Below, in pieces: positions 1 through 64,000 of a DNA stretch of 64,000 bases. The stretch comes from Clostridia bacterium (GTDB lineage: Bacteria > Bacillota > Clostridia > Christensenellales > Aristaeellaceae). The position numbers were made by a program, and so were the translations under genes. Position 1 is the first letter of the stretch, and the number at the start of each line of letters is the position of its first letter. Under the pieces are notes generated by a model. That model worked only from the letters and a program-made list of their open reading frames with translations, did not search any database and was not told where the DNA came from. The DNA lies in assembly GCA_017547805.1 (NCBI GenBank), contig JAFYOR010000028.1:1-64000 (forward strand). Direction: 5' to 3'.

Positions 1-1708
1 CCGGATCGAAGAACATGTGCTCGGTACGGCACAGGCCAATGCCCTGCGCGCCGAAAGCCATCGCCTGCTTGGCGTCGGCCGGGGAGTCAGCGTTGGTGCG
101 GACGCCCAGCTTCTTATACTTGTCAGCCAGCTCCATGATGCGGCCGAAGTAGCCGGAAGCAACGTTGGCCGGAACGGTCGGGATGAGCTCGCCATAGATG
201 CAGCCGGTGGAGCCGTCCAGGGAGATCAGATCGTTCTCATGGTAGGTACGGCCGGCGAGGGTGAACTGCTTGTTCTCCTCGTCCATCTTGATGTCGCCGC
301 AGCCGGAAACGCAGCAGGTACCCATGCCGCGAGCAACGACGGCAGCGTGAGAGGTCTGGCCGCCGCGGACAGTCAGGATGCCCTGAGCATACTTCATGCC
401 CTCAATGTCTTCCGGAGAGGTCTCCAGACGCACCAGAACGACCTTCTCGCCGTTCTTGCCGCGCTCGGCAGCATCTTCAGCGGTGAAGACGATCTTGCCG
501 GCAGCAGCGCCCGGGGAAGCCGCGATGCCCTTGCCGACCGGAACAGCCTTCTTCAGGGCAGCAGCGTCAAACTGCGGGTGGAGCAGCATGTCCAGAGACT
601 TGGCGTCGATCTGCATCACAGCCTCTTCCTCAGAGATCATGCCCTCGTCGATCAGGTCGCAAGCGATCTTGATCGCGGCAGCGGCGGTACGCTTGCCGTT
701 ACGGGTCTGCAGCATGTAGAGCTTCTTATCCTCAATGGTGAACTCCATATCCTGCATATCGCGATAGTGGTTCTCCAGCGTGGCGCAGATGCCCAGGAAC
801 TGCTCGTAAACTTCCGGCAGGATCTCCTTCATCTGCTGGATCGGCATCGGGGTACGGACGCCGGCGACGACGTCTTCGCCCTGCGCGTTCATGAGGAACT
901 CGCCCATGAGGCCCTTCTCGCCGGTGGCCGGGTTACGGGTGAACGCAACGCCGGTGCCGGAGGTGTCGCCCATGTTGCCGAACGCCATCATCTGAACGTT
1001 GACCGCGGTGCCCCAGGAATACGGGATGTCGTGGTCCATGCGGTAGATGTTCGCGCGCGGGTTGTCCCAGGAGCGGAAAACGGCCTTGATGGCGCCGAAG
1101 AGCTGCTCCTTCGGGTCGGACGGGAAGTCAGTGCCGATCTTGCTCTTGTACTCGGCCTTGAACTGAGCGCACAGCTCCATCAGGTCCTCAGCAGTCAGTT
1201 CGACGTCCTGAGTGATGCCCTTCTTTTCCTTCATCTCGTCGATGAGCTTCTCAAAGTACTTCTTGCCGACTTCCATAACGACGTCGGAGTACATCTGGAT
1301 GAAACGGCGATAGCAGTCCCAGGCCCAGCGCGGATTGCCGGACTTGGTCGCCATGACGTTAACAACTTCCTCATTGAGGCCCAGGTTGAGGATGGTGTCC
1401 ATCATGCCCGGCATGGAAGCGCGGGCGCCGGAGCGCACGGAAACCAGCAGCGGGTTCTCCAGATCGCCGAACTTCTTGCCGGTGATCTCTTCCATCTTCG
1501 CGATGTTCTCCATGATTTCAGCCTGAATGTCGTCGTTAATACGGCGGCCGTCCTCATAGTACTTGGTGCAGGCTTCGGTAGAGATGGTGAAGCCCTGCGG
1601 AACCGGCAGACCAATCTTGGTCATTTCCGCAAGGTTCGCGCCCTTGCCGCCCAGCGTGTTGCGCATGCTGGCGTCGCCTTCTTTGAACAGATACACGTAC
1701 TTAGCCAT
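1..1708 (-). CDS. ppdK: Pyruvate, phosphate dikinase (N-terminal 569 residues; runs off the window)
   Basis: Interconverts pyruvate, ATP and phosphate with phosphoenolpyruvate, AMP and pyrophosphate in the cytoplasm. The reading frame opens MAKYVYLFKEGDASMRNTLG, a typical PPDK N-terminus with the glycine-rich GGKGANLAEM segment. The swivelling phosphohistidine domain is present with GGQTSHAAVVARG, the catalytic His being about residue 454. The visible part ends in the start of the PEP-binding barrel (GLCRTEHMFF). The family is about 875 residues, so roughly a third lies beyond base 1. AAGGAGG precedes the ATG by 7-8 nt. It has its own consensus-like promoter upstream and so need not be read from recG. 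In an organism that makes pyruvate from glutamate (55-64 kb) the enzyme could run toward PEP; that is inference. Confidence 0.97.
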   Translation of the reverse strand, partial: MAKYVYLFKEGDASMRNTLGGKGANLAEMTKIGLPVPQGFTISTEACTKYYEDGRRINDDIQAEIMENIAKMEEITGKKFGDLENPLLVSVRSGARASMPGMMDTILNLGLNEEVVNVMATKSGNPRWAWDCYRRFIQMYSDVVMEVGKKYFEKLIDEMKEKKGITQDVELTAEDLMELCAQFKAEYKSKIGTDFPSDPKEQLFGAIKAVFRSWDNPRANIYRMDHDIPYSWGTAVNVQMMAFGNMGDTSGTGVAFTRNPATGEKGLMGEFLMNAQGEDVVAGVRTPMPIQQMKEILPEVYEQFLGICATLENHYRDMQDMEFTIEDKKLYMLQTRNGKRTAAAAIKIACDLIDEGMISEEEAVMQIDAKSLDMLLHPQFDAAALKKAVPVGKGIAASPGAAAGKIVFTAEDAAERGKNGEKVVLVRLETSPEDIEGMKYAQGILTVRGGQTSHAAVVARGMGTCCVSGCGDIKMDEENKQFTLAGRTYHENDLISLDGSTGCIYGELIPTVPANVASGYFGRIMELADKYKKLGVRTNADSPADAKQAMAFGAQGIGLCRTEHMFFDP

Positions 1709-1740
1709 GCTGTTCGTTCCTCCTTGAATGTTTCATCATC

Positions 1741-1765
1741 CCCGTATCCCAAAAAGGATAACGGG
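1741..1765 (-). promoter_or_regulatory. Imperfect hairpin in the ppdK leader
   Basis: CCCGTATCC and GGATAACGGG form a stem with one bulged A around a short A-rich loop. It lies in the roughly 95-nt 5' leader between the predicted ppdK start of transcription and the ppdK start codon. No run of T follows it in the ppdK direction, so it is not an obvious terminator. Any regulatory role is unproven. Confidence 0.3.
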
Positions 1766-1810
1766 AGAATTGTCTGATGCAGCACCCTGAAAAAAGGGCG
1801 CACATGGATT

Positions 1811-1839
1811 ATTATACCGTCAGTTTCCTTGTTTGGCAA
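1811..1839 (-). promoter_or_regulatory. Sigma-A type promoter for ppdK
   Basis: On the minus strand TTGCCA (-35) is followed by 17 nt and TATAAT (-10). Transcription would begin near 1804 and give a leader of about 95 nt. Confidence 0.7.
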
Positions 1840-1948
1840 CATTTTTTTTCGTTTTTGAACATGCTTTTTACTTATATATTCGATAACATCAGACCTTTTG
1901 TCAGTTCTGATAAAAAGCGTTCTGCATCAATTGAACACATCAAACCGA

Positions 1949-3946
1949 TTAATTTCTGCCAAAGAGGCTGCTGCTGTGCTGATGGCGCGCCATGGCGGCT
2001 TTGAGAACGGCACCGCGCTCCAGCACATAGCGGTCATCACGCATGATTTCAAGAAAAGCTTCCCGCGTTCGCATAAGCAGCCGTCCGTCTCCGGAAAGCA
2101 TCAGCGCAGGCATCTGCATCTGACCGCTCTGCCTGGCGCCGAAAAACTCGCCCGGGCCGCGGATTTCCAGATCCTTCTGCGCGACCACAAAGCCATCGTT
2201 TGTCGATACGAGCGTGCGCAGTCTGTCGTTGCTTTCGCCCATCAGAAAGCACCAGCTTTCCGCGCTGCCTCTTCCTACGCGGCCGCGCAGCTGATGAAGC
2301 TGCGCAAGACCAAAGCGCTCCGCCCCTTCAATTACCATGACCGTCGCATTGGGAACGTTCACGCCGACCTCTATGACCGTCGTCGCAACAAGCACATCGA
2401 GCGAACCATCATAGAATTCCGCAAGAATGTCTTCCTTTTCCTGTTTTTTCATCCTTCCGTGAACAAGACCGACAGACAGCGGCGAAAGCGCCTGCCGCAG
2501 TTCCTCGCATACCTGCGACGCGCTGCGCAGTTCTCCGTCCTCCACGCCTTCCTCGCCAACCAGGGGACACACTACATACGTCTGCCGTCCCTGCGCTGCC
2601 TGCTCACGGATAAATCCATACATGCCGACGCGTTTATCCTCACTCACGATTCTCGTCAGAACAGGCGTACGCCCCGGCGGCAGTTCATCGATCACCGAAA
2701 GATCCAGATCGCCATAAAGCACCAGCGACAGCGAGCGTGGAATCGGCGTTGCACTCATGACCATGACATGCGGTGAGAATCCCTTGCACTCCAGTTTTGT
2801 GCGCTGGCGAACGCCGAAGCGATGCTGCTCATCCGTGATAACCAGCCTGAGATCCGAAAACTCCACCCCTTCAGAGATAATCGCATGCGTTCCGATGACA
2901 ACCTGCCACGCCCCGCTGGCAATCGCCTCGCGTGCGCGCCTGCGCTCAGCTGCGGTCATGTGTCCTGTAATCAGGCCGCAGGTTATGCCGAATCTTCCCA
3001 GAAGCTCCGAAGCGCTGAGCATATGCTGGCTGGCAAGGATTTCCGTCGGCGCCATGAGCGCTCCCTGCCCGCCGGCACGCACACAAAGATACAGCGCGCA
3101 CAGGGCAATCAGCGTCTTGCCGCAGCCCACGTCTCCCTGCACCATCCGCGCCATCGCCTTATCCCTGCGCAAATCGGATGCAATTTCCGAGATGGCCCTC
3201 CTCTGCGCTCCCGTCGGCGGAAATGGCAGCCGTTCATAGAATTCTTCGATCCAGCCATCCTCCACAGCGAGAGGCTGCGCAGCGCGCCGCTCGCCGGCAG
3301 CGCCCATGACAGCCGCCTGAAACAACAACAGTTCCTCGAAGGCAAGCGTCTCCTTCGCCCTGGCAAGCAGCTCGGCGTTTTCAGGAAAATGCGCCTGCAT
3401 CAGCGCATCGCGATGCCCCATCAGCCTATGGCGCATGCGAAGGCTCTCCGGCAGTTCGTCCTCAAGATCATACTCTTCAAGCAGCAGCTTCACCGCTTCC
3501 CGAAGCGGCTTCTGACCGATGCCGGGAACTGGCGCATACACGGGCGTGATGCTGCCCGCTTCCTCCAGCGTCGGATTGATGACAAACAGTCCGTTCTTTT
3601 TGCGCACAGCCCTGCCATACAGCACGACATGCTGCGTATCATAGAGCTTATCCCGCATCCATACCTGATTAAACCACATGCAGCGGATTTTTCCACACTC
3701 ATCCGCAACCGTTGCGCTGACCCAAACCAGACCGCGCGCGCGCTGCAGCGCCGGTTTCCCGGCGACAAAGCCTTCGAAGCAGCCGATTGTTCCATCCGTC
3801 ATCTGTGCAGGCGACATTGGTCGCGTCGTGTCGCGATAGCCCGTTGGCAGGGTTTCAAGCAGATCACACGCACTGCGGATACCGCGTCCGGCAAGCGCTT
3901 CGATGCGCTTGGGACCAAACCCTTTGATGGATGATAACTCTCTCAT
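1949..3946 (-). CDS. recG: ATP-dependent DNA helicase RecG
   Basis: Branch-migrating helicase that remodels stalled forks and Holliday junctions. The 665-residue protein starts MRELSSIKGFGPKRIEALA, the expected wedge/OB N-terminal region. It has Walker A GDVGCGKT at about 271-278, a DEQH Walker B (TDEQHRFGV) near 371, and the C-terminal helicase motif QLRGRVGRG. Length is close to the usual 680. I chose the ATG at 3946, preceded by GGGAG; the frame stays open upstream but the extra residues look nothing like RecG. It sits 61 nt after fakA, as in the Bacillus yloU-yloV-recG arrangement, except that the sdaAB/sdaAA genes found there in Bacillus are absent. Confidence 0.97.
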   Translation of the reverse strand: MRELSSIKGFGPKRIEALAGRGIRSACDLLETLPTGYRDTTRPMSPAQMTDGTIGCFEGFVAGKPALQRARGLVWVSATVADECGKIRCMWFNQVWMRDKLYDTQHVVLYGRAVRKKNGLFVINPTLEEAGSITPVYAPVPGIGQKPLREAVKLLLEEYDLEDELPESLRMRHRLMGHRDALMQAHFPENAELLARAKETLAFEELLLFQAAVMGAAGERRAAQPLAVEDGWIEEFYERLPFPPTGAQRRAISEIASDLRRDKAMARMVQGDVGCGKTLIALCALYLCVRAGGQGALMAPTEILASQHMLSASELLGRFGITCGLITGHMTAAERRRAREAIASGAWQVVIGTHAIISEGVEFSDLRLVITDEQHRFGVRQRTKLECKGFSPHVMVMSATPIPRSLSLVLYGDLDLSVIDELPPGRTPVLTRIVSEDKRVGMYGFIREQAAQGRQTYVVCPLVGEEGVEDGELRSASQVCEELRQALSPLSVGLVHGRMKKQEKEDILAEFYDGSLDVLVATTVIEVGVNVPNATVMVIEGAERFGLAQLHQLRGRVGRGSAESWCFLMGESNDRLRTLVSTNDGFVVAQKDLEIRGPGEFFGARQSGQMQMPALMLSGDGRLLMRTREAFLEIMRDDRYVLERGAVLKAAMARHQHSSSLFGRN

Positions 3947-4007
3947 AATGCTCCCATGAAAAAGACGGCGCTGTACGTATTTGCACAGCGCCGCCGGTTG
4001 GATTGTT

Positions 4008-5717
4008 TTACTCCGCAGAGATGAGATAGTAGTACAGCGGCTGACCGCCATACTGTACCTCGACGTCCAGATCCTCAAACATCGCAGAAACCTCTTCGCC
4101 CAGCGCGTTGGCGTCTTCCTCAGAGGTATCCTGACCATAGTAAATCGTGATCAGGGAATCGCCTTCCTCCACGACATGACCGACGAGATCCAACGCAATG
4201 TCATGGATGCTCTGGCCAACGGTCTCAATGCGACCGTTGTGGATGCCGATGATATCGCCTTCCTTGATCTCCTTGTCCTCAAAGACAGTATCGCGAACGG
4301 CGAAGGTAATCTGACCGGTCTTGACCTGCTCAGCCGCAGCCGTCATTTCCTCACGGTTTTCCTCAACGCTGCCCTCCGGGTTGAACGCGATCACCGCGCC
4401 GATGCCCATCGCGACATTCTTCGTCGGCAGAACGACGACCTTCACGTCATCAGAAAGCTCCGCAGCCTGAGAAGCCGCGAGAATGACATTGGAGTTATTG
4501 GGCAGAACAAAGACAGTCTCCGCGCCGACAGACGTGATGGCGTCGAGGATATCCTCGATGCTCGGATTCATGGTCTGACCGCCTTCGACGATATGGTCAA
4601 CGCCCAGATCAGAGAAAATGCTGGAGAAGCCCTCGCCAAGGGAGACAGCAACCATGCCGTACGGCTTCTTGGGCTCATCGGCCTTGGCAGCCTGCGCCGC
4701 GGCAGCCGCTTCTTCCTCCGCCTTGCGCTTCGCTTCGGCAGCCTTCTGATCGACTTCCGCCTTCTTCATGCGCTCACGGCGTTCTTCCGCCATATTATCG
4801 ATCTTCAGGTTCACCAGTTCGCCCATTTCGCAAGCCCACTGAATGGCCTTGCCCGGGTCGTTGGTGTGCACATGAATCTTGACGAACTCAAAATCGCCCA
4901 CGCACACGACGCTGTCGCCGATACGGCCAAGGCGGGTGCGGAACTTATTGATGTCGTCCTCGGTCACGCCTTCCTTCAGTTCCTGAATGATGAACTCCGT
5001 GCAGTACTTGAACGTGAGTTCTTCCAGGGAGTCGTGATCGTCTTCAAATTCAAACGTCGCCGCGCTGCCAACGCCGGCAGCCGTCTCTTCGATCTTTTCG
5101 CCGTTATACGCAGCGCGCCAGCCCTTGAGAACCGTCAGCAGGCCCTGTCCGCCGGAGTCAACAACGCCCGCCTGCTTGAGCGCAGGAAGCATATCCGGCG
5201 TCTTTTCAAGGATTGCTTCGCCGCTGCGGATAACCTTATCAAGAAGCTCACCGACAGTGCGCGGCTTTTTGGCGACATAACGCTGAGAATCCTCGGCAAT
5301 CACACGGATCACCGTGAGAATCGTGCCTTCCTTGGGCTTCATAACCGCCTTATAGGCAGTATCCGCGCCGGAGCGCAGGCCCTTGGCAAATACTTCCGCA
5401 TCAATCGTCTCATGTCCCTCAATGCCGCGGGCAAAGCCACGCAGAATCTGGGAAAGAATAACGCCGGAATTGCCGCGTGCACCCTTGAGGGCGCCGCGGG
5501 CTGCCATATTGGCGATGCGGGACGCATCGGACACATCAAGAGAAGTGATCTCCTTGACCGTGGATTTCATGGTCAGGGACATATTGGTGCCCGTGTCGCC
5601 ATCCGGGACCGGGAAAACGTTCAGTGCATCGATCGCTTCTCGGTTCTGTTCAAGCAGACTGGCTCCTGCGATGATCATCTCTTTAAGAAGCAGTCCGTCA
5701 ATCATTTGCTGTGACAA
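4008..5717 (-). CDS. fakA: DAK2/DhaL-type fatty acid kinase subunit (FakA, YloV family)
   Basis: Family members phosphorylate fatty acids held by a DegV-like FakB partner; no FakB is in the window. The N-terminal DhaL domain carries NVFPVPDGDTGTNMS near residue 35, whose aspartates bind the Mg-ATP. A middle domain follows, then an Ala/Glu/Lys-rich charged linker (about 315-350) and a C-terminal domain typical of YloV. Start choice: GGAGG at 5726-5730 is 8 nt before a TTG at 5717, giving MSQQMIDGLLLKEM. A GTG at 5732 overlaps that ribosome binding site and is less likely; the ATG at 5705 is a second alternative. Lies 27 nt after the Asp23 gene, probably in the same transcript as recG. Confidence 0.93.
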   Translation of the reverse strand: MSQQMIDGLLLKEMIIAGASLLEQNREAIDALNVFPVPDGDTGTNMSLTMKSTVKEITSLDVSDASRIANMAARGALKGARGNSGVILSQILRGFARGIEGHETIDAEVFAKGLRSGADTAYKAVMKPKEGTILTVIRVIAEDSQRYVAKKPRTVGELLDKVIRSGEAILEKTPDMLPALKQAGVVDSGGQGLLTVLKGWRAAYNGEKIEETAAGVGSAATFEFEDDHDSLEELTFKYCTEFIIQELKEGVTEDDINKFRTRLGRIGDSVVCVGDFEFVKIHVHTNDPGKAIQWACEMGELVNLKIDNMAEERRERMKKAEVDQKAAEAKRKAEEEAAAAAQAAKADEPKKPYGMVAVSLGEGFSSIFSDLGVDHIVEGGQTMNPSIEDILDAITSVGAETVFVLPNNSNVILAASQAAELSDDVKVVVLPTKNVAMGIGAVIAFNPEGSVEENREEMTAAAEQVKTGQITFAVRDTVFEDKEIKEGDIIGIHNGRIETVGQSIHDIALDLVGHVVEEGDSLITIYYGQDTSEEDANALGEEVSAMFEDLDVEVQYGGQPLYYYLISAE

Positions 5718-5744
5718 AGAATTCGCCTCCACTTAATTCAGGGA

Positions 5745-6095
5745 TCAGACTCTGATGCCCTCGACCGAAATATTCACTCTGCGCACTTTTGCGCCCGTCA
5801 TGTTCTCGATCTTGTAGCAGACCTGAGACTTGATGATCTTGCAGACCTCCACAATCGAGATGCCGTATTCGACGATAATGAACAGATCGATATCAATGCC
5901 GTCATCCGTAATATTGATTCGCACGCCCTTGGTCAGGTTTTCCCTGCCCAGCCATTCAACAAAGCCGTCCTTGGCGCGCTTGGAAGACATCGCAACGATG
6001 CCGTAGCATTCCAGTGTAGCATAACCTGCCACCTTAAGCAGGACGTCTTCACTAATCGTAATCTGACCCAGATCATTGTTGATTCTGCATTCCAT
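5745..6095 (-). CDS. Asp23/Gls24 family protein (YloU-like)
   Basis: A 116-residue member of the Asp23/Gls24 family, small envelope-associated proteins of Firmicutes whose biochemical role is not settled. It opens MECRINNDLGQITISEDVLL and ends with the family pattern of an amphipathic beta-strand region (TGAKVRRVNISVEGIRV). The start is the ATG at 6095 with GGAGGG a few bases upstream; an open frame to 6122 adds residues without a ribosome binding site. First gene of the asp23-fakA-recG transcript, driven by a promoter at 6153-6181. Pairing with fakA is the standard Firmicutes arrangement. Confidence 0.92.
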   Translation of the reverse strand: MECRINNDLGQITISEDVLLKVAGYATLECYGIVAMSSKRAKDGFVEWLGRENLTKGVRINITDDGIDIDLFIIVEYGISIVEVCKIIKSQVCYKIENMTGAKVRRVNISVEGIRV

Positions 6096-6152
6096 ATTGG
6101 AACCCTCCTTGCGCAGGGTCATATCGACCCGGATTCTAATGAACCATAATTC

Positions 6153-6181
6153 AGTATACAGGAAAACTCACAGTTTTACAA
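6153..6181 (-). promoter_or_regulatory. Sigma-A type promoter for asp23-fakA-recG
   Basis: Minus strand: TTGTAA, 17 nt, TATACT. It lies 58 nt upstream of the Asp23 start codon and is divergent from the rpmB promoter. Confidence 0.7.
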
Positions 6182-6284
6182 GGATTCCAGAAAAAAAGAT
6201 TCAAGAAGTTTACTTATTCTACGATCCGAATATCATTTTGACGTCATTTTCTTATGTTTTTCGAAGGAAAATCAAAAAAAACAC

Positions 6285-6313
6285 TTGTCAAATCGCCCTC
6301 TTAGTGCTAGAAT
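6285..6313 (+). promoter_or_regulatory. Sigma-A type promoter for rpmB
   Basis: TTGTCA, 17 nt, TAGAAT on the plus strand, giving a leader of about 35 nt to the rpmB start. Confidence 0.75.
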
Positions 6314-6355
6314 AATTGTGTTATGACTGTTTACGCACCAGAAGGAGGTGTGATC

Positions 6356-6547
6356 ATGGGAAAGATCTGTGAAGTTTGCCAGAAGGGCGCTATGTCCGGC
6401 CACAATGTCAGCCACTCCAACCGCAAGACCAATCGCGTTTGGCTGCCGAACACCCAGCGTGTTCGCGTGAACGTCGGCGGCACCGTTCGTCATATGCACG
6501 TCTGCACTCGTTGCCTGCGCAGCGGCAAGGTTGAGCGCGCTCTGTAA
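6356..6547 (+). CDS. rpmB: 50S ribosomal protein L28 (bL28)
   Basis: Structural protein of the large ribosomal subunit. The 63-residue product starts [20 protein letters not shown] and keeps the L28 core with [11 protein letters not shown]. It is the Cys-containing (C+) form: two Cys near the N-terminus (CEVC) and two near the C-terminus (CTRC) should bind one zinc. The ATG at 6356 follows AGGAGGTG by 5 nt. Monocistronic, with its own promoter and a strong terminator; divergent from asp23 and convergent with the spoVM-like gene. Confidence 0.98.
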
Positions 6548-6565
6548 TCCGATAAACAAACAGCA

Positions 6566-6607
6566 AAAATCGTCTTTATCCGCTTTGGGATAAAGACGAT
6601 TTTTTGT
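6566..6607. terminator. Bidirectional terminator between rpmB and the spoVM-like gene
   Basis: Perfect stem of about 11-14 bp (CGTCTTTATCC with GGATAAAGACG) flanked by A-rich and T-rich runs. It can stop rpmB transcription on the plus strand and the spoVM-side transcript on the minus strand. Confidence 0.88.
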
Positions 6608-6629
6608 TATCCCCCATTGGCTCCCCTGT

Positions 6630-6722
6630 TTACATCCCGCCCTGTCCTTTTCTTCGCGACAGCATCCTGATCAAACCACGCAGCATGCGCGGCGTTTTGA
6701 TCAGGATCATTCTCACAGCCAT
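6630..6722 (-). CDS. spoVM: SpoVM-like sporulation peptide (30 residues)
   Basis: A very short gene encoding a 30-residue peptide with the pattern I-K-x-P-R-M-L-R-G-L-I-R-M-L. The B. subtilis SpoVM pattern is I-K-x-P-K-F-L-x-G-I-V-R-x-M-L, including the proline needed for that peptide to lie shallowly in curved forespore membranes. SpoVM localises SpoIVA and the spore coat. The ATG at 6722 has a strong GGAGGAGGGG ribosome binding site. An in-frame GTG two codons later would place the proline at position 9 exactly as in B. subtilis. Synteny supports the call: spoVM, rpmB, yloU and yloV are neighbours in B. subtilis. Identification is from memory of the family; length and context make it likely rather than certain. 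Confidence 0.72.
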   Translation of the reverse strand: MAVRMILIKTPRMLRGLIRMLSRRKGQGGM

Positions 6723-6749
6723 CGAACCCCTCCTCCAGCCGGGCGGCCG

Positions 6750-6902
6750 CTATCTGAGCAGCAGAAAACCTGCCACAGCAAGCGACACGCCAAATACAAT
6801 CAGAAAAAACTGCATCGGCAAACACAGAAACACAAGCAGCACACCCACTAGCACAAGGAGGATACCTGTCAGCTGCCGGACTGCGCAGTATCGTACATGC
6901 AT
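6750..6902 (-). CDS. Small hydrophobic membrane protein, unknown function (50 residues)
   Basis: After a short basic head (MHVRYCAVRQ) nearly the whole product is hydrophobic, consistent with one long or two short membrane helices with a PMQ turn near residue 29. The ATG at 6902 is 8 nt after AGGAGG; an ATG at 6908 is too close to it. It ends 27 nt before the spoVM-like gene and is read in the same direction, so the two are probably co-transcribed. A sporulation link is inferred only from that position. I do not recognise the family. Confidence 0.6.
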   Translation of the reverse strand: MHVRYCAVRQLTGILLVLVGVLLVFLCLPMQFFLIVFGVSLAVAGFLLLR

Positions 6903-7049
6903 GCGCATCCCCTCCTGTTTCCATGATATGCCTTTCTTCCCCCTGCGCGTTCCTCTTTTGTTTATGCGCATACGCCGCAGATGATGACCGTTTTCTCAAG
7001 CATCAAAAAGTAAATACCGCCGCAGTGACAATTTGAAAACAGCCGGATA

Positions 7050-7080
7050 CAAAAAAAGCGTTCCGGAAAACCGGAACGCT
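7050..7080 (-). terminator. Intrinsic terminator of the PrsA-like gene
   Basis: Perfect 10-bp stem (AGCGTTCCGG with CCGGAACGCT), AAAA loop, followed on the minus strand by seven T. Begins right after the stop codon. Confidence 0.9.
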
Positions 7081-7086
7081 CTTTCA

Positions 7087-8544
7087 TTACTTCATGATCT
7101 TCGGGAAGGTTTCAACCTTCGCCTCGGACACCCACTGGGTCACCGCAGCTTCATACGCAGCATCCTGCGCGGTCTCAAGCAGCTGATCGTGCAGCTTGGT
7201 CTTGATCTCGTCAGTATACTCAACCGCACCGGCAGCGATGTCGCTGGTATACTGCATGATGTGGTAGCCGTAGCTGGACTTGACCAGTTCGGAATAATCA
7301 CCAACGTTGGCAAGAGCCATCGCCGCATCCTGGAAAGCCTGCTCGTAGCTGGCAAGACCTTCGCAGACATAGTAGCCTTCGGTCTTGTACGGCTCGGTGG
7401 TCATGCCCGGGTCTTCGCCATAGGTCTCAACCAGCGCGTCAAAGTCCTCGCCGGCCTGAGCCTTGGCAAGCGCTTCCTCAGCGGTCGGGAGAATCTCAGC
7501 AAACGCCTCTTCGGTCAGGGCGTCCAGCTTCTCCTGCGCCTCGGCCTTGTCGCTCTGCGCCTGCGCAAGCTGGGCTTCAAGGGCAGCCGCCTGCTCGTCA
7601 TAGAGCTTCTTGGCTTCCTCGTCAAGCTTGGAAGTATCCTCGGCCTTCAGCTCTTCCAGCTGCTCGGTGGCGCTGGCGATCGCAGAATCAGCCGTGGTAA
7701 CCGCGGAAGACAGGGTCTGCATCTCCGTCTGCTTCGCATCGTCGATCTTCACAAGGATGTGCTTCACGCCGCGATAGCCAGCCGGAATATAGTACACGTC
7801 ATAGCCGTAGTCCTTGTAGGTCATGTACAGAGACGGGCTTGCGTCAAAGGTGGTCTTCTGAGACTCAACCTGAGCATCAAACTCGGCCTTCACGTCCTCG
7901 TCGGCGACAGCAATATCCGCAACCGCATGCGCGCGGATGCGCTCCTGCTTCTTGGTAGAAATCTGGTTCTGCTTGAAATACTCGTAGGTATAGCCGGTCG
8001 CTTCCAGATCCGCGTTGAGCATCTCGTCAAGCTGCGCATCGGTCACAGTCGCAACAGGCTCTGCAGCCTCAGCGCCTTCCTCGGTCGCAGCGGCAGCCAG
8101 ACGCTCAGCCTCTTCCTCGACGGTTTCGATTTCCGGATAGTTCTGGTAGCGCAGCAGCATCTTATAGAAGTCCGCCATGGAGGTGGCGTACTCCTCGATC
8201 TCCGCAGTCTCTTCCTCGGTCATCTGATCGAGGCCCAGCGCAGCGATCTTGTCTTCCACAGCGTAGGACTGGATCATCTGCTCCAGCGCCGGCTCATTGT
8301 AGGAGGCGAGCATCTCGTCATCCAGCGTCATGGTGAAGCCGTAATACTGCTGCATGTACTGCTGCTCGTAGGCGGCCATATAATCACGATAGGCAAGCCA
8401 CTGCGCCTTGGTGATCTCATGATCATTGACCTTGGCAACAACCTGAGCGCCGTCAAGTTCCGCGTCGTAACCGATCAGGTTGCAGCCGGAAAGCGTCACA
8501 AGCGCCAGCAGCAGAGCCATAATCAGCAAAAGTCCTTTTTTCAT
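7087..8544 (-). CDS. PrsA/SurA-like peptidyl-prolyl isomerase lipoprotein with an interrupted parvulin domain
   Basis: Predicted extracytoplasmic foldase of 485 residues. A lipoprotein signal peptide ends in LSGC, lipidated Cys at 21. A SurA-like N-terminal chaperone region follows (about 30-255). The parvulin-type domain begins with VKHILVKID (about 260-268) and resumes with EEALAKAQAGEDFDALVETY (about 356-375), ending in SSYGYHIMQY near 423-432. Between these halves lies an Ala/Glu/Lys/Gln-rich stretch of about 80 residues that should form a helical hairpin or coiled coil; the first parvulin strand and helix are normally adjacent. The ATG at 8544 follows AGGAAG. Monocistronic, with a perfect consensus promoter and its own terminator, suggesting strong expression. 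Confidence 0.85.
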   Translation of the reverse strand: MKKGLLLIMALLLALVTLSGCNLIGYDAELDGAQVVAKVNDHEITKAQWLAYRDYMAAYEQQYMQQYYGFTMTLDDEMLASYNEPALEQMIQSYAVEDKIAALGLDQMTEEETAEIEEYATSMADFYKMLLRYQNYPEIETVEEEAERLAAAATEEGAEAAEPVATVTDAQLDEMLNADLEATGYTYEYFKQNQISTKKQERIRAHAVADIAVADEDVKAEFDAQVESQKTTFDASPSLYMTYKDYGYDVYYIPAGYRGVKHILVKIDDAKQTEMQTLSSAVTTADSAIASATEQLEELKAEDTSKLDEEAKKLYDEQAAALEAQLAQAQSDKAEAQEKLDALTEEAFAEILPTAEEALAKAQAGEDFDALVETYGEDPGMTTEPYKTEGYYVCEGLASYEQAFQDAAMALANVGDYSELVKSSYGYHIMQYTSDIAAGAVEYTDEIKTKLHDQLLETAQDAAYEAAVTQWVSEAKVETFPKIMK

Positions 8545-8588
8545 CTTCGTTCTCTTCCTTTCAGCCACTCGCGGGCAATATACAAAGT

Positions 8589-8617
8589 ATTATAATTACA
8601 CGTTTCACAAATGTCAA
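8589..8617 (-). promoter_or_regulatory. Consensus sigma-A promoter for the PrsA-like gene
   Basis: Minus strand TTGACA, 17 nt, TATAAT: both boxes match consensus exactly. Transcription starts near 8582, about 38 nt before the start codon. Confidence 0.88.
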
Positions 8618-8619
8618 GC

Positions 8620-8644
8620 AAAAGCGGGGCGTTTAACGCCCCGC
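8620..8644 (-). terminator. Terminator of the yybS-rplI-dnaB-topB operon
   Basis: GCGGGGCGT and ACGCCCCGC pair perfectly around TTA; TTTTGCTTG follows on the minus strand. It abuts the promoter of the next gene. Confidence 0.75.
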
Positions 8645-8704
8645 CCAGTCAAAATCTCTTTTTCTTTCAGATTCCGCCATGCCGCGTTCACAATCTGACG
8701 CGCC

Positions 8705-10090
8705 TTATTCTCCGATAATCCGGATGCCATAATACTTGCCCATCGTTGAATTCGGCCAGACCTGCGGATCTTCCATGATCTGCGTATCGACTGTGAATCT
8801 GGAGTGGGACTTGATGGACGGCACGATAACCTCTTCCTTTCCCTGCTCCACCGCCTCCTCGATCGACGCAACCACCTGATTCCACTGCGCTTCATACGCC
8901 TTGACGTCTTTGAGCGCATGATATCCGGTATAGACCATCACCATCAGAAGCGGCGCCAGAATAATCAGTCTGGCAGCGCCGGCAGAAGGCATTCTCTCCA
9001 TCTGATCGCCAAGCACCACAAGCAGCGCGCAGATCATCAGCGCAACAGAACTGATAAACGTCCTGTCAGCAAGGAACGGAGAACCCATCATGGCATAGGA
9101 AGAAATCAGCGCGCCAAAAACCAGCATGAACGCATAGCCTTTTCGACTGGACGTTCGGCCAAGTCCGCAAGCAAGCAGCACCGTCGCAGCAAACAAAACA
9201 CCGAGATAGCTGGCGCCATAAGCCGTCACGCTGACAAAACGCTTGATGATCTCCAGCACCGGCGAAAGCGTGCTGATCGTTTCTGCACGCGCGCTGTTTC
9301 CCGGCGCGGCAAGCATGATCACGGCGCCGATGCACTGCGCCATCCACATCGCCCACAGCCGTTTATGAACCCTGCGTCCCTCCAGCGCGTCAAACAGAAG
9401 CGTCAAAAACACCACGGCGATCATGCCGCAGGTGATGTTTTCATTGGTCCACCCGGCGATCAGGCCAAGCGGCACGCAGAGCGCGCCAGTAAAGCGATTG
9501 GCGGAAAGCAATCCGCCCTCGCGCACGCTGCGCAGCACTGCCAGCGGCATCAGCGCCAGCACCGTACCCCACAGATAATTGCACGCGCCGGTCGCCCACA
9601 GGCAGGTTACGCCAAAGAACGGCACCATCGTCATCAGAATCAGATGCGCGATGAGCATCGGCAGCCATTCAAAGCCGCCTGTCTTCTTGCCAGCCCCGGC
9701 AATATAGCAGATTTCCAGCAGAAGCAGCAGATACATAGCTGTATTGGCAACATTAAAGATGTCCTTGCCCAGATAGAGCATCAGCTGCAGATTGGCATGA
9801 TTGACCGACCTGCCGCCCCAGAGCCTGTAGTACACCATCTGGGAACGGATCACATCGCCAATGCCGGAGATAAAGTCACCCGTCGCCCAGGAATAGAAGA
9901 AATCGTAATCATCCACATTCAGCGGCGTATGCAGATTCAGCAAAAACACCGTTGCGCCGATCAACACAAGAACCAGCGCAAATATTCCGGCGCGCAGAAA
10001 CCGCCAGCGATCAATCGCTGTCAGCTTTTCTTCCCCTGCTGCAAGCATAAGCGCAGCCTTTTCCTTTGCACGCGCGTAGAACTGCTTCAT
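8705..10090 (-). CDS. DUF6056-like polytopic membrane protein (possible GT-C glycosyltransferase fold)
   Basis: A 461-residue protein with about ten hydrophobic segments. An early acidic motif (LNVDDYDFF) follows the first membrane segment, near residue 60. A conserved-looking GWTNENITCG sits in a membrane loop. The first-loop Asp motif is reminiscent of GT-C polyprenyl-phosphate-sugar transferases, and I recall this pattern in DUF6056 proteins; no substrate can be assigned. The second ATG (10090) is 8 nt from AGGAG; the ATG at 10096 is too close. Last gene of the operon, 15 nt after a small membrane protein and followed by a terminator. Confidence 0.7.
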   Translation of the reverse strand: MKQFYARAKEKAALMLAAGEEKLTAIDRWRFLRAGIFALVLVLIGATVFLLNLHTPLNVDDYDFFYSWATGDFISGIGDVIRSQMVYYRLWGGRSVNHANLQLMLYLGKDIFNVANTAMYLLLLLEICYIAGAGKKTGGFEWLPMLIAHLILMTMVPFFGVTCLWATGACNYLWGTVLALMPLAVLRSVREGGLLSANRFTGALCVPLGLIAGWTNENITCGMIAVVFLTLLFDALEGRRVHKRLWAMWMAQCIGAVIMLAAPGNSARAETISTLSPVLEIIKRFVSVTAYGASYLGVLFAATVLLACGLGRTSSRKGYAFMLVFGALISSYAMMGSPFLADRTFISSVALMICALLVVLGDQMERMPSAGAARLIILAPLLMVMVYTGYHALKDVKAYEAQWNQVVASIEEAVEQGKEEVIVPSIKSHSRFTVDTQIMEDPQVWPNSTMGKYYGIRIIGE

Positions 10091-10105
10091 TTGCATTTCT
10101 CCTTG

Positions 10106-10576
10106 TCACACACGGGCCGGCTTCATGTCAAGCACATAGCTGCCATGGCTGATGATCACCACGTCCTGTCCCATCATTTTCTCGTCAAAGGACTTCGTGC
10201 AGTCCAGCAGGAAACGGCGCTCGCCTTCCTCGGACATATCTTCATAGATATTGATGATCATTTCATGGGAATACACGCCGTCCTGATAAACCGGATCCGG
10301 ACTCACACGCACAAGCGCGCCGACCGTTTCCCGCGTGAGGCCGGACTGAATCTCGCGCAGAAACGCCTTATAACGGAACAGCGGTCCAAGACGCAGATCC
10401 CAGAGGAACAGCATCACAGAGCCAGCCGCAATCGTCGCCGCAATGCATACCGGCTCAAGGCGCACAATAAACGCCGCAACCGCCGCCGCAAGAAACGGCA
10501 GCATGCACAGCAGGATCTTCACGGCTTCTTTTCTGATCTGTCCGCCGTTGATCATCGCATCTTTTTCGCTATACAT
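10106..10576 (-). CDS. Membrane protein of unknown function, two N-terminal helices
   Basis: A 156-residue product with two adjacent hydrophobic segments (about 20-65) and a soluble tail of about 90 residues. The tail has mixed alpha/beta character (GQDVVIISHGSYVLDMKP near the end). I do not recognise the family. The ATG at 10576 is 6 nt after GAGGTG, which overlaps the topB stop, suggesting translational coupling; a GTG at 10585 is possible but lacks a ribosome binding site. Sits between topB and the DUF6056-like gene and may act with the latter; that is inference. Confidence 0.65.
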   Translation of the reverse strand: MYSEKDAMINGGQIRKEAVKILLCMLPFLAAAVAAFIVRLEPVCIAATIAAGSVMLFLWDLRLGPLFRYKAFLREIQSGLTRETVGALVRVSPDPVYQDGVYSHEMIINIYEDMSEEGERRFLLDCTKSFDEKMMGQDVVIISHGSYVLDMKPARV

Positions 10577-10581
10577 ATCTT

Positions 10582-12678
10582 TCACCTCAACGCATTTCCG
10601 CCGCCGTTCGGGCTGAAGCGGATGCTTCCGTTATCATAGTGGATGACGCCGGTTGAACCGCGCACATCCTTTTTCTCCGCGCAGAGTTTTAGCAGCTTCG
10701 CATCGAGCATGGGTCCGCCGCTGCGAAGAAGCGCATCTTTCCAGATTTTCAGTTCGCAGCCCTCGCGAAATCGCGTGCAATAGAATGCTTTTGTGTTTTC
10801 CGCAATCTTTCCCTTTGCGCACAGCGGACAGGCAATGCCAATACTGCTGATGCGCTTTCCCTTTGAGCGGCGTTCTTCCCGCTCAAAGGGCACGTCCGGC
10901 GCCCCGCCGGCATGCTGAACAAGGAACGACGCCAGCCTTCCGATGCCCTCGCGAAAACGCGCTTCATCGCCAGTTCCCCGGGCGATCTCGTGAAGCGCGC
11001 GCTCCCACCGGCCCGTCGTTTCGGGCGATGCGATCTCCTGCGGAACAGCATCGATCAGGCGGACGCCTTTGTCTGTCGCCATCAGGCTTCTGCCGCTTCT
11101 GCGGACATAGCCCACCTCGATCAATCGCTCGATGATCGCCGCACGCGTCGCCGGCGTGCCCAGCGCGCAGGATTTCATCTGCTCACGCAGTGCCTCGTCC
11201 TCGATATTTCTGCCTGCATGTTCCATGTCCTGCAGGATCGTAGCGTCGGTGTATTCCTTGGGCGGGCGTGTCTGCTCCTCTCTGACGGCAGCACGTCTTA
11301 AAAGACGCTCGTCTCCGACCTGAAGGGGCGGAAGCTTCTGTTCCTCCTCCGCAGCCTTTTTCTTTCTTGCTGCCGCCTCGCGGTATACTTCCTTCCAGCC
11401 TTCCTGCGTCACCGCACGTCCGGTGGAAAGGAAATCATCCTGCGCCACACGCGTTACGACGCGCAGGGCATCGTATTCGTACGCAGGATAAAACGCAGCT
11501 GCCAGCCTTCTGGCCACCATATCGTAAAGCGCGCGTTCATCCGCTGTCAGATTGACATTCTGCGCACGCTTTCCCGTGGGAATAATCGCGTGATGGTCGG
11601 TCAGCTTGGCATCATCAAACACACGCTTCGTCGGTTTTATACCATACTCAAGCGCCTTTATGCCATATTGCTGCATTGACCCGTCGTATTTTCCCAGCGT
11701 CGCGCGGACCTTGTCCATCATGTCGCTGCCCAGATACCGGCTGTCGGTTCTGGGATAGGTCAGCAGCTTATGGGTTTCATACAGCTTCTGCGCTGTCGCC
11801 AGCGTCTTTTTTGCAGTAAAACCCAGCTGGGCGTTCGCCTCGCGCTGCAGCGTCGTCAGGTCGTAAAGCAGCGGCGGAAGCTCTGTCTTATGCTCCTTCG
11901 CCGCCTGCACAACACTGCCCGTCTGTCCGCTGACCCGCTTGGCGATCTCCTCCGCTTTTTCGCGGGAATCAATCCGCTTTTCCCCTTTATCGCTGACGTA
12001 TACGCCGCTGTAATCGCCGAAATCCGCGCGTACGGTATAGTAGGTCTGCGAAACAAATGCATCGATTTCCCTGCGGCGTTTGACCAGCATGGAAAGCGTC
12101 GGCGTCTGTACGCGGCCCACGCTCAGCAGCGCGTCATAGCGCAGCGTATAAGCGCGCGTTGCATTCATTCCGATCAGCCAGTCCGCATCCGCGCGGCATC
12201 TGGCGCTGGCATAAAGCGCATCATACTCGCTGGAGGGCCTCAGGCTGTCAAATCCGGCGCGGATGGCTTCATCCGTCATCGAGGAAATCCACAGCCGCCA
12301 GACAGGCTTTTTGCAGCCTGCTTGTTCATAGATATAGCGGAAGATCAGTTCACCCTCGCGTCCGGAGTCTGTCGCGCAGATGATCTTCTCCGCCGCTTGA
12401 TCATTCATCAGCTTTTTAACCGCTGAATACTGGCTTCTGGTCTTTGCAATGACCTTTGTTTCCATTCTGGCCGGGAGAATCGGCAGATCCTCCGCTCGCC
12501 ATTTCTTGTACTTTTCGTCAAGCTCCTGCGGCTCTTTGAGGGTCACCAGATGGCCAATCGCCCAAGTGATGACATAGCCATTGCCGCACAGGCAGCTTTC
12601 GCCCTTCTCCCGCGCGCCCAGTACCCTTGCGATATCCCGCGCGACGGACGGTTTTTCCGCCACGACCAGCGTATGCAT
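10582..12678 (-). CDS. topB: DNA topoisomerase III (type IA)
   Basis: Relaxes and decatenates DNA by single-strand passage. The 698-residue protein begins with the Toprim signature (MHTLVVAEKPSVARDIARVL) and carries the acidic Toprim motif as CATDSGREGELIFR; SG replaces the more usual PD, while the Asp and Glu remain. The catalytic tyrosine lies in LTYPRTDSRYL (about residue 315). A C-terminal segment with two Cys pairs (CPLCAKG, then FYCTRFREGC) looks like a topoisomerase zinc-ribbon remnant. It starts at an ATG (12678) with a weak AAGGGA site, 14 nt after dnaB. A topB in the rplI-dnaB operon is unusual compared with B. subtilis. Confidence 0.95.
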   Translation of the reverse strand: MHTLVVAEKPSVARDIARVLGAREKGESCLCGNGYVITWAIGHLVTLKEPQELDEKYKKWRAEDLPILPARMETKVIAKTRSQYSAVKKLMNDQAAEKIICATDSGREGELIFRYIYEQAGCKKPVWRLWISSMTDEAIRAGFDSLRPSSEYDALYASARCRADADWLIGMNATRAYTLRYDALLSVGRVQTPTLSMLVKRRREIDAFVSQTYYTVRADFGDYSGVYVSDKGEKRIDSREKAEEIAKRVSGQTGSVVQAAKEHKTELPPLLYDLTTLQREANAQLGFTAKKTLATAQKLYETHKLLTYPRTDSRYLGSDMMDKVRATLGKYDGSMQQYGIKALEYGIKPTKRVFDDAKLTDHHAIIPTGKRAQNVNLTADERALYDMVARRLAAAFYPAYEYDALRVVTRVAQDDFLSTGRAVTQEGWKEVYREAAARKKKAAEEEQKLPPLQVGDERLLRRAAVREEQTRPPKEYTDATILQDMEHAGRNIEDEALREQMKSCALGTPATRAAIIERLIEVGYVRRSGRSLMATDKGVRLIDAVPQEIASPETTGRWERALHEIARGTGDEARFREGIGRLASFLVQHAGGAPDVPFEREERRSKGKRISSIGIACPLCAKGKIAENTKAFYCTRFREGCELKIWKDALLRSGGPMLDAKLLKLCAEKKDVRGSTGVIHYDNGSIRFSPNGGGNALR

Positions 12679-12692
12679 GCTCTATTTCCCTT

Positions 12693-14036
12693 TCAGGCGA
12701 TGTAGCCGCCCTGCTGCAGGCTTGCAAAGCGCGTATACTGCCCCAGCCACGCCAGCTTGACCGTGCCAAGCGGACCGTTTCTCTGCTTGGCAACGATGAC
12801 TTCTGCAATATTCTTGTCCTCGGTATTTGGATCGTAATATTCCTCGCGATGCAGGAACATGATGACGTCCGCATCCTGCTCGATAGCGCCCGAGTCGCGC
12901 AGGTCCGAGAGGATCGGGCGCTTGTCGCTTCTCTGCGCACCGGCACGAGAAAGCTGCGCCAGGGCCACGATGGGCACATTGAGTTCCTTGGCGATCGACT
13001 TGAGATTACGGGAAATCTCACTGACCTCGTTCTGGCGGTTTTCCACCTTGCCGTCCGCGCTCATAAGCTGCAGGTAATCAACGACGACCATGTCAAGTCC
13101 GCGCTGCATCTTCAGCCTGCGGCAGCGGGAGCGCAGCTGAGAGGGCGTGATACCGGATGTATCATCCATATAGATATTGGCGGAAGCCAGCGGGCCAAGC
13201 GTGGAGGCCAGCTGCACCCAGTCTTCATCGCGCAGCGAGCCGTGACGCACAGCCTGCATGTCCACGCGCGCATCCGAGCACAAAAGACGCATGGTCAGCT
13301 GATCGTTGGGCATTTCCAGAGAAAAATAGGCGACGGAACGCCCGGCATGAAGACCAGCATAGCCCGTCAGATTGAGGCCAAACGCTGATTTACCCATGGA
13401 AGGACGGGCGCCGACAATCACCAATTCGCCGCCGTGCAGGCCTGTAAGAAGGTTATCAAGATCCACAAAGCCTGTGGGAACGCCGTCGATGCTGCCCTTG
13501 AGCTGAGCCAGTTTTTCAATCTTCAGATAGGTGTCCGGCAGAACATCGGAAATATGCTTGAGCGACGTACCCTCGTGCCGGCGCATGATGATATCGAAAA
13601 TCGACTTTTCCGCCACGCCGAGGATATCGCTGACGGTATCCGACTGTTCATAGCAGGCGGACGCAATCTCGCCCGACGCCTTGATCATGCGTCGCAGCGT
13701 CGCCTTTTCATCGACAATCTGCACATACGCGCGGGCATTGACCGATGACGGGAGAAACTGAGAAAGCTCGATGAGATATCCTGTGCCGCCCACGCCTTCC
13801 AGCGTGCCGCGGCGGGACAATTCCTCATCCACCGTCACCAGATCCACCGGCATGCCCTGACTGTTGAGCTGGTGCATGCCATCGAAGATCTCCCTGTGCG
13901 CAGGCTGATAAAAATCGTCCGCACCAAGCAGCTCAAAAGCCATACCAAGTGCCTCGCGATCCTGCATCATGCAGCTGAGCACGCTTTTTTCCGCGTCCGC
14001 ATGATTGGGCGGCACGCGCATATTCTGCTCGTCCAC
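12693..14036 (-). CDS. dnaB: Replicative DNA helicase DnaB
   Basis: Hexameric fork helicase. The N-terminal domain contains NHADAEKSVLSCMM; the RecA-like C-terminal domain has Walker A ARPSMGKSAFG near residue 205, Walker B VVVDYLQLM and an arginine-finger region. The 447 residues match the family length. The start is most likely the GTG at 14036, 7 nt after GGAGG; an in-frame GTG at 14054 would include the ribosome binding site in the coding sequence. Follows rplI by 36 nt, the standard Firmicutes order. Confidence 0.97.
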   Translation of the reverse strand: MDEQNMRVPPNHADAEKSVLSCMMQDREALGMAFELLGADDFYQPAHREIFDGMHQLNSQGMPVDLVTVDEELSRRGTLEGVGGTGYLIELSQFLPSSVNARAYVQIVDEKATLRRMIKASGEIASACYEQSDTVSDILGVAEKSIFDIIMRRHEGTSLKHISDVLPDTYLKIEKLAQLKGSIDGVPTGFVDLDNLLTGLHGGELVIVGARPSMGKSAFGLNLTGYAGLHAGRSVAYFSLEMPNDQLTMRLLCSDARVDMQAVRHGSLRDEDWVQLASTLGPLASANIYMDDTSGITPSQLRSRCRRLKMQRGLDMVVVDYLQLMSADGKVENRQNEVSEISRNLKSIAKELNVPIVALAQLSRAGAQRSDKRPILSDLRDSGAIEQDADVIMFLHREEYYDPNTEDKNIAEVIVAKQRNGPLGTVKLAWLGQYTRFASLQQGGYIA

Positions 14037-14072
14037 AGCGATTCCTCCCCGCACACTGATTCGATCAGATGA

Positions 14073-14528
14073 TTATTTTCCTTCCACCGCGACGGACACT
14101 TCAGCGTTCATTTCCGCCGTGATGCCGGCAAAGAGCCAGACGGACACGGTATACGTGCCGGCGTTTCGGATATTCTTGACTTCGACGCGGCGCTTTTCAA
14201 CCTTCACGCCATACTGCTTTTCCAGCGCATCGGCGATCTCCTGAGAGGTGACGGAGCCGTACAGGCGGCCGCCCTCCGCGCCGCGCGCAGTGATCTTGAT
14301 GCTCTTGCCGGCAATCTTCTTGCAGGTTTCCTGCGCCTGGGCGCGGGCAACGTCCTCACGATGCTTCGCGGCAGACTTCGCCGTCTGCACGGCATTGACA
14401 TTGGCGGCGTTCGCCTCACGGGCCAGTCCCTTGGGGAAAAGGAAGTTGCGGGCGTAGCCGTCGGACGCCTCGATGATCTGATCCTTCTTGCCGGTTCCCT
14501 TGATATCCTTGAGCAGAATAACTTTCAT
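14073..14528 (-). CDS. rplI: 50S ribosomal protein L9 (bL9)
   Basis: Large-subunit protein that binds 23S rRNA near the L1 stalk. The 151-residue product starts [20 protein letters not shown] and contains the diagnostic N-terminal [13 protein letters not shown], then the long connecting helix and C-terminal domain. AGGAGG lies 8 nt before the ATG at 14528; upstream in-frame codons have no ribosome binding site. Between the yybS-like gene and dnaB. Confidence 0.98.
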
Positions 14529-14563
14529 GTTTATATCCTCCTGTATTGTCAATTGATCTTGTT

Positions 14564-15646
14564 TCAGATGAGATGATTGCTGCGCGGATCAAACGGATTT
14601 TCATCCTTTTCAAGCTTCTCACGCCTGTGCGTGAAGTCCGCCAGCTGGTCAAAAATGCCGATGATCACAGCCGGGGAACGCAGCAGCGTGTATCCAAGGA
14701 CAAACACAAGGCCCTTGAAAAATCCCTTTTTGCCCTTGTCATGCAGCAGATAGCAAATTGCAGCGATGCCCTGAAGGGCAAACACCTGATCGAAAATGCC
14801 GCTGAACACATAGAACATCGTGCTCGCCGTGCTGGGCAGAAGACGGGAAAGCACATAAAGCGCCGCCAGTGTGCCGCCAAGAATCCTGCCCCAGCCTTTG
14901 GGCACACGCCATGTATGCAGCGCAGGATACTCCACCTTCGCGCCCCTGCGGATCATTCCCTTGCGGACGATCGCCTGACCGAAAAGGCCAGCGGCGATAG
15001 AGCCGGTCGCCATCTGCATCGGTATCTCAAGGCGAAGCGCGGTATCCATCAGCAGCACAAAGGAAGAGAGCAGTTCCTTGCGCAGCTGCGGATCAATGGA
15101 GGCAATGCCGACCGCCGCATCATAGCCTTCCGGCAGGGAAATGCCGCCGATCTGCACGAGCATGCTCAGCAGCATATCGCCCATCCAGCCAAACTGCGCA
15201 AGCATGTCGCGCACAATATCCGTCAGCGCAGTAACCACGTCGCTGCCGGCCAGCACACTGAGCAGGCCCAGCATCGCGCCAAGGGAGGCGAACATCGCCA
15301 CGCAGCCCGCTGCCGCAGCCGTGAAGAACGATTCCCGCCGCTCAAACGTCACGACAGTCGCCGCTGCCGTCGGCAGCAGAAGCAGCGCCATGCAAAGCGA
15401 CGCCCATCCGCCAAAGAGCGTAAACGTCATAGTAATCAGAATCGCCGTACATGCGACGGCGCTCACCGGCCCGACAAAGGCCAGCAGCGCCAGCAGCATC
15501 ACCGGCATCAGCGTCATCACCTGCGGAAGGAGCAGCATTGATCCGATCACCGGAAGAAGCATCACACAAAACACGATGCTCAGTACTGTCAGCAGAATAT
15601 GGTTTTTTTGCTTAAGAAGCGACATGTTGCTTTCCTGCACGTTCAT
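14564..15646 (-). CDS. DUF2232/YybS-like membrane protein
   Basis: A 360-residue protein with about eight membrane helices and a charged tail ([15 protein letters not shown]). Sequence character and position immediately before rplI-dnaB match the YybS/DUF2232 family, whose function is unknown. In B. subtilis the c-di-AMP phosphodiesterase gene gdpP (yybT) lies between yybS and rplI; it is missing here. Start at 15646 has AAGAGGG rather close; an ATG at 15625 with AGGAAA is a real alternative. First gene of a six-gene operon. Confidence 0.82.
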
Positions 15647-15729
15647 TATCCCTCTTTATCCGTCATTGACCATGCCTGACGGGAAATGCGTATTCTTATG
15701 GCTGCTATGCACCCACAATAATTCACTCT

Positions 15730-15758
15730 ATTATAGCGCAATTTGCCACCGTTGTATA
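15730..15758 (-). promoter_or_regulatory. Probable sigma-A promoter of the yybS-rplI-dnaB-topB operon
   Basis: Minus strand: TATACA, 17 nt, TATAAT. The -10 is perfect; the -35 matches consensus at four positions. Confidence 0.55.
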
Positions 15759-15775
15759 GTCCTCGGATGAAAAAG

Positions 15776-16357
15776 TCAATCCGCACCGTTCTTCTCGAAC
15801 ACGCGCAGCAGCCGGCTTTGCAATGTGCAAATCGAAAACATCATCCCCTCCAGCACCAGCAGATACGCCGGGTATCCTCTGCCAAACACCCATTCAAGCG
15901 GCGTATTGGGCGGCGGCGCATGCAGAAAAAGAAAATCCGTATCAAGCGCTTCATTGACAAAAAACGCCAGCAGCGCAATGCCCTGAAGAACAAGCATCAT
16001 GCGCACCGTCTGCGCCGGGCGCGGACGGATTCCGCAGAATAACAGCGCAATCAGGATCAGCACGATCAGAGCGTGCGTCATCACGTACGACGCGTTAAAC
16101 AGAAGCTGGCAGCTGCTTTTCGCCGGCGCCGGAAAAGCAAGCGCCAGCACCGCCCCCGGCATCCCGATGTACCACAAGAAATCCACTGCGCCCTGTTTTC
16201 GCTCTCCCCATGCCGCCCACAGCGCGCACAACGCCGCAATGCTGCATATATGCAGAGGAATCGCTTCCCGCCATCTGTCCTGCATGACCAGCAGCCCCTC
16301 CGTGCAGAGCATGGAGGTAAGCAGCATCCATCCCATAAAGCCTGTCAGCCTTTTCAA
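15776..16357 (-). CDS. YwaF/TIGR02206-family membrane protein
   Basis: A 193-residue protein with six or seven membrane helices and short loops. PLHICSIAAL near residue 34 and the pattern N-T-P-L...F-G-R-G-Y-P-A-Y near the C-terminus are what I remember of the TIGR02206/YwaF family of unknown function. The start is a TTG at 16357, 7 nt after GGAGG; the open frame upstream (to 16414) lacks a ribosome binding site and would overlap the next gene. Lies 47 nt after the beta-propeller-like gene and may be co-transcribed with it. Confidence 0.65.
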   Translation of the reverse strand: MKRLTGFMGWMLLTSMLCTEGLLVMQDRWREAIPLHICSIAALCALWAAWGERKQGAVDFLWYIGMPGAVLALAFPAPAKSSCQLLFNASYVMTHALIVLILIALLFCGIRPRPAQTVRMMLVLQGIALLAFFVNEALDTDFLFLHAPPPNTPLEWVFGRGYPAYLLVLEGMMFSICTLQSRLLRVFEKNGAD

Positions 16358-16404
16358 GCAAATCCCTCCCTTTTGAGGAAAAGTATGGCATGCTGGCTCC
16401 GGCT

Positions 16405-17235
16405 TTATCCCCATGCCGCTGCATCCTTGATATTCCGACCGAGAATCCGCATACCGCAGGAAGCAATCTGCGCAAGCATTCCATAGGAAGGATCAAGGAG
16501 CATCAATCCCTTTCCGCCGCGGATCAGCTTTCCGCAAAGTCCTTCAAGGGATCTTTTCCAGATCAGATCCATGGAGCGTACATCAAAAACGTATAAACAC
16601 GCTCCGGCTGCCGCCATCAGCCTGCTCCCCGATGCATACAGGGAGCCCGGAATGCCCGGCAGATGAATCCTCCGACGGCTCCCATCCGCAAAGCACATGA
16701 CCAGCCTCGTCTCCATCGAATCCGTAAGACAGAGCATATACAGCGTGCCGCAATGCAAAACCGCGTCGCAGCAGAAGCCCTCCTCCCTGAAACAGGCGAG
16801 CACGCTGAGCGTTTCGCCGCAGAGCATCAGCGCGCCTGCATCCATGCCTCCGGCGATGATGATTGCCCCTTCCTTCTCCGCCAAACGCATCCTCTGCGGA
16901 TTAGCTCCGGTTCTGGCGAGAAACCGCGGCGTACCGTCGGCTGCGCTGAGCATCATCACGCTGTCCGCATCGCCAAGCAGAACATACAGCCGTGCGTCGT
17001 CGCCGGAGACGCAGAGCCCTCGCATACCCGGTCCGCCTGCATATACGCCATTGGGCAAAAGGCTTCTGTCAAGGCGATAGATCACGCCTTCGCTTTCCCC
17101 GGCGGCAAAAACCGTTCCTCCGCTTACGCACACCGCGCCGCACGATTCCAGCGTCGCCTCCCTGCGCACAGCATCCATCCCGGGCGATAGAACCCTCAGC
17201 TTCCCACCGCCGGAAACTAGCACATCCCCCAGCAT
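16405..17235 (-). CDS. Repeat-rich protein, possibly a beta-propeller, unknown function
   Basis: A 276-residue product without signal peptide or membrane helix. It is made of recurring short strands ending in Gly/Asp turns (for example GAVCVSGGTVFAAGESEGVI, RGLCVSGDDARLYVLLGD, AIIIAGGMDAGALMLCG), a spacing seen in YncE-like and WD40-like propellers. It is rich in Cys and Met. Start is uncertain: the ATG at 17235 lies downstream of a distant AAGG, and an ATG at 17262 without a ribosome binding site is the alternative. No specific family recognised. Confidence 0.6.
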   Translation of the reverse strand: MLGDVLVSGGGKLRVLSPGMDAVRREATLESCGAVCVSGGTVFAAGESEGVIYRLDRSLLPNGVYAGGPGMRGLCVSGDDARLYVLLGDADSVMMLSAADGTPRFLARTGANPQRMRLAEKEGAIIIAGGMDAGALMLCGETLSVLACFREEGFCCDAVLHCGTLYMLCLTDSMETRLVMCFADGSRRRIHLPGIPGSLYASGSRLMAAAGACLYVFDVRSMDLIWKRSLEGLCGKLIRGGKGLMLLDPSYGMLAQIASCGMRILGRNIKDAAAWG

Positions 17236-17372
17236 GGCGTCACACCCTTTCCACGCTTTCATGGTATGAAGAAGAATTGCGCTGCGTCCCGGCGCAAAAT
17301 CTGCCCCGCAGGCAGGAATAACAGGAACGATGTCGAATTGATTGCCTACTTCGCAATTCAGGAGGAATTATC

Positions 17373-17624
17373 ATGTATATTTACAAGACCCGCGGCGTCT
17401 GCAGCCGCGCCATTCATCTGGAGATTGAAAACGACGTCATCACCAGCTGCCAGTACGAAGGCGGCTGCAACGGCAACACCAAGGGCATCGCTTCCCTCGT
17501 GGTGGGCATGAAGGTGGATGACGCCATCGCACGCCTCAAGGGCATTACCTGCGGCCCGCGCCCCACGTCCTGCCCGGATCAGCTGGCGACCGCGCTTGAA
17601 CAGTATAAGGCGGAAAACGCCTGA
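17373..17624 (+). CDS. TSCPD domain-containing protein (TIGR03905 family)
   Basis: An 83-residue protein whose C-terminus carries the family motif GPRPTSCPDQLATAL. Four cysteines (about residues 10, 26, 32 and the TSCPD pair region) may bind a metal. The domain also occurs at the C-terminus of some ribonucleotide reductases; stand-alone copies have no assigned function. The ATG at 17373 follows AGGAGGAATTATC, a strong site. Isolated plus-strand gene with its own terminator. Confidence 0.88.
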   Translation: MYIYKTRGVCSRAIHLEIENDVITSCQYEGGCNGNTKGIASLVVGMKVDDAIARLKGITCGPRPTSCPDQLATALEQYKAENA

Positions 17625-17654
17625 TCAGGCGCTTGCTGCAAAATTCCCAACTGC

Positions 17655-17685
17655 AAAAAAGACACGGAATGCTCCGTGTCTTTTT
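17655..17685. terminator. Bidirectional terminator between the TSCPD gene and the beta-helix transferase gene
   Basis: Perfect 10-bp stem AAGACACGGA with TCCGTGTCTT around ATGC, with A runs before and T runs after; serves the two convergent genes. Confidence 0.88.
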
Positions 17686-17702
17686 CTGTTTATATCCAGT
17701 TT

Positions 17703-18380
17703 TCAGGCGTCTTTGCATCCCTCTTTTGCAAACACGCCCCGTTCTCCCTTGACAATGCACTTTGCCGGGACGACGCCGCGCACGCTGGAGAGCGGATACA
17801 CTTGCGTCTGTCTGCCGATAACCGTGCCGGGATTGAGCACGCTGCCGCAGCCGATCTCCGCGTGATCGCCCAGCATCGCGCCGCACTTCATCCGTCCTGT
17901 CGGGTACAGACTTTCTCCCCGGATGACCACATCCTTCTGGTCGCCCTTGACATTGCTGGTAATGGCGCCGGCGCCCATATGCGCCTTATAGCCAAGGATT
18001 GAGTCTCCGACATAATTATAATGCGGCACCTGAACCGCGTCAAAGAGAATGCAGTTCTTCAGCTCCGTGGAGTTGCCCACGACGGCGCCGTCGCCCACAA
18101 GCACGCTCCCCCGAATGAACGCTCCGGGCCTTACCTCGGTGTTTTCTCCGATGATCGCCGGCGGCAGAATGGTTGCCGTAGGAAAAACGACGGCGGATCT
18201 GGCAATCCACACGCCTTCCTGCACCTCGTCATACACGTCTTTGCTGAGCGACGCGCCGATCGTCCGGACCGTCTCCTCGATCAGATCAAGCGCCTCCCAC
18301 GGATACTGACACCCTGCCAGCATATCGGCCGCACGCGTATGCGTCAGATCATACAAATCGGTTATTCTGATAGCGTCCAT
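17703..18380 (-). CDS. Left-handed beta-helix sugar-phosphate acetyl/nucleotidyltransferase-like protein (GlmU C-terminal type)
   Basis: A 225-residue protein that is mostly hexapeptide repeats (about 60-200), with the GlmU-like segment HYNYVGDSILGYKAHMGAGA and a following GAGAITSNVKGD pattern. This resembles the acetyltransferase half of GlmU, without the pyrophosphorylase half. It lies 18 nt after glmM, whose product, glucosamine-1-phosphate, is the substrate of that reaction. A role in UDP-GlcNAc supply is inferred from this; an uridylyltransferase is not in the window. Strong AAGGAGG before the ATG at 18380. Confidence 0.82.
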   Translation of the reverse strand: MDAIRITDLYDLTHTRAADMLAGCQYPWEALDLIEETVRTIGASLSKDVYDEVQEGVWIARSAVVFPTATILPPAIIGENTEVRPGAFIRGSVLVGDGAVVGNSTELKNCILFDAVQVPHYNYVGDSILGYKAHMGAGAITSNVKGDQKDVVIRGESLYPTGRMKCGAMLGDHAEIGCGSVLNPGTVIGRQTQVYPLSSVRGVVPAKCIVKGERGVFAKEGCKDA

Positions 18381-18398
18381 TGTATTCCTCCTTATTCT

Positions 18399-19757
18399 TC
18401 ACGCAAGTCCCTCGGCCCGGATCGCTGCGATCACCTCGTCGGCGCATTGCTCTGCGATATGCTGCTGCGGCGCTTCCGCCATCACACGCACAACGCATTC
18501 CGTTCCGCTGGGCCGCAGCAGAATGCGCCCGTTTTCCGAAAGCCGCTTTTGGGCAGCATGCACCGTCTCCTGAACGCGGCTGTTTTCCATAACGGCGCGC
18601 TTATCCCGCACAGGAATGCTGCGCAGCACCTGCGGATACATCTTCATGCCTTCACACAGCGTGCAGAGCCCCTGCTTGCTTTTGAGCATTGCCTCCGCCA
18701 GCAGAATCGAGGTGAGTATGCCGTCTCCCGTCGAGGCATATTGTCCCAGAATAATATGTCCTGACTGCTCGCCGCCCAGCACGCAGCCCTTTTCCTGCAT
18801 GCATTCATAGACATAGCGATCGCCGACCGCCGTCTTTTCATATCCGATTTCTGCTTGATCAAACGCCTTATACAGTCCGAAGTTGGACATGACCGTCGTG
18901 ACAACCGTGTTGTTGAGAAGCTTCCCTTCTCTTTTCAGATCCTTTGCGAAGATATAGAGAATCTTGTCCCCATCCACCACATCGCCGTTTTCATCCACGG
19001 CAATACATCTGTCCGCATCGCCGTCATAAGCAAAGCCCACATCCAGCCGCTTTTCTCTGACCAGACGCTGGAGTCCGTCAATATGCGTTGAACCGGCGTC
19101 CCTGTTGATATTCAGCCCATCCGGCTGCGCATTGATGACATACGTGCAGGCGCCAAGCGCATCAAACACCATGGGGGCAATGCGCCATGCGCTTCCGTTG
19201 GCGCAGTCCAGCCCCACGCGCAGATTCCGGAAGGAATGCGCCGCCAGAGAAATCAGGTGACCGACATAACGGTTTCTGCCAGAAACATAATCGATGATCT
19301 CTCCGATCGCTTCCCCTGTTGCAGCGGGAAGCCGGTCGTGCGTCTTTTCCGCCATCGCATCCAGATATGCTTCTATGGCTTCGCTTACCTCTTCGCCCAG
19401 CTTTTCTCCGTTTGTATTGATCAGCTTGATGCCATTATCCGTATACGGATTATGCGAGGCAGAAATCATCACGCCACAGTCAAAACCGTCGCCTTGCGTG
19501 ACATAAGCAACGCTGGGCGTCGTGGTCACATGGAGCATATACGCATCCGCACCGGAACTGGTCAGCCCGGCAGCCATTGCATATTCCAGCATGTAGCTGG
19601 ATCTGCGCGTATCCTTGCCAATCACCACACGCGCCTTTTTCCCCGTCCGCGCGCCGTAATACCAGCCAACAAATCGGCCGATTCTGTATGCGTGATCACC
19701 GGTCAGCGCAGCATTCGCCTCGCCGCGAAAGCCGTCCGTGCCAAAGTATTTTCCCAT
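18399..19757 (-). CDS. glmM: Phosphoglucosamine mutase
   Basis: Converts glucosamine-6-phosphate to glucosamine-1-phosphate for peptidoglycan precursor synthesis. The 452-residue protein starts MGKYFGTDGFRGEAN. It has the phosphoserine loop ISASHNPYTDNGIK near residue 100, the metal loop AYDGDADRC near 240, the sugar-binding GGEQSGH and the phosphate-binding RPSGTE near the C-terminus. All signature residues are present and length is normal. Ribosome binding site GGATGG is modest. Heads a two-gene unit with the beta-helix transferase. Confidence 0.96.
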   Translation of the reverse strand: MGKYFGTDGFRGEANAALTGDHAYRIGRFVGWYYGARTGKKARVVIGKDTRRSSYMLEYAMAAGLTSSGADAYMLHVTTTPSVAYVTQGDGFDCGVMISASHNPYTDNGIKLINTNGEKLGEEVSEAIEAYLDAMAEKTHDRLPAATGEAIGEIIDYVSGRNRYVGHLISLAAHSFRNLRVGLDCANGSAWRIAPMVFDALGACTYVINAQPDGLNINRDAGSTHIDGLQRLVREKRLDVGFAYDGDADRCIAVDENGDVVDGDKILYIFAKDLKREGKLLNNTVVTTVMSNFGLYKAFDQAEIGYEKTAVGDRYVYECMQEKGCVLGGEQSGHIILGQYASTGDGILTSILLAEAMLKSKQGLCTLCEGMKMYPQVLRSIPVRDKRAVMENSRVQETVHAAQKRLSENGRILLRPSGTECVVRVMAEAPQQHIAEQCADEVIAAIRAEGLA

Positions 19758-19799
19758 ACCGCCTGTTCCATCCTTTCTCCCGCCGCCTGCATCGCGCTG

Positions 19800-19823
19800 T
19801 GCCGTTCATTGTTATGAACGGCA
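19800..19823. repeat. Perfect inverted repeat upstream of glmM
   Basis: TGCCGTTCA and TGAACGGCA (9 bp each) separated by 6 nt, about 43 nt upstream of the glmM start codon. On the plus strand it is followed by TTTTATC, but no plus-strand gene ends here. It could be an operator or a leader hairpin for glmM. Confidence 0.4.
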
Positions 19824-19906
19824 TTTTATCAATATGACAGCGGGCAGCCATGGATCACGGCATTGGCCAACGGAGGAACTCCTGCGAACAGACGCGCATC
19901 AGCGTA

Positions 19907-20968
19907 TCACGCGTCTTCAGGCAACGCGGCATCAAGCATGCGCAGCGCCACATCTTCAATCAGTTCCTTCATTTCAAGATCGCGCAGGAACTTTTCTTCA
20001 ATGGCCGACGCACCCAGCTTCGCGCCGAGGATATTGCCCGCGATGGCGCCTGTTGAATCGCTGTCGCCGCTGTGGTTGACTGCAGCAACCAGCGTATCGG
20101 TGATGCTGTCCTCATGACGCAGCGCACAGTACAGCGCAATCACCAGCGCCTCATCGCCGACCCAGCCTTCGCCAAGCTCACGGATATTCTGCAGGTCATC
20201 CAGTCCGTTTCCTGCAAGCCGCTGCGCATGATTTACCTGTTTCAGCAGCGACGCACACGCCGGATCCTGCGCATATTCTTCCTCCATGACGTCGCACACA
20301 TACGTCACAACCGCATCAAGAGGCTCATTTTCCTGCGCGTAAGCGAGACGATAAACGATCAGAGAAAACATCGCCGAAGGCAAATAGCCCAGCGGATGTC
20401 CATGTGTGATCGCCGCTGCCAGCGCGCCCAGCTCAAGAATCTTTGCTTCATCCGCATCTTCGCCCGCCATCAGACCGACGGGCGCCGTGCGCATCACGCC
20501 GCCGCAGCCCTTGCTGTTGTTGATCGGATTGTCCATATCGCCGCATTGTCCGCTGCGCAGTGCGCTCAGGCAGGTATTTCCGGGCGCACGCAGCGCATAC
20601 AGCCGCTCATCATTGAGCAGCAGTTTACGATTTCTGTCTGCGCCGTATGGATTCTGCGTATGCAGCCAGTCAAGATACGCGTGATAAATCGCCTGGTGCG
20701 CCGTATGATTACTTCTTTCCTCCATCGGCGCCTTCGCGTCTTCAAGCAGACCCGCAGCCGTGAAGAGGGTCATCTGAGTATCGTCGCTGATGATCGCCGT
20801 CCCCGTGCGTCTGTCAAGCTCATACGCCGTGATGCCCGGATGTCCGTATGCCTCAATGATGCCTTTATAGCTGGTGAATTCAACGGCATATCCAAGCGCA
20901 TCACCGGCAGCGCCCGCAAGCAGACAACCCAGAAAGCGGTCTTTGAGTACGTCTCTTCTTCCATTCAT
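19907..20968 (-). CDS. ADP-ribosylglycohydrolase family protein
   Basis: A 353-residue DraG/ARH-fold protein. The family's dinuclear metal ligands are visible: SDDTQMTLF near residue 61 and the C-terminal NHSGDSDSTGAIAG near 305. A GWVGDEAL segment typical of the family is also present. Such enzymes remove ADP-ribose from proteins or other acceptors. No ADP-ribosyltransferase is in the window, so the substrate is unknown. GGAGG lies 9 nt before the ATG at 20968. Monocistronic, with its own consensus-like promoter. Confidence 0.9.
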   Translation of the reverse strand: MNGRRDVLKDRFLGCLLAGAAGDALGYAVEFTSYKGIIEAYGHPGITAYELDRRTGTAIISDDTQMTLFTAAGLLEDAKAPMEERSNHTAHQAIYHAYLDWLHTQNPYGADRNRKLLLNDERLYALRAPGNTCLSALRSGQCGDMDNPINNSKGCGGVMRTAPVGLMAGEDADEAKILELGALAAAITHGHPLGYLPSAMFSLIVYRLAYAQENEPLDAVVTYVCDVMEEEYAQDPACASLLKQVNHAQRLAGNGLDDLQNIRELGEGWVGDEALVIALYCALRHEDSITDTLVAAVNHSGDSDSTGAIAGNILGAKLGASAIEEKFLRDLEMKELIEDVALRMLDAALPEDA

Positions 20969-21006
20969 TTTCCTATCCCTCCGATTTATTTGCCAATCAT
21001 ATCCAT

Positions 21007-21035
21007 ATTATGGAATGACACTATTTGTCTGTCAA
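21007..21035 (-). promoter_or_regulatory. Sigma-A promoter of the ADP-ribosylglycohydrolase gene
   Basis: Minus strand TTGACA, 17 nt, CATAAT, about 39 nt upstream of the start codon. Confidence 0.78.
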
Positions 21036-21060
21036 GCACAATCTTACCCGCGCCAAAAGA

Positions 21061-21098
21061 CAAAAAAGCCCATGTCAGAACAAATCTGACACGGGCTT
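21061..21098 (-). terminator. Terminator of the DUF1538/PII operon
   Basis: Near-perfect 14-bp stem (AAGCCCATGTCAGA with TCTGACACGGGCTT, one mismatch) and six T on the minus strand, just after the PII-like stop codon. Confidence 0.85.
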
Positions 21099-21103
21099 CA
21101 TCA

Positions 21104-21793
21104 TCAATCGAGTCCCACGACGGTTTCAACCGGCAGGGAAATCACCAGTCCCTGCGCCTCGCTCTTCATACCGCAGGAATCAGCAATGGCTTTCATGATA
21201 TTCATCTTGTCTTCCTGACGGCACAGGATCATGACGATCTCCTTTTCCGGCTGAACGCTGATGCCCCAGAAGGTCAGCGTTTCATCGCTGCCGACACGCC
21301 GGCTGTGCAGCACAGTTCCGCCGCCCGCGCCCGCCGGACGCGCAGCAGCCATCACATCCTCGCTGTAGCCCTGATTGACCACCGCGATCACCATCTGATA
21401 TACGTTTTCTTCCATGAACGGCAGCCTCCTCGTCTGCGCCGTGCGGCGTTCTTCATTCACCATGTTGAGCATCTGTACCATGCGGTTGCTCGCGCCCGTG
21501 AGGGACAGCGTGCAGGCAATGCCGCTGCCCGCCGTGCCAAGGCGCAGCGAGCGACGCAGCTTCACAAGCATTTCATTGGCAAAGGGCTTGGGCAGCAGGC
21601 TCATGAGCAGCGCCTTATCACCGCTGTCAAGTCCCAGCATATCCAGCACCTCGCGCGACGCTGTTCCGTGCCCATCCATGCGGTACTGCACCGGCACGCC
21701 CGCCTCTTCAAAGATCTTGACCGCTTTTTCTTCCAGCTTCGGCGTTGCGATGAGCAGCAGCGCCCTCATCGGATTCGTTTGCTTTTCACTCAT
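21104..21793 (-). CDS. Tandem PII-like regulator, partner of the DUF1538 protein
   Basis: A 229-residue protein that reads as two PII-like halves. The second half (about 120-229) contains AGGGTVLHSRRVG and ends with the CRQEDKMNIMKAI helix and VISLPVETVVGL strand, a PII fold pattern. The first half (about 8-105) has a similar strand-helix layout (RALLLIATPKLEEKAVKIFE) but a degenerate loop. PII proteins sense nucleotides or metabolites and gate transporters. The ATG at 21793 lies 4 nt after the DUF1538 stop, with GAGGTG inside that gene, so the two are translationally coupled. Regulation of the transporter-like partner is inferred. Confidence 0.8.
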   Translation of the reverse strand: MSEKQTNPMRALLLIATPKLEEKAVKIFEEAGVPVQYRMDGHGTASREVLDMLGLDSGDKALLMSLLPKPFANEMLVKLRRSLRLGTAGSGIACTLSLTGASNRMVQMLNMVNEERRTAQTRRLPFMEENVYQMVIAVVNQGYSEDVMAAARPAGAGGGTVLHSRRVGSDETLTFWGISVQPEKEIVMILCRQEDKMNIMKAIADSCGMKSEAQGLVISLPVETVVGLD

Positions 21794-21797
21794 GCAA

Positions 21798-23321
21798 TCA
21801 CACCTCCAGCTCGATGATTTCGTCCGCATCGCTCATGGACACCGGCGCAAGCGCCATGCGCTTGTTCGCCTTGCGCATCTTGATCTGATACGCAACGCCC
21901 ATGATCTGCACGGCGATGAGCGGCGTAAGCGCGACGAGCGCGACAACGCCAAAGGCATCCGTCATCAGATCGCCGCCCAGCGACTGGCACGCGCCGATGC
22001 CCAGCGGCAGAAGGAACGTCGTGGTCATGGGACCGGAAGCCACGCCGCCGGAGTCAAACGCAATACCCACGAAGATTTTGGGCACGACACAAGACATGGC
22101 AAGCGCCAGCAAATAGCCCGGAATCAGAATATACTGAACCGGAATCCCCGTAATTACCCGCAGCATCGCAAGGCCAATACTGACCGACACGCCGACAGAA
22201 AGGCACCGATTCATCGCCTTTGCGGAAATCGCGCCGTTGGTCACCGTCTGAATCTGATGGTTGAGCACCTGAATCGCCGGCTCAGCCTTGACGATATAGT
22301 AGCCGATCAGCATGCCGATGGGCACGAGCAGATACGTATACGGCGCCTTCGCCAGTTCCTGTCCCAGCTGCGCGCCAACCGGCGCAAAGCCAATGTTCAC
22401 GCCGCACAGGAAAAGCACCAGACCGATGTAGGTATAGATAAATCCCATCAGTACGCGCTTTCTCTGGCGTTTGGGGAAGCGCCTGGTCATGTACTGGAAA
22501 ATCACGAACACCGCAAGCAGCGGCGCAATGGCAATGACAACCTCTTTGGCATAGTGCGGCAGGTTCAAGCCGAACACCTTCGCCACATCCCGGGTCGTGA
22601 AGACCGACGCCACATCGCCCGCATGATACGCCGCCTCGTTGGGGCTGAAAAAGCAGCCCAGCAGCAGAACCGTGATGATCGGGCCGACACTTGACAGCGC
22701 AACCAGACCGAAGCTGTCGTCCGCCGCGTTCTTATCACCGCGCACAGAGGCCATACCAACGCCCATCGCCATGATGAAGGGAACGGTAATCGGGCCGGTC
22801 GTCACGCCGCCGGAGTCAAACGCAACCGGCAAAAACGCCTTTGGCACGAAGAAGGAAAGCGCGATCAACAGCGCGTACAGCACCATCAAAAGAACGGAAA
22901 GGCTGATCTTTTTGACAATGCGCAGCATCGCCGCCGCCAGAAACAATCCTACGCCGATAGCCACCGAATAGATCAGCACAGCGTTGGGAATGGAAGGCAC
23001 CTGTTGGGCCAGAACCTGAAGATCCGGTTCAGCAATCGTCACGATCATGCCCATAAAGAAGGCGATCATCAGGACGGTTGAAAGTTTCTTTGCCTTGGAC
23101 GTCTCAACGCCCACGCCTTCGCCAAGCGGGGTCATCGACATTTCCGATCCCAACTGAAACAGGCCCATACCAATGACGAGCATCACACTGCCAGTAAGGA
23201 ACATGCACATCGTTCCCAGTTCCATGGGGACCAGCAGGATGCTCAGCGTCAGGACAATCAGCGTGATCGGCAGGACGGCGGCAAGCGATTCGAGTGTTTT
23301 TTCTTTGAGCTTATGGCTCAT
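21798..23321 (-). CDS. DUF1538 family membrane protein with internal duplication
   Basis: A 507-residue polytopic membrane protein. Two copies of a core are visible. AEPDLQVL near 97 with AFDSGGVTTGP near 168 recur as AEPAIQVL near 346 with AFDSGGVASGP near 422, an offset of about 250 residues. Each half has about six helices, suggesting an inverted- or direct-repeat transporter. Substrate is unknown. Partnered with a PII-like protein encoded 4 nt downstream, an association I recall for DUF1538 generally. Own promoter at 23385-23414. Confidence 0.87.
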   Translation of the reverse strand: MSHKLKEKTLESLAAVLPITLIVLTLSILLVPMELGTMCMFLTGSVMLVIGMGLFQLGSEMSMTPLGEGVGVETSKAKKLSTVLMIAFFMGMIVTIAEPDLQVLAQQVPSIPNAVLIYSVAIGVGLFLAAAMLRIVKKISLSVLLMVLYALLIALSFFVPKAFLPVAFDSGGVTTGPITVPFIMAMGVGMASVRGDKNAADDSFGLVALSSVGPIITVLLLGCFFSPNEAAYHAGDVASVFTTRDVAKVFGLNLPHYAKEVVIAIAPLLAVFVIFQYMTRRFPKRQRKRVLMGFIYTYIGLVLFLCGVNIGFAPVGAQLGQELAKAPYTYLLVPIGMLIGYYIVKAEPAIQVLNHQIQTVTNGAISAKAMNRCLSVGVSVSIGLAMLRVITGIPVQYILIPGYLLALAMSCVVPKIFVGIAFDSGGVASGPMTTTFLLPLGIGACQSLGGDLMTDAFGVVALVALTPLIAVQIMGVAYQIKMRKANKRMALAPVSMSDADEIIELEV

Positions 23322-23384
23322 CCGTCGTCATCCTTTCTTTTCTCATGCAGGACAAGCTGCATGATTTGATTCACAATATTCTCA

Positions 23385-23414
23385 ATCATAACGGAAAAGC
23401 CCGTCATGCGTCAA
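23385..23414 (-). promoter_or_regulatory. Probable sigma-A promoter of the DUF1538/PII operon
   Basis: Minus strand TTGACG, 18 nt, TATGAT; about 57 nt of leader. Confidence 0.55.
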
Positions 23415-23490
23415 GTATGACTGCGAACCGGTAAAATGTTATTTTCGCCAAGCAGCCCTATACGCCTGTTTCTTAACAGAATTTTTATAT

Positions 23491-23524
23491 ACAAAAACCC
23501 CGGAAGGCATTCACCTTCCGGGGT
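23491..23524 (-). terminator. Terminator of the substrate-binding protein gene
   Basis: Perfect 11-bp stem ACCCCGGAAGG with CCTTCCGGGGT, then TTTTTG on the minus strand. Confidence 0.9.
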
Positions 23525-23538
23525 ACGCTGCAAGAGAA

Positions 23539-24306
23539 TTACTTGCCGAGGTTGATTTCGTCAACCCACTTCTGATACAGGCCTTCAGCATTGATCTGGT
23601 CGATCAGCTCCTGAATCTTCGCGGTGAGCTTATCCTCGCCCTTCACGCTGGCGATGTAGTTGCCGCCTTCGAAATCAAAGGCAAACTCAGCCACTTCCAG
23701 ATCGTCGTTCTGAGCGATAATGCTGTCATACACGGTCTTGGGAACAGCCAGCGCATCGACACGGCCGGACTTGACCATGGTCACGCCGTCCGGGATGGTG
23801 GTCACCGGCTTGCAGGTCGCGCCGGTCAGCTGCTCTTCAACCATGATCTGCTGGTTGGTGCCGTTCTGAGCGGCAACCAGCTTGCCGTCGAAAGCCGCGG
23901 CGGAATTATACTTCGCGCCCTCGCCCTTCTTGACGATCAGGCCCTGATCGCCTTCGTTCCAGTAGATGCCGGTGAGTTCCATCGCATTGAGGCGGGACTC
24001 ATCGTAGGTCAGGCCGGCGACGACGAGATCGACATTCTTCATGCCAACGGCGGCAAGGCAGGCGTCAAAGGACATTTCCTTGATCTCAAGCTCGACGCCC
24101 AGCTGCTCGGCCATCCACTTGACCATCAGCACGTCGGTACCGACAACGTTGTTGTTGTCGTCATAGTACTCATACGGCGGCCAGTCCGGGCTGGTCGCGA
24201 TGGTCAGCTTGCCCGCGGCAAGGATGTCGTCAAGGCGGTCAGCCAGAGCCAGAGAGCAGGTCATGATCATCGCCAGAGCGAGAACAAAAGCAAGCATCTT
24301 CTTCAT
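23539..24306 (-). CDS. Amino-acid ABC transporter substrate-binding protein (family 3)
   Basis: A 255-residue secreted binding protein. The signal peptide is a classical one ending ALA near residue 26; there is no well-formed lipobox, so how it stays at the membrane is unclear. The mature part opens with the family-3 pattern KLTIATSPDWPPYEYYD, followed by GTDVLMVKWMAEQLG and the ligand-contact AGLTYDESR region. GGAGG is 8 nt before the ATG at 24306. Its permease and ATPase are encoded in the divergent plus-strand operon at 26.9-28.3 kb, separated by two metabolic genes. The amino acid carried is not certain. Confidence 0.92.
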   Translation of the reverse strand: MKKMLAFVLALAMIMTCSLALADRLDDILAAGKLTIATSPDWPPYEYYDDNNNVVGTDVLMVKWMAEQLGVELEIKEMSFDACLAAVGMKNVDLVVAGLTYDESRLNAMELTGIYWNEGDQGLIVKKGEGAKYNSAAAFDGKLVAAQNGTNQQIMVEEQLTGATCKPVTTIPDGVTMVKSGRVDALAVPKTVYDSIIAQNDDLEVAEFAFDFEGGNYIASVKGEDKLTAKIQELIDQINAEGLYQKWVDEINLGK

Positions 24307-24366
24307 GATAGTTTCCTCCATTTCTGTTTTTTCCGCAGCAGGGGCTGCGAAAAAAAGAATACCGCC

Positions 24367-24395
24367 ATTTTACGACGGTTCTATGCATAAGTCAA
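24367..24395 (-). promoter_or_regulatory. Sigma-A promoter of the binding-protein gene
   Basis: Minus strand TTGACT, 17 nt, TAAAAT. Divergent from the promoter of the aminotransferase operon about 85 nt away. Confidence 0.7.
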
Positions 24396-24479
24396 GTGTA
24401 TAATATGCATAAAGACAACCAAATTGCTTTTTCATGCCAGAATTGCAGTTATTTTCTGAAATTTTATGCTGATTTACAG

Positions 24480-24508
24480 TTGTTTTCTTTACATTAATAT
24501 GTTAGAAT
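24480..24508 (+). promoter_or_regulatory. Sigma-A promoter of the aminotransferase-dehydrogenase-ABC operon
   Basis: Plus strand TTGTTT, 17 nt, TAGAAT; leader of about 57 nt to the aminotransferase start. Confidence 0.6.
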
Positions 24509-24571
24509 AGCGGCATTGCGTTTTTTGACAATGCGTATTATTGAGAATTATTCCGAAAGGCGTGAATAAAT

Positions 24572-25756
24572 ATGCCAGAACTGAGCCGCCGTGTTCAGAC
24601 ATTCACCGATTCCGTTATCCGCCGCATGACCCGCATCTCCGACGAGGTCGGCGCAATCAATCTCTCTCAGGGGTTCCCGGATTTTCCGCCGCCCCGCGAG
24701 ATCACCGACCGCCTTGCGCAGGTTGCTTTGGAAGGACCTCATCAATACTCCGTCACCTTCGGCGCAGAGAACTTCCGAGAAGCGCTCGCTAAGAAGCAGG
24801 GCCGCGCCTACGGCAGAGAAATCAATCCCGATACTGAGATCCTGATCACCTGCGGCGGCACCGAAGCGATGATGAGCGCGATGATGACCGTCTGCAATCC
24901 CGGCGACAAGGTCATCGTCTTCTCCCCGTTCTATGAGAATTACGGCGCGGACGCCATTCTCTCCGGCGCGGATCCGATTTTCGTGCCGCTCGTTCCTCCG
25001 ACGTTCGACTTTGACCGGGAGCTGCTGGAGGAAGCCTTCCGCCAGCACCCCAAGGCCATCATTGTCTGCAACCCGAGCAATCCCTGCGGCAAGGTTTTCA
25101 CCAAAGAAGAGCTGCTCTTCATCGGCGGACTGTGCAACCGCTACGACGCATACATGATCACCGACGAGGTGTATGAGCACATCGTCTTTGCGCCGCATGT
25201 GCATGTGTACGCCGGCAGCCTGCCGGAGATTGCCGACCGCGTGATCTGCTGTTCCTCCCTCTCCAAAACCTATTCCATCACCGGCTGGCGTCTTGGCTAT
25301 CTGATTGGACCAGCAGATGTGATCGAGGGCGCGAAGAAGGTTCACGACTTTCTGACCGTCGGCGCTGCGTCTCCCCTGCAGGAGGCGGCTGTCGTCGGTC
25401 TTGAATTCCCGCAGGAGTATTACGACGGACTGACCGAGCTGTATACCAGAAAGAGAAATATCTTCCTTGACGGTCTTGACCGCATCGGCCTTAAGCACAC
25501 CGAGCCTCAGGGTTCCTACTTTGTGCTGGTGGATATCAGCGAATTCCAGCAGCCCGGCATGCGCTTTCACGGAAAGAGCGACATGGAATTCTGCGAGTGG
25601 ATGATCCGCAACGTCGGCGTTGCCGCCGTGCCGGGCTCCAGCTTCTTCCGTGAGGAGGTCAATCACCTCATCCGCCTGCACTTTGCCCGCAGCGAAGAGA
25701 CGCTTCACGAGTCCATCGCCCGCCTTGCCAGGATCCCCGAGCTGCTCAACGCATAA
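24572..25756 (+). CDS. PLP-dependent class I/II aminotransferase (methionine/aromatic-type, YbdL-like)
   Basis: A 394-residue fold-type I aminotransferase. NLSQGFPDFPPP near residue 30 is the substrate-binding N-terminal motif of the KAT/YbdL group. The PLP lysine lies in SSLSKTYSITGWRLGY near residue 236, with ITDEVYEH upstream. Related enzymes act on methionine, glutamine or aromatic amino acids. First gene of an operon with a dehydrogenase (9 nt gap) and an amino-acid ABC permease and ATPase, so its substrate is probably imported by that transporter. The ATG at 24572 follows GAAAGGCG. Confidence 0.9.
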   Translation: MPELSRRVQTFTDSVIRRMTRISDEVGAINLSQGFPDFPPPREITDRLAQVALEGPHQYSVTFGAENFREALAKKQGRAYGREINPDTEILITCGGTEAMMSAMMTVCNPGDKVIVFSPFYENYGADAILSGADPIFVPLVPPTFDFDRELLEEAFRQHPKAIIVCNPSNPCGKVFTKEELLFIGGLCNRYDAYMITDEVYEHIVFAPHVHVYAGSLPEIADRVICCSSLSKTYSITGWRLGYLIGPADVIEGAKKVHDFLTVGAASPLQEAAVVGLEFPQEYYDGLTELYTRKRNIFLDGLDRIGLKHTEPQGSYFVLVDISEFQQPGMRFHGKSDMEFCEWMIRNVGVAAVPGSSFFREEVNHLIRLHFARSEETLHESIARLARIPELLNA

Positions 25757-25765
25757 GGAGAACCG

Positions 25766-26872
25766 ATGTATATCACCGATCTCGTTTCGCTTCCTTCCTT
25801 TCTTTTCGGCCGCAACGTCTATCCCCGTCTGCCGCAGCTCATGCGTCCCTTCGGGAAGCGGTTTGCGGTTGTCGGCGGCGTGACCGCGATGGAAAAAGCG
25901 CTGCCTTCCCTGAAAGCAGCGATCAAGGACACAGAATTTGAGCTGCTGTGTGCGCTGCCCTTCGGCGGTGCCTGCACGCTTGGCGCCATGCGCACGCTTC
26001 GCGATCAGCTTTCTCCCCTCTCGCCTGATTTTATCGTGGGCATGGGCGGCGGCAAGGCAATCGACACGGCAAAGGGCGTCGCTCACCTGCTGGGCGTGCC
26101 GATGATCAGTCTGCCGACGCTCGTTTCCAACTGTGCGCCGATCACCGCACTCTCCGTTGTCTATAAAGAAGACGGTCCGTTTGATTCCTTTATGTTCTTT
26201 TATGGTCCGCCTGCACTGACCGTTGTCGATCTTGCCATCGCCGCCGGGGCGCCCGCGAAATACCTGCGCGCCGGTATGGGTGACACGCTCGCCAAGCATC
26301 TGGAATCGACTTTCAGCGCCCGGGGCGACGTCCTTGGCAAAGGGATGATGGACCATATGTCCGCCATCGGCGTTGCGCTCTCTTCCACCTGCTTTGACCC
26401 GATCCTCAAATTCGGCAGGCAGGCGCTTGACGAAGCGCAGCGCGGCGAAGCAAGACAGGCTTTTGAGCTTTGCGCCCGCAGCATCATCCTTTCCGCCGGC
26501 CTCGTTTCGCTGATGGCAAACGATGCCTACAACTGTGCGCTGGCGCATGCAGTCTGCTACGGCCTGCAGCTTTTCCCGCATGTTGAAGAAGACTTCCTGC
26601 ACGGCGATCTCGTCGCCTACGGCGCGCTGGTTCAGCTCATGCTGGACGGACAGACAGAACGCGCGCAGGCGCTGCTCAGCTTCCTGCGCTCCCTTGGTAC
26701 GCCGGTGACGCTTCGCGAAATGAATGTCCCGCTTGATCGCGCCGCGCTTGACGCCGCGCTGATTGAAGCGACAACAGGACCTGACATGGCGCACATCCCC
26801 TACAAAATTACGCCGGACATGGTGTTTGACGCCATGCACCGCCTTGAAACCCTTTCATCCCCCGACCATTAA
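25766..26872 (+). CDS. Iron-containing alcohol dehydrogenase / hydroxycarboxylate dehydrogenase-like protein (YbdH-like)
   Basis: A 368-residue member of the glycerol-dehydrogenase group. It shows the nucleotide-binding GMGGGKAIDTAKG near residue 95, the substrate/metal region GDTLAKHLES near 172 and metal-binding histidines in ALAHAVCYG and DFLHGDLVAYG. E. coli YbdH reduces 2-oxo acids to 2-hydroxy acids and sits beside the aminotransferase YbdL; the same pair occurs here. The inferred job is reduction of the 2-oxo acid made by the neighbouring aminotransferase. A glycerol dehydrogenase cannot be excluded. AAGGAG precedes the ATG. Confidence 0.82.
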   Translation: MYITDLVSLPSFLFGRNVYPRLPQLMRPFGKRFAVVGGVTAMEKALPSLKAAIKDTEFELLCALPFGGACTLGAMRTLRDQLSPLSPDFIVGMGGGKAIDTAKGVAHLLGVPMISLPTLVSNCAPITALSVVYKEDGPFDSFMFFYGPPALTVVDLAIAAGAPAKYLRAGMGDTLAKHLESTFSARGDVLGKGMMDHMSAIGVALSSTCFDPILKFGRQALDEAQRGEARQAFELCARSIILSAGLVSLMANDAYNCALAHAVCYGLQLFPHVEEDFLHGDLVAYGALVQLMLDGQTERAQALLSFLRSLGTPVTLREMNVPLDRAALDAALIEATTGPDMAHIPYKITPDMVFDAMHRLETLSSPDH

Positions 26873-26884
26873 GGAGGCCTCCCT

Positions 26885-27550
26885 TTGCTTCAAAACACTC
26901 TGATGCTGGCACAAAAGTACAGCATGAACTTCATCAACGGCCTGGGCGTCACGCTGTATCTGGCGTTCATCTCCGTCGCCCTCGGCTGCGTGATCGGCGC
27001 TTTTGTCGCCATCATACGCCTGTCCAAGAATAAGGTTCTGGGCACCATCGCTGCCGTCTACACCGAAATCGTCCGCGATACGCCGCTGCTGCTCCAGCTG
27101 TATTTCTTCTATTTCCTTCTGCCGGATATGCTGCCGGCCCTGCGCCTGACCGACTTTACCAGCATCGCCGTCGCGCTCGTCTTCAACTCCGGCGCGTACA
27201 TGGCCGAGGTCTTCCGCTCCGGCATCCAGTCCATCGACCGCGGCCAGACCGAAGCGGCGCGCTCGCTCGGTCTTTCCTCCAGCCAGACGATGATGCGCAT
27301 CATCCTGCCGCAGGCGCTTCGCAACGTCCTGCCGGCAATGTGCAATGAGTTCGTTACCGTGACCAAGGAAACGTCCCTCGCGTCCACGTTCTTTATCGGC
27401 GATCTGATGACCCAGCACAGCATCATCAAGGGCAAGACCTATCTGGTTATCGAGCCCCTGATCATCATTGGCATCATCTATTTCGTCATTACGTTCACCA
27501 TGAGCAAGCTGATTGCCATTCTTGAAAGGAAGCTGAGCACCGATGAGTGA
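26885..27550 (+). CDS. Amino-acid ABC transporter permease (His/Glu/Gln/Arg type)
   Basis: A 221-residue integral membrane permease with five helices. It has the ATPase-contact (EAA) loop [20 protein letters not shown] near 120 and [18 protein letters not shown] just after. [15 protein letters not shown] is typical of the polar amino-acid permease family. Start is a TTG at 26885, 6 nt after GGAGG; an ATG at 26903 is the alternative. The 3' end overlaps the ATPase gene by 8 nt. Confidence 0.93.
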
Positions 27551-28301
27551 GATTTTTGATTATAAGTCCGCGCCCGAACTGATCCGCGTGGAAAACCTGC
27601 ACAAGGATTTCGGCTCCCTCAAGGTGCTTTCCGGCATCACCGAAACCATCCATAAGGGCGAAGTCGTTTCCCTGATCGGCGCTTCCGGCTCCGGCAAGTC
27701 GACTTTCCTGCGCTGCCTCAACCGCCTTGAAGAACCGACCAGCGGTCACATCTGGTTCAACGGCGTGGACATCGCGGATAAGTCCGTGGATATCGACCTG
27801 CACCGCCAGAAGATGGGCATGGTTTTCCAGCACTTCAATATCTTTCCGCACATGTCCGTTATTGAGAATATCACGCTTGCGCCGATCATGCTCAAAAAGA
27901 AGAGCAAGGACGAAGCCGTTGCGCAGGCGGAAGCGCTGTTGCAGCGCGTCGGCCTGTTTGACAAGCGCGACAACAAGCCCTCCCGCCTTTCCGGCGGACA
28001 GAAGCAGCGTCTTGCCATCGTGCGCGCGCTTGCGATGGAGCCGGAAGTCATGCTCTTTGACGAACCGACCTCCGCGCTCGACCCGGAAATGGTCGGCGAA
28101 GTGCTCGAAGTCATCAAGAGTCTGGCCAGCGACGGCATGACCTGCGTGATCGTCACCCATGAGATGGGCTTTGCCCGCGAGGTCTGCAACCGCGTCTTCT
28201 TCATGGACGAGGGCGTCATCCGCGAGCAGGGCGCTCCGCATCAGCTCTTTGATCATCCGCAGCATCCCCGCACCCGCGATTTCCTGAGCAAGGTGCTGTA
28301 A
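27543..28301 (+). CDS. Amino-acid ABC transporter ATP-binding protein (GlnQ-like)
   Basis: A 252-residue ATPase with Walker [10 protein letters not shown] near residue 46, Q-loop [11 protein letters not shown], signature [11 protein letters not shown], Walker [13 protein letters not shown] and H-loop VTHEMGF. All catalytic residues are intact and the sequence is of the polar amino-acid class. Overlaps the permease by 8 nt, so translation is coupled. The substrate-binding partner is encoded divergently at 23.5-24.3 kb. Confidence 0.96.
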
Positions 28302-29204
28302 ATGGAACTCAAACACATCGTCACCGCACAGGAGGAAGGCATGACGCTGCAGCATGTGCTGCGCAGCGTCATGGGACTTTCCGCACGGGAAACGAGAAAC
28401 GCAAAACAGCAGGGCGGCGTCACCGTAAATGGCGCGCCCTTTTTTTCTAACCAGAAGGTCAGCGCCGGCATGACCGTGCGCGTGGTGCTTGGCAGCTACG
28501 AACAGACAGGCTGTCAGGCAGAAACAGCGCTTCCTGCGCCGCAGGTGCTCTTTGAAGATGACACGCTGATTGCGGTCTTTAAGCCGGCGCTGCTGCAATG
28601 CCACCCATCCCCCTCTGCGCCGGGCGGCACGGATACGCTTGAAGCGCGCGTTCAGCAGCACCTTGGCAAACCCGCGCATCCGGTTCACCGCCTCGATGCT
28701 GAAACCACGGGCATCGTTCTTTTCGCCAAGATGCCCTTTGCACAGGCGCATCTGCAGCATCAGATGCAGGAAGGCACGTTCAGCAAGACATACCGTGCAT
28801 GGTGTTTCGGCGCCCCCGCGCCCGCCTGCGGAGAAATCGATGCGCCGATCGCAAGGATCACGCCGGACAGCTTTACCCGCATCGTCCGCGCCGACGGACA
28901 GCGCGCTGTCAGCCGCTATGAAACCCTTGAAACAATCCCGCTTTCGGGCGGCGGATTCGCTTCTCTGCTTTCCCTTTCGCCCATCACCGGACGCACCCAT
29001 CAGCTTCGCGTACATATGGCGCACATCGGCTGTCCGCTGCTGGGCGATCAGCGTTATTTTACCGATGCATCGCAGGCCGCAGGCGAACAGCTTTCCCTGC
29101 GTTACCACCAGCTCAGCGCGGTTTCCCTCCGCTTCCTTCATCCAGCCAGTGCACAGCCCGTACAGATTGACTGCGCGCCGGAATTCTCCTTTCAGCCTGA
29201 ATGA
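28302..29204 (+). CDS. RluA/RluD-family pseudouridine synthase
   Basis: A 300-residue protein with an N-terminal S4-like RNA-binding region (about 12-65) and a synthase domain. Its catalytic motif is VHRLDAETTGIVLFAK (Asp near residue 133), and the later ITGRTHQLRVHMAHIGCPLLG motif is also complete. The target uridine (23S rRNA or tRNA) cannot be told from sequence. It starts immediately after the ABC ATPase stop codon, so it is the last gene of that operon although functionally unrelated. A terminator follows. Confidence 0.92.
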   Translation: MELKHIVTAQEEGMTLQHVLRSVMGLSARETRNAKQQGGVTVNGAPFFSNQKVSAGMTVRVVLGSYEQTGCQAETALPAPQVLFEDDTLIAVFKPALLQCHPSPSAPGGTDTLEARVQQHLGKPAHPVHRLDAETTGIVLFAKMPFAQAHLQHQMQEGTFSKTYRAWCFGAPAPACGEIDAPIARITPDSFTRIVRADGQRAVSRYETLETIPLSGGGFASLLSLSPITGRTHQLRVHMAHIGCPLLGDQRYFTDASQAAGEQLSLRYHQLSAVSLRFLHPASAQPVQIDCAPEFSFQPE

Positions 29205-29229
29205 AACTCTTTCCTGCGTATCCAGATAA

Positions 29230-29262
29230 CGGAATGCCCCTCAACGGGCATTCCGTTTTTTC
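29230..29262 (+). terminator. Terminator of the aminotransferase-ABC-RluD operon
   Basis: Perfect 10-bp stem CGGAATGCCC with GGGCATTCCG and six following T. Confidence 0.92.
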
Positions 29263-29369
29263 TTATATTGCATTGTTTTTTCTCCTTGCTGCTTCACTTG
29301 ATCGTTCCTGTCATAAGTTGGTAGTAGTTATTGTGCAATAAACATTTGTTCGGCTGCGTTTTGTATTCA

Positions 29370-29403
29370 GAAGGCGGTCAGGAACGGCCGCTTGAACGCC
29401 TTC
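29370..29403 (+). promoter_or_regulatory. Leader hairpin upstream of the SH3-repeat gene
   Basis: GAAGGCG pairs with CGCCTTC, enclosing a smaller CGG/CCG stem, just 10 nt before the AAAGGAGG of the next gene. No T run follows, so it is not a terminator; a mRNA-stability or translation role is possible. Confidence 0.35.
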
Positions 29404-29427
29404 GCAATGACAAAGGAGGATATTCCT

Positions 29428-30324
29428 ATGCACAACAGCAAGAAAAACGCAGCCGTGGCTGCGATGCTTACGATGGCGATGGCGATTCCGATGGGCGCTG
29501 CCGCAGAAAACGAAACCAAGGTCATCACCTGCGGCACACTGAACCTGCGTGAAGCCGCCACCACCGAATCCGATGTAATCGGCAAATACGGCTGGGGCAC
29601 CGAGGTCAGCGTCCTCGGCGTCAGCGGCGACTGGTCCTATGTTCAGGTCGGTGGGCAGAACGGCTACATGTATTCCAAGTATCTGGGCAGCGAAGGCGAA
29701 ACGAACGTCGCGGCGTACGTCGCCACCAATTCCCGCGGTCTTAACCTGCGCAAGAGCCCGAATGGCGAAATCATCACCTCCTTCCCGCGCGGCACAAAGG
29801 TGACCATCCTTTCTACCGACGGCGCATGGAGCAAGGTCAGCGCCGGCGAGTACACCGGCTATATGCTCTCGCAGTGGCTCTCCGGCAGCAAGCCGTCCTC
29901 CGGCAGCGTGCAGGGCAGCATCGGCAGCGCCGTTGTCGCCAATCCGAAGGATACGCAGGTCCTCTTCCTGCGCAGCGAGCCGAGCATCGACAGCGAAGCC
30001 CTCGGTTACTTCCGCAACGGCAAGTCCGTCACCCTGCTTGAAAAGCTTGACGGCTGGTACAAGGTGAACGTGGACGGCAAGACCGGCTACATGATGAGCA
30101 ACTTCCTGAACGTGAAAGAAACCCATGCCGCCAACGCTACCGTCGTCAATCCCAACGGCAACAGCTACGTCAATTTCCGCAAGGGCGCGTCCCTGAACGC
30201 GGAGGTGATCCGCCGCATTCCGGTCGGCACGGCGATCAAGGTCATCGAAAAGACCACCGACTGGACCAAGACCGAGATTGACGGCGTGACCGGCTACATC
30301 TCCACCTGGTTCCTCAAGTTCTGA
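29428..30324 (+). CDS. Exported protein with four bacterial SH3 domains
   Basis: A 298-residue protein with a signal peptide (MHNSKKNAAVAAMLTMAMAI onward, cut after AAA near 26). Four SH3b repeats follow at about 30-85, 95-150, 170-225 and 232-298. Each has the pattern LNLR(E/K)...(V/I)...G...V.(V/I)L...W..V....GYM. Such domains usually bind peptidoglycan peptides. No catalytic domain is present, so it may be a wall-binding or scaffold protein. AAAGGAGG precedes the ATG at 29428; an upstream in-frame ATG lacks a site. Confidence 0.9.
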   Translation: MHNSKKNAAVAAMLTMAMAIPMGAAAENETKVITCGTLNLREAATTESDVIGKYGWGTEVSVLGVSGDWSYVQVGGQNGYMYSKYLGSEGETNVAAYVATNSRGLNLRKSPNGEIITSFPRGTKVTILSTDGAWSKVSAGEYTGYMLSQWLSGSKPSSGSVQGSIGSAVVANPKDTQVLFLRSEPSIDSEALGYFRNGKSVTLLEKLDGWYKVNVDGKTGYMMSNFLNVKETHAANATVVNPNGNSYVNFRKGASLNAEVIRRIPVGTAIKVIEKTTDWTKTEIDGVTGYISTWFLKF

Positions 30325-30400
30325 TTCACCACTTCCCATACGAAAAACTAACCAACAAACAAAAGACCCGTTTTCTTTCTTCTCTTTCTATCTTTATATG

Positions 30401-30427
30401 AAAAGGCAGCCGTTTCGGCTGCCTTTT
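30401..30427. terminator. Bidirectional terminator between the SH3 gene and the XRE gene
   Basis: Perfect 11-bp stem AAAAGGCAGCC with GGCTGCCTTTT; the arms supply T runs in both directions for the convergent genes. Confidence 0.85.
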
Positions 30428-30430
30428 GCT

Positions 30431-30643
30431 TCATATGTTCTTTCCGCTGTCTTTCAGCGTAAAACTGCCTTCAAACTCCGCACCGCATATTTCCGCAATC
30501 TCCTGAAGCTCCTTCTCCCGGAAATTGTCGCGTCCCATTTTCTGGGATAAGTTCTGCGGCGATACGCCAAGCTTCTGTGCCAGCTCTTTGAGCTCCATTC
30601 CTCGGTATGCAAGAAGCATTCTGATTTTCACTGCCATGCTCAT
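30431..30643 (-). CDS. Small XRE-family helix-turn-helix regulator
   Basis: A 70-residue protein that is essentially one HTH domain: KELAQKLGVSPQNLSQKMGR is the helix-turn-helix itself, followed by FREKELQEIAEICGAEFEGS. It is a stand-alone DNA-binding domain of the Cro/CI type. The gene ends right at the terminator shared with the SH3 gene. AGGGAG lies upstream of the ATG at 30643 at somewhat long spacing; ATG at 30637 is also possible. Its target is unknown; the AT-rich promoter region that follows is the obvious candidate. Confidence 0.8.
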   Translation of the reverse strand: MSMAVKIRMLLAYRGMELKELAQKLGVSPQNLSQKMGRDNFREKELQEIAEICGAEFEGSFTLKDSGKNI

Positions 30644-30671
30644 AATCTGATCATCTCCCTAAGATAGTTAA

Positions 30672-30700
30672 ATTATACATAAGGAAATGAATTGAAACAA
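30672..30700 (-). promoter_or_regulatory. Sigma-A promoter of the XRE regulator gene
   Basis: Minus strand TTGTTT, 17 nt, TATAAT; about 28 nt from the start codon. Confidence 0.65.
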
Positions 30701-30740
30701 TTATACAATTTACAGCCGAAATTTTCAGATATTTCACAAC

Positions 30741-30769
30741 TTGATTTATTTAATTATTTGCTTTAATTT
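30741..30769 (+). promoter_or_regulatory. Possible promoter toward the 83-aa gene and enolase
   Basis: Plus strand TTGATT, 17 nt, TAATTT inside a very AT-rich stretch (30660-30811). Chance matches are likely in such sequence, so this is tentative. Confidence 0.35.
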
Positions 30770-30811
30770 ATTAAATGCAATCGTTAATTACTAAATTTTA
30801 TTGTGTAAAGG

Positions 30812-31063
30812 ATGAGAATTTTGGGGAAATCCATTGTTTATTATACTCAATCTCCTGAAATGATCAGCGCGGAAATCAAGCATACCCGCGCAGCCATCGA
30901 AGAAACGATCTGCGCCTCGGCAGGAAACGATGCGCAAGCCGCGCAGATCTATGCGCAGCTTGCCCCGCTCTTTACGCAGCTGGAAACGCTGAATTTCCAT
31001 CTTGGTGCGCTTCTTGCGCACGCCTTTCCCATGCAGGATGCTTCTGAGAAAGAAACCGTATAA
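30812..31063 (+). CDS. Small soluble protein of unknown function upstream of enolase
   Basis: An 83-residue, mostly helical, acidic-to-neutral product with Ala-rich heptad-like segments (SAEIKHTRAAIEET, AQAAQIYAQLAPLFTQLETL). No signal peptide or membrane helix and no family recognised. Start is uncertain: the ATG at 30812 has AAAGG immediately before it, and an in-frame TTG at 30821 is better spaced. Codon use resembles neighbours from about residue 15 on. It ends 8 nt before a hairpin that covers the enolase ribosome binding site, so its translation may control enolase. Confidence 0.55.
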   Translation: MRILGKSIVYYTQSPEMISAEIKHTRAAIEETICASAGNDAQAAQIYAQLAPLFTQLETLNFHLGALLAHAFPMQDASEKETV

Positions 31064-31071
31064 TTCTGCCC

Positions 31072-31106
31072 CCCTCCGTTCAACCTTCTTAAAAAGGAAC
31101 GGAGGG
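31072..31106 (+). promoter_or_regulatory. Hairpin sequestering the enolase ribosome binding site
   Basis: CCCTCCGTTC (31072-31081) pairs perfectly with GAACGGAGGG (31097-31106) around a 15-nt loop. The 3' arm contains the GGAGGG that serves the ATG at 31113. The 5' arm lies just after the stop codon of the 83-aa gene, so a terminating ribosome would open it. Could act as translational coupling, thermosensor or weak terminator (TTTATT follows). Confidence 0.65.
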
Positions 31107-31112
31107 TTTATT

Positions 31113-32393
31113 ATGTCATCAACAGAAATCGTCAGCCTGCTTGGACGTGAGGTGCTCGATTCGCGCAGCAATCCCACCGTGGAAGCGGAAGTGCGCCTCG
31201 CCTGCGGCGTCACCTGTACAGCCATCGCGCCCAGCGGCGCTTCAACCGGCACATTTGAAGCCATCGAGCTGCGCGACGGAGATATGCAGGCCTATCACGG
31301 TAAGGGCGTCACACGCGCCTGCAAGCATGTTTCCACAACCATCTGTAAGGCGCTGCGCGGCATGGACGCCGCCAACCAGTCCGCCATCGACGATGCGCTG
31401 TGCTGCGCGGACGGTACAGAGAACAAGGCGAAACTGGGCGCAAACGCAACGCTGGCCGTCTCCATGGCCTGCGCAAAGGCCGCCTCCGCTGCAAGAGGCA
31501 TCGCGCTGTTCAAACATCTGGGCGGCGAGCAGGGCTGCACCATGCCCATGCCGATGATGAACATCCTCAACGGCGGCGCGCATGCAGGAAACGGGCTGGA
31601 TATTCAGGAATTCATGATCATCCCAAAGGGAAGCAGGCGCTTTCGCGACGCGCTGCGCATGTGCACAGAGGTGTACCACACCCTTGCGTCCATCCTCAAA
31701 AAAAGGGGACTTTCCTGCTCTGTGGGCGACGAAGGCGGCTTCGCACCGGACATCAGCGACGAAACGCAAGCTATCGAGCTGATTCTTGAAGCCATTACAC
31801 ATGCCGGTTATGCCGCGCCTGCTGATTTTGTGCTCGCGCTGGACGCCGCCGCCAGCGAATGGAAGATCGTCGATGGATATGCGCTGCCAAAGAGCAAACG
31901 GACTTTCTCGACAGAGTCGCTGATCGATTACTGGCAGAACCTCACACAGCAGTACCCCATCCTCTCCCTTGAAGATCCGCTGGATGAGGAGGACTTTATC
32001 GGCTGGCAATCGCTGACCGAGCGCCTTGGCGGCCATTGCCAGCTGGTAGGAGATGATCTCTTTGTCACCAATCCGCAGCGGATTGAAAAGGGGCTTCGCC
32101 TGCATTGCGCCAATGCCGTTCTGCTCAAGCCCAACCAGATCGGCACGCTGAGCGAAACCATGAACGCGCATCGCCTTGCAGTTCTCAATGGCATGAAAAC
32201 CATTCTCTCTCACCGCTCAGGCGACAGCGAAGACACGACCATTGCCGACCTTGCCGTTGCGCTCAATTGCGGACAGATTAAGGCCGGCGCGCCCTGCCGC
32301 AGCGAACGCGTGGCGAAATACAACCGCCTGCTGCGCATTGAGGATGCGCTGGGCTGCGGCGCCACGCTTGGAAAGGCAGGCGTTCATCCATGA
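31113..32393 (+). CDS. eno: Enolase (phosphopyruvate hydratase), somewhat divergent
   Basis: Interconverts 2-phosphoglycerate and PEP. The 426-residue protein has the expected blocks: VLDSRSNPTVEAEV near 13, SGASTGTFEAIELRDGD near 40, GGAHAGNGLDIQEFMIIP near 155, the proton-donor region SVGDEGGFAPD near 205, SLEDPLDE near 288, VLLKPNQIGT with the catalytic lysine near 337, and SHRSGDSEDTTIADL near 367. Usual consensus residues are replaced in several blocks (SRGNPTVE, ASTGxHEA and SGETEDT variants), so it may be a secondary enolase. The ATG at 31113 is 6 nt after GGAGGG. Its stop codon overlaps the next start by 4 nt. Confidence 0.93.
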   Translation: MSSTEIVSLLGREVLDSRSNPTVEAEVRLACGVTCTAIAPSGASTGTFEAIELRDGDMQAYHGKGVTRACKHVSTTICKALRGMDAANQSAIDDALCCADGTENKAKLGANATLAVSMACAKAASAARGIALFKHLGGEQGCTMPMPMMNILNGGAHAGNGLDIQEFMIIPKGSRRFRDALRMCTEVYHTLASILKKRGLSCSVGDEGGFAPDISDETQAIELILEAITHAGYAAPADFVLALDAAASEWKIVDGYALPKSKRTFSTESLIDYWQNLTQQYPILSLEDPLDEEDFIGWQSLTERLGGHCQLVGDDLFVTNPQRIEKGLRLHCANAVLLKPNQIGTLSETMNAHRLAVLNGMKTILSHRSGDSEDTTIADLAVALNCGQIKAGAPCRSERVAKYNRLLRIEDALGCGATLGKAGVHP

Positions 32394-33157
32394 TCTATCT
32401 CCTGCTGGGAGGGATCAGCGCATATCTGGGCGCCTGCACAGGGCTGGGCAGCGGTACGCTGCTTCGCCCCTTGCTGGATGCCGTCTCTCCCCTGCCACCG
32501 GTCTCCATTGCCGCGCTGAGCACAATCGCCGCACTGGCTGCCGCGCTGGTGAGCGCCTTCTTCATGCTTTCTGCCCCCCTCCCGATTGAACGCGACGAGC
32601 TGATCCTCCTTGGCGCCGGCGGCGCGCTTGGCGGCATCGCAGGCGATCTGCTCAGCGCGCGGTTTTTCTCCATGCTCGGTCCTTCAGGCGCAACGCTCTT
32701 GCAGAACGCGCTCTTCTTTACGCTGATTGCGCTTCCGGCAGTCTATTTCAGCGTGCTTTCCCATACAATACGTCCGCTTTCGCTCACGCGTCTGGCGTCG
32801 CTGCCGACTGCGCTGATCATCGGCCTGATTTCCTCATTTCTGGCCTTCGGTGCTCAGCCCATTACGATTGCCGTCTATTATCTGTTTTTTGATGCCGAGC
32901 ATGAGGAAGCCGCCTGCGCCGCGCTGGCCATCTGTGTCAGCGCCCTTGGCGCGAAACTGATCTCGCTGCTCATTCGTCAGAGGTTTTCCATCGCTGCGCC
33001 CGGCACCCTTCTGTGGCTGCTTCCCGGTGCGCTTCTTGGCGCGTTCTTTGCCGCCTTTCCCGCGCTTCGCATAAAGCGGCATGGTCTTTCGGGCGAAGTC
33101 ATCCGCCTCAGTCTATATGCAGCGACGATCAATGCGTTTTCTGCGCTTGCCAGTTAA
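32390..33157 (+). CDS. TauE/SafE-like membrane protein
   Basis: A 255-residue protein with about eight membrane helices. The N-terminal motif GLGSGTLLRPLL near residue 18, with a related small-residue pattern in the second half, is like the TauE/SafE anion-exporter family, which has a duplicated four-helix unit. Family members move sulfonates, sulfite or other organic anions; no substrate can be assigned. ATGA overlap with the enolase stop indicates one transcript and coupled translation, an unusual partner for enolase. Confidence 0.78.
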   Translation: MIYLLLGGISAYLGACTGLGSGTLLRPLLDAVSPLPPVSIAALSTIAALAAALVSAFFMLSAPLPIERDELILLGAGGALGGIAGDLLSARFFSMLGPSGATLLQNALFFTLIALPAVYFSVLSHTIRPLSLTRLASLPTALIIGLISSFLAFGAQPITIAVYYLFFDAEHEEAACAALAICVSALGAKLISLLIRQRFSIAAPGTLLWLLPGALLGAFFAAFPALRIKRHGLSGEVIRLSLYAATINAFSALAS

Positions 33158-33250
33158 CATTTCTGTATCCGTTTATTGCGTTTGGTTTTCTTTATAAACT
33201 TTCTTCACGCTACGAGCTGTTTCCTGTCAGCTTCTTGGCATTAAGCCGCC

Positions 33251-33279
33251 TTGACGATATAGGGGTTCCATCCGATAAT
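33251..33279 (+). promoter_or_regulatory. Sigma-A promoter of the SdpI-like gene
   Basis: Plus strand TTGACG, 17 nt, GATAAT; leader of about 37 nt. Confidence 0.65.
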
Positions 33280-33322
33280 ATATACATAAAACATCGTCGA
33301 AACCGACAAAAGGAGGCCCTCT

Positions 33323-33697
33323 ATGACTACCACCAAAATCCTCGCCTTGATCATCATGCTGGTTCTGCCCGTCTGCATCGCCCTGCTCGGCGCTAAGCGT
33401 ATGAAGGCGAACACCGAAATCGGCGCGCGCGGCGGCTATCGCTCCGAGCGTTCCATGGTTTCCAGCGCCGCATGGACCTATGCCCAGAAGAAGAACGGCG
33501 TTTACTACCTGATCGGCGGCGTCATCATGGCTGTTCTCTCCGTTCTGCTTGCTACGATTCTGCCGGAAACCAAGACCATGGTGCCCCTCATCGTTTACGC
33601 GCTTGTGTTTGCCGCCGTCTGGATCGTCGGCGTTCTGGTGCTGATGGTTATCACCGAGATGCAGCTGATCTCCAAACACTTCGAAAAGAACGCTTAA
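33323..33697 (+). CDS. SdpI-like small membrane protein
   Basis: A 124-residue protein with an N-terminal membrane helix, a cytoplasmic or external loop, and two C-terminal helices. The loop GGYRSERSMVSSAAWTYAQK resembles the SdpI/YhfL domain signature (G-Y-R-T-x-R-S-M...W...A). SdpI is the B. subtilis immunity protein and signalling partner for the SdpC toxin. No sdpC-like toxin gene or sdpR-type repressor lies beside it, so immunity is not implied. AAGGAGG precedes the ATG. Monocistronic with promoter and strong terminator. Confidence 0.7.
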   Translation: MTTTKILALIIMLVLPVCIALLGAKRMKANTEIGARGGYRSERSMVSSAAWTYAQKKNGVYYLIGGVIMAVLSVLLATILPETKTMVPLIVYALVFAAVWIVGVLVLMVITEMQLISKHFEKNA

Positions 33698-33724
33698 TTC
33701 TCGCATCAATTTCTGATAACGCCA

Positions 33725-33761
33725 AGCGCCTTCCCGTCTTAACGGGAAGGCGCTCTTCTTT
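33725..33761 (+). terminator. Terminator of the SdpI-like gene
   Basis: Perfect 13-bp stem AGCGCCTTCCCGT with ACGGGAAGGCGCT followed by CTTCTTTTTG. Confidence 0.9.
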
Positions 33762-33764
33762 TTG

Positions 33765-34745
33765 TTATTCGCATTTGGCTCCGAGCATGAAGTCTGAAAC
33801 GGTCTGCCGCAGCGCATCCATCGTATCAATCTGATTGACCCTGGTGCGCAGCTTTGCCGCATCGCGCATGCCGCGAACGTAGCAGACGATGTGCCTGCGC
33901 ATTTCACGCACGGCAACATGCTCTCCCTTGAAAGCCGAAAGCATCGCCGCATGCCGCAGAAGCATATCCAGCTTCTCCTGTGAAGAAATCTCCCTTTCGC
34001 TTCTGCCGGACATCACGCGTGCTGCCTGCTCGAAAATCCACGGATTTCCCTGTGCAGCACGTCCGATTGCCACGCCGTCGCAGCCCGTTTCCTCCAGCAT
34101 TCGCAGCACATCCTGTGCGCTGGTTACGTCGCCGTTGCCCACAACCGGAATCGCCACGCGTTCCTTCAGCTTCCTGATTGCCGTCCAGTCTGCATGTCCT
34201 TCATAAAACTGGCTTCGCGTCCGTGCGTGCAGCGTAATCATCGCCGCGCCTGCACGCTGAGCCCGCTGACCAAGCTCCAGATACGTCTCGCTCTCCGGTT
34301 CAAATCCCAGCCGCATTTTAACGGTCACCGGAACCCGCGATGCACTGACCACTTCACGGATGATCGTCTCCGCCAGCTCGGGATTCTTCATCAGCGCGCT
34401 GCCTTCGCCATTGCCCACGATTTTGGGCACAGGACAGCCCATGTTAATATCAAGCAGCGCGTACTGCCCTGTTTGCGTCAGCTCATCCGCTGCGCGCGCC
34501 ATGACATCCGGCTCGTGGCCGAAAATCTGAAGCGCCATCTTTCCCCGCTCAGCCGGATCGACGGTGAGCAGATCATGTGCCGCACGCCCGTCCTTCGGCG
34601 CGAGCAGATAACCCTTCGCGCTGACCATTTCGCTGACCGCCATCGGGCAGCCGGCCTCAAGGCACAGTACACGGTAAGGCATGTCCGTCACGCCGGCCAT
34701 AGGCGCAAGCATCGCGCCGCTTTTGAGCATTTCTCTGAGATTCAT
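33765..34745 (-). CDS. dusB: tRNA-dihydrouridine synthase (DusB-like)
   Basis: FMN-dependent enzyme reducing uridines in tRNA. The 326-residue protein starts with the TIM-barrel segment MLAPMAGVTDMPYR, has the catalytic cysteine in DINMGCPVPKIV near residue 103, the KMRLGFE and HARTRSQFYEG motifs, and GDVTSAQD with GVAIGRAAQGNPWIF. GAGGGAAA precedes the ATG at 34745, which overlaps the upstream gene's stop by 4 nt. Last gene of the trmH-plsX-acpP-rnc-smc-ftsY run. Confidence 0.94.
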   Translation of the reverse strand: MNLREMLKSGAMLAPMAGVTDMPYRVLCLEAGCPMAVSEMVSAKGYLLAPKDGRAAHDLLTVDPAERGKMALQIFGHEPDVMARAADELTQTGQYALLDINMGCPVPKIVGNGEGSALMKNPELAETIIREVVSASRVPVTVKMRLGFEPESETYLELGQRAQRAGAAMITLHARTRSQFYEGHADWTAIRKLKERVAIPVVGNGDVTSAQDVLRMLEETGCDGVAIGRAAQGNPWIFEQAARVMSGRSEREISSQEKLDMLLRHAAMLSAFKGEHVAVREMRRHIVCYVRGMRDAAKLRTRVNQIDTMDALRQTVSDFMLGAKCE

Positions 34746-35284
34746 TTTCCCTCAATCTGTTCAATCAGCTGTAAATTGGAGATCTTCCATCGTCCGGCAC
34801 TGCGAACCAGCGTGACGCGATAGCGCGACGTCGCCCATTCGGGCGGAGAAAGCCTTTCCTCTCCGCCGGCTGCAAGCGCCGCTTCGCGCCGTGTGGAGAG
34901 GATCGTTCCGTCAATCGCTTCGATGCTCTCAATAATCTCCGCGCGCGCAACGTCTTCCCATGGCCATGACCATACGCTGACCATACGCACACGATGATCG
35001 TATCCGCGGATTTCGTAATCCCTGTAGGGCGACGCATCGCTCATTCCCACCTGCAGGACAGGATCCTGTGACAGAAACTCCTGCCTGAAGTAGGAATTGA
35101 GCTGTCCGGCATCGCCCTTCATCAGCACAACGCCGGCGCGTGCATCCAGCCCATCCGTGATCAGCGCCCAGATGTTGGCGGTGTTCATCGCCAGATAAAA
35201 CGAGATAATCAGCAGCGCGCTGACAACTGTCAGCAGCAGCATCCGATAAGCCAAAAAGCTCAGAAGGCGCCTGAGTATCCTCAA
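34742..35284 (-). CDS. Membrane-anchored protein of unknown function between ftsY and dusB
   Basis: A 180-residue product with one N-terminal membrane helix (about 15-35) and an extracytoplasmic domain of about 140 residues. The last part (YRVTLVRSAGRWKISNLQLI) reads like an NTF2/SnoaL-type or conjugal TcpC-type strand-turn-strand. I do not recognise a family. The start is a TTG at 35284, 9 nt after GGGAGG; no ATG is well placed. Overlaps dusB by 4 nt and follows ftsY by 30 nt, so it is in the same operon. Confidence 0.7.
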   Translation of the reverse strand: MRILRRLLSFLAYRMLLLTVVSALLIISFYLAMNTANIWALITDGLDARAGVVLMKGDAGQLNSYFRQEFLSQDPVLQVGMSDASPYRDYEIRGYDHRVRMVSVWSWPWEDVARAEIIESIEAIDGTILSTRREAALAAGGEERLSPPEWATSRYRVTLVRSAGRWKISNLQLIEQIEGK

Positions 35285-35314
35285 GATCGTATCCCTCCCA
35301 GATCAGGACGAAAA

Positions 35315-36328
35315 TCAGAAAATCGCGTCGACAAACGCATCGGCGTCAAACGCCTGCAGATCCTCAATCCCCTCGCCCACGCCGATGTAAACGACAGGAA
35401 GCTTGAGCTGATCCATAATCGCAACGGCAATGCCACCCTTGGCAGTACCGTCCAGTTTTGTCAGAATGATGCCGGAAACATCGGCCACCTCGGAGAACTC
35501 CCTTGCCTGCTGCAGGCCGTTCTGGCCGGTGGTCGCATCGATGACCAAGAACGTGCGGACTTCCGCTTCCTCGTATTCACGGGTGATGACGCGGGAAATC
35601 TTACGCAGCTCCTCCATGAGGTTCTTCTTATTGTGCAGACGGCCTGCGGTATCCACAATCAGCAGATCCGCTTCGCTGGCCTTCGCCTTTTTGACGCCGT
35701 CAAAGACAACAGCGGCAGGGTCCGCGCCTTCGCTATGGCGCACAATCGGCACCTGCGCACGCTCGGACCAGATCTCCAGCTGATCGGCTGCCGCCGCGCG
35801 GAAAGTATCCGCCGCCGCCAGCACGACGCTGTGGCGCGCATCCTTAAAGCGCAGGGCAAGCTTGCCGATCGTCGTGGTCTTGCCAACGCCGTTGACGCCG
35901 ACAACCAGCATCACCATCGGCCACTTCAGCGGCTTGCGCGGCTGCTTCATGATGTCCTTGAGGATATCCTTGAGGACTTCGCGGGCTGCCTTTGCGTCGG
36001 TAATATGCTTTTCATTGATGCGGCGCTTCAGCTCTTCGATGATCTTATCGCTGGTGGAAACACCCATATCGCTCATGATCAGGATGTCCACCAGATCTTC
36101 GTAAAAATCATCGTCGATGTCTTCCGTCGCTTCAATCAGCTCATCGACACGGCCCGCGACAGAGCCGCGGGTCTTAGAAAGACCCTGCCAGAGGCGGGAA
36201 AAGAGACCGGACTTCTTTTCCTCCTGATCCTCAGCCTGCGCATTCTCCGGCGCCTGCTCGGACACCGGGGCCGCAACAACCGCCTCTTCCTGTTCCTTTT
36301 TCTTCTTTCCAAATCCAAAGAAAGCCAT
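35315..36328 (-). CDS. ftsY: Signal recognition particle receptor FtsY
   Basis: SRP-receptor GTPase that delivers nascent membrane proteins to the translocon. The 337-residue protein has an acidic Glu/Gln/Ala-rich A domain (about 10-40), the N helical bundle, and the G domain. G1 is GVNGVGKTTTIGKLA near residue 144; DTFRAAAADQLE, DTAGRLHNKKNLM and TKLDGTAKGG follow. Complete and of normal length. Starts 29 nt after smc; rnc-smc-ftsY is the standard Firmicutes order. Confidence 0.97.
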   Translation of the reverse strand: MAFFGFGKKKKEQEEAVVAAPVSEQAPENAQAEDQEEKKSGLFSRLWQGLSKTRGSVAGRVDELIEATEDIDDDFYEDLVDILIMSDMGVSTSDKIIEELKRRINEKHITDAKAAREVLKDILKDIMKQPRKPLKWPMVMLVVGVNGVGKTTTIGKLALRFKDARHSVVLAAADTFRAAAADQLEIWSERAQVPIVRHSEGADPAAVVFDGVKKAKASEADLLIVDTAGRLHNKKNLMEELRKISRVITREYEEAEVRTFLVIDATTGQNGLQQAREFSEVADVSGIILTKLDGTAKGGIAVAIMDQLKLPVVYIGVGEGIEDLQAFDADAFVDAIF

Positions 36329-36357
36329 TGCTTCTTTCTCCTTTCAAATCAGGAATA

Positions 36358-39300
36358 TCATTCCATCGCATCAGCGCCGACGTCCTTGAGCTCGACGCTG
36401 AGCATTTTAGATACGCCCTTTTCTTCCATAGCCACGCCGTACAGACCGTCGCAGCGTTCCATCGTGCCCTTTCTGTGGGTAACAACGACAAACTGCGTAT
36501 CCTTCGAGAACCCGCGAAGGTACTCGGCGAAGGTGGAAATGTTTCCGTCATCCAGCGCCGCCTCAATCTCGTCAAGGAAGCAGAACGGCGTGGGTTTCAG
36601 GCGCAGCATCGCAAAGAGGATGGCAATCGCCGTCAGCGCACGCTCGCCGCCCGAGAGGAGCGAGAGCAGCTGCAGCTTCTTGCCCGGCGGCTGCGCAACA
36701 ATCTCGATGCCGCAGGACAGCACGTCCTTTTCATCCATCAGGCGAAGCTCCGCCTGACCGCCGCCAAAGAGCTTGCAGAACGTCTCGTTGAAATACACCT
36801 GCATGAGCCGGAAGTTTTCCATGAACTGGCGTTCCATCTGCTTCTGAATCGTATCAATGATCCCCAGCAGATCATTTTGCGCGCGCAGAAGATCATCTCG
36901 CTGCGCGGTGAGATTCTCGTGCTTTTCCTTGCAGGCGCGGTATTCGTCAACCGCCGCAACATTCACTGTGCCCATCGCGCGGATTTCGCGGCGAATATCC
37001 GCAATACGCTTATCGCCCGCCGCAAGATCAAACGGATCCTTGAGATACTCCTTTGCGCCGCTGTAGGTCAGCTCGTAATCATCCCAGATTCTCTGCTGCA
37101 TCTGCGTCAGTTCCGCCTGCGCCCGGCTGAGAACCATTTCCGTCTTATGCCGCTTGTCCGTATCGCGGGACAGCGCTTCGCGCAGGGTATCAATCTCCTG
37201 CGTCAGGCTTCTGACGTGTTCCTGATTCTCATTACGCTTTTCCTGCTGCTCAAGCAGCGTCTGCTGCGCCGTCTTGAGCGCGCCGGTACAGCTCACCTGC
37301 TCCGCCTCGAGAGCAGCCATCTGCTGCGTTGCATCCTGATGGTTGAGCGTAAGCGTCTGACGGCTTTCCTGCGCCTGACCAATCTGCGCAAAGATATCGT
37401 CCTGCTCGCGGCGCATACGCGTGGCGTCATGCGTCAGCGCGCTGAGTTCACCTTCGCGCCCGGTGAGCGCAAGACGCAGCGTATGGACCTCCTCGCGAAG
37501 AACGTCCAGCGCCGTCCGTCGTTCATAAAGCGCATCGCTCAGCTCGCCCGTGTGCCGCTGCATTTCGTCGCTCGTCTTCTCCTCGCCCGCCTGTGTGCTG
37601 CGGGCGCCCATGAGCTGGTTATCGATCTGAGCGAGGTTTTCCTGAATCTGCCCGATGAGCATCTCGTTGCGCTGCATCTGCTGGTCATGGCTCTCACTTT
37701 GCTGCGTGCTGGTGCGCACGCGCTCGCTGGCTATGGATACATCAATCTGCGCCTGACGCAGATCCTCAAACGCCTGCGCGCGGCGCTGCTTGATGGTATA
37801 GCGGATGCCTTCGCCCTTCTCCATGCGATCGGCGATATCCCTGAGCTTTTCATTCAGGCTCGACACCAGCGCTTCATGCTCTTTGATCTCGCGTTCGCGG
37901 GAAAGCAGGCTGGTCATGCGGGACGCCGCGCTGCCGCCCGTCATCGAGCCACCGGAATGCATGACATCGCCTTCAAGCGTCACCAGCCTGAACATATGTC
38001 TGCCCCTGCGCATGATCTCAATGCCTGCATCGAGGTTTTCTGCTACGACCGTACGCCCCAGCAGGTTTTCCATGATGCCCCGGTAGGGTTCGTCAAACTC
38101 CACCAATTCGCTGGCTACGCCGACACAGCCGGGCATGGAGAGCAGCTGGCGTTCCTGCGCATTGAGCGTCTTGCCCTTAATCGTCGTCATCGGCAGGAAG
38201 GTCGCGCGGCCGAGCTTATTGTTTCTCAGATATGCGATCATGTCGCGCGCGACGTATTCATCGCTGGTCACGACATTCTGCAGCGCGCCGCCAAGCACCG
38301 CCTCCACCGCGCGTTCAAGCTCCTTGGGGACGCGCATCAGTCCGGCAACAACGCCATGCACGCCGTTGTTGCCCCTGCTGTGCATGAGCACCTGCTTGAC
38401 CGCCTGCTGATAACCCGCATAATCGCGTTCCATGTCGCGCAGCATGCGCAGACGGCTCGTCGCCTGATGCAGCTGTGCGTTGGTTTCATTCTGCGTCTGT
38501 CCGAGGGCAGAAAGACGCCGCGCCGTTTCCTGCGCCTGAGTTTCAATGGTTTCAAGCGTTTGCTGGATTTCGCCTTCCGCCTGTCTGGCAACGGCGAGAT
38601 CCGCCTGCGCCTCTTCAAGCTGCTCAGCGAGCTGCGCGGCAAAGGCTTCCAGTTCCTTTTTCTGCGCAGCTGCCTCTTCGCCGCGGCGCACCAGATCCGC
38701 GCGCATCGTCGAAAGACGCGCTTCGCTTGTCTTGACGTCGCTGAGGCGGTTCACTGCCTCGATATACGCGCTTTTGTGCGCTTCAAGCGCTTCTTCCGCT
38801 TTTCTGGCGGCATCCTGCGCCTTGGCCAGCTTCTCGTCCTTGATGTGGATTTCATGCTGAAGGTCAACGATGCTGCTCTTCACGTCGGCAGTTTTTTTCG
38901 CCGTTTCAGCCATTTCCGTTTCAAGCATCCGGCCTCTTTCGCGCTTGACGTCCTCTTCCTGCGTGAGGCTCAGCACGTCTTTTTCCATACGCGCAATTTC
39001 CGCACGCAGAACGCTGAGTTCGCCCTCGCGCGCTTCTTTTTCGCGCGTCAGATCAAGCACCATTTCATGCGCCTGAGAAACAGCCTCTTCCAGCTGCCGC
39101 GCCGTTTCGCTCGCCTCATCGCGCGTCGCGCTGAGCGCCGCAGCACGGCGCTCCTCCTGCTCAATCGCCTCGTTGAGGCCCTCAAGCAGCGCCTGCGCCT
39201 CGCTGATGCGCACCTGTGCGCGGTCGCTGCGCAGGACAAATGCGGAGCACTCCAGCTGCCGCAGTTCATCGCGCAGGGCAAGATAGCGTCTCGCCGTTTC

Positions 39301-39927
39301 GCTTGCCTTTGCCAGCGGTTCAAGGCGTTCCTCCAGATCAAGGATGATTTCCTCGACACGCTGAAGGTTTTCGCGCATATTGTCAAGGCGTTTTTCGCTT
39401 TCTTCCTTGCGCGTGCGGTATTTGACGATGCCCGCCGCCTCTTCGAAAATTCCGCGCCTGTCTTCGCTCTTTTGGGACAGGATTTCGCCAATGCGGCCCT
39501 GTCCGATAATAGAATAGCCTTCCTTGCCAACGCCCGTGTCGCGGAATAGCTCGACGATGTCCTTGAGCCTGCAGGATGATTTGTTGATGTAGTATTCACC
39601 CTCGCCGCTTCGGTATACGCGGCGGGTAATCATGACCTCGGCAAAGTCAATGGGCAGCGCATGATCCTCGTTATCAAAAACGAGCGATACCTCGCAGTAG
39701 CCAAGGCGTTTGCGCTTCTGCGTGCCGTTGAAGATGACGTCTTCCATCTTACCGCCGCGCAGCGCCTTTGCGCTCTGCTCGCCCAGCACCCACCTGACCG
39801 CATCGGAAAGGTTTGACTTGCCGCTGCCGTTCGGACCAACGATACCGGTGATGCCATTGTCAAAGAGCACCACCGTTCTGTCGGCAAACGACTTAAAGCC
39901 GTATATTTCCAGTCTTTTCAGCCGCAC
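36358..39927 (-). CDS. smc: Chromosome segregation protein SMC
   Basis: Condensin ATPase. The 1189-residue protein begins MRLKRLEIYGFKSFADRTVV, with Walker A GPNGSGKSNLSDAVRW at about 32-39. Long coiled coils flank a hinge (about 500-680) containing NGVHGVVAGLM. The C-terminal head carries signature LLSGGERALTAIA and Walker B CFLDEIEAALDD. The start is a GTG at 39927, 8 nt after AAGGAG. Long open frames opposite this gene are coding-bias shadows. Confidence 0.98.
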   Translation of the reverse strand: MRLKRLEIYGFKSFADRTVVLFDNGITGIVGPNGSGKSNLSDAVRWVLGEQSAKALRGGKMEDVIFNGTQKRKRLGYCEVSLVFDNEDHALPIDFAEVMITRRVYRSGEGEYYINKSSCRLKDIVELFRDTGVGKEGYSIIGQGRIGEILSQKSEDRRGIFEEAAGIVKYRTRKEESEKRLDNMRENLQRVEEIILDLEERLEPLAKASETARRYLALRDELRQLECSAFVLRSDRAQVRISEAQALLEGLNEAIEQEERRAAALSATRDEASETARQLEEAVSQAHEMVLDLTREKEAREGELSVLRAEIARMEKDVLSLTQEEDVKRERGRMLETEMAETAKKTADVKSSIVDLQHEIHIKDEKLAKAQDAARKAEEALEAHKSAYIEAVNRLSDVKTSEARLSTMRADLVRRGEEAAAQKKELEAFAAQLAEQLEEAQADLAVARQAEGEIQQTLETIETQAQETARRLSALGQTQNETNAQLHQATSRLRMLRDMERDYAGYQQAVKQVLMHSRGNNGVHGVVAGLMRVPKELERAVEAVLGGALQNVVTSDEYVARDMIAYLRNNKLGRATFLPMTTIKGKTLNAQERQLLSMPGCVGVASELVEFDEPYRGIMENLLGRTVVAENLDAGIEIMRRGRHMFRLVTLEGDVMHSGGSMTGGSAASRMTSLLSREREIKEHEALVSSLNEKLRDIADRMEKGEGIRYTIKQRRAQAFEDLRQAQIDVSIASERVRTSTQQSESHDQQMQRNEMLIGQIQENLAQIDNQLMGARSTQAGEEKTSDEMQRHTGELSDALYERRTALDVLREEVHTLRLALTGREGELSALTHDATRMRREQDDIFAQIGQAQESRQTLTLNHQDATQQMAALEAEQVSCTGALKTAQQTLLEQQEKRNENQEHVRSLTQEIDTLREALSRDTDKRHKTEMVLSRAQAELTQMQQRIWDDYELTYSGAKEYLKDPFDLAAGDKRIADIRREIRAMGTVNVAAVDEYRACKEKHENLTAQRDDLLRAQNDLLGIIDTIQKQMERQFMENFRLMQVYFNETFCKLFGGGQAELRLMDEKDVLSCGIEIVAQPPGKKLQLLSLLSGGERALTAIAILFAMLRLKPTPFCFLDEIEAALDDGNISTFAEYLRGFSKDTQFVVVTHRKGTMERCDGLYGVAMEEKGVSKMLSVELKDVGADAME

Positions 39928-39956
39928 AGATGCGACTCCTTTCTATGCAAACTCGC

Positions 39957-40631
39957 TTACTTCTTTCCAAGGAACTGCATCGCCATCTGCGCAGCAGCTT
40001 CCTCTGCGCGCTGCTTGCGCGCGCCCTTGCCGGTGCCAAGCTCCGTGCCGTCAGCGCGAAGCACACGCGCCGTAAACACGCGCGCATGCGGCGGACCGTC
40101 CTGCGCGATGATTTCATAGACAGGCGTCTCCTCGCCAAGGGCCTGCAGGTATTCCTGCAGAGCGGACTTTGCATCCCTGTCCCCTTTTGCGCCGGTTTCA
40201 TAGCCGGCCATCGCCAGATCCACAAGCTTCGCCGCCTCTTCAAGGCCGGCATCCAGATACACGGCGGCGATGACCGCTTCCAGCGTATCGGCAAGAATCG
40301 AGGGATTTTCGCGCCCGCCGACGATCTCTTCGCCGCGGTCAAGCTTAAGGAACGTGCCAAGGTTCATTTCCTTCGCCGCCCGAGCCAGATTCGCCTCGCA
40401 AACCAGCGCTGCACGCTTGCGGGTCAGCTGTCCCTCGCGCAGCTTGGGATACTTATGATAGAGCACACGGCTGACACAGATTTCCAGCACGGCATCGCCG
40501 AGGAATTCAAGCCGCTGGTTGTCCTGGCACTTGTGCTGCAGCGCATACGAAGGATGCGTCATCGCCAGATCAAGCAGCTCGATATTGGAAAACGCATGCC
40601 CAATCGTGCGCTCAAGCATGGAATAATTCAT
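39957..40631 (-). CDS. rnc: Ribonuclease III
   Basis: Double-strand-specific endoribonuclease for rRNA and mRNA processing. The 224-residue protein has the signature NQRLEFLGDAVLE near residue 38, the second catalytic acidic region (ADTLEAVIAAVYLDAG near 110), and a C-terminal dsRNA-binding domain ending GKGARKQRAEEAAAQMAMQF. The ATG at 40631 follows GAAAGGAC by 5 nt. The same frame stays open upstream through part of the repeat array, which would add 75 non-RNase residues; that extension is not credited. 29 nt upstream of smc. Confidence 0.96.
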   Translation of the reverse strand: MNYSMLERTIGHAFSNIELLDLAMTHPSYALQHKCQDNQRLEFLGDAVLEICVSRVLYHKYPKLREGQLTRKRAALVCEANLARAAKEMNLGTFLKLDRGEEIVGGRENPSILADTLEAVIAAVYLDAGLEEAAKLVDLAMAGYETGAKGDRDAKSALQEYLQALGEETPVYEIIAQDGPPHARVFTARVLRADGTELGTGKGARKQRAEEAAAQMAMQFLGKK

Positions 40632-40689
40632 GTTTTTGTCCTTTCCGGATTCTCTCTCATTTCTCACCACATCCGGCCACGCGTTCATC

Positions 40690-41240
40690 CCATCCGCCGG
40701 AAGGTAACTCCTGCGGCCGCGGGCGCAAAACTCTTCACCATGTATAAACCGCTTCGGATGTGGGTGTGGGCACAGCCCACCGTTTCCTCGTTTCCGAGGG
40801 CCTTCCGCCCGAAGGAAACTCCTGCAGCCTCGGTCGCTAAATTCTGCACCATGCATAAGCCGCTTCGGATATGGGTGTGGGCACAGCTCTCACTTATTCC
40901 GCCGTTTCGGAGCGCCCTCCGCGCGAACGAAACGCATCATGTGGCCACGGGTACAAAACTCTGCACCATGTATAAACCGCTTCGGATGTGGGTGTGGGCA
41001 CAGCCCACACTTATTCCGCCGTTTCGGAGCGCCCTCCGCGCGAACGAAACGCATCATGCGGCCTCGGTCGCAAAACTCTTCACCATGTATAAACCGCTTC
41101 GGATGTGGGTGTGGGCACAGCCCACACTTATTCCGCCGTTCCGGAGCGCCCTCCGCGCGAACGAAACGCATCATGCAGCCTCGGTCGCAAAATTCTGCAC
41201 CATGCATAAGCCGATTCGGATGTGGGTGTGGGCACAGCCC
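40690..41240. repeat. Tandem array of five repeat units, period about 117 bp, between acpP and rnc
   Basis: The motif CTTCGGATGTGGGTGTGGGC recurs at about 40752, 40863, 40980, 41097 and 41214 (spacing 111, 117, 117, 117). Units 3-5 are nearly identical; units 1-2 are diverged. Each unit contains a perfect short hairpin (GTGTGGGC, ACA, GCCCACAC) in most copies and a longer dyad (CGTTTCG with CGAAACG). There are no unique spacers, so it is not a CRISPR. 117 is a multiple of 3, and the minus strand reads as 39-residue repeats with CGLCPHPHPKRFIHG, broken by one stop at 40890-40892. This is the only stretch over 300 bases without a confident gene (40632-41325). Confidence 0.9.
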
Positions 41241-41241
41241 A

Positions 41242-41317
41242 CCCGTGCATTTCACTTCGCACATCCCTGCGCACGAAATGAAATACACGGGATGGCCGCC
41301 GCCTGAAAGGCGGCGGC
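41242..41317. repeat. Two hairpins at the acpP-proximal end of the repeat array
   Basis: A long imperfect stem (CCCGTG...CACGGG outer arms, 41242-41291) is followed by a perfect 9-bp stem GCCGCCGCC with GGCGGCGGC (41295-41317). No T run follows on the minus strand, so simple termination of acpP transcription is not indicated. Confidence 0.6.
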
Positions 41318-41325
41318 TCTGTGCA

Positions 41326-41553
41326 TTACATCTTTTCTTCGATATAGGCAACCATGTCAGCGACGGTCACGACCTTTTCGATCGCGTCGTCCTCGACCTC
41401 AATGCCAAACTCGGTCTCAACGTCCATCACCAGCATCATGATGCTCGCGCTGTCCGCCTTGAGATCCTCCTTCAGGCGGCTGTCGGGCTTGACTTCGCCC
41501 TCGGAAACGCCCAGCTGCTCGACGATCATCGCCTTTACCTTATCAAAAGTCAT
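41326..41553 (-). CDS. acpP: Acyl carrier protein
   Basis: Carries acyl chains on phosphopantetheine during fatty-acid synthesis. The 75-residue protein starts MTFDKVKAMIVEQLGVSEGE and contains the attachment serine in KADSASIMMLVMDVE near residue 36. The canonical DSLD is DSAS here, an unusual change right after the modified serine. Helix content and acidic character fit ACP. AGGAGG lies 8 nt before the ATG at 41553. Downstream of plsX by 54 nt, as in other Firmicutes, though fabD and fabG are absent. Confidence 0.93.
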   Translation of the reverse strand: MTFDKVKAMIVEQLGVSEGEVKPDSRLKEDLKADSASIMMLVMDVETEFGIEVEDDAIEKVVTVADMVAYIEEKM

Positions 41554-41607
41554 GGGGAATTCCTCCTTCATAAGTTCATTGTCTTTATGATGATAAACGC
41601 ATCGCGT

Positions 41608-42663
41608 TTATTCTTCCGTCTCGGTTTCCAGCTTTGCGACGCCCTCGCGGATCATATCGACGACGCCGTTTTCAACGACGCAGCGCGCCTGACGGATCGC
41701 GCAGAAGATCGCGCGGGCATTGGAATTGCCATGCGCCTTAATGACAGCGCCCTCCACACCCAGCAGCGGCACGCCGCCGACCTCAGTAGAGTCAAAGCTC
41801 TTTTTCAGCCCCTTAAACGTATCCTTCGCCAGCAGCGCAGCAACCTTGCCCTTGGTATTGCTCATCAGCCCTTCCTTGAGGAGCTTAAAGAGCGCGGAAA
41901 CGACGCCTTCAGTATTCTTCAGCACGACGTTACCGATGAAGCCGTCCGCAGCAAGCACATCGCAAAGACCCGCCATCGTATCGCGCGCTTCGACATTGCC
42001 GATGAACTTGTACACATTCTGCTTCTTCATCAGCGCATGCGCCGCCTGCGCCTGCTCGTTGCCCTTGGCTTCCTCAACGCCGATGTTGACCAGACCGACC
42101 TCCGGCGTTTCCACTTCCATCACGCGGTTCATGTAGATGCTGCCCATCATGGCAAACTGGTTGATCCACTCCGGCTTGCAGTCGGTATTCGCGCCTGCAT
42201 CCACCAGCAGCATCGTGCGGCCCGGAACGGGCAGCGGCGCCGCCAGCGCCGGACGGGCAATGCCCTTGATGCGGCCGATCTTGAACATCGCGCCCGCCAT
42301 CACCGCGCCGGTGGAACCGGCGGAAACAAACGCCTGCGCTTCCTTGCGGCGAACGATGTCCATACCCACGTTGAACGTGGAGTTCTTTTTCCGGCGAAGC
42401 GCCATAACCGGATGCTCCTCGGTGGTGATCACTTCCGTCGCATCCACGATCGACAGCTGATCCTTTACCTCGGCATACGCCGCCTGATCAGGGTATTCGG
42501 CAATGGTCTTTTCAATCAGCTCTGTCGGTCCGACGAGGATAATCTCCACATCCTTAAACTCACGAATCGCATCAATCGCGCCGTCCACATTGACCTTGGG
42601 CGCATAATCGCCGCCCATCGCATCAACAACGATTCTGATCGGTTCGTGTTCAAGCGTTCTCAT
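41608..42663 (-). CDS. plsX: Phosphate acyltransferase PlsX
   Basis: Makes acyl-phosphate from acyl-ACP for phospholipid synthesis. The 351-residue protein has the N-terminal IVVDAMGGDYAPK, followed by FVSAGSTGAVMAGAMF, LLVDAGANTDCKP and GFIGNVVLKNTEG. GGAGG is 7 nt before the ATG at 42663; the frame stays open further upstream without a site. Lies 52 nt after the trmH-type gene. acpP follows directly, giving a lipid-synthesis pair ahead of rnc-smc-ftsY. Confidence 0.97.
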   Translation of the reverse strand: MRTLEHEPIRIVVDAMGGDYAPKVNVDGAIDAIREFKDVEIILVGPTELIEKTIAEYPDQAAYAEVKDQLSIVDATEVITTEEHPVMALRRKKNSTFNVGMDIVRRKEAQAFVSAGSTGAVMAGAMFKIGRIKGIARPALAAPLPVPGRTMLLVDAGANTDCKPEWINQFAMMGSIYMNRVMEVETPEVGLVNIGVEEAKGNEQAQAAHALMKKQNVYKFIGNVEARDTMAGLCDVLAADGFIGNVVLKNTEGVVSALFKLLKEGLMSNTKGKVAALLAKDTFKGLKKSFDSTEVGGVPLLGVEGAVIKAHGNSNARAIFCAIRQARCVVENGVVDMIREGVAKLETETEE

Positions 42664-42715
42664 TCTTATTCCTCCATTCATTTCGTGCCTGCCAAGCACG
42701 TTCAAAGAGATGGTA

Positions 42716-43441
42716 TCATTCTTTATGCGTGAAAGCATACATGCCGATGCCTGCCGCGATCGCAAGATTGAGCGAATCAATCTTTGCGCTGTGCGGAATC
42801 AGCGTGCTGATGCCGTAGGTTGCAAACTCGTCCGGCAGACCGCTGGCTTCGTTGCCCATGATCAGGGAGAACGGCCCGCTCACCTTCTTCACCGCCTCGT
42901 CAAGCGGCACGGCGCCGGTGAGCATGAACGGGAAAAGCTGACGCTGCGGGAACTCTGCCCTGTATTCCTCGAAGGAATCAAAATGACGCACATTCATGGA
43001 AAACGCCGCGCCCATCGACGAGCGCGTCACGCGCGGATCGTCGGAATCGACCGCCGGTCGGATGATTGCAATGTTGCAAAGCCCGAAACCCAGCGCGGTT
43101 CTCAAAATCGTACCCAGATTACCGCTGTCGCTGGGATGGTGCAGAACGATGTGCGGGGAATCCGCGTCAAACACGCCTTCTTCTTTCCTATAGACCATCG
43201 CAGCAAAGCAGTTTTCCTTCTTGCTGATGCGCTCCAGCGCCCGGTCAGCAATCTCGCAGCGGATGCCCTTTGCTTCTGCCGCCATCCGCAGCTTTGCCGC
43301 GCCTTCACTCTTCTCGCTCTGGCTGGAAAGCAGCAGACGCAGACAGCGCTCCGGCGCATTCTTCAGGCATTCCGTCGCCGGAAAGATCCCCGGCGCGTAA
43401 GAATAGTCAAGGCCCTTATGATACGCCTCCAGTTTTGCCAT
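42716..43441 (-). CDS. TrmH/SpoU-family RNA 2'-O-methyltransferase
   Basis: A 241-residue SPOUT-class methyltransferase. The three motifs are visible: HHPSDSGNLGTILRTALGFG near 105 (motif 1, with D-S in place of the usual N), LIMGNEASGLPDE near 195 (motif 2) and KIDSLNLAIAAGIGMYAF at the end (motif 3). It lacks a clear N-terminal L30e-like domain of full size. The RNA target is unknown. GGAGGAG precedes the ATG at 43441. Probably the first gene of the plsX operon. Confidence 0.9.
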   Translation of the reverse strand: MAKLEAYHKGLDYSYAPGIFPATECLKNAPERCLRLLLSSQSEKSEGAAKLRMAAEAKGIRCEIADRALERISKKENCFAAMVYRKEEGVFDADSPHIVLHHPSDSGNLGTILRTALGFGLCNIAIIRPAVDSDDPRVTRSSMGAAFSMNVRHFDSFEEYRAEFPQRQLFPFMLTGAVPLDEAVKKVSGPFSLIMGNEASGLPDEFATYGISTLIPHSAKIDSLNLAIAAGIGMYAFTHKE

Positions 43442-43490
43442 GGCGCATCTCCTCCTTCAATCAACAGTAAACACATTCAACCATCTTGTA

Positions 43491-43519
43491 ATTATAACAG
43501 AAATCCCCGTTATCTTCAA
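43491..43519 (-). promoter_or_regulatory. Sigma-A promoter for trmH-type gene and downstream plsX operon
   Basis: Minus strand TTGAAG, 17 nt, TATAAT; leader of about 43 nt. Confidence 0.75.
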
Positions 43520-43556
43520 GCAAAATGAATGGCGTTTTTCTCCATCCGCGCCATAT

Positions 43557-43586
43557 TGAAAAAGACCATTGCGCAAAGCAATGGCC
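43557..43586 (-). terminator. Terminator after the exported SH3 protein gene
   Basis: Stem GGCCATTGC with GCAATGGTC (one G-U pair) and TTTTT on the minus strand; ends the yqfC-to-SH3 gene series. Confidence 0.82.
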
Positions 43587-43606
43587 TTTCAAATCTTACA
43601 AGTCGC

Positions 43607-44785
43607 TTACCCATGGTTGATGCAGTCGCTGGGCACAAAGCCGCAGACATCCTTGCCGTCGATTGTCACGCGGACATACGACCAGCCGCCCATGTTATAA
43701 ACCACCTCGCAAAGCGGCGTACCGACCTCAAGGGTTGCAATCGGCGTCTGGCTGTTGAACGGATCATCCGTCAGGATGCAGCGCCGGATTACATCGTTGT
43801 AATCCTTGTTTTCCAGCATCACAAGGTTGATATTCGGCACATTTGCGCCGGAAGGCAACGCCTTTGCCTCAATCCAGCCGATACGGAAGCGCTCCGCGCT
43901 GATGTCGTACTGGATCATGATGTAATCCTCGTATCTGCCGAAGACCTGAATCCAGTCGTTGGTGGATACGGTACCCTTGCCGTTTGCGCTGCGCGCGTAC
44001 TGCTTGCCCGGGCCCAGGTACACAGGATAATTCCTGCCGCCGGTAAACTTGACGTTCTTCGCCTCCAGCCTTGCGCCGCCGGGGACGATGCGGCCTGTCG
44101 GCAGGTCATCCGGCGCAAAAGTCAGCTCCTTCTTCGCCGCCTCCAGCGTTTTGGGCAGCTTCTCGTAATTGACATAGCGCATGTCAAGCTGGATTTCTCC
44201 GCGGACGCTGCCGTAGAATTCGCCCTCGCAGAAATAGGAGAGCTTTCCCGCTTCCACAAGCACACCATATGTCGTCTCCTCCAGACAGGTGTAGTCCGTC
44301 AAAACAAACCCGCCGTCCTCCCAGCTGTAGTCAACCGTCTGGTTATAGATGTCGCCGAGCAGATCATAGCGAATGATGCCGAACCCGCGTTCATTGCGGA
44401 TAAATTCCCACTCCGGCTCCTCCTGCGTTCCATGGTTGACCCATTCGCCATGCGGCTCAAACCATGCTTCGCCCGTGCCCTGCGGCGCGGCATTTTCCGT
44501 TGCATACCAGAACGCCATCTCGCCATCCCGCTTGCGATAAACCGCCAGCACGCGATGCCCGTTCTTTTCAACAAGCGCAAGACCCGTCTGCGGATACATA
44601 CCATTGAGTGAAAGATAATCTTCCAGCGTATAGCCTTTCCAGCGGCTTTCAACGCTCTTGATGACCTTTTCCGGCGCTTCATCAGTATAATCAACATGAT
44701 AAACGCCGTGTCCGGCCAGCGCACTGACGCTGAAAGCAATCATCAACGCCGTCAGAATCAACAGTGTTGTCCACTTTCTCTTCAT
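43607..44785 (-). CDS. Exported protein with C-terminal SH3-like domains
   Basis: A 392-residue secreted protein. A signal peptide of about 24 residues ends SALA. The middle (about 25-245) is rich in Trp, Tyr and acidic residues with no recognised fold. The C-terminal part has two SH3b-like stretches: YPVYLGPGKQYARSANGKGT near 273 and TLEVGTPLCEVVYNMGGWSY near 350. Likely binds the cell wall. GAGGGATTTTTG precedes the ATG at 44785. It follows yqeC by 73 nt and may be co-transcribed with era-yqeC. One of three SH3-type exported proteins in the window. Confidence 0.83.
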   Translation of the reverse strand: MKRKWTTLLILTALMIAFSVSALAGHGVYHVDYTDEAPEKVIKSVESRWKGYTLEDYLSLNGMYPQTGLALVEKNGHRVLAVYRKRDGEMAFWYATENAAPQGTGEAWFEPHGEWVNHGTQEEPEWEFIRNERGFGIIRYDLLGDIYNQTVDYSWEDGGFVLTDYTCLEETTYGVLVEAGKLSYFCEGEFYGSVRGEIQLDMRYVNYEKLPKTLEAAKKELTFAPDDLPTGRIVPGGARLEAKNVKFTGGRNYPVYLGPGKQYARSANGKGTVSTNDWIQVFGRYEDYIMIQYDISAERFRIGWIEAKALPSGANVPNINLVMLENKDYNDVIRRCILTDDPFNSQTPIATLEVGTPLCEVVYNMGGWSYVRVTIDGKDVCGFVPSDCINHG

Positions 44786-44858
44786 CAAAAATCCCTCCCG
44801 CATCGTCTTTGATAATAAGACGAAACGCAGGAGGGTTTTATTTCCAACTTCATGCGCC

Positions 44859-45479
44859 TCAGGCAAATTCTTTTTGAATCGACACGGCAAGCTCGTGAAG
44901 CTGCGGCGTATCCCGCTGACAGGGATATACCGTGATGCTTGCATCAGGATACTTCAAAGAAAGCGGCGCAACATATGCTTTACGAATCAGTTCGCGTACA
45001 TGCTTTTCGGTAATGATCGTATCGTCCTGAATACCGATGGCAGCCTTCACCAGTTCAAGCCTGTGGCAGACATCCTTTGCCGGCTTGCCGATTGCCGAAA
45101 GCCCGCAGATCACGAAAATCTCTTCCGTCCCTTCCGGAATCACAGGTTCGTTGTCATTGGGAAACTTCAGCGGATGCTGTCGCGATCCATCAGCCTCGAC
45201 GAGAACGATGTCTGCATGCGGGCAAACCGCGCGGAAGGTTTCTTCGCTCAGCGCGGCAATCTTTCCCTCCCGACTCGCTTTCGTTCCAGCCATGGCGTAG
45301 CCATCGCGCTCAAGAGCCGCAATGACCGGCAGCGGATTATCGCCGATGATCGTGCCTTCCCTTGCGCCCATCTGCGTGCTCGTCGTCACCAGCACGCGCT
45401 TTCCCTGTTCGCGCAGCGCTGCCGCCTGCTTAAAGATCGTCCCTGTCTTGCCGCCGGAGCCGACAAACGCGCGGATCAT
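44859..45479 (-). CDS. yqeC: YqeC-family protein (selenium-dependent hydroxylase accessory type)
   Basis: A 206-residue P-loop-like protein starting MIRAFVGSGGKTGTIFKQAA; the GSGGKTG loop probably binds nucleotide. VLVTTSTQM, VLVEADGSRQHPLKFPN and VICGLSAIGKP match what I recall for YqeC, a protein associated with selenium-dependent molybdenum hydroxylases. None of the usual partners (xdh, yqeB, selD) is in the window. The ATG at 45479 overlaps the era stop codon by one base (TAATG), so it is coupled to era. Confidence 0.8.
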   Translation of the reverse strand: MIRAFVGSGGKTGTIFKQAAALREQGKRVLVTTSTQMGAREGTIIGDNPLPVIAALERDGYAMAGTKASREGKIAALSEETFRAVCPHADIVLVEADGSRQHPLKFPNDNEPVIPEGTEEIFVICGLSAIGKPAKDVCHRLELVKAAIGIQDDTIITEKHVRELIRKAYVAPLSLKYPDASITVYPCQRDTPQLHELAVSIQKEFA

Positions 45480-46381
45480 TACGCTTCCTCGTAGCCCAGC
45501 GTGCGCAGGTCGTCCATGCGGTTGCGCCAATCCTCACGCACCTTGACCCAGAGCTGCAGGTTGATCTTTGTACCCAGCAGGTTCTCAATGTCGCGGCGGG
45601 ATTCCGCGCCAATGGTGCGCAGCATCGCGCCCTGCTTGCCGATGATAATGCCCTTGTGGCTGGCGCGCTCGCAGTAGATCGTCGCATGAATCTCGGTCAT
45701 GTGATCGCTCATCTTCTGGATGCGCATCATCTCCACGCCGACGCCGTGCGGCACTTCCTCACGCAGATGCAGCAGCGCCTTCTCGCGGATGATCTCCGCG
45801 CAGATGACGCGCTCGGGCTGGTCGGTCATCATGTCGTCCGGGAAGTACTTCGGGCCTTCCGGCAGGTGAGAAACGATGATCTTCTTGAGTTCCTCCATGT
45901 TTTTGCCGGTGCGCGCGCTGATGGGGATGATCGCGTCATACTGGCTGGCGGCAAAGGACTGAATGGTCGCCATCAGCTTTCCCTCTTCAACAATATCCGT
46001 CTTGTTGAGGATGAGCACCTTCTTCACCTTGCGCGCAGCCATCTCTTCAACAATCGCACGATCCTGCGGGCCAACATCGCTGACGTCCACAAGCACCAGC
46101 AGCATGTCAATGCCGTCCATCGCGCCTTCAACCGACTTGACCATGTATTCGCCCAGCTTTGTGCGCGGCTTGTGCAGGCCCGGGGTATCCAGGAAAACAA
46201 CCTGATACTCCTTCTCCGTCATCACGCCCATGATACGGTTGCGCGTGGTCTGCGGACGATTGGAAACGATGGCGACCTTCTCGCCGACCATCGCATTCAT
46301 CAGAGTGGATTTGCCGACATTCGGGCGGCCGACAATAGCGGCAAAGCCCGAAAGGAACTTCTTTTCGGATTTCTTTTCCAT
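45479..46381 (-). CDS. era: GTPase Era
   Basis: Ribosome-assembly GTPase binding 16S rRNA. The 300-residue protein has G1 GRPNVGKSTLMNAMVG near 17, switch region RPQTTRNRIMGV, G3 DTPGLHKP, G4 LNKTDIV and the C-terminal KH domain with HKGIIIGKQGAMLRTIG. Start ATG at 46381 follows GAGG by 6 nt; extra upstream codons are not supported. It follows cdd by 54 nt; the ybeY-cdd-era order is standard in Firmicutes. Confidence 0.97.
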   Translation of the reverse strand: MEKKSEKKFLSGFAAIVGRPNVGKSTLMNAMVGEKVAIVSNRPQTTRNRIMGVMTEKEYQVVFLDTPGLHKPRTKLGEYMVKSVEGAMDGIDMLLVLVDVSDVGPQDRAIVEEMAARKVKKVLILNKTDIVEEGKLMATIQSFAASQYDAIIPISARTGKNMEELKKIIVSHLPEGPKYFPDDMMTDQPERVICAEIIREKALLHLREEVPHGVGVEMMRIQKMSDHMTEIHATIYCERASHKGIIIGKQGAMLRTIGAESRRDIENLLGTKINLQLWVKVREDWRNRMDDLRTLGYEEA

Positions 46382-46435
46382 AATTAACCTCTTTTGACTG
46401 ATCATCCGGCATTTCAGCCGGACCATTGATATTGG

Positions 46436-46843
46436 TTACACCTCAACACCGAGAGAAAGCGGACCAAAGCCCTCCGGCAGGAGCGCCGCAAGCGTGGTCT
46501 TTCTTTCCTGCTGACCCTCCGGTCCATCCCAGGTAACGAGCACTTCAAGCCCCGGCGCGAACTCATAGAGCGACTGACGGCATGCGCCGCAGGGGAACGG
46601 CGCCGAGCCGCTGGCGGCAATGGCGATTTTTGTAAACGCCCTTGCGCCCTCGCTCACCGCCTTGACCAGCGCCGTGCGCTCAGCGCAAAGCGTGTTGCCG
46701 TAGGCTGCATTCTCAATGTTGCAGCCGGTGAAGAGCCTTCCGTCCTTTGCCAGCAGTGCCGCGCCGACGCGGTACCCGGAATACGGCACATACGCGTTTT
46801 TCATGGCGTCGCGGGCAGCCTGATAAAGCATCGCATCGGTCAT
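46436..46843 (-). CDS. cdd: Cytidine deaminase
   Basis: Deaminates cytidine and deoxycytidine for pyrimidine salvage. The 135-residue protein has the zinc/catalytic motif NTLCAERTALV (Cys replacing His, as in tetrameric CDAs) near residue 52 and the second zinc motif FPCGACRQSL near 84. The substrate loop YVPYSGYRVGAAL is intact. The ATG at 46843 is 7 nt after GGAGG; a TTG at 46849 is too close. Two nt after the ybeY stop. Confidence 0.96.
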   Translation of the reverse strand: MTDAMLYQAARDAMKNAYVPYSGYRVGAALLAKDGRLFTGCNIENAAYGNTLCAERTALVKAVSEGARAFTKIAIAASGSAPFPCGACRQSLYEFAPGLEVLVTWDGPEGQQERKTTLAALLPEGFGPLSLGVEV

Positions 46844-46845
46844 CG

Positions 46846-47346
46846 TCAATCCTCCCTCGTCAGCCCGATTGCGCGCAGGGCCTTTTCTTCCATGGCGCGC
46901 ATCACGGGCTTGTCATCCTCGGTCATGTGGTCATAGCCCATCAGGTGGAACATGCCATGCGTGATGAGATAGCCGCTTTCTCGCTGAATGCTGTGCCCAT
47001 ATTCCTCCGCCTGCGCGCGGACATGATCCATCGAAATGATGATATCCCCGATCACGCAGGCGCCGATCTCCGGATCAAATTCCCGCCTGAGCAGCTTTTC
47101 ACATGCGCCCGCCGTCTTTCCCGCAGGATAATTGACCGTCGGAAAGGACAGAACGTCTGTGGACGCATCCTTGCCGCGCTGCTCACGGTTGATGACCTGA
47201 ATCTCATCATCGCCGACAACCTGAATAAACACATACAGCGGCAGCGCAACACCTTCCGTCTTCTGTGCGCTGTCTGCGCAGCGCTGCATCAGCGCCCGTG
47301 CTTCCTCATCGAGCAGACTGCGCTCGTCTTCAAATTCAAGGATCAT
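46846..47346 (-). CDS. ybeY: Endoribonuclease YbeY (16S rRNA maturation)
   Basis: A 166-residue zinc-dependent ribonuclease. The metal motif H-x3-H-x5-H is present as THGMFHLMGYDH near residue 135, and the N-terminal half has NREQRGKDASTDVLSFP, the other family hallmark. GGAGGAACAGAA precedes the ATG at 47346, which overlaps the pgpH stop by 4 nt. Part of the phoH-pgpH-ybeY-cdd-era string. Confidence 0.97.
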   Translation of the reverse strand: MILEFEDERSLLDEEARALMQRCADSAQKTEGVALPLYVFIQVVGDDEIQVINREQRGKDASTDVLSFPTVNYPAGKTAGACEKLLRREFDPEIGACVIGDIIISMDHVRAQAEEYGHSIQRESGYLITHGMFHLMGYDHMTEDDKPVMRAMEEKALRAIGLTRED

Positions 47347-49473
47347 TTCTGTTCCTCCGGCGCGGCAGCAGGTTTTGCACCGCGTCCACGATGTCCGCGC
47401 TTGAGGTCCACCTTGGGATACTCAATGCGTTCGTGGAACACGCCCTTCAGCACATTTTCAAAGGCCGCGTTGATCTTGTCAATATCGCGGAAGCAGAGCG
47501 TACATTCATCCAGCTGTCCGTCTTCCATCTTGCCGCGGACAAGCTTGCGGATCATCGCGGAAATCTTTTCCCGCGTCGGATCCTGAATGGAACGGACCGC
47601 CGCCTCAACGGTATCGCTGAGCATGAGGATCGCGGCCTCAGCCGTCTGCGGCTTTGGTCCCTCATAGCGGAAATCGTCCAGATCCACATTTTCATCGCCC
47701 ATCATCTTGACCGTTTTGGCGTAGAAATACATGACCGGCGTATCGCCATGGTGCTGGCGGATCAGATCGATGATCTGCTCGGGCAGATGATGCTTCTGCG
47801 CAAGTTCAGCGCCGTCCGTCGTATGCTGGGTGAGAATGGCGGTGGACACGCGCGGATCGGTCTTGTCGTGCGGGTTTTCTCCGATCTGGTTCTCCTTGAA
47901 GAACGTCGGGCGCACAAGCTTGCCGATGTCATGATAATATGCGCCGACACGGCACAGCAGCGCATCCGCGCCGACCGCTTCAGCAGCAGCCTCCGCCAGA
48001 TTCGCCACGATCATACAGTGATGATAGGTGCCGGGCGTCTCGATCATGAGTCTGCGCAGCAGCGGCTGGTTGGGGTTGGAAAGCTCGATGAGCTTTGCAG
48101 GTGTCACAAGGTTGAACGCCGCTTCAAGCATCGGCTGAAGGCCGACGCAGAAGACCGCAGAAATAAACGAACCGATAACAGAATGGCTGGCATAGCTGAC
48201 GAGGTTGACCGCATCGTTTTCCGTCAGCGCGCAGATGGTGAAAAGCACCACGAAATTGACAACGCCGACGATCAGGCCGGAAACCAGCACATAAACGCGC
48301 GATGCGTTCTTTCTGAGCAGGAAAATCGCCGCCGTTCCGCCAACAGCCGTCATGAGCAGCGCGCTGAGCGTCTGCGTCGCCTCGAAATTGGCACCCTTGC
48401 CCGTCAGGAAGGCCAGAAGGAGCATCATGCCCAGATTGACCACATATGCCGCACGCGCGCCAAGCAGATTGACCACCAGCATCGCGCCAAGAACCACGGG
48501 CATCGACTGCACGCTGACATACCTGCCAAAGATCATGCTCAGGCCGGTTGTCAGAATCGCCACGATCAAAATGACCAGCGAACTTCTGCCTGCCAGAAGC
48601 AGCCGCGGCTCAAACATAAGCGTAAAGAGATACACCGCAGCCAGAAGCAGCGCCAGCAGTCCCGCCGTGCCGATATACAGCCACACATCGCCGTCGTCAC
48701 CGCGCAGGAGGCCAAGCGCCTCCAGCAGTCCGATCTGTTCAGAGCTGATCCGGCTTCCCTTCACGACGATATTCTGATCCCGCTTATACACCGTCGGCTC
48801 CACAGCATTGTAGGCCTTCTGCCGGTTTTCCTCCGTCGCCGCCTGATCGATGAGCATATTCGCCTTCAGGCAGGCGCGAAGCGCAGGAATCGCAACATTG
48901 TACCACAGATCCGTACGCGTATTGTAGGCGACGATCTGCTGAATATTGTTGACAGAGTCGTTAATCTGTCCCTCGGTAATGGTGGAGATCAGCGCCGTTC
49001 TCGTCGCGGACATCAGCATCTGATAGAGCATTTCAAAGTCATGCTCGCTGGTGTTCATCAGCGTACGAAGCTGATACGTGGAAAGCGTAAGGGTGGAAAG
49101 CAGCCCGCTGGCCCGCTGATAATCCTCTTCGTTATACGTCCCCTCGCCCTCCGGCCAGCTCTGCTGAATCTGCGCGCCAAGCTCACGAACGGCGCGCAGC
49201 TCGGCAAACGCCGTTTCCATATCGGCAAGGACAGTATCGGAAATCGTATCATCCTTATAATACACAGGAGAAACGGCAGCCGCGGCAGCGCTGCGGCGGC
49301 GTTCCGTCGTGATTTCATCGACAATGTCCCGATTGGCTGTGATCGTCTGCGGCGCAACGTCGCCCACCTTCAAGTCATACTTTTCCGGCGAAACCGCAAG
49401 CAGGCACAGAATCAGCAGCAGCACATACGTCAGTAGGGCAAACAGAGCCTGGCGGACGCGAAGGCTCAGTCTG

Positions 49474-50484
<1,011 letters not shown>

Positions 50485-50542
50485 AGGAGCAAACCTCCTG
50501 ATATCTGAGTAAATCCCTACAACACGCCCGTCTTCACGGGCA

Positions 50543-51676
50543 TTATTCTTTGCCCGAACGCACGGCAATATCCTGCTCATATTCAAGCACGACACTCGCA
50601 CATACGAACTCATTATCTATCATACTATATTCTACCCATTTGTCAAGAATCAACACACCGGCGGGCAGTTGTTTTTTTGCCAGGCTTTCTGCCGCTCCCT
50701 GCGCTTCGGACGCCGCGTCAGTGCGGGAGCGCAGCTCCCGTTTGACCTGAATTTCTTCGTAAATCACCGTTCGCCGCCAGAGCGGAACAAACAGATCGAT
50801 GACCTTTTCCGTAATGACCGTTTCATGCTGCGCTTCAAACGGCTCCGCCTGACGCAGCGTCAAGCTGTGCCACGGCGTGAGAATGGCCACGCTCCGGCTT
50901 GTTCGTCCGGTCTCCTGCACGCGCTCTTTATAGAGACCCGATTTTGCGCTGCCCTGTACCCAGACGCGCGCATTTACCCGTCCCTGCGCCATAACCGGAT
51001 TGATACCGCCCTGCCGATCGCGCTCCTCTCCGCGCACGAGCATCTGGCCCGCATAAACAGGATCGCCGACCTTCACCAGCGGCGTTCCGCTGTCGACGGC
51101 TACCTTCGTTACGATTCCATCCTGAGAAGCAATCAGATGATTGCCCGTCCCCTGCTTGACCACCTGTTCCCCTTCCCGCGTCAGATGGCACTCCACCTCC
51201 AGCATGCTGCCGCTAAAGCGCAGCGACACGTGGGACAGCCCGGGCAGGTGCAGCAGCAGTCCTTCCCTCAGCGCATCAAGGGAAAGTGAACGCTTGAGTT
51301 TTCCCGTGCGCGCGCCGGCGCGTTCCAGATATCCACTTACCTGCCCACCATATTCCTGCGCTCCCGTAACGCGAACGCCAAGCACCATCTGCGTAGAAGC
51401 CGCAACGAGCATCAGGCACAGCACGCCGCCCGCAAGCAGCATGTACCTGACACGGCAAAAGCGTACAGCGCGCTCAATAGCGCCTTCCTTGACAGGGCAG
51501 ATTTCCCAGCCGAACCGCTGGCAGAGCGCTTCCATTTCTTTTCTGTCAAGCGGTGAAATGCGCACCCGAATCGCCCTTGGTTCCATCCGGCTGATCTGCT
51601 GCAGCCGGATGCCGGCACGCTGGCTTTCCCGCAGCAGCTTTTCCAGATTCAGTCCCCTGATTATCGCCGTCACCAT
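50543..51676 (-). CDS. yqfD: Sporulation protein YqfD
   Basis: A 377-residue membrane-anchored sporulation protein. A cytoplasmic N-terminal part (about 1-75) is followed by a membrane helix (about 78-98) and a large extracytoplasmic domain with SQDGIVTKVAVDSGTPLVKV near 185, typical of YqfD. In B. subtilis the yqfCD genes belong to the mother-cell sigma-E regulon and are needed for efficient sporulation. GGAGG lies 5 nt before the ATG at 51676. Preceded by yqfC and followed by phoH, the conserved order. Confidence 0.92.
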   Translation of the reverse strand: MVTAIIRGLNLEKLLRESQRAGIRLQQISRMEPRAIRVRISPLDRKEMEALCQRFGWEICPVKEGAIERAVRFCRVRYMLLAGGVLCLMLVAASTQMVLGVRVTGAQEYGGQVSGYLERAGARTGKLKRSLSLDALREGLLLHLPGLSHVSLRFSGSMLEVECHLTREGEQVVKQGTGNHLIASQDGIVTKVAVDSGTPLVKVGDPVYAGQMLVRGEERDRQGGINPVMAQGRVNARVWVQGSAKSGLYKERVQETGRTSRSVAILTPWHSLTLRQAEPFEAQHETVITEKVIDLFVPLWRRTVIYEEIQVKRELRSRTDAASEAQGAAESLAKKQLPAGVLILDKWVEYSMIDNEFVCASVVLEYEQDIAVRSGKE

Positions 51677-51700
51677 CGTTTCCTCCCCGCCGCAAATGCG

Positions 51701-51973
51701 CTAATCGTATACGGCAGCGGCAACCGGTTCTCCGGTGACAACAGCCAGCGCCGGCGTCAGCTCCATCAGCGTCAGCGCGCAGCCACGGATGCACAGCATG
51801 CCGTTTCCCGTCGCGAGCCGGATTTGCGACTGTGAAAGCTCCACCACGCCGCGCTGCCCCTCGATGGTCACGCTCGTCCTTCCGTTCATCGTCACCCGGG
51901 CGCTGCTCAGCAGCGCATCCTCCGGCAGCCCTCCGGCCTGCAGCAGCTTCCTGATCCGTTCTCTGCCGCGCAT
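51701..51973 (-). CDS. yqfC: Sporulation protein YqfC (YabP/YqfC family)
   Basis: A 90-residue protein of the YabP/YqfC family: LSSARVTMNGRTSVTIEGQR and the beta-rich QIRLATGNGMLCIRGCAL are characteristic. YabP is a coat-associated protein; YqfC acts with YqfD. The ATG at 51973 follows GGGAGGGGG. First gene of the yqfC-yqfD-phoH-pgpH-ybeY-cdd-era series; the adjacent terminator of the upstream gene leaves about 80 bp for a promoter, in which no clear sigma-A site is seen, as expected for sporulation control. Confidence 0.88.
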   Translation of the reverse strand: MRGRERIRKLLQAGGLPEDALLSSARVTMNGRTSVTIEGQRGVVELSQSQIRLATGNGMLCIRGCALTLMELTPALAVVTGEPVAAAVYD

Positions 51974-52012
51974 AATCCGCCCCCTCCCGCTGATTGCAGA
52001 TTATGCCGGAGA

Positions 52013-52045
52013 CAAAAAAAGAAGACCGCAAAACAGCGGTCTTCT
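52013..52045 (-). terminator. Terminator of the regulator-like gene
   Basis: Perfect 10-bp stem AGAAGACCGC with GCGGTCTTCT and seven T on the minus strand. Confidence 0.9.
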
Positions 52046-52054
52046 GATTTTCGG

Positions 52055-52858
52055 TTATTGCGCCATGCGAAGCCTGTTTTCGCGGCTGAGCGCGTACAGG
52101 CTTTCGTAGCGAACGACGCGCTTGATATTGAGCGCAAGTTCGAAATGCTCCTCAAGGCAGGTTTCACAGCGCTTGAGGTGGGTCAGCATTCTGGCATAAG
52201 CGTCCTCCACATCCATATCCACGCGCGGAATGCCGATCAGGCGCATATGATGCGGATTGATCACCAGTAGAACAAAGGAAATCTCCTCGCTTCCGCTTTC
52301 AAAGATGTTCTTGAGCGCATTCTCCAGCCTGTCACGTCCATATTTCCAGACTTCAGAAAGGAAGTAATCACCCTGCGGAAGTCTGAAGGAGGCGGTAACC
52401 ACCGGGCGCATCGCATCCAGATGGCCCATTTTGAGCATGCGGAGCTTTTCATCGATCTGCGCTGCGTCAGGCGCCTGTCCGCGCAGCAGGTTGCAGAAGA
52501 ACTCGCCCTGCATGGCACGCGTCAGATCGTCCACCTGCTTCGTCTGCCGGGCAGCATCGCGGGAAGAGAGCGTACGGCGCGCGCTGCTGATCTCCCTGCG
52601 CAGGCGTTCTTCATTCCTCGCGGTTTCCATGCCCATCATCTCAGGACGCTTGGAAAGATCGGCAAAGAAGCGCTTTCCTTCGCTGATGGAGAGCAGCCAT
52701 GAGATTGCATCATAACGTCCCTTGTTCAGACAGGCAACGCCTTCGCTGGCACTCTCTGCAATCATCGGGCGTTCAAATCCCAGCTTTTCCCATTCCGCAA
52801 AGCCGGCATAAAGCGCGCGGATCTCTTCCTTATCCGTCACAAGAAGCAATTTATACAT
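52055..52858 (-). CDS. Response-regulator-like protein lacking a DNA-binding domain
   Basis: A 267-residue protein. The first ~55 residues (MYKLLLVTDKEEIRALYAGF and on) look like a degenerate receiver domain of the YesN/AraC-type regulators. The middle resembles the linker of those regulators (FFCNLLRGQAPDAAQIDEKL, then SFVLLVINPHHMRLIGIP). The usual C-terminal AraC helix-turn-helix is absent, and the receiver has no clear phospho-acceptor Asp. It may be an orphan or decayed regulator, or a protein-interaction module. GGAGG precedes the ATG at 52858. Monocistronic. Confidence 0.6.
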   Translation of the reverse strand: MYKLLLVTDKEEIRALYAGFAEWEKLGFERPMIAESASEGVACLNKGRYDAISWLLSISEGKRFFADLSKRPEMMGMETARNEERLRREISSARRTLSSRDAARQTKQVDDLTRAMQGEFFCNLLRGQAPDAAQIDEKLRMLKMGHLDAMRPVVTASFRLPQGDYFLSEVWKYGRDRLENALKNIFESGSEEISFVLLVINPHHMRLIGIPRVDMDVEDAYARMLTHLKRCETCLEEHFELALNIKRVVRYESLYALSRENRLRMAQ

Positions 52859-52923
52859 GCATATCCTCCACTGAGATGAGACTCAACATGATACATAAAC
52901 GGCTGAACGAACTACAACATTGT

Positions 52924-52952
52924 ATTATAGTACGAAATTCATCCCAAATCAA
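52924..52952 (-). promoter_or_regulatory. Sigma-A promoter of the regulator-like gene
   Basis: Minus strand TTGATT, 17 nt, TATAAT; leader of about 60 nt. Confidence 0.72.
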
Positions 52953-53011
52953 TAGTTGATGAAATATTTATTCCCGTACCCCAGATTCTATCCGCCATTC
53001 CTTTCCTGCGC

Positions 53012-53041
53012 TTGACAGCAGGTTTTGCGCAGCTGTACAAT
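53012..53041 (+). promoter_or_regulatory. Sigma-A promoter of the AEC transporter gene
   Basis: Plus strand TTGACA, 18 nt, TACAAT; leader of about 50 nt. Confidence 0.75.
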
Positions 53042-53096
53042 AAACAGGTTATTTCATGTTTCCCCTTTCTGCATTCTTCATTTGGAGGCCTGAACG

Positions 53097-54011
53097 ATGA
53101 ACTCACCGTTCCTGACAATGGCGTCTTTACAGCTTTTGCTGTTCATCTATGTTGCAGCCGGATATGTGCTGACCCGCTGCAACACCATCACCCCCGCCGG
53201 ACGCAAATCGCTCAGCGATCTTCTGATTCAGTTCATTCTTCCCTGCAACATCATCTGTTCCTTCCAGATCGAAATGAACGCGCAGATTCTTGCATCCTGT
53301 GCGATGATCGTTCTGCTTTCCGCGTTCGTTCAGGTGTTTTACCTGATTTCAAGCAAACTCCTTTTCAGCCGGGCGCCCCGGCGTCAGCTCGCCTGCATGC
53401 GCTATGCGACAATCTGCTCCAACGCAGGCTTCCTCGGGCTGCCGATTATCGGCGGCGTTTACGGCGCGATGGGCACGCTTCTGGTTTCCGTCGCGCTGAT
53501 TCCCCAGCGCATCGTCATGTGGTCGGCAGGACTTTCCCTCTTTACGCAAACGGACAGAAAGAGCGTCATTCGCAAGCTGATCACGCACCCCTGCATCGTC
53601 GCGGTCATCATCGGTTTTGTGCTCATGGTCTGCGGCAATCCGACGCTTCCATCCGCCGTTCAGAAATTCCTTTCCGGCGCCAGCGGATGCACAACATGCT
53701 TATCCATGCTTGTCATCGGCAGCATCCTCGCCGGCGCGCAGCGCAGTGCGCTGCGTGATGGAATGGTCTGGTGGTTTTCCTTCGCAAGGCTTATTCTGAT
53801 TCCGCTGACAGTGTATGCCGTGCTTGCTTTCTTCTCTGTGGATCGCACGCTCAGCGGCGTGATGGTACTCATGAGCGGCATGCCCGCCGGAAGCACCACA
53901 GCGATCCTCGCCGCAAAATACGACGGAGACGCCGCGTTTGCCTCCTGTCTGGTGTTCGTTTCCACACTTCTTTCGCTCATCACGCTGCCGATGCTCTGTC
54001 TTCTCCTGTGA
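53097..54011 (+). CDS. AEC (auxin efflux carrier) family transporter
   Basis: A 304-residue membrane protein with ten helices in two halves. Family features include the N-terminal AGYVLTRCNTITPAG, the conserved NAGFLGLPIIGGVYGAMG near residue 122 and the C-terminal MSGMPAGSTTAILAAKYDGD near 262, with a Pro/Gly crossover in each half. Bacterial AEC members transport malate, malonate or other organic acids, but the substrate is not evident. GGAGG is 8 nt before the ATG at 53097. Monocistronic. Confidence 0.9.
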   Translation: MNSPFLTMASLQLLLFIYVAAGYVLTRCNTITPAGRKSLSDLLIQFILPCNIICSFQIEMNAQILASCAMIVLLSAFVQVFYLISSKLLFSRAPRRQLACMRYATICSNAGFLGLPIIGGVYGAMGTLLVSVALIPQRIVMWSAGLSLFTQTDRKSVIRKLITHPCIVAVIIGFVLMVCGNPTLPSAVQKFLSGASGCTTCLSMLVIGSILAGAQRSALRDGMVWWFSFARLILIPLTVYAVLAFFSVDRTLSGVMVLMSGMPAGSTTAILAAKYDGDAAFASCLVFVSTLLSLITLPMLCLLL

Positions 54012-54030
54012 TCGCCCTCGCCGCAAATTA

Positions 54031-54070
54031 ACAGGCCGTTCCCCTTTGGGGGAGCGGCCTGTCTTGCTTA
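54031..54070. terminator. Terminator between the AEC transporter and an SH3 protein gene
   Basis: Stem ACAGGCCGTTCCCC with GGGGAGCGGCCTGT (one mismatch) between convergent genes. The T runs are short on both sides, so termination may be helped by other signals. Confidence 0.7.
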
Positions 54071-54080
54071 ATCCCTGTAT

Positions 54081-54929
54081 TTATCCGTTTGCTCCGGAAT
54101 AATACTCTTCGACATAAACGTCATAATCGCGCACATAAACCAGAACCGTGCCGTCGGTGTTTTTGGAGCTGTAGGCCAGCACAAACCAGCCGTTGATCTC
54201 GCCCACGCATGTGAATTCGTAACCAGCCTTGACCTCTTCAACCGATGCATACCAGTCTCCCGGACCGGTGCGCAACGTGGTCTTGTTGATCACAACGCCG
54301 TTTTCTTCCTCCAGCGCCGGAAGGAAGCGGTTTTCAAACGTGGTGTCGTAGTGTGCCACGCTCATCGGAATAAAGGCAGACGCCTGCCTGAGGTTGACGA
54401 CGTAAAAATCTCCGTAAGTGCCCAGCACCGTGTAACGCGTGAGCTTATTCAGAGAGCCGACCTTTTTGGATCTCGTATCCGGCGCACAGTAAGCCGGGAC
54501 ATTGCTCTCCATCAGGATGATTTCAAACGGAGAGAACACGCAGTACGCCTTGTTGATCCAGCCGGCCTGTCCCTTGTAGCTGACGCGGTAGAAGCCGCTC
54601 TGTTCAAGCGGACCGCCGTTATCGCCGCGGATGATCTCCACTTCTTCGCCGTTATAGACCGTACCCAGACGCTTGCTGTTGGTGCGCGCCTCCTTCCAGA
54701 TGCTGGCGCTCTTGGAAATCACGCGGACCATCTTCGTATCCAGGTAGTTCGTGCTCTGCATCGGATCCTCATAGCGGCTGGAATAGTATTCCCGGTTGGA
54801 CGCCTGATTGAAATATACGCTGCCGGCATCCTCAGACCAGTAGGCGAAACCGTCCGCCAGCGCGCCGACGCAGGCAGACACAATGCACGCAGCAAGCAGC
54901 AAAGCAATAAGTGTTCTTCCCTTTTTCAT
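54081..54929 (-). CDS. Exported SH3-domain protein
   Basis: A 282-residue secreted protein with a signal peptide ending GALA near residue 25. Three SH3b-like stretches follow: SASIWKEARTNSKRLGTVYN near 75, a central one (NVPAYCAPDTRSKKVGSLNK near 143) and TTLRTGPGDWYASVEEVKAG near 217. It is probably a wall-binding protein without a catalytic domain. It differs in spacing from the other two SH3 proteins, so they are not recent copies. GAGAGGGAAG precedes the ATG at 54929. Not part of the methylaspartate operon, whose terminator-like hairpin lies upstream. Confidence 0.83.
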   Translation of the reverse strand: MKKGRTLIALLLAACIVSACVGALADGFAYWSEDAGSVYFNQASNREYYSSRYEDPMQSTNYLDTKMVRVISKSASIWKEARTNSKRLGTVYNGEEVEIIRGDNGGPLEQSGFYRVSYKGQAGWINKAYCVFSPFEIILMESNVPAYCAPDTRSKKVGSLNKLTRYTVLGTYGDFYVVNLRQASAFIPMSVAHYDTTFENRFLPALEEENGVVINKTTLRTGPGDWYASVEEVKAGYEFTCVGEINGWFVLAYSSKNTDGTVLVYVRDYDVYVEEYYSGANG

Positions 54930-54991
54930 CTTCCCTCTCGCTCCTTTTGATCAATTTGCTGTTTGTTCCCTTCAAGCAGCTGTCTCTGCCA

Positions 54992-55019
54992 AATAAACGG
55001 ATGAATCGTTCCGTTTATT
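54992..55019. repeat. Inverted repeat upstream of the exported SH3 protein
   Basis: AATAAACGG and CCGTTTATT (9 bp each) separated by 10 nt, about 63-90 nt before the start codon. Could be an operator; no convincing promoter boxes flank it. Confidence 0.35.
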
Positions 55020-55086
55020 CCCGCAGAAAACAAATTTTCCCGTTTCCAGCAGGTTATTTGAACGTTTTGCACCAGAAGTCTGAAGA

Positions 55087-55125
55087 AATAAAACCAGACT
55101 CCCCCGGTTCTGCCGAAGGAGTCTG
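55087..55125 (-). terminator. Terminator of the glutamate mutase / methylaspartase operon
   Basis: Stem CAGACTCC with GGAGTCTG, extended inside by a short CGG/CCG pairing; GTTTTATTTC follows on the minus strand. Starts 11 nt after the mal stop codon. Confidence 0.8.
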
Positions 55126-55135
55126 ATGTCTTCGC

Positions 55136-56395
55136 TTACTTCTTGACAGCCTTTTTGGCAGCGCGCAGCGCGAGAATCCGCTCCATCTCGTTATAGACGA
55201 TCATGAAGCCCTCATCAACGCCCATACCCGGTTTGGCAAGAATCTGCACGGGCTGCGTCGCCATTGCGCAGTTGACGCACACCTGTGCGCTGCGGTCGGT
55301 TTCGTTGCAAGTGCCGCCCTGATAGGCGCCAATGCCCTTTTTCTTGCAGTAGAGCACCGCTTCAATGGTGTTGTTCACGCCGCCAAGGTCAGGCGTCTTG
55401 ATCTGCACCATGTGGCCGGCCTTCGCGTCGGCAAAGAGCATAATATCTTCCAGTGTATTGCACCATTCATCCGCAACCAGTTCCACATCGCATCCGCGCG
55501 CATCCAGCTCACGGGTAAGGCCGGAGAGCGCCTCAATCTGCGCCTCGCGCGTACTGTCGCAATCCATCGGGCCTTCAATGCGCAGATGGAAAGGCTTGGC
55601 AATGCGGCCCAGCTCCTCGATGTAATCCGCCATGGCGGCATAATTGTTGTTGCCGAACACCGCGCCGATGGTGCCGTAGCAGTCGATATGCAGAACCGGC
55701 AGATAGTCTTCACTGGTGCGATGGGCAAGGATGCGATCTCGCAGCCACGCCACATAATCAGCCAGCTTTTCGCCCTGCTCGCCCAGCTTGTCCTTCACAT
55801 TGTTGATCAGCGCATGCGGCAGCACCTGCGCGCCCTTGATGATCATCTTGTCGGAGTTGTCATAGCGGTCGTCACCGGACTGGGTGAAGATCGGAATCGG
55901 CGTTTCAGAAACCGTACAGCCGTATTCATCCGCCACAACCTCGCACATCAGCCTTCCGGTCGCCTTGGCAACCGCATCCAGCAGCGCCTGAGACACGCCG
56001 TAGCGGATGGCGGTATGCAGGCGCTTTCCGTCCACCTCAATCGCTTCCATCATGGCAGTCAGGCTGCGGAAGTTATCCGCCTCTTTGCCCACCAGTTCGG
56101 GCTTGATATGCTCAAGAATCAGCGGAATAAAGTCCTTGGCAAGGAACAGCGGATCGCGTCCGCCGGCACCGCTGTACTGTACCGCAGCACAATCGCCGTA
56201 AGCAATCTGTCCGTCTTCCAGAATGAGCATGACGGAGATGGACTCGCCCGCCTGACGCACGGAGGTAAAGCCCTCGGTTACCGGCGCGCCGGTATAGAAC
56301 ACGCCGTCGTGACCGGCGCCCTGCTTGATCGCGCGCTGGTCATCAAAATAGAAACCGGTACGTCCCTTGGAACATACAACGTCAATAATTTTCAT
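55136..56395 (-). CDS. mal: Methylaspartate ammonia-lyase
   Basis: Removes ammonia from (2S,3S)-3-methylaspartate to give mesaconate, EC 4.3.1.2. The 419-residue enolase-superfamily protein keeps the residues known from the C. tetanomorphum enzyme. These are His194 (VLPHALINN), metal ligands Asp238 (LHIDCYG), Glu274 (RIEGPMD) and Asp309 (VADEW), and the base Lys333 (VQIKTPDLGG). GAYQGGTCNETDRSAQV near 357 is another family block. Length is close to the usual 413. The ATG at 56395 follows GGAGGAAGATTGAC. Last gene of the leftward arm, 15 nt after glmE. Confidence 0.97.
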   Translation of the reverse strand: MKIIDVVCSKGRTGFYFDDQRAIKQGAGHDGVFYTGAPVTEGFTSVRQAGESISVMLILEDGQIAYGDCAAVQYSGAGGRDPLFLAKDFIPLILEHIKPELVGKEADNFRSLTAMMEAIEVDGKRLHTAIRYGVSQALLDAVAKATGRLMCEVVADEYGCTVSETPIPIFTQSGDDRYDNSDKMIIKGAQVLPHALINNVKDKLGEQGEKLADYVAWLRDRILAHRTSEDYLPVLHIDCYGTIGAVFGNNNYAAMADYIEELGRIAKPFHLRIEGPMDCDSTREAQIEALSGLTRELDARGCDVELVADEWCNTLEDIMLFADAKAGHMVQIKTPDLGGVNNTIEAVLYCKKKGIGAYQGGTCNETDRSAQVCVNCAMATQPVQILAKPGMGVDEGFMIVYNEMERILALRAAKKAVKK

Positions 56396-56410
56396 GTCAA
56401 TCTTCCTCCG

Positions 56411-57862
56411 TTAACCACGCGGTCTGCCGACCAGATAGCCCTTGCCGATAGCATAGACGTCGTCGATGACCATCTGGAAGGATGCCTTGCGCTTTTCAAA
56501 GCTGGCGCGCTCTTCGATTTTTGCGATATGGAAGTCCTTGAGTTCCTGATCAAAGGGCAGGTTGCCAAAGTTCAGGATGCGCACCGCGCCGTTGTTGTCG
56601 CGGGCAGGGAGCATAAGTCCTGCATTGAAGCGGCAGGGCGCAAACGGAACATCCAGCGCGCCGGACTGCACGCCGCGGCACACACCGATGGCGATATCTC
56701 CCTTACCCAGTTCAAAGCACTTATCGACGATGGCGCGGGTTTCAAGGCGGATGATCTCCTTCTCCTGCTCAAGCTCCCGGCTGTGGTAGGTCTGATCGCG
56801 CAGCATGTTGACTACCTGCTTGGTGCAGCGCAGACCCTCTGCATTGGCTTCCATCGTCGGGATGCCCACCGCCTCGTGCGGCGTCTTGACGATCACCTTC
56901 GTCGCCTTGGACAGCGCAGCGATCATGCTGCCCATGGAAATGACGCCGAATGCCTTTGCCTCATCCGCCGGGAAGCCGCCCATCCACTGATGCAGCACGG
57001 TAGTGACTTCAACATCGTTGTATCCGTATTTGCGCAGGTATTCGTCGGTCAGTTCCTCCAGCGTCTGAATGGCCGCGATATCCTGAACGAGATTGCCGCA
57101 CTGACCATAGCCGACCGTAATATTCTTGACGCCCTGTTCTGCGGCGAGCAGCGCCTCGATGATGGCGGCGGCATGGGAAATGCACGGCGGGACAAGCGTT
57201 CCCGTGAGCGGACCGTACGGTTCGCGGTTGACGGATACGCCCATCTCCTCATACAGTCCGGTCAGACGGTCGACATACTGCCAGTCGCGGATCGTGCGCT
57301 CCATGGGGATGTTCTTGCAGTACGGCAGATTGTAGGAAATACCGCCGCCTTCATAGCTGGTGAAGCCGCCGGCATAGGCAATCTCAGCAAGCAGTCTGGC
57401 GTCCGGCGTGCCATGGCGCACCTGCACCGGCACGCGCACGCTCTCAATCACCCTGCGGCATTTGTGCACGCCATGGTTGACAGCCGGAAAGCCGTTGAGC
57501 ATCGCACGGTCAAGACGAAGGGATTCGTTGATGCCGTTCTCCGCTTCCTTGTAGCGGTTCTGGCGGGTATAGCTGTCGATGGTGGTGGGCAGCAGATCGG
57601 CCTCGCCCTTATCCTGCAGATGCTGCAAAAGCTCGATATGGTTATCGACAACCGGAACGCCTGCGCGGGGCTGAATAAGCGTCTGCCTATTCTTCTTGGC
57701 GCTCAGCAGCTTCTTGGAAAAGATGCGGTTTTCATCCATCGCCTTATGGTAGGCGACCGCCTCTTCAAGGTCGACGTCCCTGCCGGTAGGCCACTGCAGG
57801 AGGACTTCCGTACGCAAAGCGTGAAACTCAGAATCAGGAATTCGTTTGTTCTGAATATCCAT
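56411..57862 (-). CDS. glmE: Glutamate mutase epsilon (catalytic) subunit
   Basis: TIM-barrel subunit of adenosylcobalamin-dependent glutamate mutase, which converts L-glutamate to threo-3-methylaspartate, EC 5.4.99.1. The 483-residue length equals the C. cochlearium protein as I recall it. [20 protein letters not shown] near 150, [20 protein letters not shown] near 175 and [16 protein letters not shown] near 295 are typical. It starts at the ATG at 57862, after AAGGAG at slightly long spacing; a TTG nine bases earlier is too close to that site. It overlaps the end of glmL by 29 nt. Confidence 0.97.
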
Positions 57863-59237
57863 CGTATTCAAGCTCCTTTTTCATCAGTCGAAGCGCAGTT
57901 ACAGGGTAATATTCACTCAGCAGACCCATTGCTGCCAGAATGTACTTTCGGTCCACGCGGATATCGGCCTTCAAAGGACGCAGCGACATGGGATTCGCCG
58001 CAGAGGCCAGCGCGTGGGCGGCGATTTCGCCGGTTCGCGATGTTCTGATGAGGCTGCCGCCGGTCACGATCACCTGACGCACCTGACGAAGGTCCTTGCC
58101 AGACTGCACATAGGTCAGTCCCATCAGCGTGTAGGTTTCCTCCATTGTGCCCGCGTGACGGGCGACGGCTGTTTCAATCGCCATGGATGCCAGTGCGAAG
58201 TCGAGCTTTTCCAGATCACTGCCCGGCTCGGGAATCATATCGGTGGAGCTGGAAATCAAGCCGATCAGTTCCTCGCAGCGCGCTGGCTTCAGCCCGCTCA
58301 GGCGGCTGATGCGCGTGATCCCCGCCGCGTCCACGATGCCGCGCACCGAGTAGCGCATGCCGATATCGCCTTCCACCGTGCGCTTGTCATAAGGCTCCGG
58401 CAGTCCCTTGTATACCGTGGAAGCGTCCTGCGGCATGCCGTCCGCCATGGAATAAATGTCGGTCGTCGCGCCGCCGACATCCACAGCGATCAGATCGCCG
58501 ATGCCTTCTTCCCCCTCGCAGCCTTCCGCAAGAAGACGCATGGCCTTCATCACCGCGGACGGCGTGGGCATGAGAATACCGCTGATGACCTCCGCTGCTT
58601 TGGAAAGTCCCTTCGCGCGGATGATGCGTCCGAGGAAGATTTCGCGGATTTTCTTTCGCGCAGGCTCGATGTTGAGCACGCCGAACTTGGGCATCACGTT
58701 TTCCGTCACATGCACCTCATGCCCGGCGAGAATGCGCTCGCACTCTCTGGCGGCGGTGCGGTTTCCGGCAATAATGACCGGGAAGTCGAAGTCGATGGAA
58801 GCAAGCATCCGCGCATTATGAAGAATGCACTCGGTATTGCCGCCGTCGGTGCCGCCCACCAGCAGGAAAATGTCCGGACGGATGGCGCGGATTTCCTCAA
58901 GATCATCTTCGGTGAGCTGGAAGGAAAACACCTTGAGCACCTTTGCACCGGCGCCAAGGCTGGCCTGACGCGCCGCTTCGGCGGTGAGTTCCGGCACCAG
59001 CCCGCTTGTGATCATCTTAAGGCCGCCTGCCGCAGAGGAGCAGGCGTATCGCGCCTGATACTCAAGCTCGCCTGTCTTGCTGTGCAGCTTTGCAAGCGCG
59101 TTATTAAGCCCCTCGCCGATATCGCTTTCAACGGTGGTATAGCTGTCCGCCGTGCCCAGCAGCACGCCCTGCTCAACATCCACAGCCGTCACCTTGGTAT
59201 AGGTACTGCCAAAGTCGATCAGCAGAACGGGCTTCAT
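57834..59237 (-). CDS. glmL: Glutamate mutase-associated protein MutL/GlmL (reactivating ATPase type)
   Basis: A 467-residue ASKHA-fold ATPase encoded between the two mutase subunits in clostridial glutamate mutase operons. It probably releases damaged cobalamin from the enzyme, by analogy with diol dehydratase reactivases. Phosphate-binding loops are visible: [15 protein letters not shown] near residue 6 and [14 protein letters not shown] near 250; [16 protein letters not shown] near 390 is the adenosine-binding region. It starts at an ATG at 59237 that overlaps glmS by 4 nt. The 3' end overlaps glmE. Confidence 0.95.
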
Positions 59238-59656
59238 GCTTCCTCCTCCATGCCCAGCAGCTCGCGCAGCGCCTCAATGGTGGTTTCCGGCGTCGTTCCG
59301 GGCGGGAAGGCGCGGTCAAAGCCCATGGCTTTAAAACGCTTTTCAACATCCTCAAACTTCTGCTTACCAATGACGATGTTGCCGCCAACCACCAGCGGAA
59401 TTCCCTTAAGACCAGCCTCGTCACACTTTTCGCGCATTCCGCGGCAGTCCAGCTCGCCCTGACCATACAGGGAGGAGACGACGATGGCGTCGGCTGCGGA
59501 TTCGATAGCGGCGGCGATGTATTCCTCCTGAGAGACCATCACGCCCAGATTGATCACCTCAAATCCCGCCTCGGTAAAGGCGTGATAGAGAATCCTGTTG
59601 CCGACAGCATGCACGTCGGCGCCAATCACACCGATAACCAGAACCTTTTTCTTCAT
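59234..59656 (-). CDS. glmS: Glutamate mutase sigma (B12-binding) subunit
   Basis: Small cobalamin-binding subunit of glutamate mutase. The 140-residue protein has the base-off/His-on signature D-x-H-x-x-G at Asp14, His16 and Gly19 ([12 protein letters not shown]), plus [15 protein letters not shown] and [11 protein letters not shown] later in the Rossmann-like fold. All B12-contact segments look intact. Strongly coupled to glmL through a 4-nt overlap. Follows the P-loop protein gene by 21 nt. Confidence 0.98.
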
Positions 59657-59677
59657 TACACAGGACTCCTTTGCATC

Positions 59678-60649
59678 TTAATGACTTGCATCGTAAATAA
59701 ACGGACCGACCATTCCAGACATTTTCGCGCTCTTACGCAGACGGCTGATGCGCTCGTCGGAGTGCTCACCGACAAGACCGATGAGCAGATAGCGGTTTCG
59801 CTGGTTGTCGTAAATGATTTCGTGGCACAGGCGGAAGCCTTCTACCTTGCCCGTGCTTGCCATATGCATGCGCGGACCGCCGCACAGGTGCACGGTGTCG
59901 CCGATGCGCACATGCGTTTCATTCTCGTAGGTGATGGGCAAATCTTTTGCAATATCCTCATTCACCTTGCGTTCAAGCTCCAGCAGGTCAATCTCCGGCG
60001 CCTTATCATAAAACACCATCACAAATCCATGATTGATATCGTCATGGTGGCACAGCTTCATCAGCTTGGAGCTCATATGCATTTCGCACAGGTCCTCCGC
60101 CGTATGCGCCATCAGGCGATAGCGCAGGGAACTGTGCACTTCATCCACCAGATCAGCCGGTTCAGGACCGAACATCGTGGGGCGGGTGACAATCACCTGT
60201 TCGCCCACGCCGATGAGCAGGTCGGCGTTGCGCGGAAGATGCGGACGGATCAGATCAAAATGCTCGACGATCACGCGCTTCTTCAGCTCGATGGCATCCA
60301 TAATCGCTTCCGCCAGAATATGCGGCTGAGTGAAGCCCATCTCAAAACGGATATCCAGATGATAGGTGTGCGGCGTATAGAAGCCGTGCTGCTCCGTCAC
60401 ATCCAGAATGGGCAGCGGACGCACATTCACGCCGTCATCATCGTTGGTCAGTTCAAGTCCCGGAAACATGCCGTGGATCAGCGCGCTTTTGCCTGATCCC
60501 GCATCCCCGATCACACCAATGAGCCGGTCATAGGGACTCAGGTACATCTGACCGATCTGCATGCCAAGATCATACATACGATCACGCCCGCGCGGCGCAA
60601 AGTAGGACGTCTTGATCATGTTTCTTTGCATCCGGTGAGAATATGACAT
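59678..60649 (-). CDS. P-loop protein of unknown function, first gene of the glutamate mutase operon
   Basis: A 323-residue cytoplasmic protein with Walker A GVIGDAGSGKSALI near residue 46. VIVEHFDLIRPHLPRNADLL near 128 could hold a nucleoside-kinase-like core. The second half is rich in His and Cys (SKLMKLCHHDDINHGFVMVF, HLCGGPRMHM), like metal-binding second additional domains of alanyl/threonyl-tRNA synthetases; I recall similar operon proteins being annotated that way. It is upstream of glmS and so belongs to the pathway by position. A role in mutase assembly, cofactor handling or regulation is only inference. AAGGAG is 7 nt before the ATG at 60649. Confidence 0.75.
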   Translation of the reverse strand: MSYSHRMQRNMIKTSYFAPRGRDRMYDLGMQIGQMYLSPYDRLIGVIGDAGSGKSALIHGMFPGLELTNDDDGVNVRPLPILDVTEQHGFYTPHTYHLDIRFEMGFTQPHILAEAIMDAIELKKRVIVEHFDLIRPHLPRNADLLIGVGEQVIVTRPTMFGPEPADLVDEVHSSLRYRLMAHTAEDLCEMHMSSKLMKLCHHDDINHGFVMVFYDKAPEIDLLELERKVNEDIAKDLPITYENETHVRIGDTVHLCGGPRMHMASTGKVEGFRLCHEIIYDNQRNRYLLIGLVGEHSDERISRLRKSAKMSGMVGPFIYDASH

Positions 60650-60724
60650 ATTGCTGCTCCTTCTCTATCCCGCTAAAGGGCACGCTGCTTTCCTGCAGCC
60701 ATTATGTATTGTTAGTCGGTTTCT

Positions 60725-60753
60725 ATTATATCCCATCACAGGGAAGTTGTAAA
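60725..60753 (-). promoter_or_regulatory. Sigma-A promoter of the glutamate mutase / methylaspartase operon
   Basis: Minus strand TTTACA, 17 nt, TATAAT; leader of about 68 nt, too short for a cobalamin riboswitch. Confidence 0.78.
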
Positions 60754-60763
60754 TAAATCATAG

Positions 60764-60792
60764 TTGCTTTCCTACGAATTTCTCGGTATAAT
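60764..60792 (+). promoter_or_regulatory. Sigma-A promoter of the citDEF-mesaconase operon
   Basis: Plus strand TTGCTT, 17 nt, TATAAT; leader of about 38 nt. Its -35 is 10 nt from the -35 of the divergent promoter, so one bound regulator could affect both. Confidence 0.78.
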
Positions 60793-60836
60793 ATTGTAAA
60801 ATATGGTATTATTCCTTTTCAAACGAGGTGATATAG

Positions 60837-61109
60837 ATGAGCAAGATCATCAAACCGGCCGTTTGCGGCACCCTTGAGTCCAGCGACGCGTTCGTCACGC
60901 TGGAACCCGGCGGCGAAGGGCTTGATATTCAGATTGAATCCGTCGTCATGAAACAGTTCGGGGATGAAATCCTGGCCGTAACCAAGGACGTGCTCCGCGA
61001 GTTCGGCGTTGACAATGCAAGGGTATCCGTGGTGGATCGCGGCGCGCTGGAATGCGTGCTGCGCGCCCGGCTGGAATGCGCCGTGCTGCGCGCGAAAGGA
61101 GAATGCTGA
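60837..61109 (+). CDS. citD: Citrate/citramalate lyase acyl carrier protein (gamma subunit)
   Basis: A 90-residue carrier whose serine receives the phosphoribosyl-dephospho-CoA prosthetic group. VCGTLESSDAFVTLEPG contains the modified Ser (about residue 15) in the family context G-T-L-E-S. Normal CitD length. ACGAGGTGATATAG precedes the ATG at 60837. Its stop overlaps the citE start by one base. In this cluster it is probably part of citramalate lyase, EC 4.1.3.22, rather than citrate lyase; that is inference from neighbours. Confidence 0.94.
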   Translation: MSKIIKPAVCGTLESSDAFVTLEPGGEGLDIQIESVVMKQFGDEILAVTKDVLREFGVDNARVSVVDRGALECVLRARLECAVLRAKGEC

Positions 61110-61987
61110 TGCGTCGGAGTATGCTGTTTTTGCCGGGCAACACCCCCAATATCATCCAGAACGGCGGCATTCTCGGCGCTGACGCCGTGATCCTCGATCT
61201 CGAAGACGCCGTCGCCCCCACCGAGAAGGACTCCGCGCGCATCCTCGTGCGCAGCGTCATCCGCGCCATGGGCTTTGATCGCTGCGAAGTGATCGTGCGC
61301 ATCAATTCCATCGACACCCCGTTCTGGCAGAAGGACCTGGACGCCATCATTCCCGTGCGTCCCCATCTGATCATGCCGCCCAAGACAGCCTGCGTACAGG
61401 ACGTTCTGACGGTTGACGCGTACATCACGCATCTGGAAGAAAAGCTGGGCATGGAGCATGGCAGTGTGGGACTTATCCCGCTGATTGAGACCGCGCTCGG
61501 CGTTGAAAACGCGTTTCAGATCGCGTCGGCCTGTCCGCGCGTCAAGGCCATTTTCCTTGGCGGCGAGGATCTGACCGCCGACCTTCACTGCAAACGCACA
61601 AAAGAAGGCGAAGAAATCAGCTATGCCCGCTGCCGACTGGTCTGCGCAGCACGCGCAGCCGGCGTGGAGGTATACGACACCCCGTTCACCGATGTCAACG
61701 ACGACGAGGGAATTTACACCGATGCCGCCAAAGCAAAGAGCCTTGGCTTCACCGGAAAATCCGCCATCTCTCCCCGTCATGTCAAGGCGATCAACGAAGT
61801 GTTCAGCCCGTCCCTCAAGGACATTGAATACGCGTATGAGGTGATGGAAGCCATCCGCATCGGTAAGGAGCAGGGCAAGGGCGCCGTCTCCCTGCGCGGC
61901 AAGATGATCGACGCGCCAATCGTCGCTCGCGCCATGCAGACCATTGAGGCCGCCGAAGAGCTCGGTCTTGGAAGGGAGGACATCTGA
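61109..61987 (+). CDS. citE: Citrate/citramalate lyase beta subunit
   Basis: Cleaves the acyl-ACP thioester. The 292-residue TIM-barrel protein starts MRRSMLFLPGNTPNIIQNGG and has ADAVILDLEDAVAPTEKDSA near 25 (acidic metal loop), PLIETALGVENAF near 130 and FLGGEDLTADL near 150. GKSAISPRHVKAINEVFSPS near 220 is also conserved. AAAGGAG precedes the ATG at 61109, which overlaps the citD stop. Its own stop overlaps citF (TGATG). Expected product with acetate is pyruvate if the substrate is citramalate, oxaloacetate if citrate. Confidence 0.94.
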   Translation: MRRSMLFLPGNTPNIIQNGGILGADAVILDLEDAVAPTEKDSARILVRSVIRAMGFDRCEVIVRINSIDTPFWQKDLDAIIPVRPHLIMPPKTACVQDVLTVDAYITHLEEKLGMEHGSVGLIPLIETALGVENAFQIASACPRVKAIFLGGEDLTADLHCKRTKEGEEISYARCRLVCAARAAGVEVYDTPFTDVNDDEGIYTDAAKAKSLGFTGKSAISPRHVKAINEVFSPSLKDIEYAYEVMEAIRIGKEQGKGAVSLRGKMIDAPIVARAMQTIEAAEELGLGREDI

Positions 61988-63393
61988 TGGAAACCAAGCT
62001 GGTCAAAACGCTGCGCGAAGCCATCGAGCTTGCCGGCCTTGAAAGCGGCATGTCCGTCTCCTTCCACCACCACCTGCGCAACGGCGATTACACCCTCAAT
62101 ATGGTGATGGATCAGATCGCCGAGATGGGCATCCGGAATCTGACGCTCAATGCAAGTTCGCTCTTTGATACCCATCTGCCTCTTGAAAAGCACATCCGCA
62201 ATCACGTCGTTAGCAAGATCAACACCAACTATATGTCCGCAGGCCTTGGCCGCCTCATTTCCGAAGGCCTGATGGAAGAGCCGGTTGATTTCCGCACGCA
62301 CGGCGGACGACCGCGGGACATCGCGCTGGGCATCACGCCCATTGACGTGGCGTTCATCGCCGCGCCCGCTTCGGACTGCGCGGGCAACTGTTCCGGCAAG
62401 TTCGGTCCGTCCGCCTGCGGCAGCCTTGGCTACGCCTTCCCGGACGCCATGTATGCCAAAAAGGTGATTGTCATCACCGATCATCTGGTGGAGTATCCCC
62501 TGTCCGGCTGGTCGATTCCGGAGATCTATGTGGATTATGTCGTTGAGGTCGACGCCATCGGCAATCCTGCCGGCATCGTCTCCGGCACGACGAAAATCAC
62601 CCGCGATCCGGTCGGCCTCATCATGGCGGAGACCGCTGTCAAGGTGATTGCGCATTCCGGGCTGCTCAAAGACGGCTTCTCCTTCCAGACCGGCGCCGGC
62701 GGCGCGTCGCTGGCTGCCGCCCGCTTCCTGATGGATGTGATGCTTCGCGACAACATCAAGGGCTCCTTTGCCTCCGGCGGCATCACCGGATATCTTGTGG
62801 ATATGCTCAACGCCGGCTGCTTCAGGTCGCTGATGGACGTGCAGTGCTTTGATCTCAAGGCGGTGGAGTCCATCCGAACCAATCCGAATCATCATGAGAT
62901 TTCCGCCATGCACTACGCCTCCCCTGCCGCCGCAAGCGCGGTGGTCGACAAGCTGGACGTCGTCATTCTCGGCGCAACCGAGGTGGATACGCAATTCAAT
63001 GTCAATGTCCACACCGATTCCAGCGGATACATCATGGGCGGCAGCGGCGGACACAGCGACACCGCGGCCGGCGCAAAGCTCGCCATGATCATCGCGCCGC
63101 TCTTCCGCGCAAGGCTCCCCATCGTCACCGACCGCGTCTCGTGCATCTCCACCCCCGGCAAGGACATCGACGTGCTGGTCACGCAGCGCGGCGTCGCCGT
63201 GAATCCGAAAAACCAGGAGCTGCTGCTGCGGCTTAAGGACGCAGGGCTTCCGGTGACGGAGATGGAGACGCTCAAGCATACCGCCGAAAAGATTACCGGC
63301 ACGCCGAAAAAAGCCGTCGCAAACGGACGCGCCGTCGCCAACGTGATCTGGCGTGACGGCACGCAGATTGACACCATCCGCAGCATTGGATAA
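61987..63393 (+). CDS. citF: Citrate/citramalate lyase alpha subunit (CoA-transferase type)
   Basis: Exchanges the acetyl group on the carrier for the incoming acid. The 468-residue protein contains SFHHHLRNGDYTLNMVMDQI near 25, APASDCAGNCSGKFGPSACG near 126, FQTGAGGASLAAARFL near 238 and GSGGHSDTAAGAKL near 354. Citrate lyase alpha chains are usually about 500-515 residues, so the N-terminus is shorter by about 40. The accessory genes citC, citX and citG are not in the window. Starts in a TGATG overlap with citE. Confidence 0.93.
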   Translation: METKLVKTLREAIELAGLESGMSVSFHHHLRNGDYTLNMVMDQIAEMGIRNLTLNASSLFDTHLPLEKHIRNHVVSKINTNYMSAGLGRLISEGLMEEPVDFRTHGGRPRDIALGITPIDVAFIAAPASDCAGNCSGKFGPSACGSLGYAFPDAMYAKKVIVITDHLVEYPLSGWSIPEIYVDYVVEVDAIGNPAGIVSGTTKITRDPVGLIMAETAVKVIAHSGLLKDGFSFQTGAGGASLAAARFLMDVMLRDNIKGSFASGGITGYLVDMLNAGCFRSLMDVQCFDLKAVESIRTNPNHHEISAMHYASPAAASAVVDKLDVVILGATEVDTQFNVNVHTDSSGYIMGGSGGHSDTAAGAKLAMIIAPLFRARLPIVTDRVSCISTPGKDIDVLVTQRGVAVNPKNQELLLRLKDAGLPVTEMETLKHTAEKITGTPKKAVANGRAVANVIWRDGTQIDTIRSIG

Positions 63394-63404
63394 AGGAATG
63401 GATT

Positions 63405-64000
63405 ATGAGAAACATCAGCGCAAAGCAAATCACAGAAGTGGTACGACGCCTGTGCATTGAGGCGAACTGCCACCTGACAAACGATCTGAAGGAGCGAATC
63501 GCCGCCTGCAGGGCGTGCGAGCCGTTCCCGGTCGCGCAGGGCATCCTCGACCAGATCATCGAAAACTATCACATCGCCGACGAGCAAAGCGTTCCCGTCT
63601 GTCAGGACACCGGCATGGCATGCGTGTTCATCGACGTGGGACAGGACGTCCACATCGAAGGTTCGGTGGAAGAAGCCATTCACGAGGGCGTCCGTCAGGG
63701 ATATGCCGACGGCTATCTGCGCAAGAGCGTCGTGCGCGATCCGCTTGACCGCGTCAACACCGGCGACAATACGCCCGCTATGATCTACTACCAGCTTATC
63801 CCCGGCGATCAGGTAAAAATCACCGTCGCGCCGAAGGGATTCGGCAGCGAAAACATGAGCCAGATCAAAATGCTCAAGCCCTCCGACGGACTTGACGGCG
63901 TCAGGGATTTCGTGGTGAAGGTTGTGGAAGAAGCGGGCCCGAATCCCTGCCCGCCGATCGTCGTGGGCGTAGGCGTGGGCGGCACGTTTGATAAAGCTGC
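63405..64000 (+). CDS. Class I fumarase-type hydratase alpha subunit, probable mesaconase (3' end beyond window)
   Basis: The first 198 residues of a TtdA/FumA-alpha type iron-sulfur hydratase. PVCQDTGMACVFIDVGQDVH near residue 65 provides the first Fe-S cysteine, and GPNPCPPIVVGVGVGGTFD near 180 a second conserved cysteine block; NTGDNTPAMIYY also fits. Two-subunit enzymes of this class hydrate fumarate and, in the methylaspartate pathway, mesaconate to (S)-citramalate. The neighbours make mesaconase the best guess; fumarase or tartrate dehydratase remain possible. AAAGGA is 7 nt before the ATG at 63405. The beta subunit should follow outside the window. Confidence 0.9.
   Translation, partial: MRNISAKQITEVVRRLCIEANCHLTNDLKERIAACRACEPFPVAQGILDQIIENYHIADEQSVPVCQDTGMACVFIDVGQDVHIEGSVEEAIHEGVRQGYADGYLRKSVVRDPLDRVNTGDNTPAMIYYQLIPGDQVKITVAPKGFGSENMSQIKMLKPSDGLDGVRDFVVKVVEEAGPNPCPPIVVGVGVGGTFDKA

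Follow-up and report, generated by a model that had tools for sequence, protein, structure and literature searches.

A tandem array between acpP and rnc and its place in a dispersed palindromic repeat family of uncultured gut Clostridia

Between acpP and rnc, in the 64,000-nucleotide stretch of a Clostridia bacterium genome analysed here (the window), lies a tandem repeat array, which raises the question of what such an array is and whether it has any bearing on the RNase III gene next to it. The original prediction, made from the sequence alone, considered an RNase III processing or autoregulatory site, a selfish repeat family, and an unusual protein-coding repeat. The features of the locus are listed below, with bit scores of covariance model R1 for the array units; the name acpP is suggested by family, size, and neighbourhood.

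36358..39927, minus strand: smc (Pfam SMC_N, E 2.5e-74; SMC_hinge, E 4.1e-31)
39957..40631, minus strand: rnc, RNase III, downstream of the array, stop included (Pfam Ribonucleas_3_3, E 3.9e-39; dsrm, E 4.4e-15)
40682..40780, minus strand: array unit 5, nearest rnc, hairpin C degenerate (63.0 bits)
40789..40891, minus strand: array unit 4, hairpin A broken, hairpin C of the GTTTCC/GGAAAC type (92.6 bits)
40903..41008, minus strand: array unit 3, hairpins A and C (103.3 bits)
41020..41125, minus strand: array unit 2, hairpins A and C (109.8 bits)
41137..41242, minus strand: array unit 1, nearest acpP, hairpins A and C (105.3 bits)
41242..41292, minus strand: long hairpin, downstream of acpP and upstream of rnc, stem of 22 bp, its last G common with array unit 1
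41326..41571, minus strand: acpP, acyl carrier protein, upstream of the array (Pfam PP-binding, E 2.9e-12)

The array and the hairpin upstream of rnc

The predicted array of five 117-bp units is real, as it was retrieved both by Tandem Repeats Finder (40712-41242, period 117, 4.6 copies, 87% matches; the sole array in the window) and by model R1, which refined it to 40682-41242 on the minus strand, with five tandem units of 117, 117, 117, 111, and 99 bp and start-to-start distances of 117, 117, 117, and 111. In the rest of the window, the model gave only one extra match, of 20 bases and at chance level (E 0.71). The hairpin 17-mer, with up to 2 mismatches allowed, gave 5 matches, versus none in 100 shuffles. 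The three units closest to acpP were the most alike, as had been predicted, but their pairwise identity of 91-95% makes them similar rather than almost identical. Likewise, the hairpin expected to be perfect in most units (GTGTGGGC-ACA-GCCCACAC) was perfect over its full 8 bp in two of the five, whereas a stem of at least 6 bp was kept in four and was broken in unit 4. The second dyad foreseen (CGTTTCG..CGAAACG) was complete in two units and had one arm changed in a third; unit 4 carried another version of this second hairpin, namely a stem alike in shape but different in sequence (CGTTTCC..GGAAAC), and unit 5 was degenerate. The array started 83 nt past the acpP stop, hence not at a stop codon, and against the hairpin at 41242-41292, with which it has one base in common. 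A consensus promoter/terminator scan of 39900-41700 retrieved none, where shuffles expect 0.5 and 1.7, and an Rfam search of 39900-42000 gave three matches, all far below the gathering score, with no family assigned.

The hairpin itself formed 22 consecutive pairs (-32.8 kcal/mol, z -8.4) and thus showed the long duplex upstream of rnc that characterizes an RNase III autoregulatory leader. An RNase III search returned 30 loci, in 27 of which, representing this genome and 26 relatives, acpP adjoins rnc. Counterparts of the hairpin were found between these genes in 18 of the 26 relatives (L079-L095 and L097), with the consensus CCCGTGTATTTCACTTCGCGCG..GCGAAGCGAAATGGACGGG; seven more distant relatives had acpP-rnc spacers of 21-37 nt without a hairpin. 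In one relative (G021, L096), an unrelated hairpin, AGCCTTTTCTCCCC..GGGGAGAAAAGGC, stood in place of the usual one, and in another (G016, L090) the loop held a long insert that folds into a hairpin itself. None of the 26 relatives, all with a readable spacer, had the array at acpP-rnc; the distance from hairpin to rnc start was 16-44 nt in their cleanly cut segments, versus about 610 nt here because the array lies between. In an alignment of 18 rows (this genome and 17 relatives, leaving out L090 for its long loop insert), 90.5% of the cells were paired, and the covariation was weak (67/500 shuffles reached its score), since there is little variation in the arms. The hairpin is not part of the repeat family, and the query itself was the only match to cover it when the genome was searched at the DNA level. 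An RNase III autoregulatory stem-loop of the rnc operon is on record (Bardwell 1989, as cited in PMC4419217), and the hairpin at 41242-41292 resembles it in the way it might work only. It is a candidate RNase III processing site on the grounds of conservation, position, and fold energy, and could serve, apart from the array, as a simple means by which RNase III controls itself.

Dispersal and anatomy of the repeat unit

A search of the genome and its relatives, suggested with the original prediction, revealed that the unit is dispersed. A DNA search of the genome gave 48 places, the array included, and the covariance model at least 146 matches; in 64 fetched stretches of the genome (418,431 bases), the model gave 181 matches. 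As several arrays reach contig ends in this assembly (113 contigs, 83% complete), these copy numbers are lower bounds. Within the genus, 18 of the 28 other genomes had model matches at E 0.01, three of these 18 (G012, G013, and G043) showing a single weak match each. In a sample of the order, 2 of 121 genomes matched at E 0.001 with stricter filters, namely the source genome and a 3-contig genome (G063) from a different genus of the same taxonomic family. A 27-base pattern occurred in nine stretches of named genomes, all of them assembled from metagenomes and carrying the label Clostridia or Clostridiales, some titles naming sheep, water deer, or rabbit ('Lapin'), and was absent from viral contigs. 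The array thus belongs to a large dispersed family of short palindromic repeats in uncultured gut Clostridia and is no local accident. For the selfish repeat family considered in the original prediction, dispersal is hence borne out, and mobility is suggested by the pattern of presence and absence. A second array of about five units was located directly after the RNase J gene (L180 3001-3493; G000:C12:91739-92231), so that the RNase III and RNase J genes of this genome both adjoin arrays.

Strand-blind clustering of 176 matches gave 98 clusters, 41 of which were multi-unit. Units had a single, head-to-tail orientation in 38 of these 41 clusters and in 26 of 27 in the relatives. A strictly head-to-tail arrangement was rejected: the matches listed first contained no mixed cluster out of 84, but a fuller recount gave 3/41 mixed here and 1/27 in relatives. 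Contexts were counted for 176 of the 181 matches here and for 103 of 114 in the relatives, after short or partial matches had been dropped, together with, in relatives, one low-scoring match and one that overlapped another match in antisense; for the relatives, 60 stretches were drawn from listed matches, mostly high-scoring ones and not at random.

Read in the orientation of rnc, a unit consists of hairpin A at its 5' end (GYGGGC-TGT-GCCCRC), a conserved ACCCRCWTCCGA tail, a spacer that varies between loci and is largely common within one array, a GCGCACGAGGCCG box, also conserved, and hairpin C (such as GTTTCGTTCGCGC-GGAGG-GCGCTCCGAAAC, with an inner loop TTC/TC left unpaired). Unit length was about 75-120 bp across the family. 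Two hairpins are found in one subclass; hairpin C was well formed in 116 of 228 units (93% identity cut), other copies bearing other 3' parts. Model R1 was built from alignment A1, containing 34 units hand-picked for both hairpins out of 36 candidates, two being omitted. In A1, 97.0% of the cells were paired, a percentage that is favourable by choice because the units had been picked for having both hairpins, and 7 of the 17 pairs, or 55 cells, were changed on both sides. Aligned units, proposed earlier as a check for covariation, indeed indicated that the stems of both hairpins are kept by paired changes, with a covariation score of 0.285 versus 0.112 in shuffles (0/500 reaching it). Four covariation measures exceeded the shuffles and the number of pair types did not (12 versus 11.8). 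In hairpin C, G-C and C-G were swapped at two pairs (19 versus 13 and 20 versus 14 sequences), and U-A was replaced by C-G or G-C.

Wobble pairs were rare in the repeat hairpins. At three identity cuts, sense-strand G-U versus C-A counts in hairpin A were 14:23, 14:15, and 12:12, without excess, and this hairpin is explained no less well by a constraint at the DNA level than by an RNA helix. Hairpin C leaned to sense-strand G-U (17:7, 12:5, and 12:4), which was not significant (p 0.06, 0.14, and 0.08). In this test, an ill-aligned closing pair and poorly formed hairpins were excluded; the large raw excess in hairpin C shrank after this filtering, and selection at the RNA level is not claimed from it. 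Two single units folded no better than shuffles on the rnc strand (z -0.8 and -0.1), one of them giving z -2.0 on the opposite strand.

Placement at stop codons and other edges

The clusters examined for context mostly followed a gene on the same strand, which was the case for 69 of 101 here and 52 of 65 in the relatives, as raw counts, to which gene order may contribute; 27 and 9, respectively, followed an opposite-strand gene, and 5 and 4 were unjudged. The sense clusters started -1 to 3 nt from the upstream stop in 41 of 69 cases here and 28 of 52 in relatives. A start exactly 0 nt past the stop was found for 26 of 64 sense clusters here versus 0.53 expected and for 25 of 48 in ten relatives versus 0.43 expected, the expectations assuming uniform positions over the gap; the maximum in 20,000 simulations was 5 here and 4 in the relatives. 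These counts omit sense clusters with a gene call overlapping the element (5 here, 4 in relatives) and those whose upstream gene is on the opposite strand (27 here, 9 in relatives) or missing (5 and 4, respectively), and they rely on gene ends called by a codon-usage gene caller trained on the window. A model-free check of perfect stems of at least 6 bp, run on loci chosen for holding the repeat, gave hairpins at offset 0 after 23 of 315 genes here, 9 at offset 1, 1-2 at each of offsets 2-5, and a broader second rise near 18-20 nt (up to 14). In the relatives, offset 0 was found in 28 of 219 genes versus 1 at offset 1. At the other end, no 3' end of an element lay within 3 nt of a downstream start (0/40 here, 0/38 in relatives) or of an opposite-strand stop (0/52 and 0/20).

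The stops of the 51 flush cases were TAA (42), TGA (8), and TAG (1), whereas TAA made up 286 of the 538 stops counted in these loci (Fisher p 6.6e-6). TAA as a sequence target was rejected, since flush sites use TGA and TAG too and the flanks of non-flush clusters are without TAA preference. Ten genes were picked from the 26 flush cases to be named: lepA, typA, prfC, dnaK, obgE, tgt, leuS, smpB, and IMP dehydrogenase, according to NCBIfam cut-offs, and a thioredoxin-reductase-like protein below the cut-off. Terminator-like sites occurred within 200 nt beyond flush clusters in 14 of 38 cases here and 7 of 27 in relatives, versus 1/38 and 0/27 for mid-gene controls, so that part of the elements lie inside transcripts. 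The strict 0-nt 5' edge is unusually exact among such repeats and is not explained by mobility and neutral retention alone. Two kinds of answer remain: insertion may recognize where a functional sequence ends, or selection may favour a hairpin in contact with the stop.

Gain and loss of copies were examined behind lepA, typA, and the RNase J gene, and most orthologous sites checked were empty. Among readable 3' ends, an element at 0-3 nt was found in 2/25, 1/28, and 3/27 cases, respectively, by a strict pattern (a perfect or near-perfect stem plus tail), which misses the imperfect typA copy of this genome, seen by eye; three further strict-pattern matches at 32-59 nt were not element-like. The C-terminal residues of LepA were the same in occupied and empty relatives, and those of RNase J in nearly all close ones, and hence the stop codons of both look native. 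Presence behind the same gene across species with different stem sequences could reflect either an old insertion followed by divergence or repeated insertion.

Besides stop codons, a few other edges were encountered. A unit began 0 nt past the 3' end of a tRNA-Leu gene (L165 6058-6216), and at another locus (L215 2399-3514) an element was flush with the stop of smpB and antisense units started directly at the tmRNA gene, 0 nt from its 5' end. The corresponding distance was 3 nt in another species (L268); all examined loci together held 13 tRNA/tmRNA genes. Two sense clusters here and one in relatives followed a T-run, and 14 and 16, respectively, fell in no edge class. In the G063 genus, only two of 15 clusters started 1-3 nt past a stop, one started at -1, and one followed a partial hairpin that starts at the stop itself, the remaining clusters being antisense, overlapping a called gene, or not near a stop. 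As few of the 15 are near a stop, the placement rule looks looser, or less well measured, in that genus.

Origin of the array and alternative explanations

Several known repeat systems resemble this family. MIRU of mycobacteria overlap stop codons and lie in sense orientation. Like them, the present units are tandem and intergenic with an edge that meets gene ends; insertion of MIRU at start codons, with an open reading frame coupled to the downstream gene, is described in PMC12548453, whereas 3' ends were never found within 3 nt of a start here, as given above. Pneumococcal BOX elements, as described in PMC3049150, are modular (boxA-boxB(n)-boxC), owe their variation to the inner repeats, and contain the stop codons of 36 coding sequences. 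Shared with these Streptococcus pneumoniae elements are modular palindromes, variable tandem units, intergenic dispersal, and a position right at the 3' end of genes, some of them housekeeping genes, with the stop codon at the element edge (PMC3049150), an edge found here in the 26/64 and 25/48 sense clusters; the comparison is one of architecture and placement. Unlike BOX, the whole unit is repeated, without outer boxA and boxC around inner units in the arrays read, and the stop codons look native, the LepA and RNase J C-termini being unchanged in most relatives. REP and BIME elements (GTAG- or CGTC-tagged) are likewise short, abundant palindromes downstream of genes, but the present family differs in its unit of about 75-120 bp, the two hairpins of one subclass, its nearly always head-to-tail clusters, and the lack of a RAYT match in this genome. 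The alternating orientation of BIME was not found, mixed orientation occurring in only 3/41 clusters here and 1/27 in relatives. According to PMC3733652, REPs with a GTAG tag are located mostly downstream of coding regions and often provide TAG stops; in the 5' flanks here, TAG made up 1 of 51 flush stops and did not rank among the 12 commonest trinucleotides ahead of 115 non-flush clusters. The family thus belongs to a known kind, the small dispersed palindromic repeats, since it works like BOX, REP, and MIRU elements, yet agrees in full with none of the definitions tested. A literature search for such a family or its likely names, covering titles and abstract openings and few subscription journals, gave no description.

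The array probably arose by tandem expansion, at this locus, of a single copy of a BOX/REP-like intergenic palindromic repeat that occurs across much of the genus, is mobile, and spreads into gene 3' ends. Copies would spread as non-autonomous mobile elements, as suggested by presence and absence, and would be tolerated where neither a gene nor a terminator is broken. Once present, units may recombine or slip, whereby copy number would grow, and this would keep the units within an array alike while arrays differ. At acpP-rnc, one copy would have landed directly against the conserved hairpin and then expanded to five, lengthening the spacer between hairpin and rnc start from the 16-44 nt of the relatives to about 610 nt. 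An effect of the array on rnc expression, if any, would be likeliest on the transcript between the hairpin and rnc.

Alternatively, the elements may be functional 3'-UTR hairpins under selection, affecting translation termination or protecting the mRNA 3' end. This explanation is somewhat unlikely. It would account for elements lying in sense orientation at exactly 0 nt behind housekeeping genes, for the excess of TAA at flush stops (42/51 versus 286/538), for the terminator-like sites beyond 14/38 and 7/27 flush clusters (versus 1/38 and 0/27 in controls), and for the lean of hairpin C to G-U (17:7, 12:5, and 12:4; p 0.06-0.14), and it has a precedent in E. coli, where ribosome stalling is reported for REPs located no more than 15 nt from a stop codon (earlier work cited in PMC12306157). 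However, hairpin A lacks a sense-strand G-U excess, which fits a DNA palindrome, folding of the two single units on the sense strand was no better than that of shuffles, and most orthologues checked are without the element. That the array is instead a processing or autoregulatory device of the rnc operon, as the original prediction proposed, is very improbable. Hairpins do adjoin rnc. The Correia element (CE) offers a parallel. Interspersed 'CE' repeats were reported to be cleaved by RNase III, according to PMC3049150. Against such a device, related units lie behind many unrelated genes (lepA, typA, prfC, dnaK, and others), the array is missing at acpP-rnc in 26/26 relatives, perfect stems of hairpin A measure only 6-8 bp or are broken, the folds are unremarkable (z -0.8 and -0.1), and the separate, conserved 22-bp hairpin is a better substrate. 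The proposed RNase III role of the array is hence not supported.

REP elements proper, mobilized by a RAYT (Y1) transposase, would also be short, abundant palindromes at gene 3' ends, but this identity is highly improbable. The Y1 transposase (RAYT type, PF01797) gave no match in this 83%-complete genome, and its matches in 15 of the 31 genomes searched did not follow repeat number: G010 and G016 held 68 and 53 repeat matches without Y1, and G002, G004, and G014 had no repeat matches yet 4, 2, and 5 Y1 matches. A RAYT association was rejected for these reasons, and TAG was not among the commonest trinucleotides before non-flush clusters either. A protein-coding repeat, also raised by the original prediction, has in its favour that all five unit lengths are multiples of three and that one plus-strand frame is open through the array. 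Yet this long frame runs antisense to rnc, most of the array was left without a gene by the codon-usage gene caller, and other arrays show spacings of 91, 104, 115, 116, 119, 121, 124, and 125, which are not multiples of three, besides 102, 123, and 171. As most spacings in other arrays do not fit a reading frame, coding is scarcely conceivable. Finally, the assembly is fragmented (113 contigs) and repeats disturb assembly, which might point to a local accident or an assembly artefact without family context. Dispersal in 18 of 28 relatives and in the 3-contig genome of another genus makes this explanation negligible and refutes an artefact for the family, although the copy number of the acpP-rnc array itself could be wrong.

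In choosing its target, the element may read functional ends in general, its 5' hairpin landing at the exact edge of a coding sequence, tRNA, tmRNA, terminator T-runs, or the long rnc hairpin, an idea that is rather improbable. If true, RNA ends, the position of the ribosome, or single-stranded DNA at the boundaries of transcripts would guide integration. To our knowledge, target selection by functional ends is not known for small bacterial repeats. For uncultured gut Clostridia, the present work contributes a large family of repeats, without a description in the literature searched, and a sharp, testable rule, the 5' edge being the first base past the stop codon. Because its copies stand behind many identifiable genes with empty orthologous sites, the family could separate insertion from selection on termination.

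The 3' ends of lepA gave two minor observations. Four species (L291, L293, L301, and L305) share another intergenic, repeat-like text after lepA, GCGAAGCGAAGAAGGGAGTC or close variants, followed by GAGGG. In addition, G005 has two lepA 3' ends (L305 and L315), one with the element and one without, representing either a strain mixture or a second copy.
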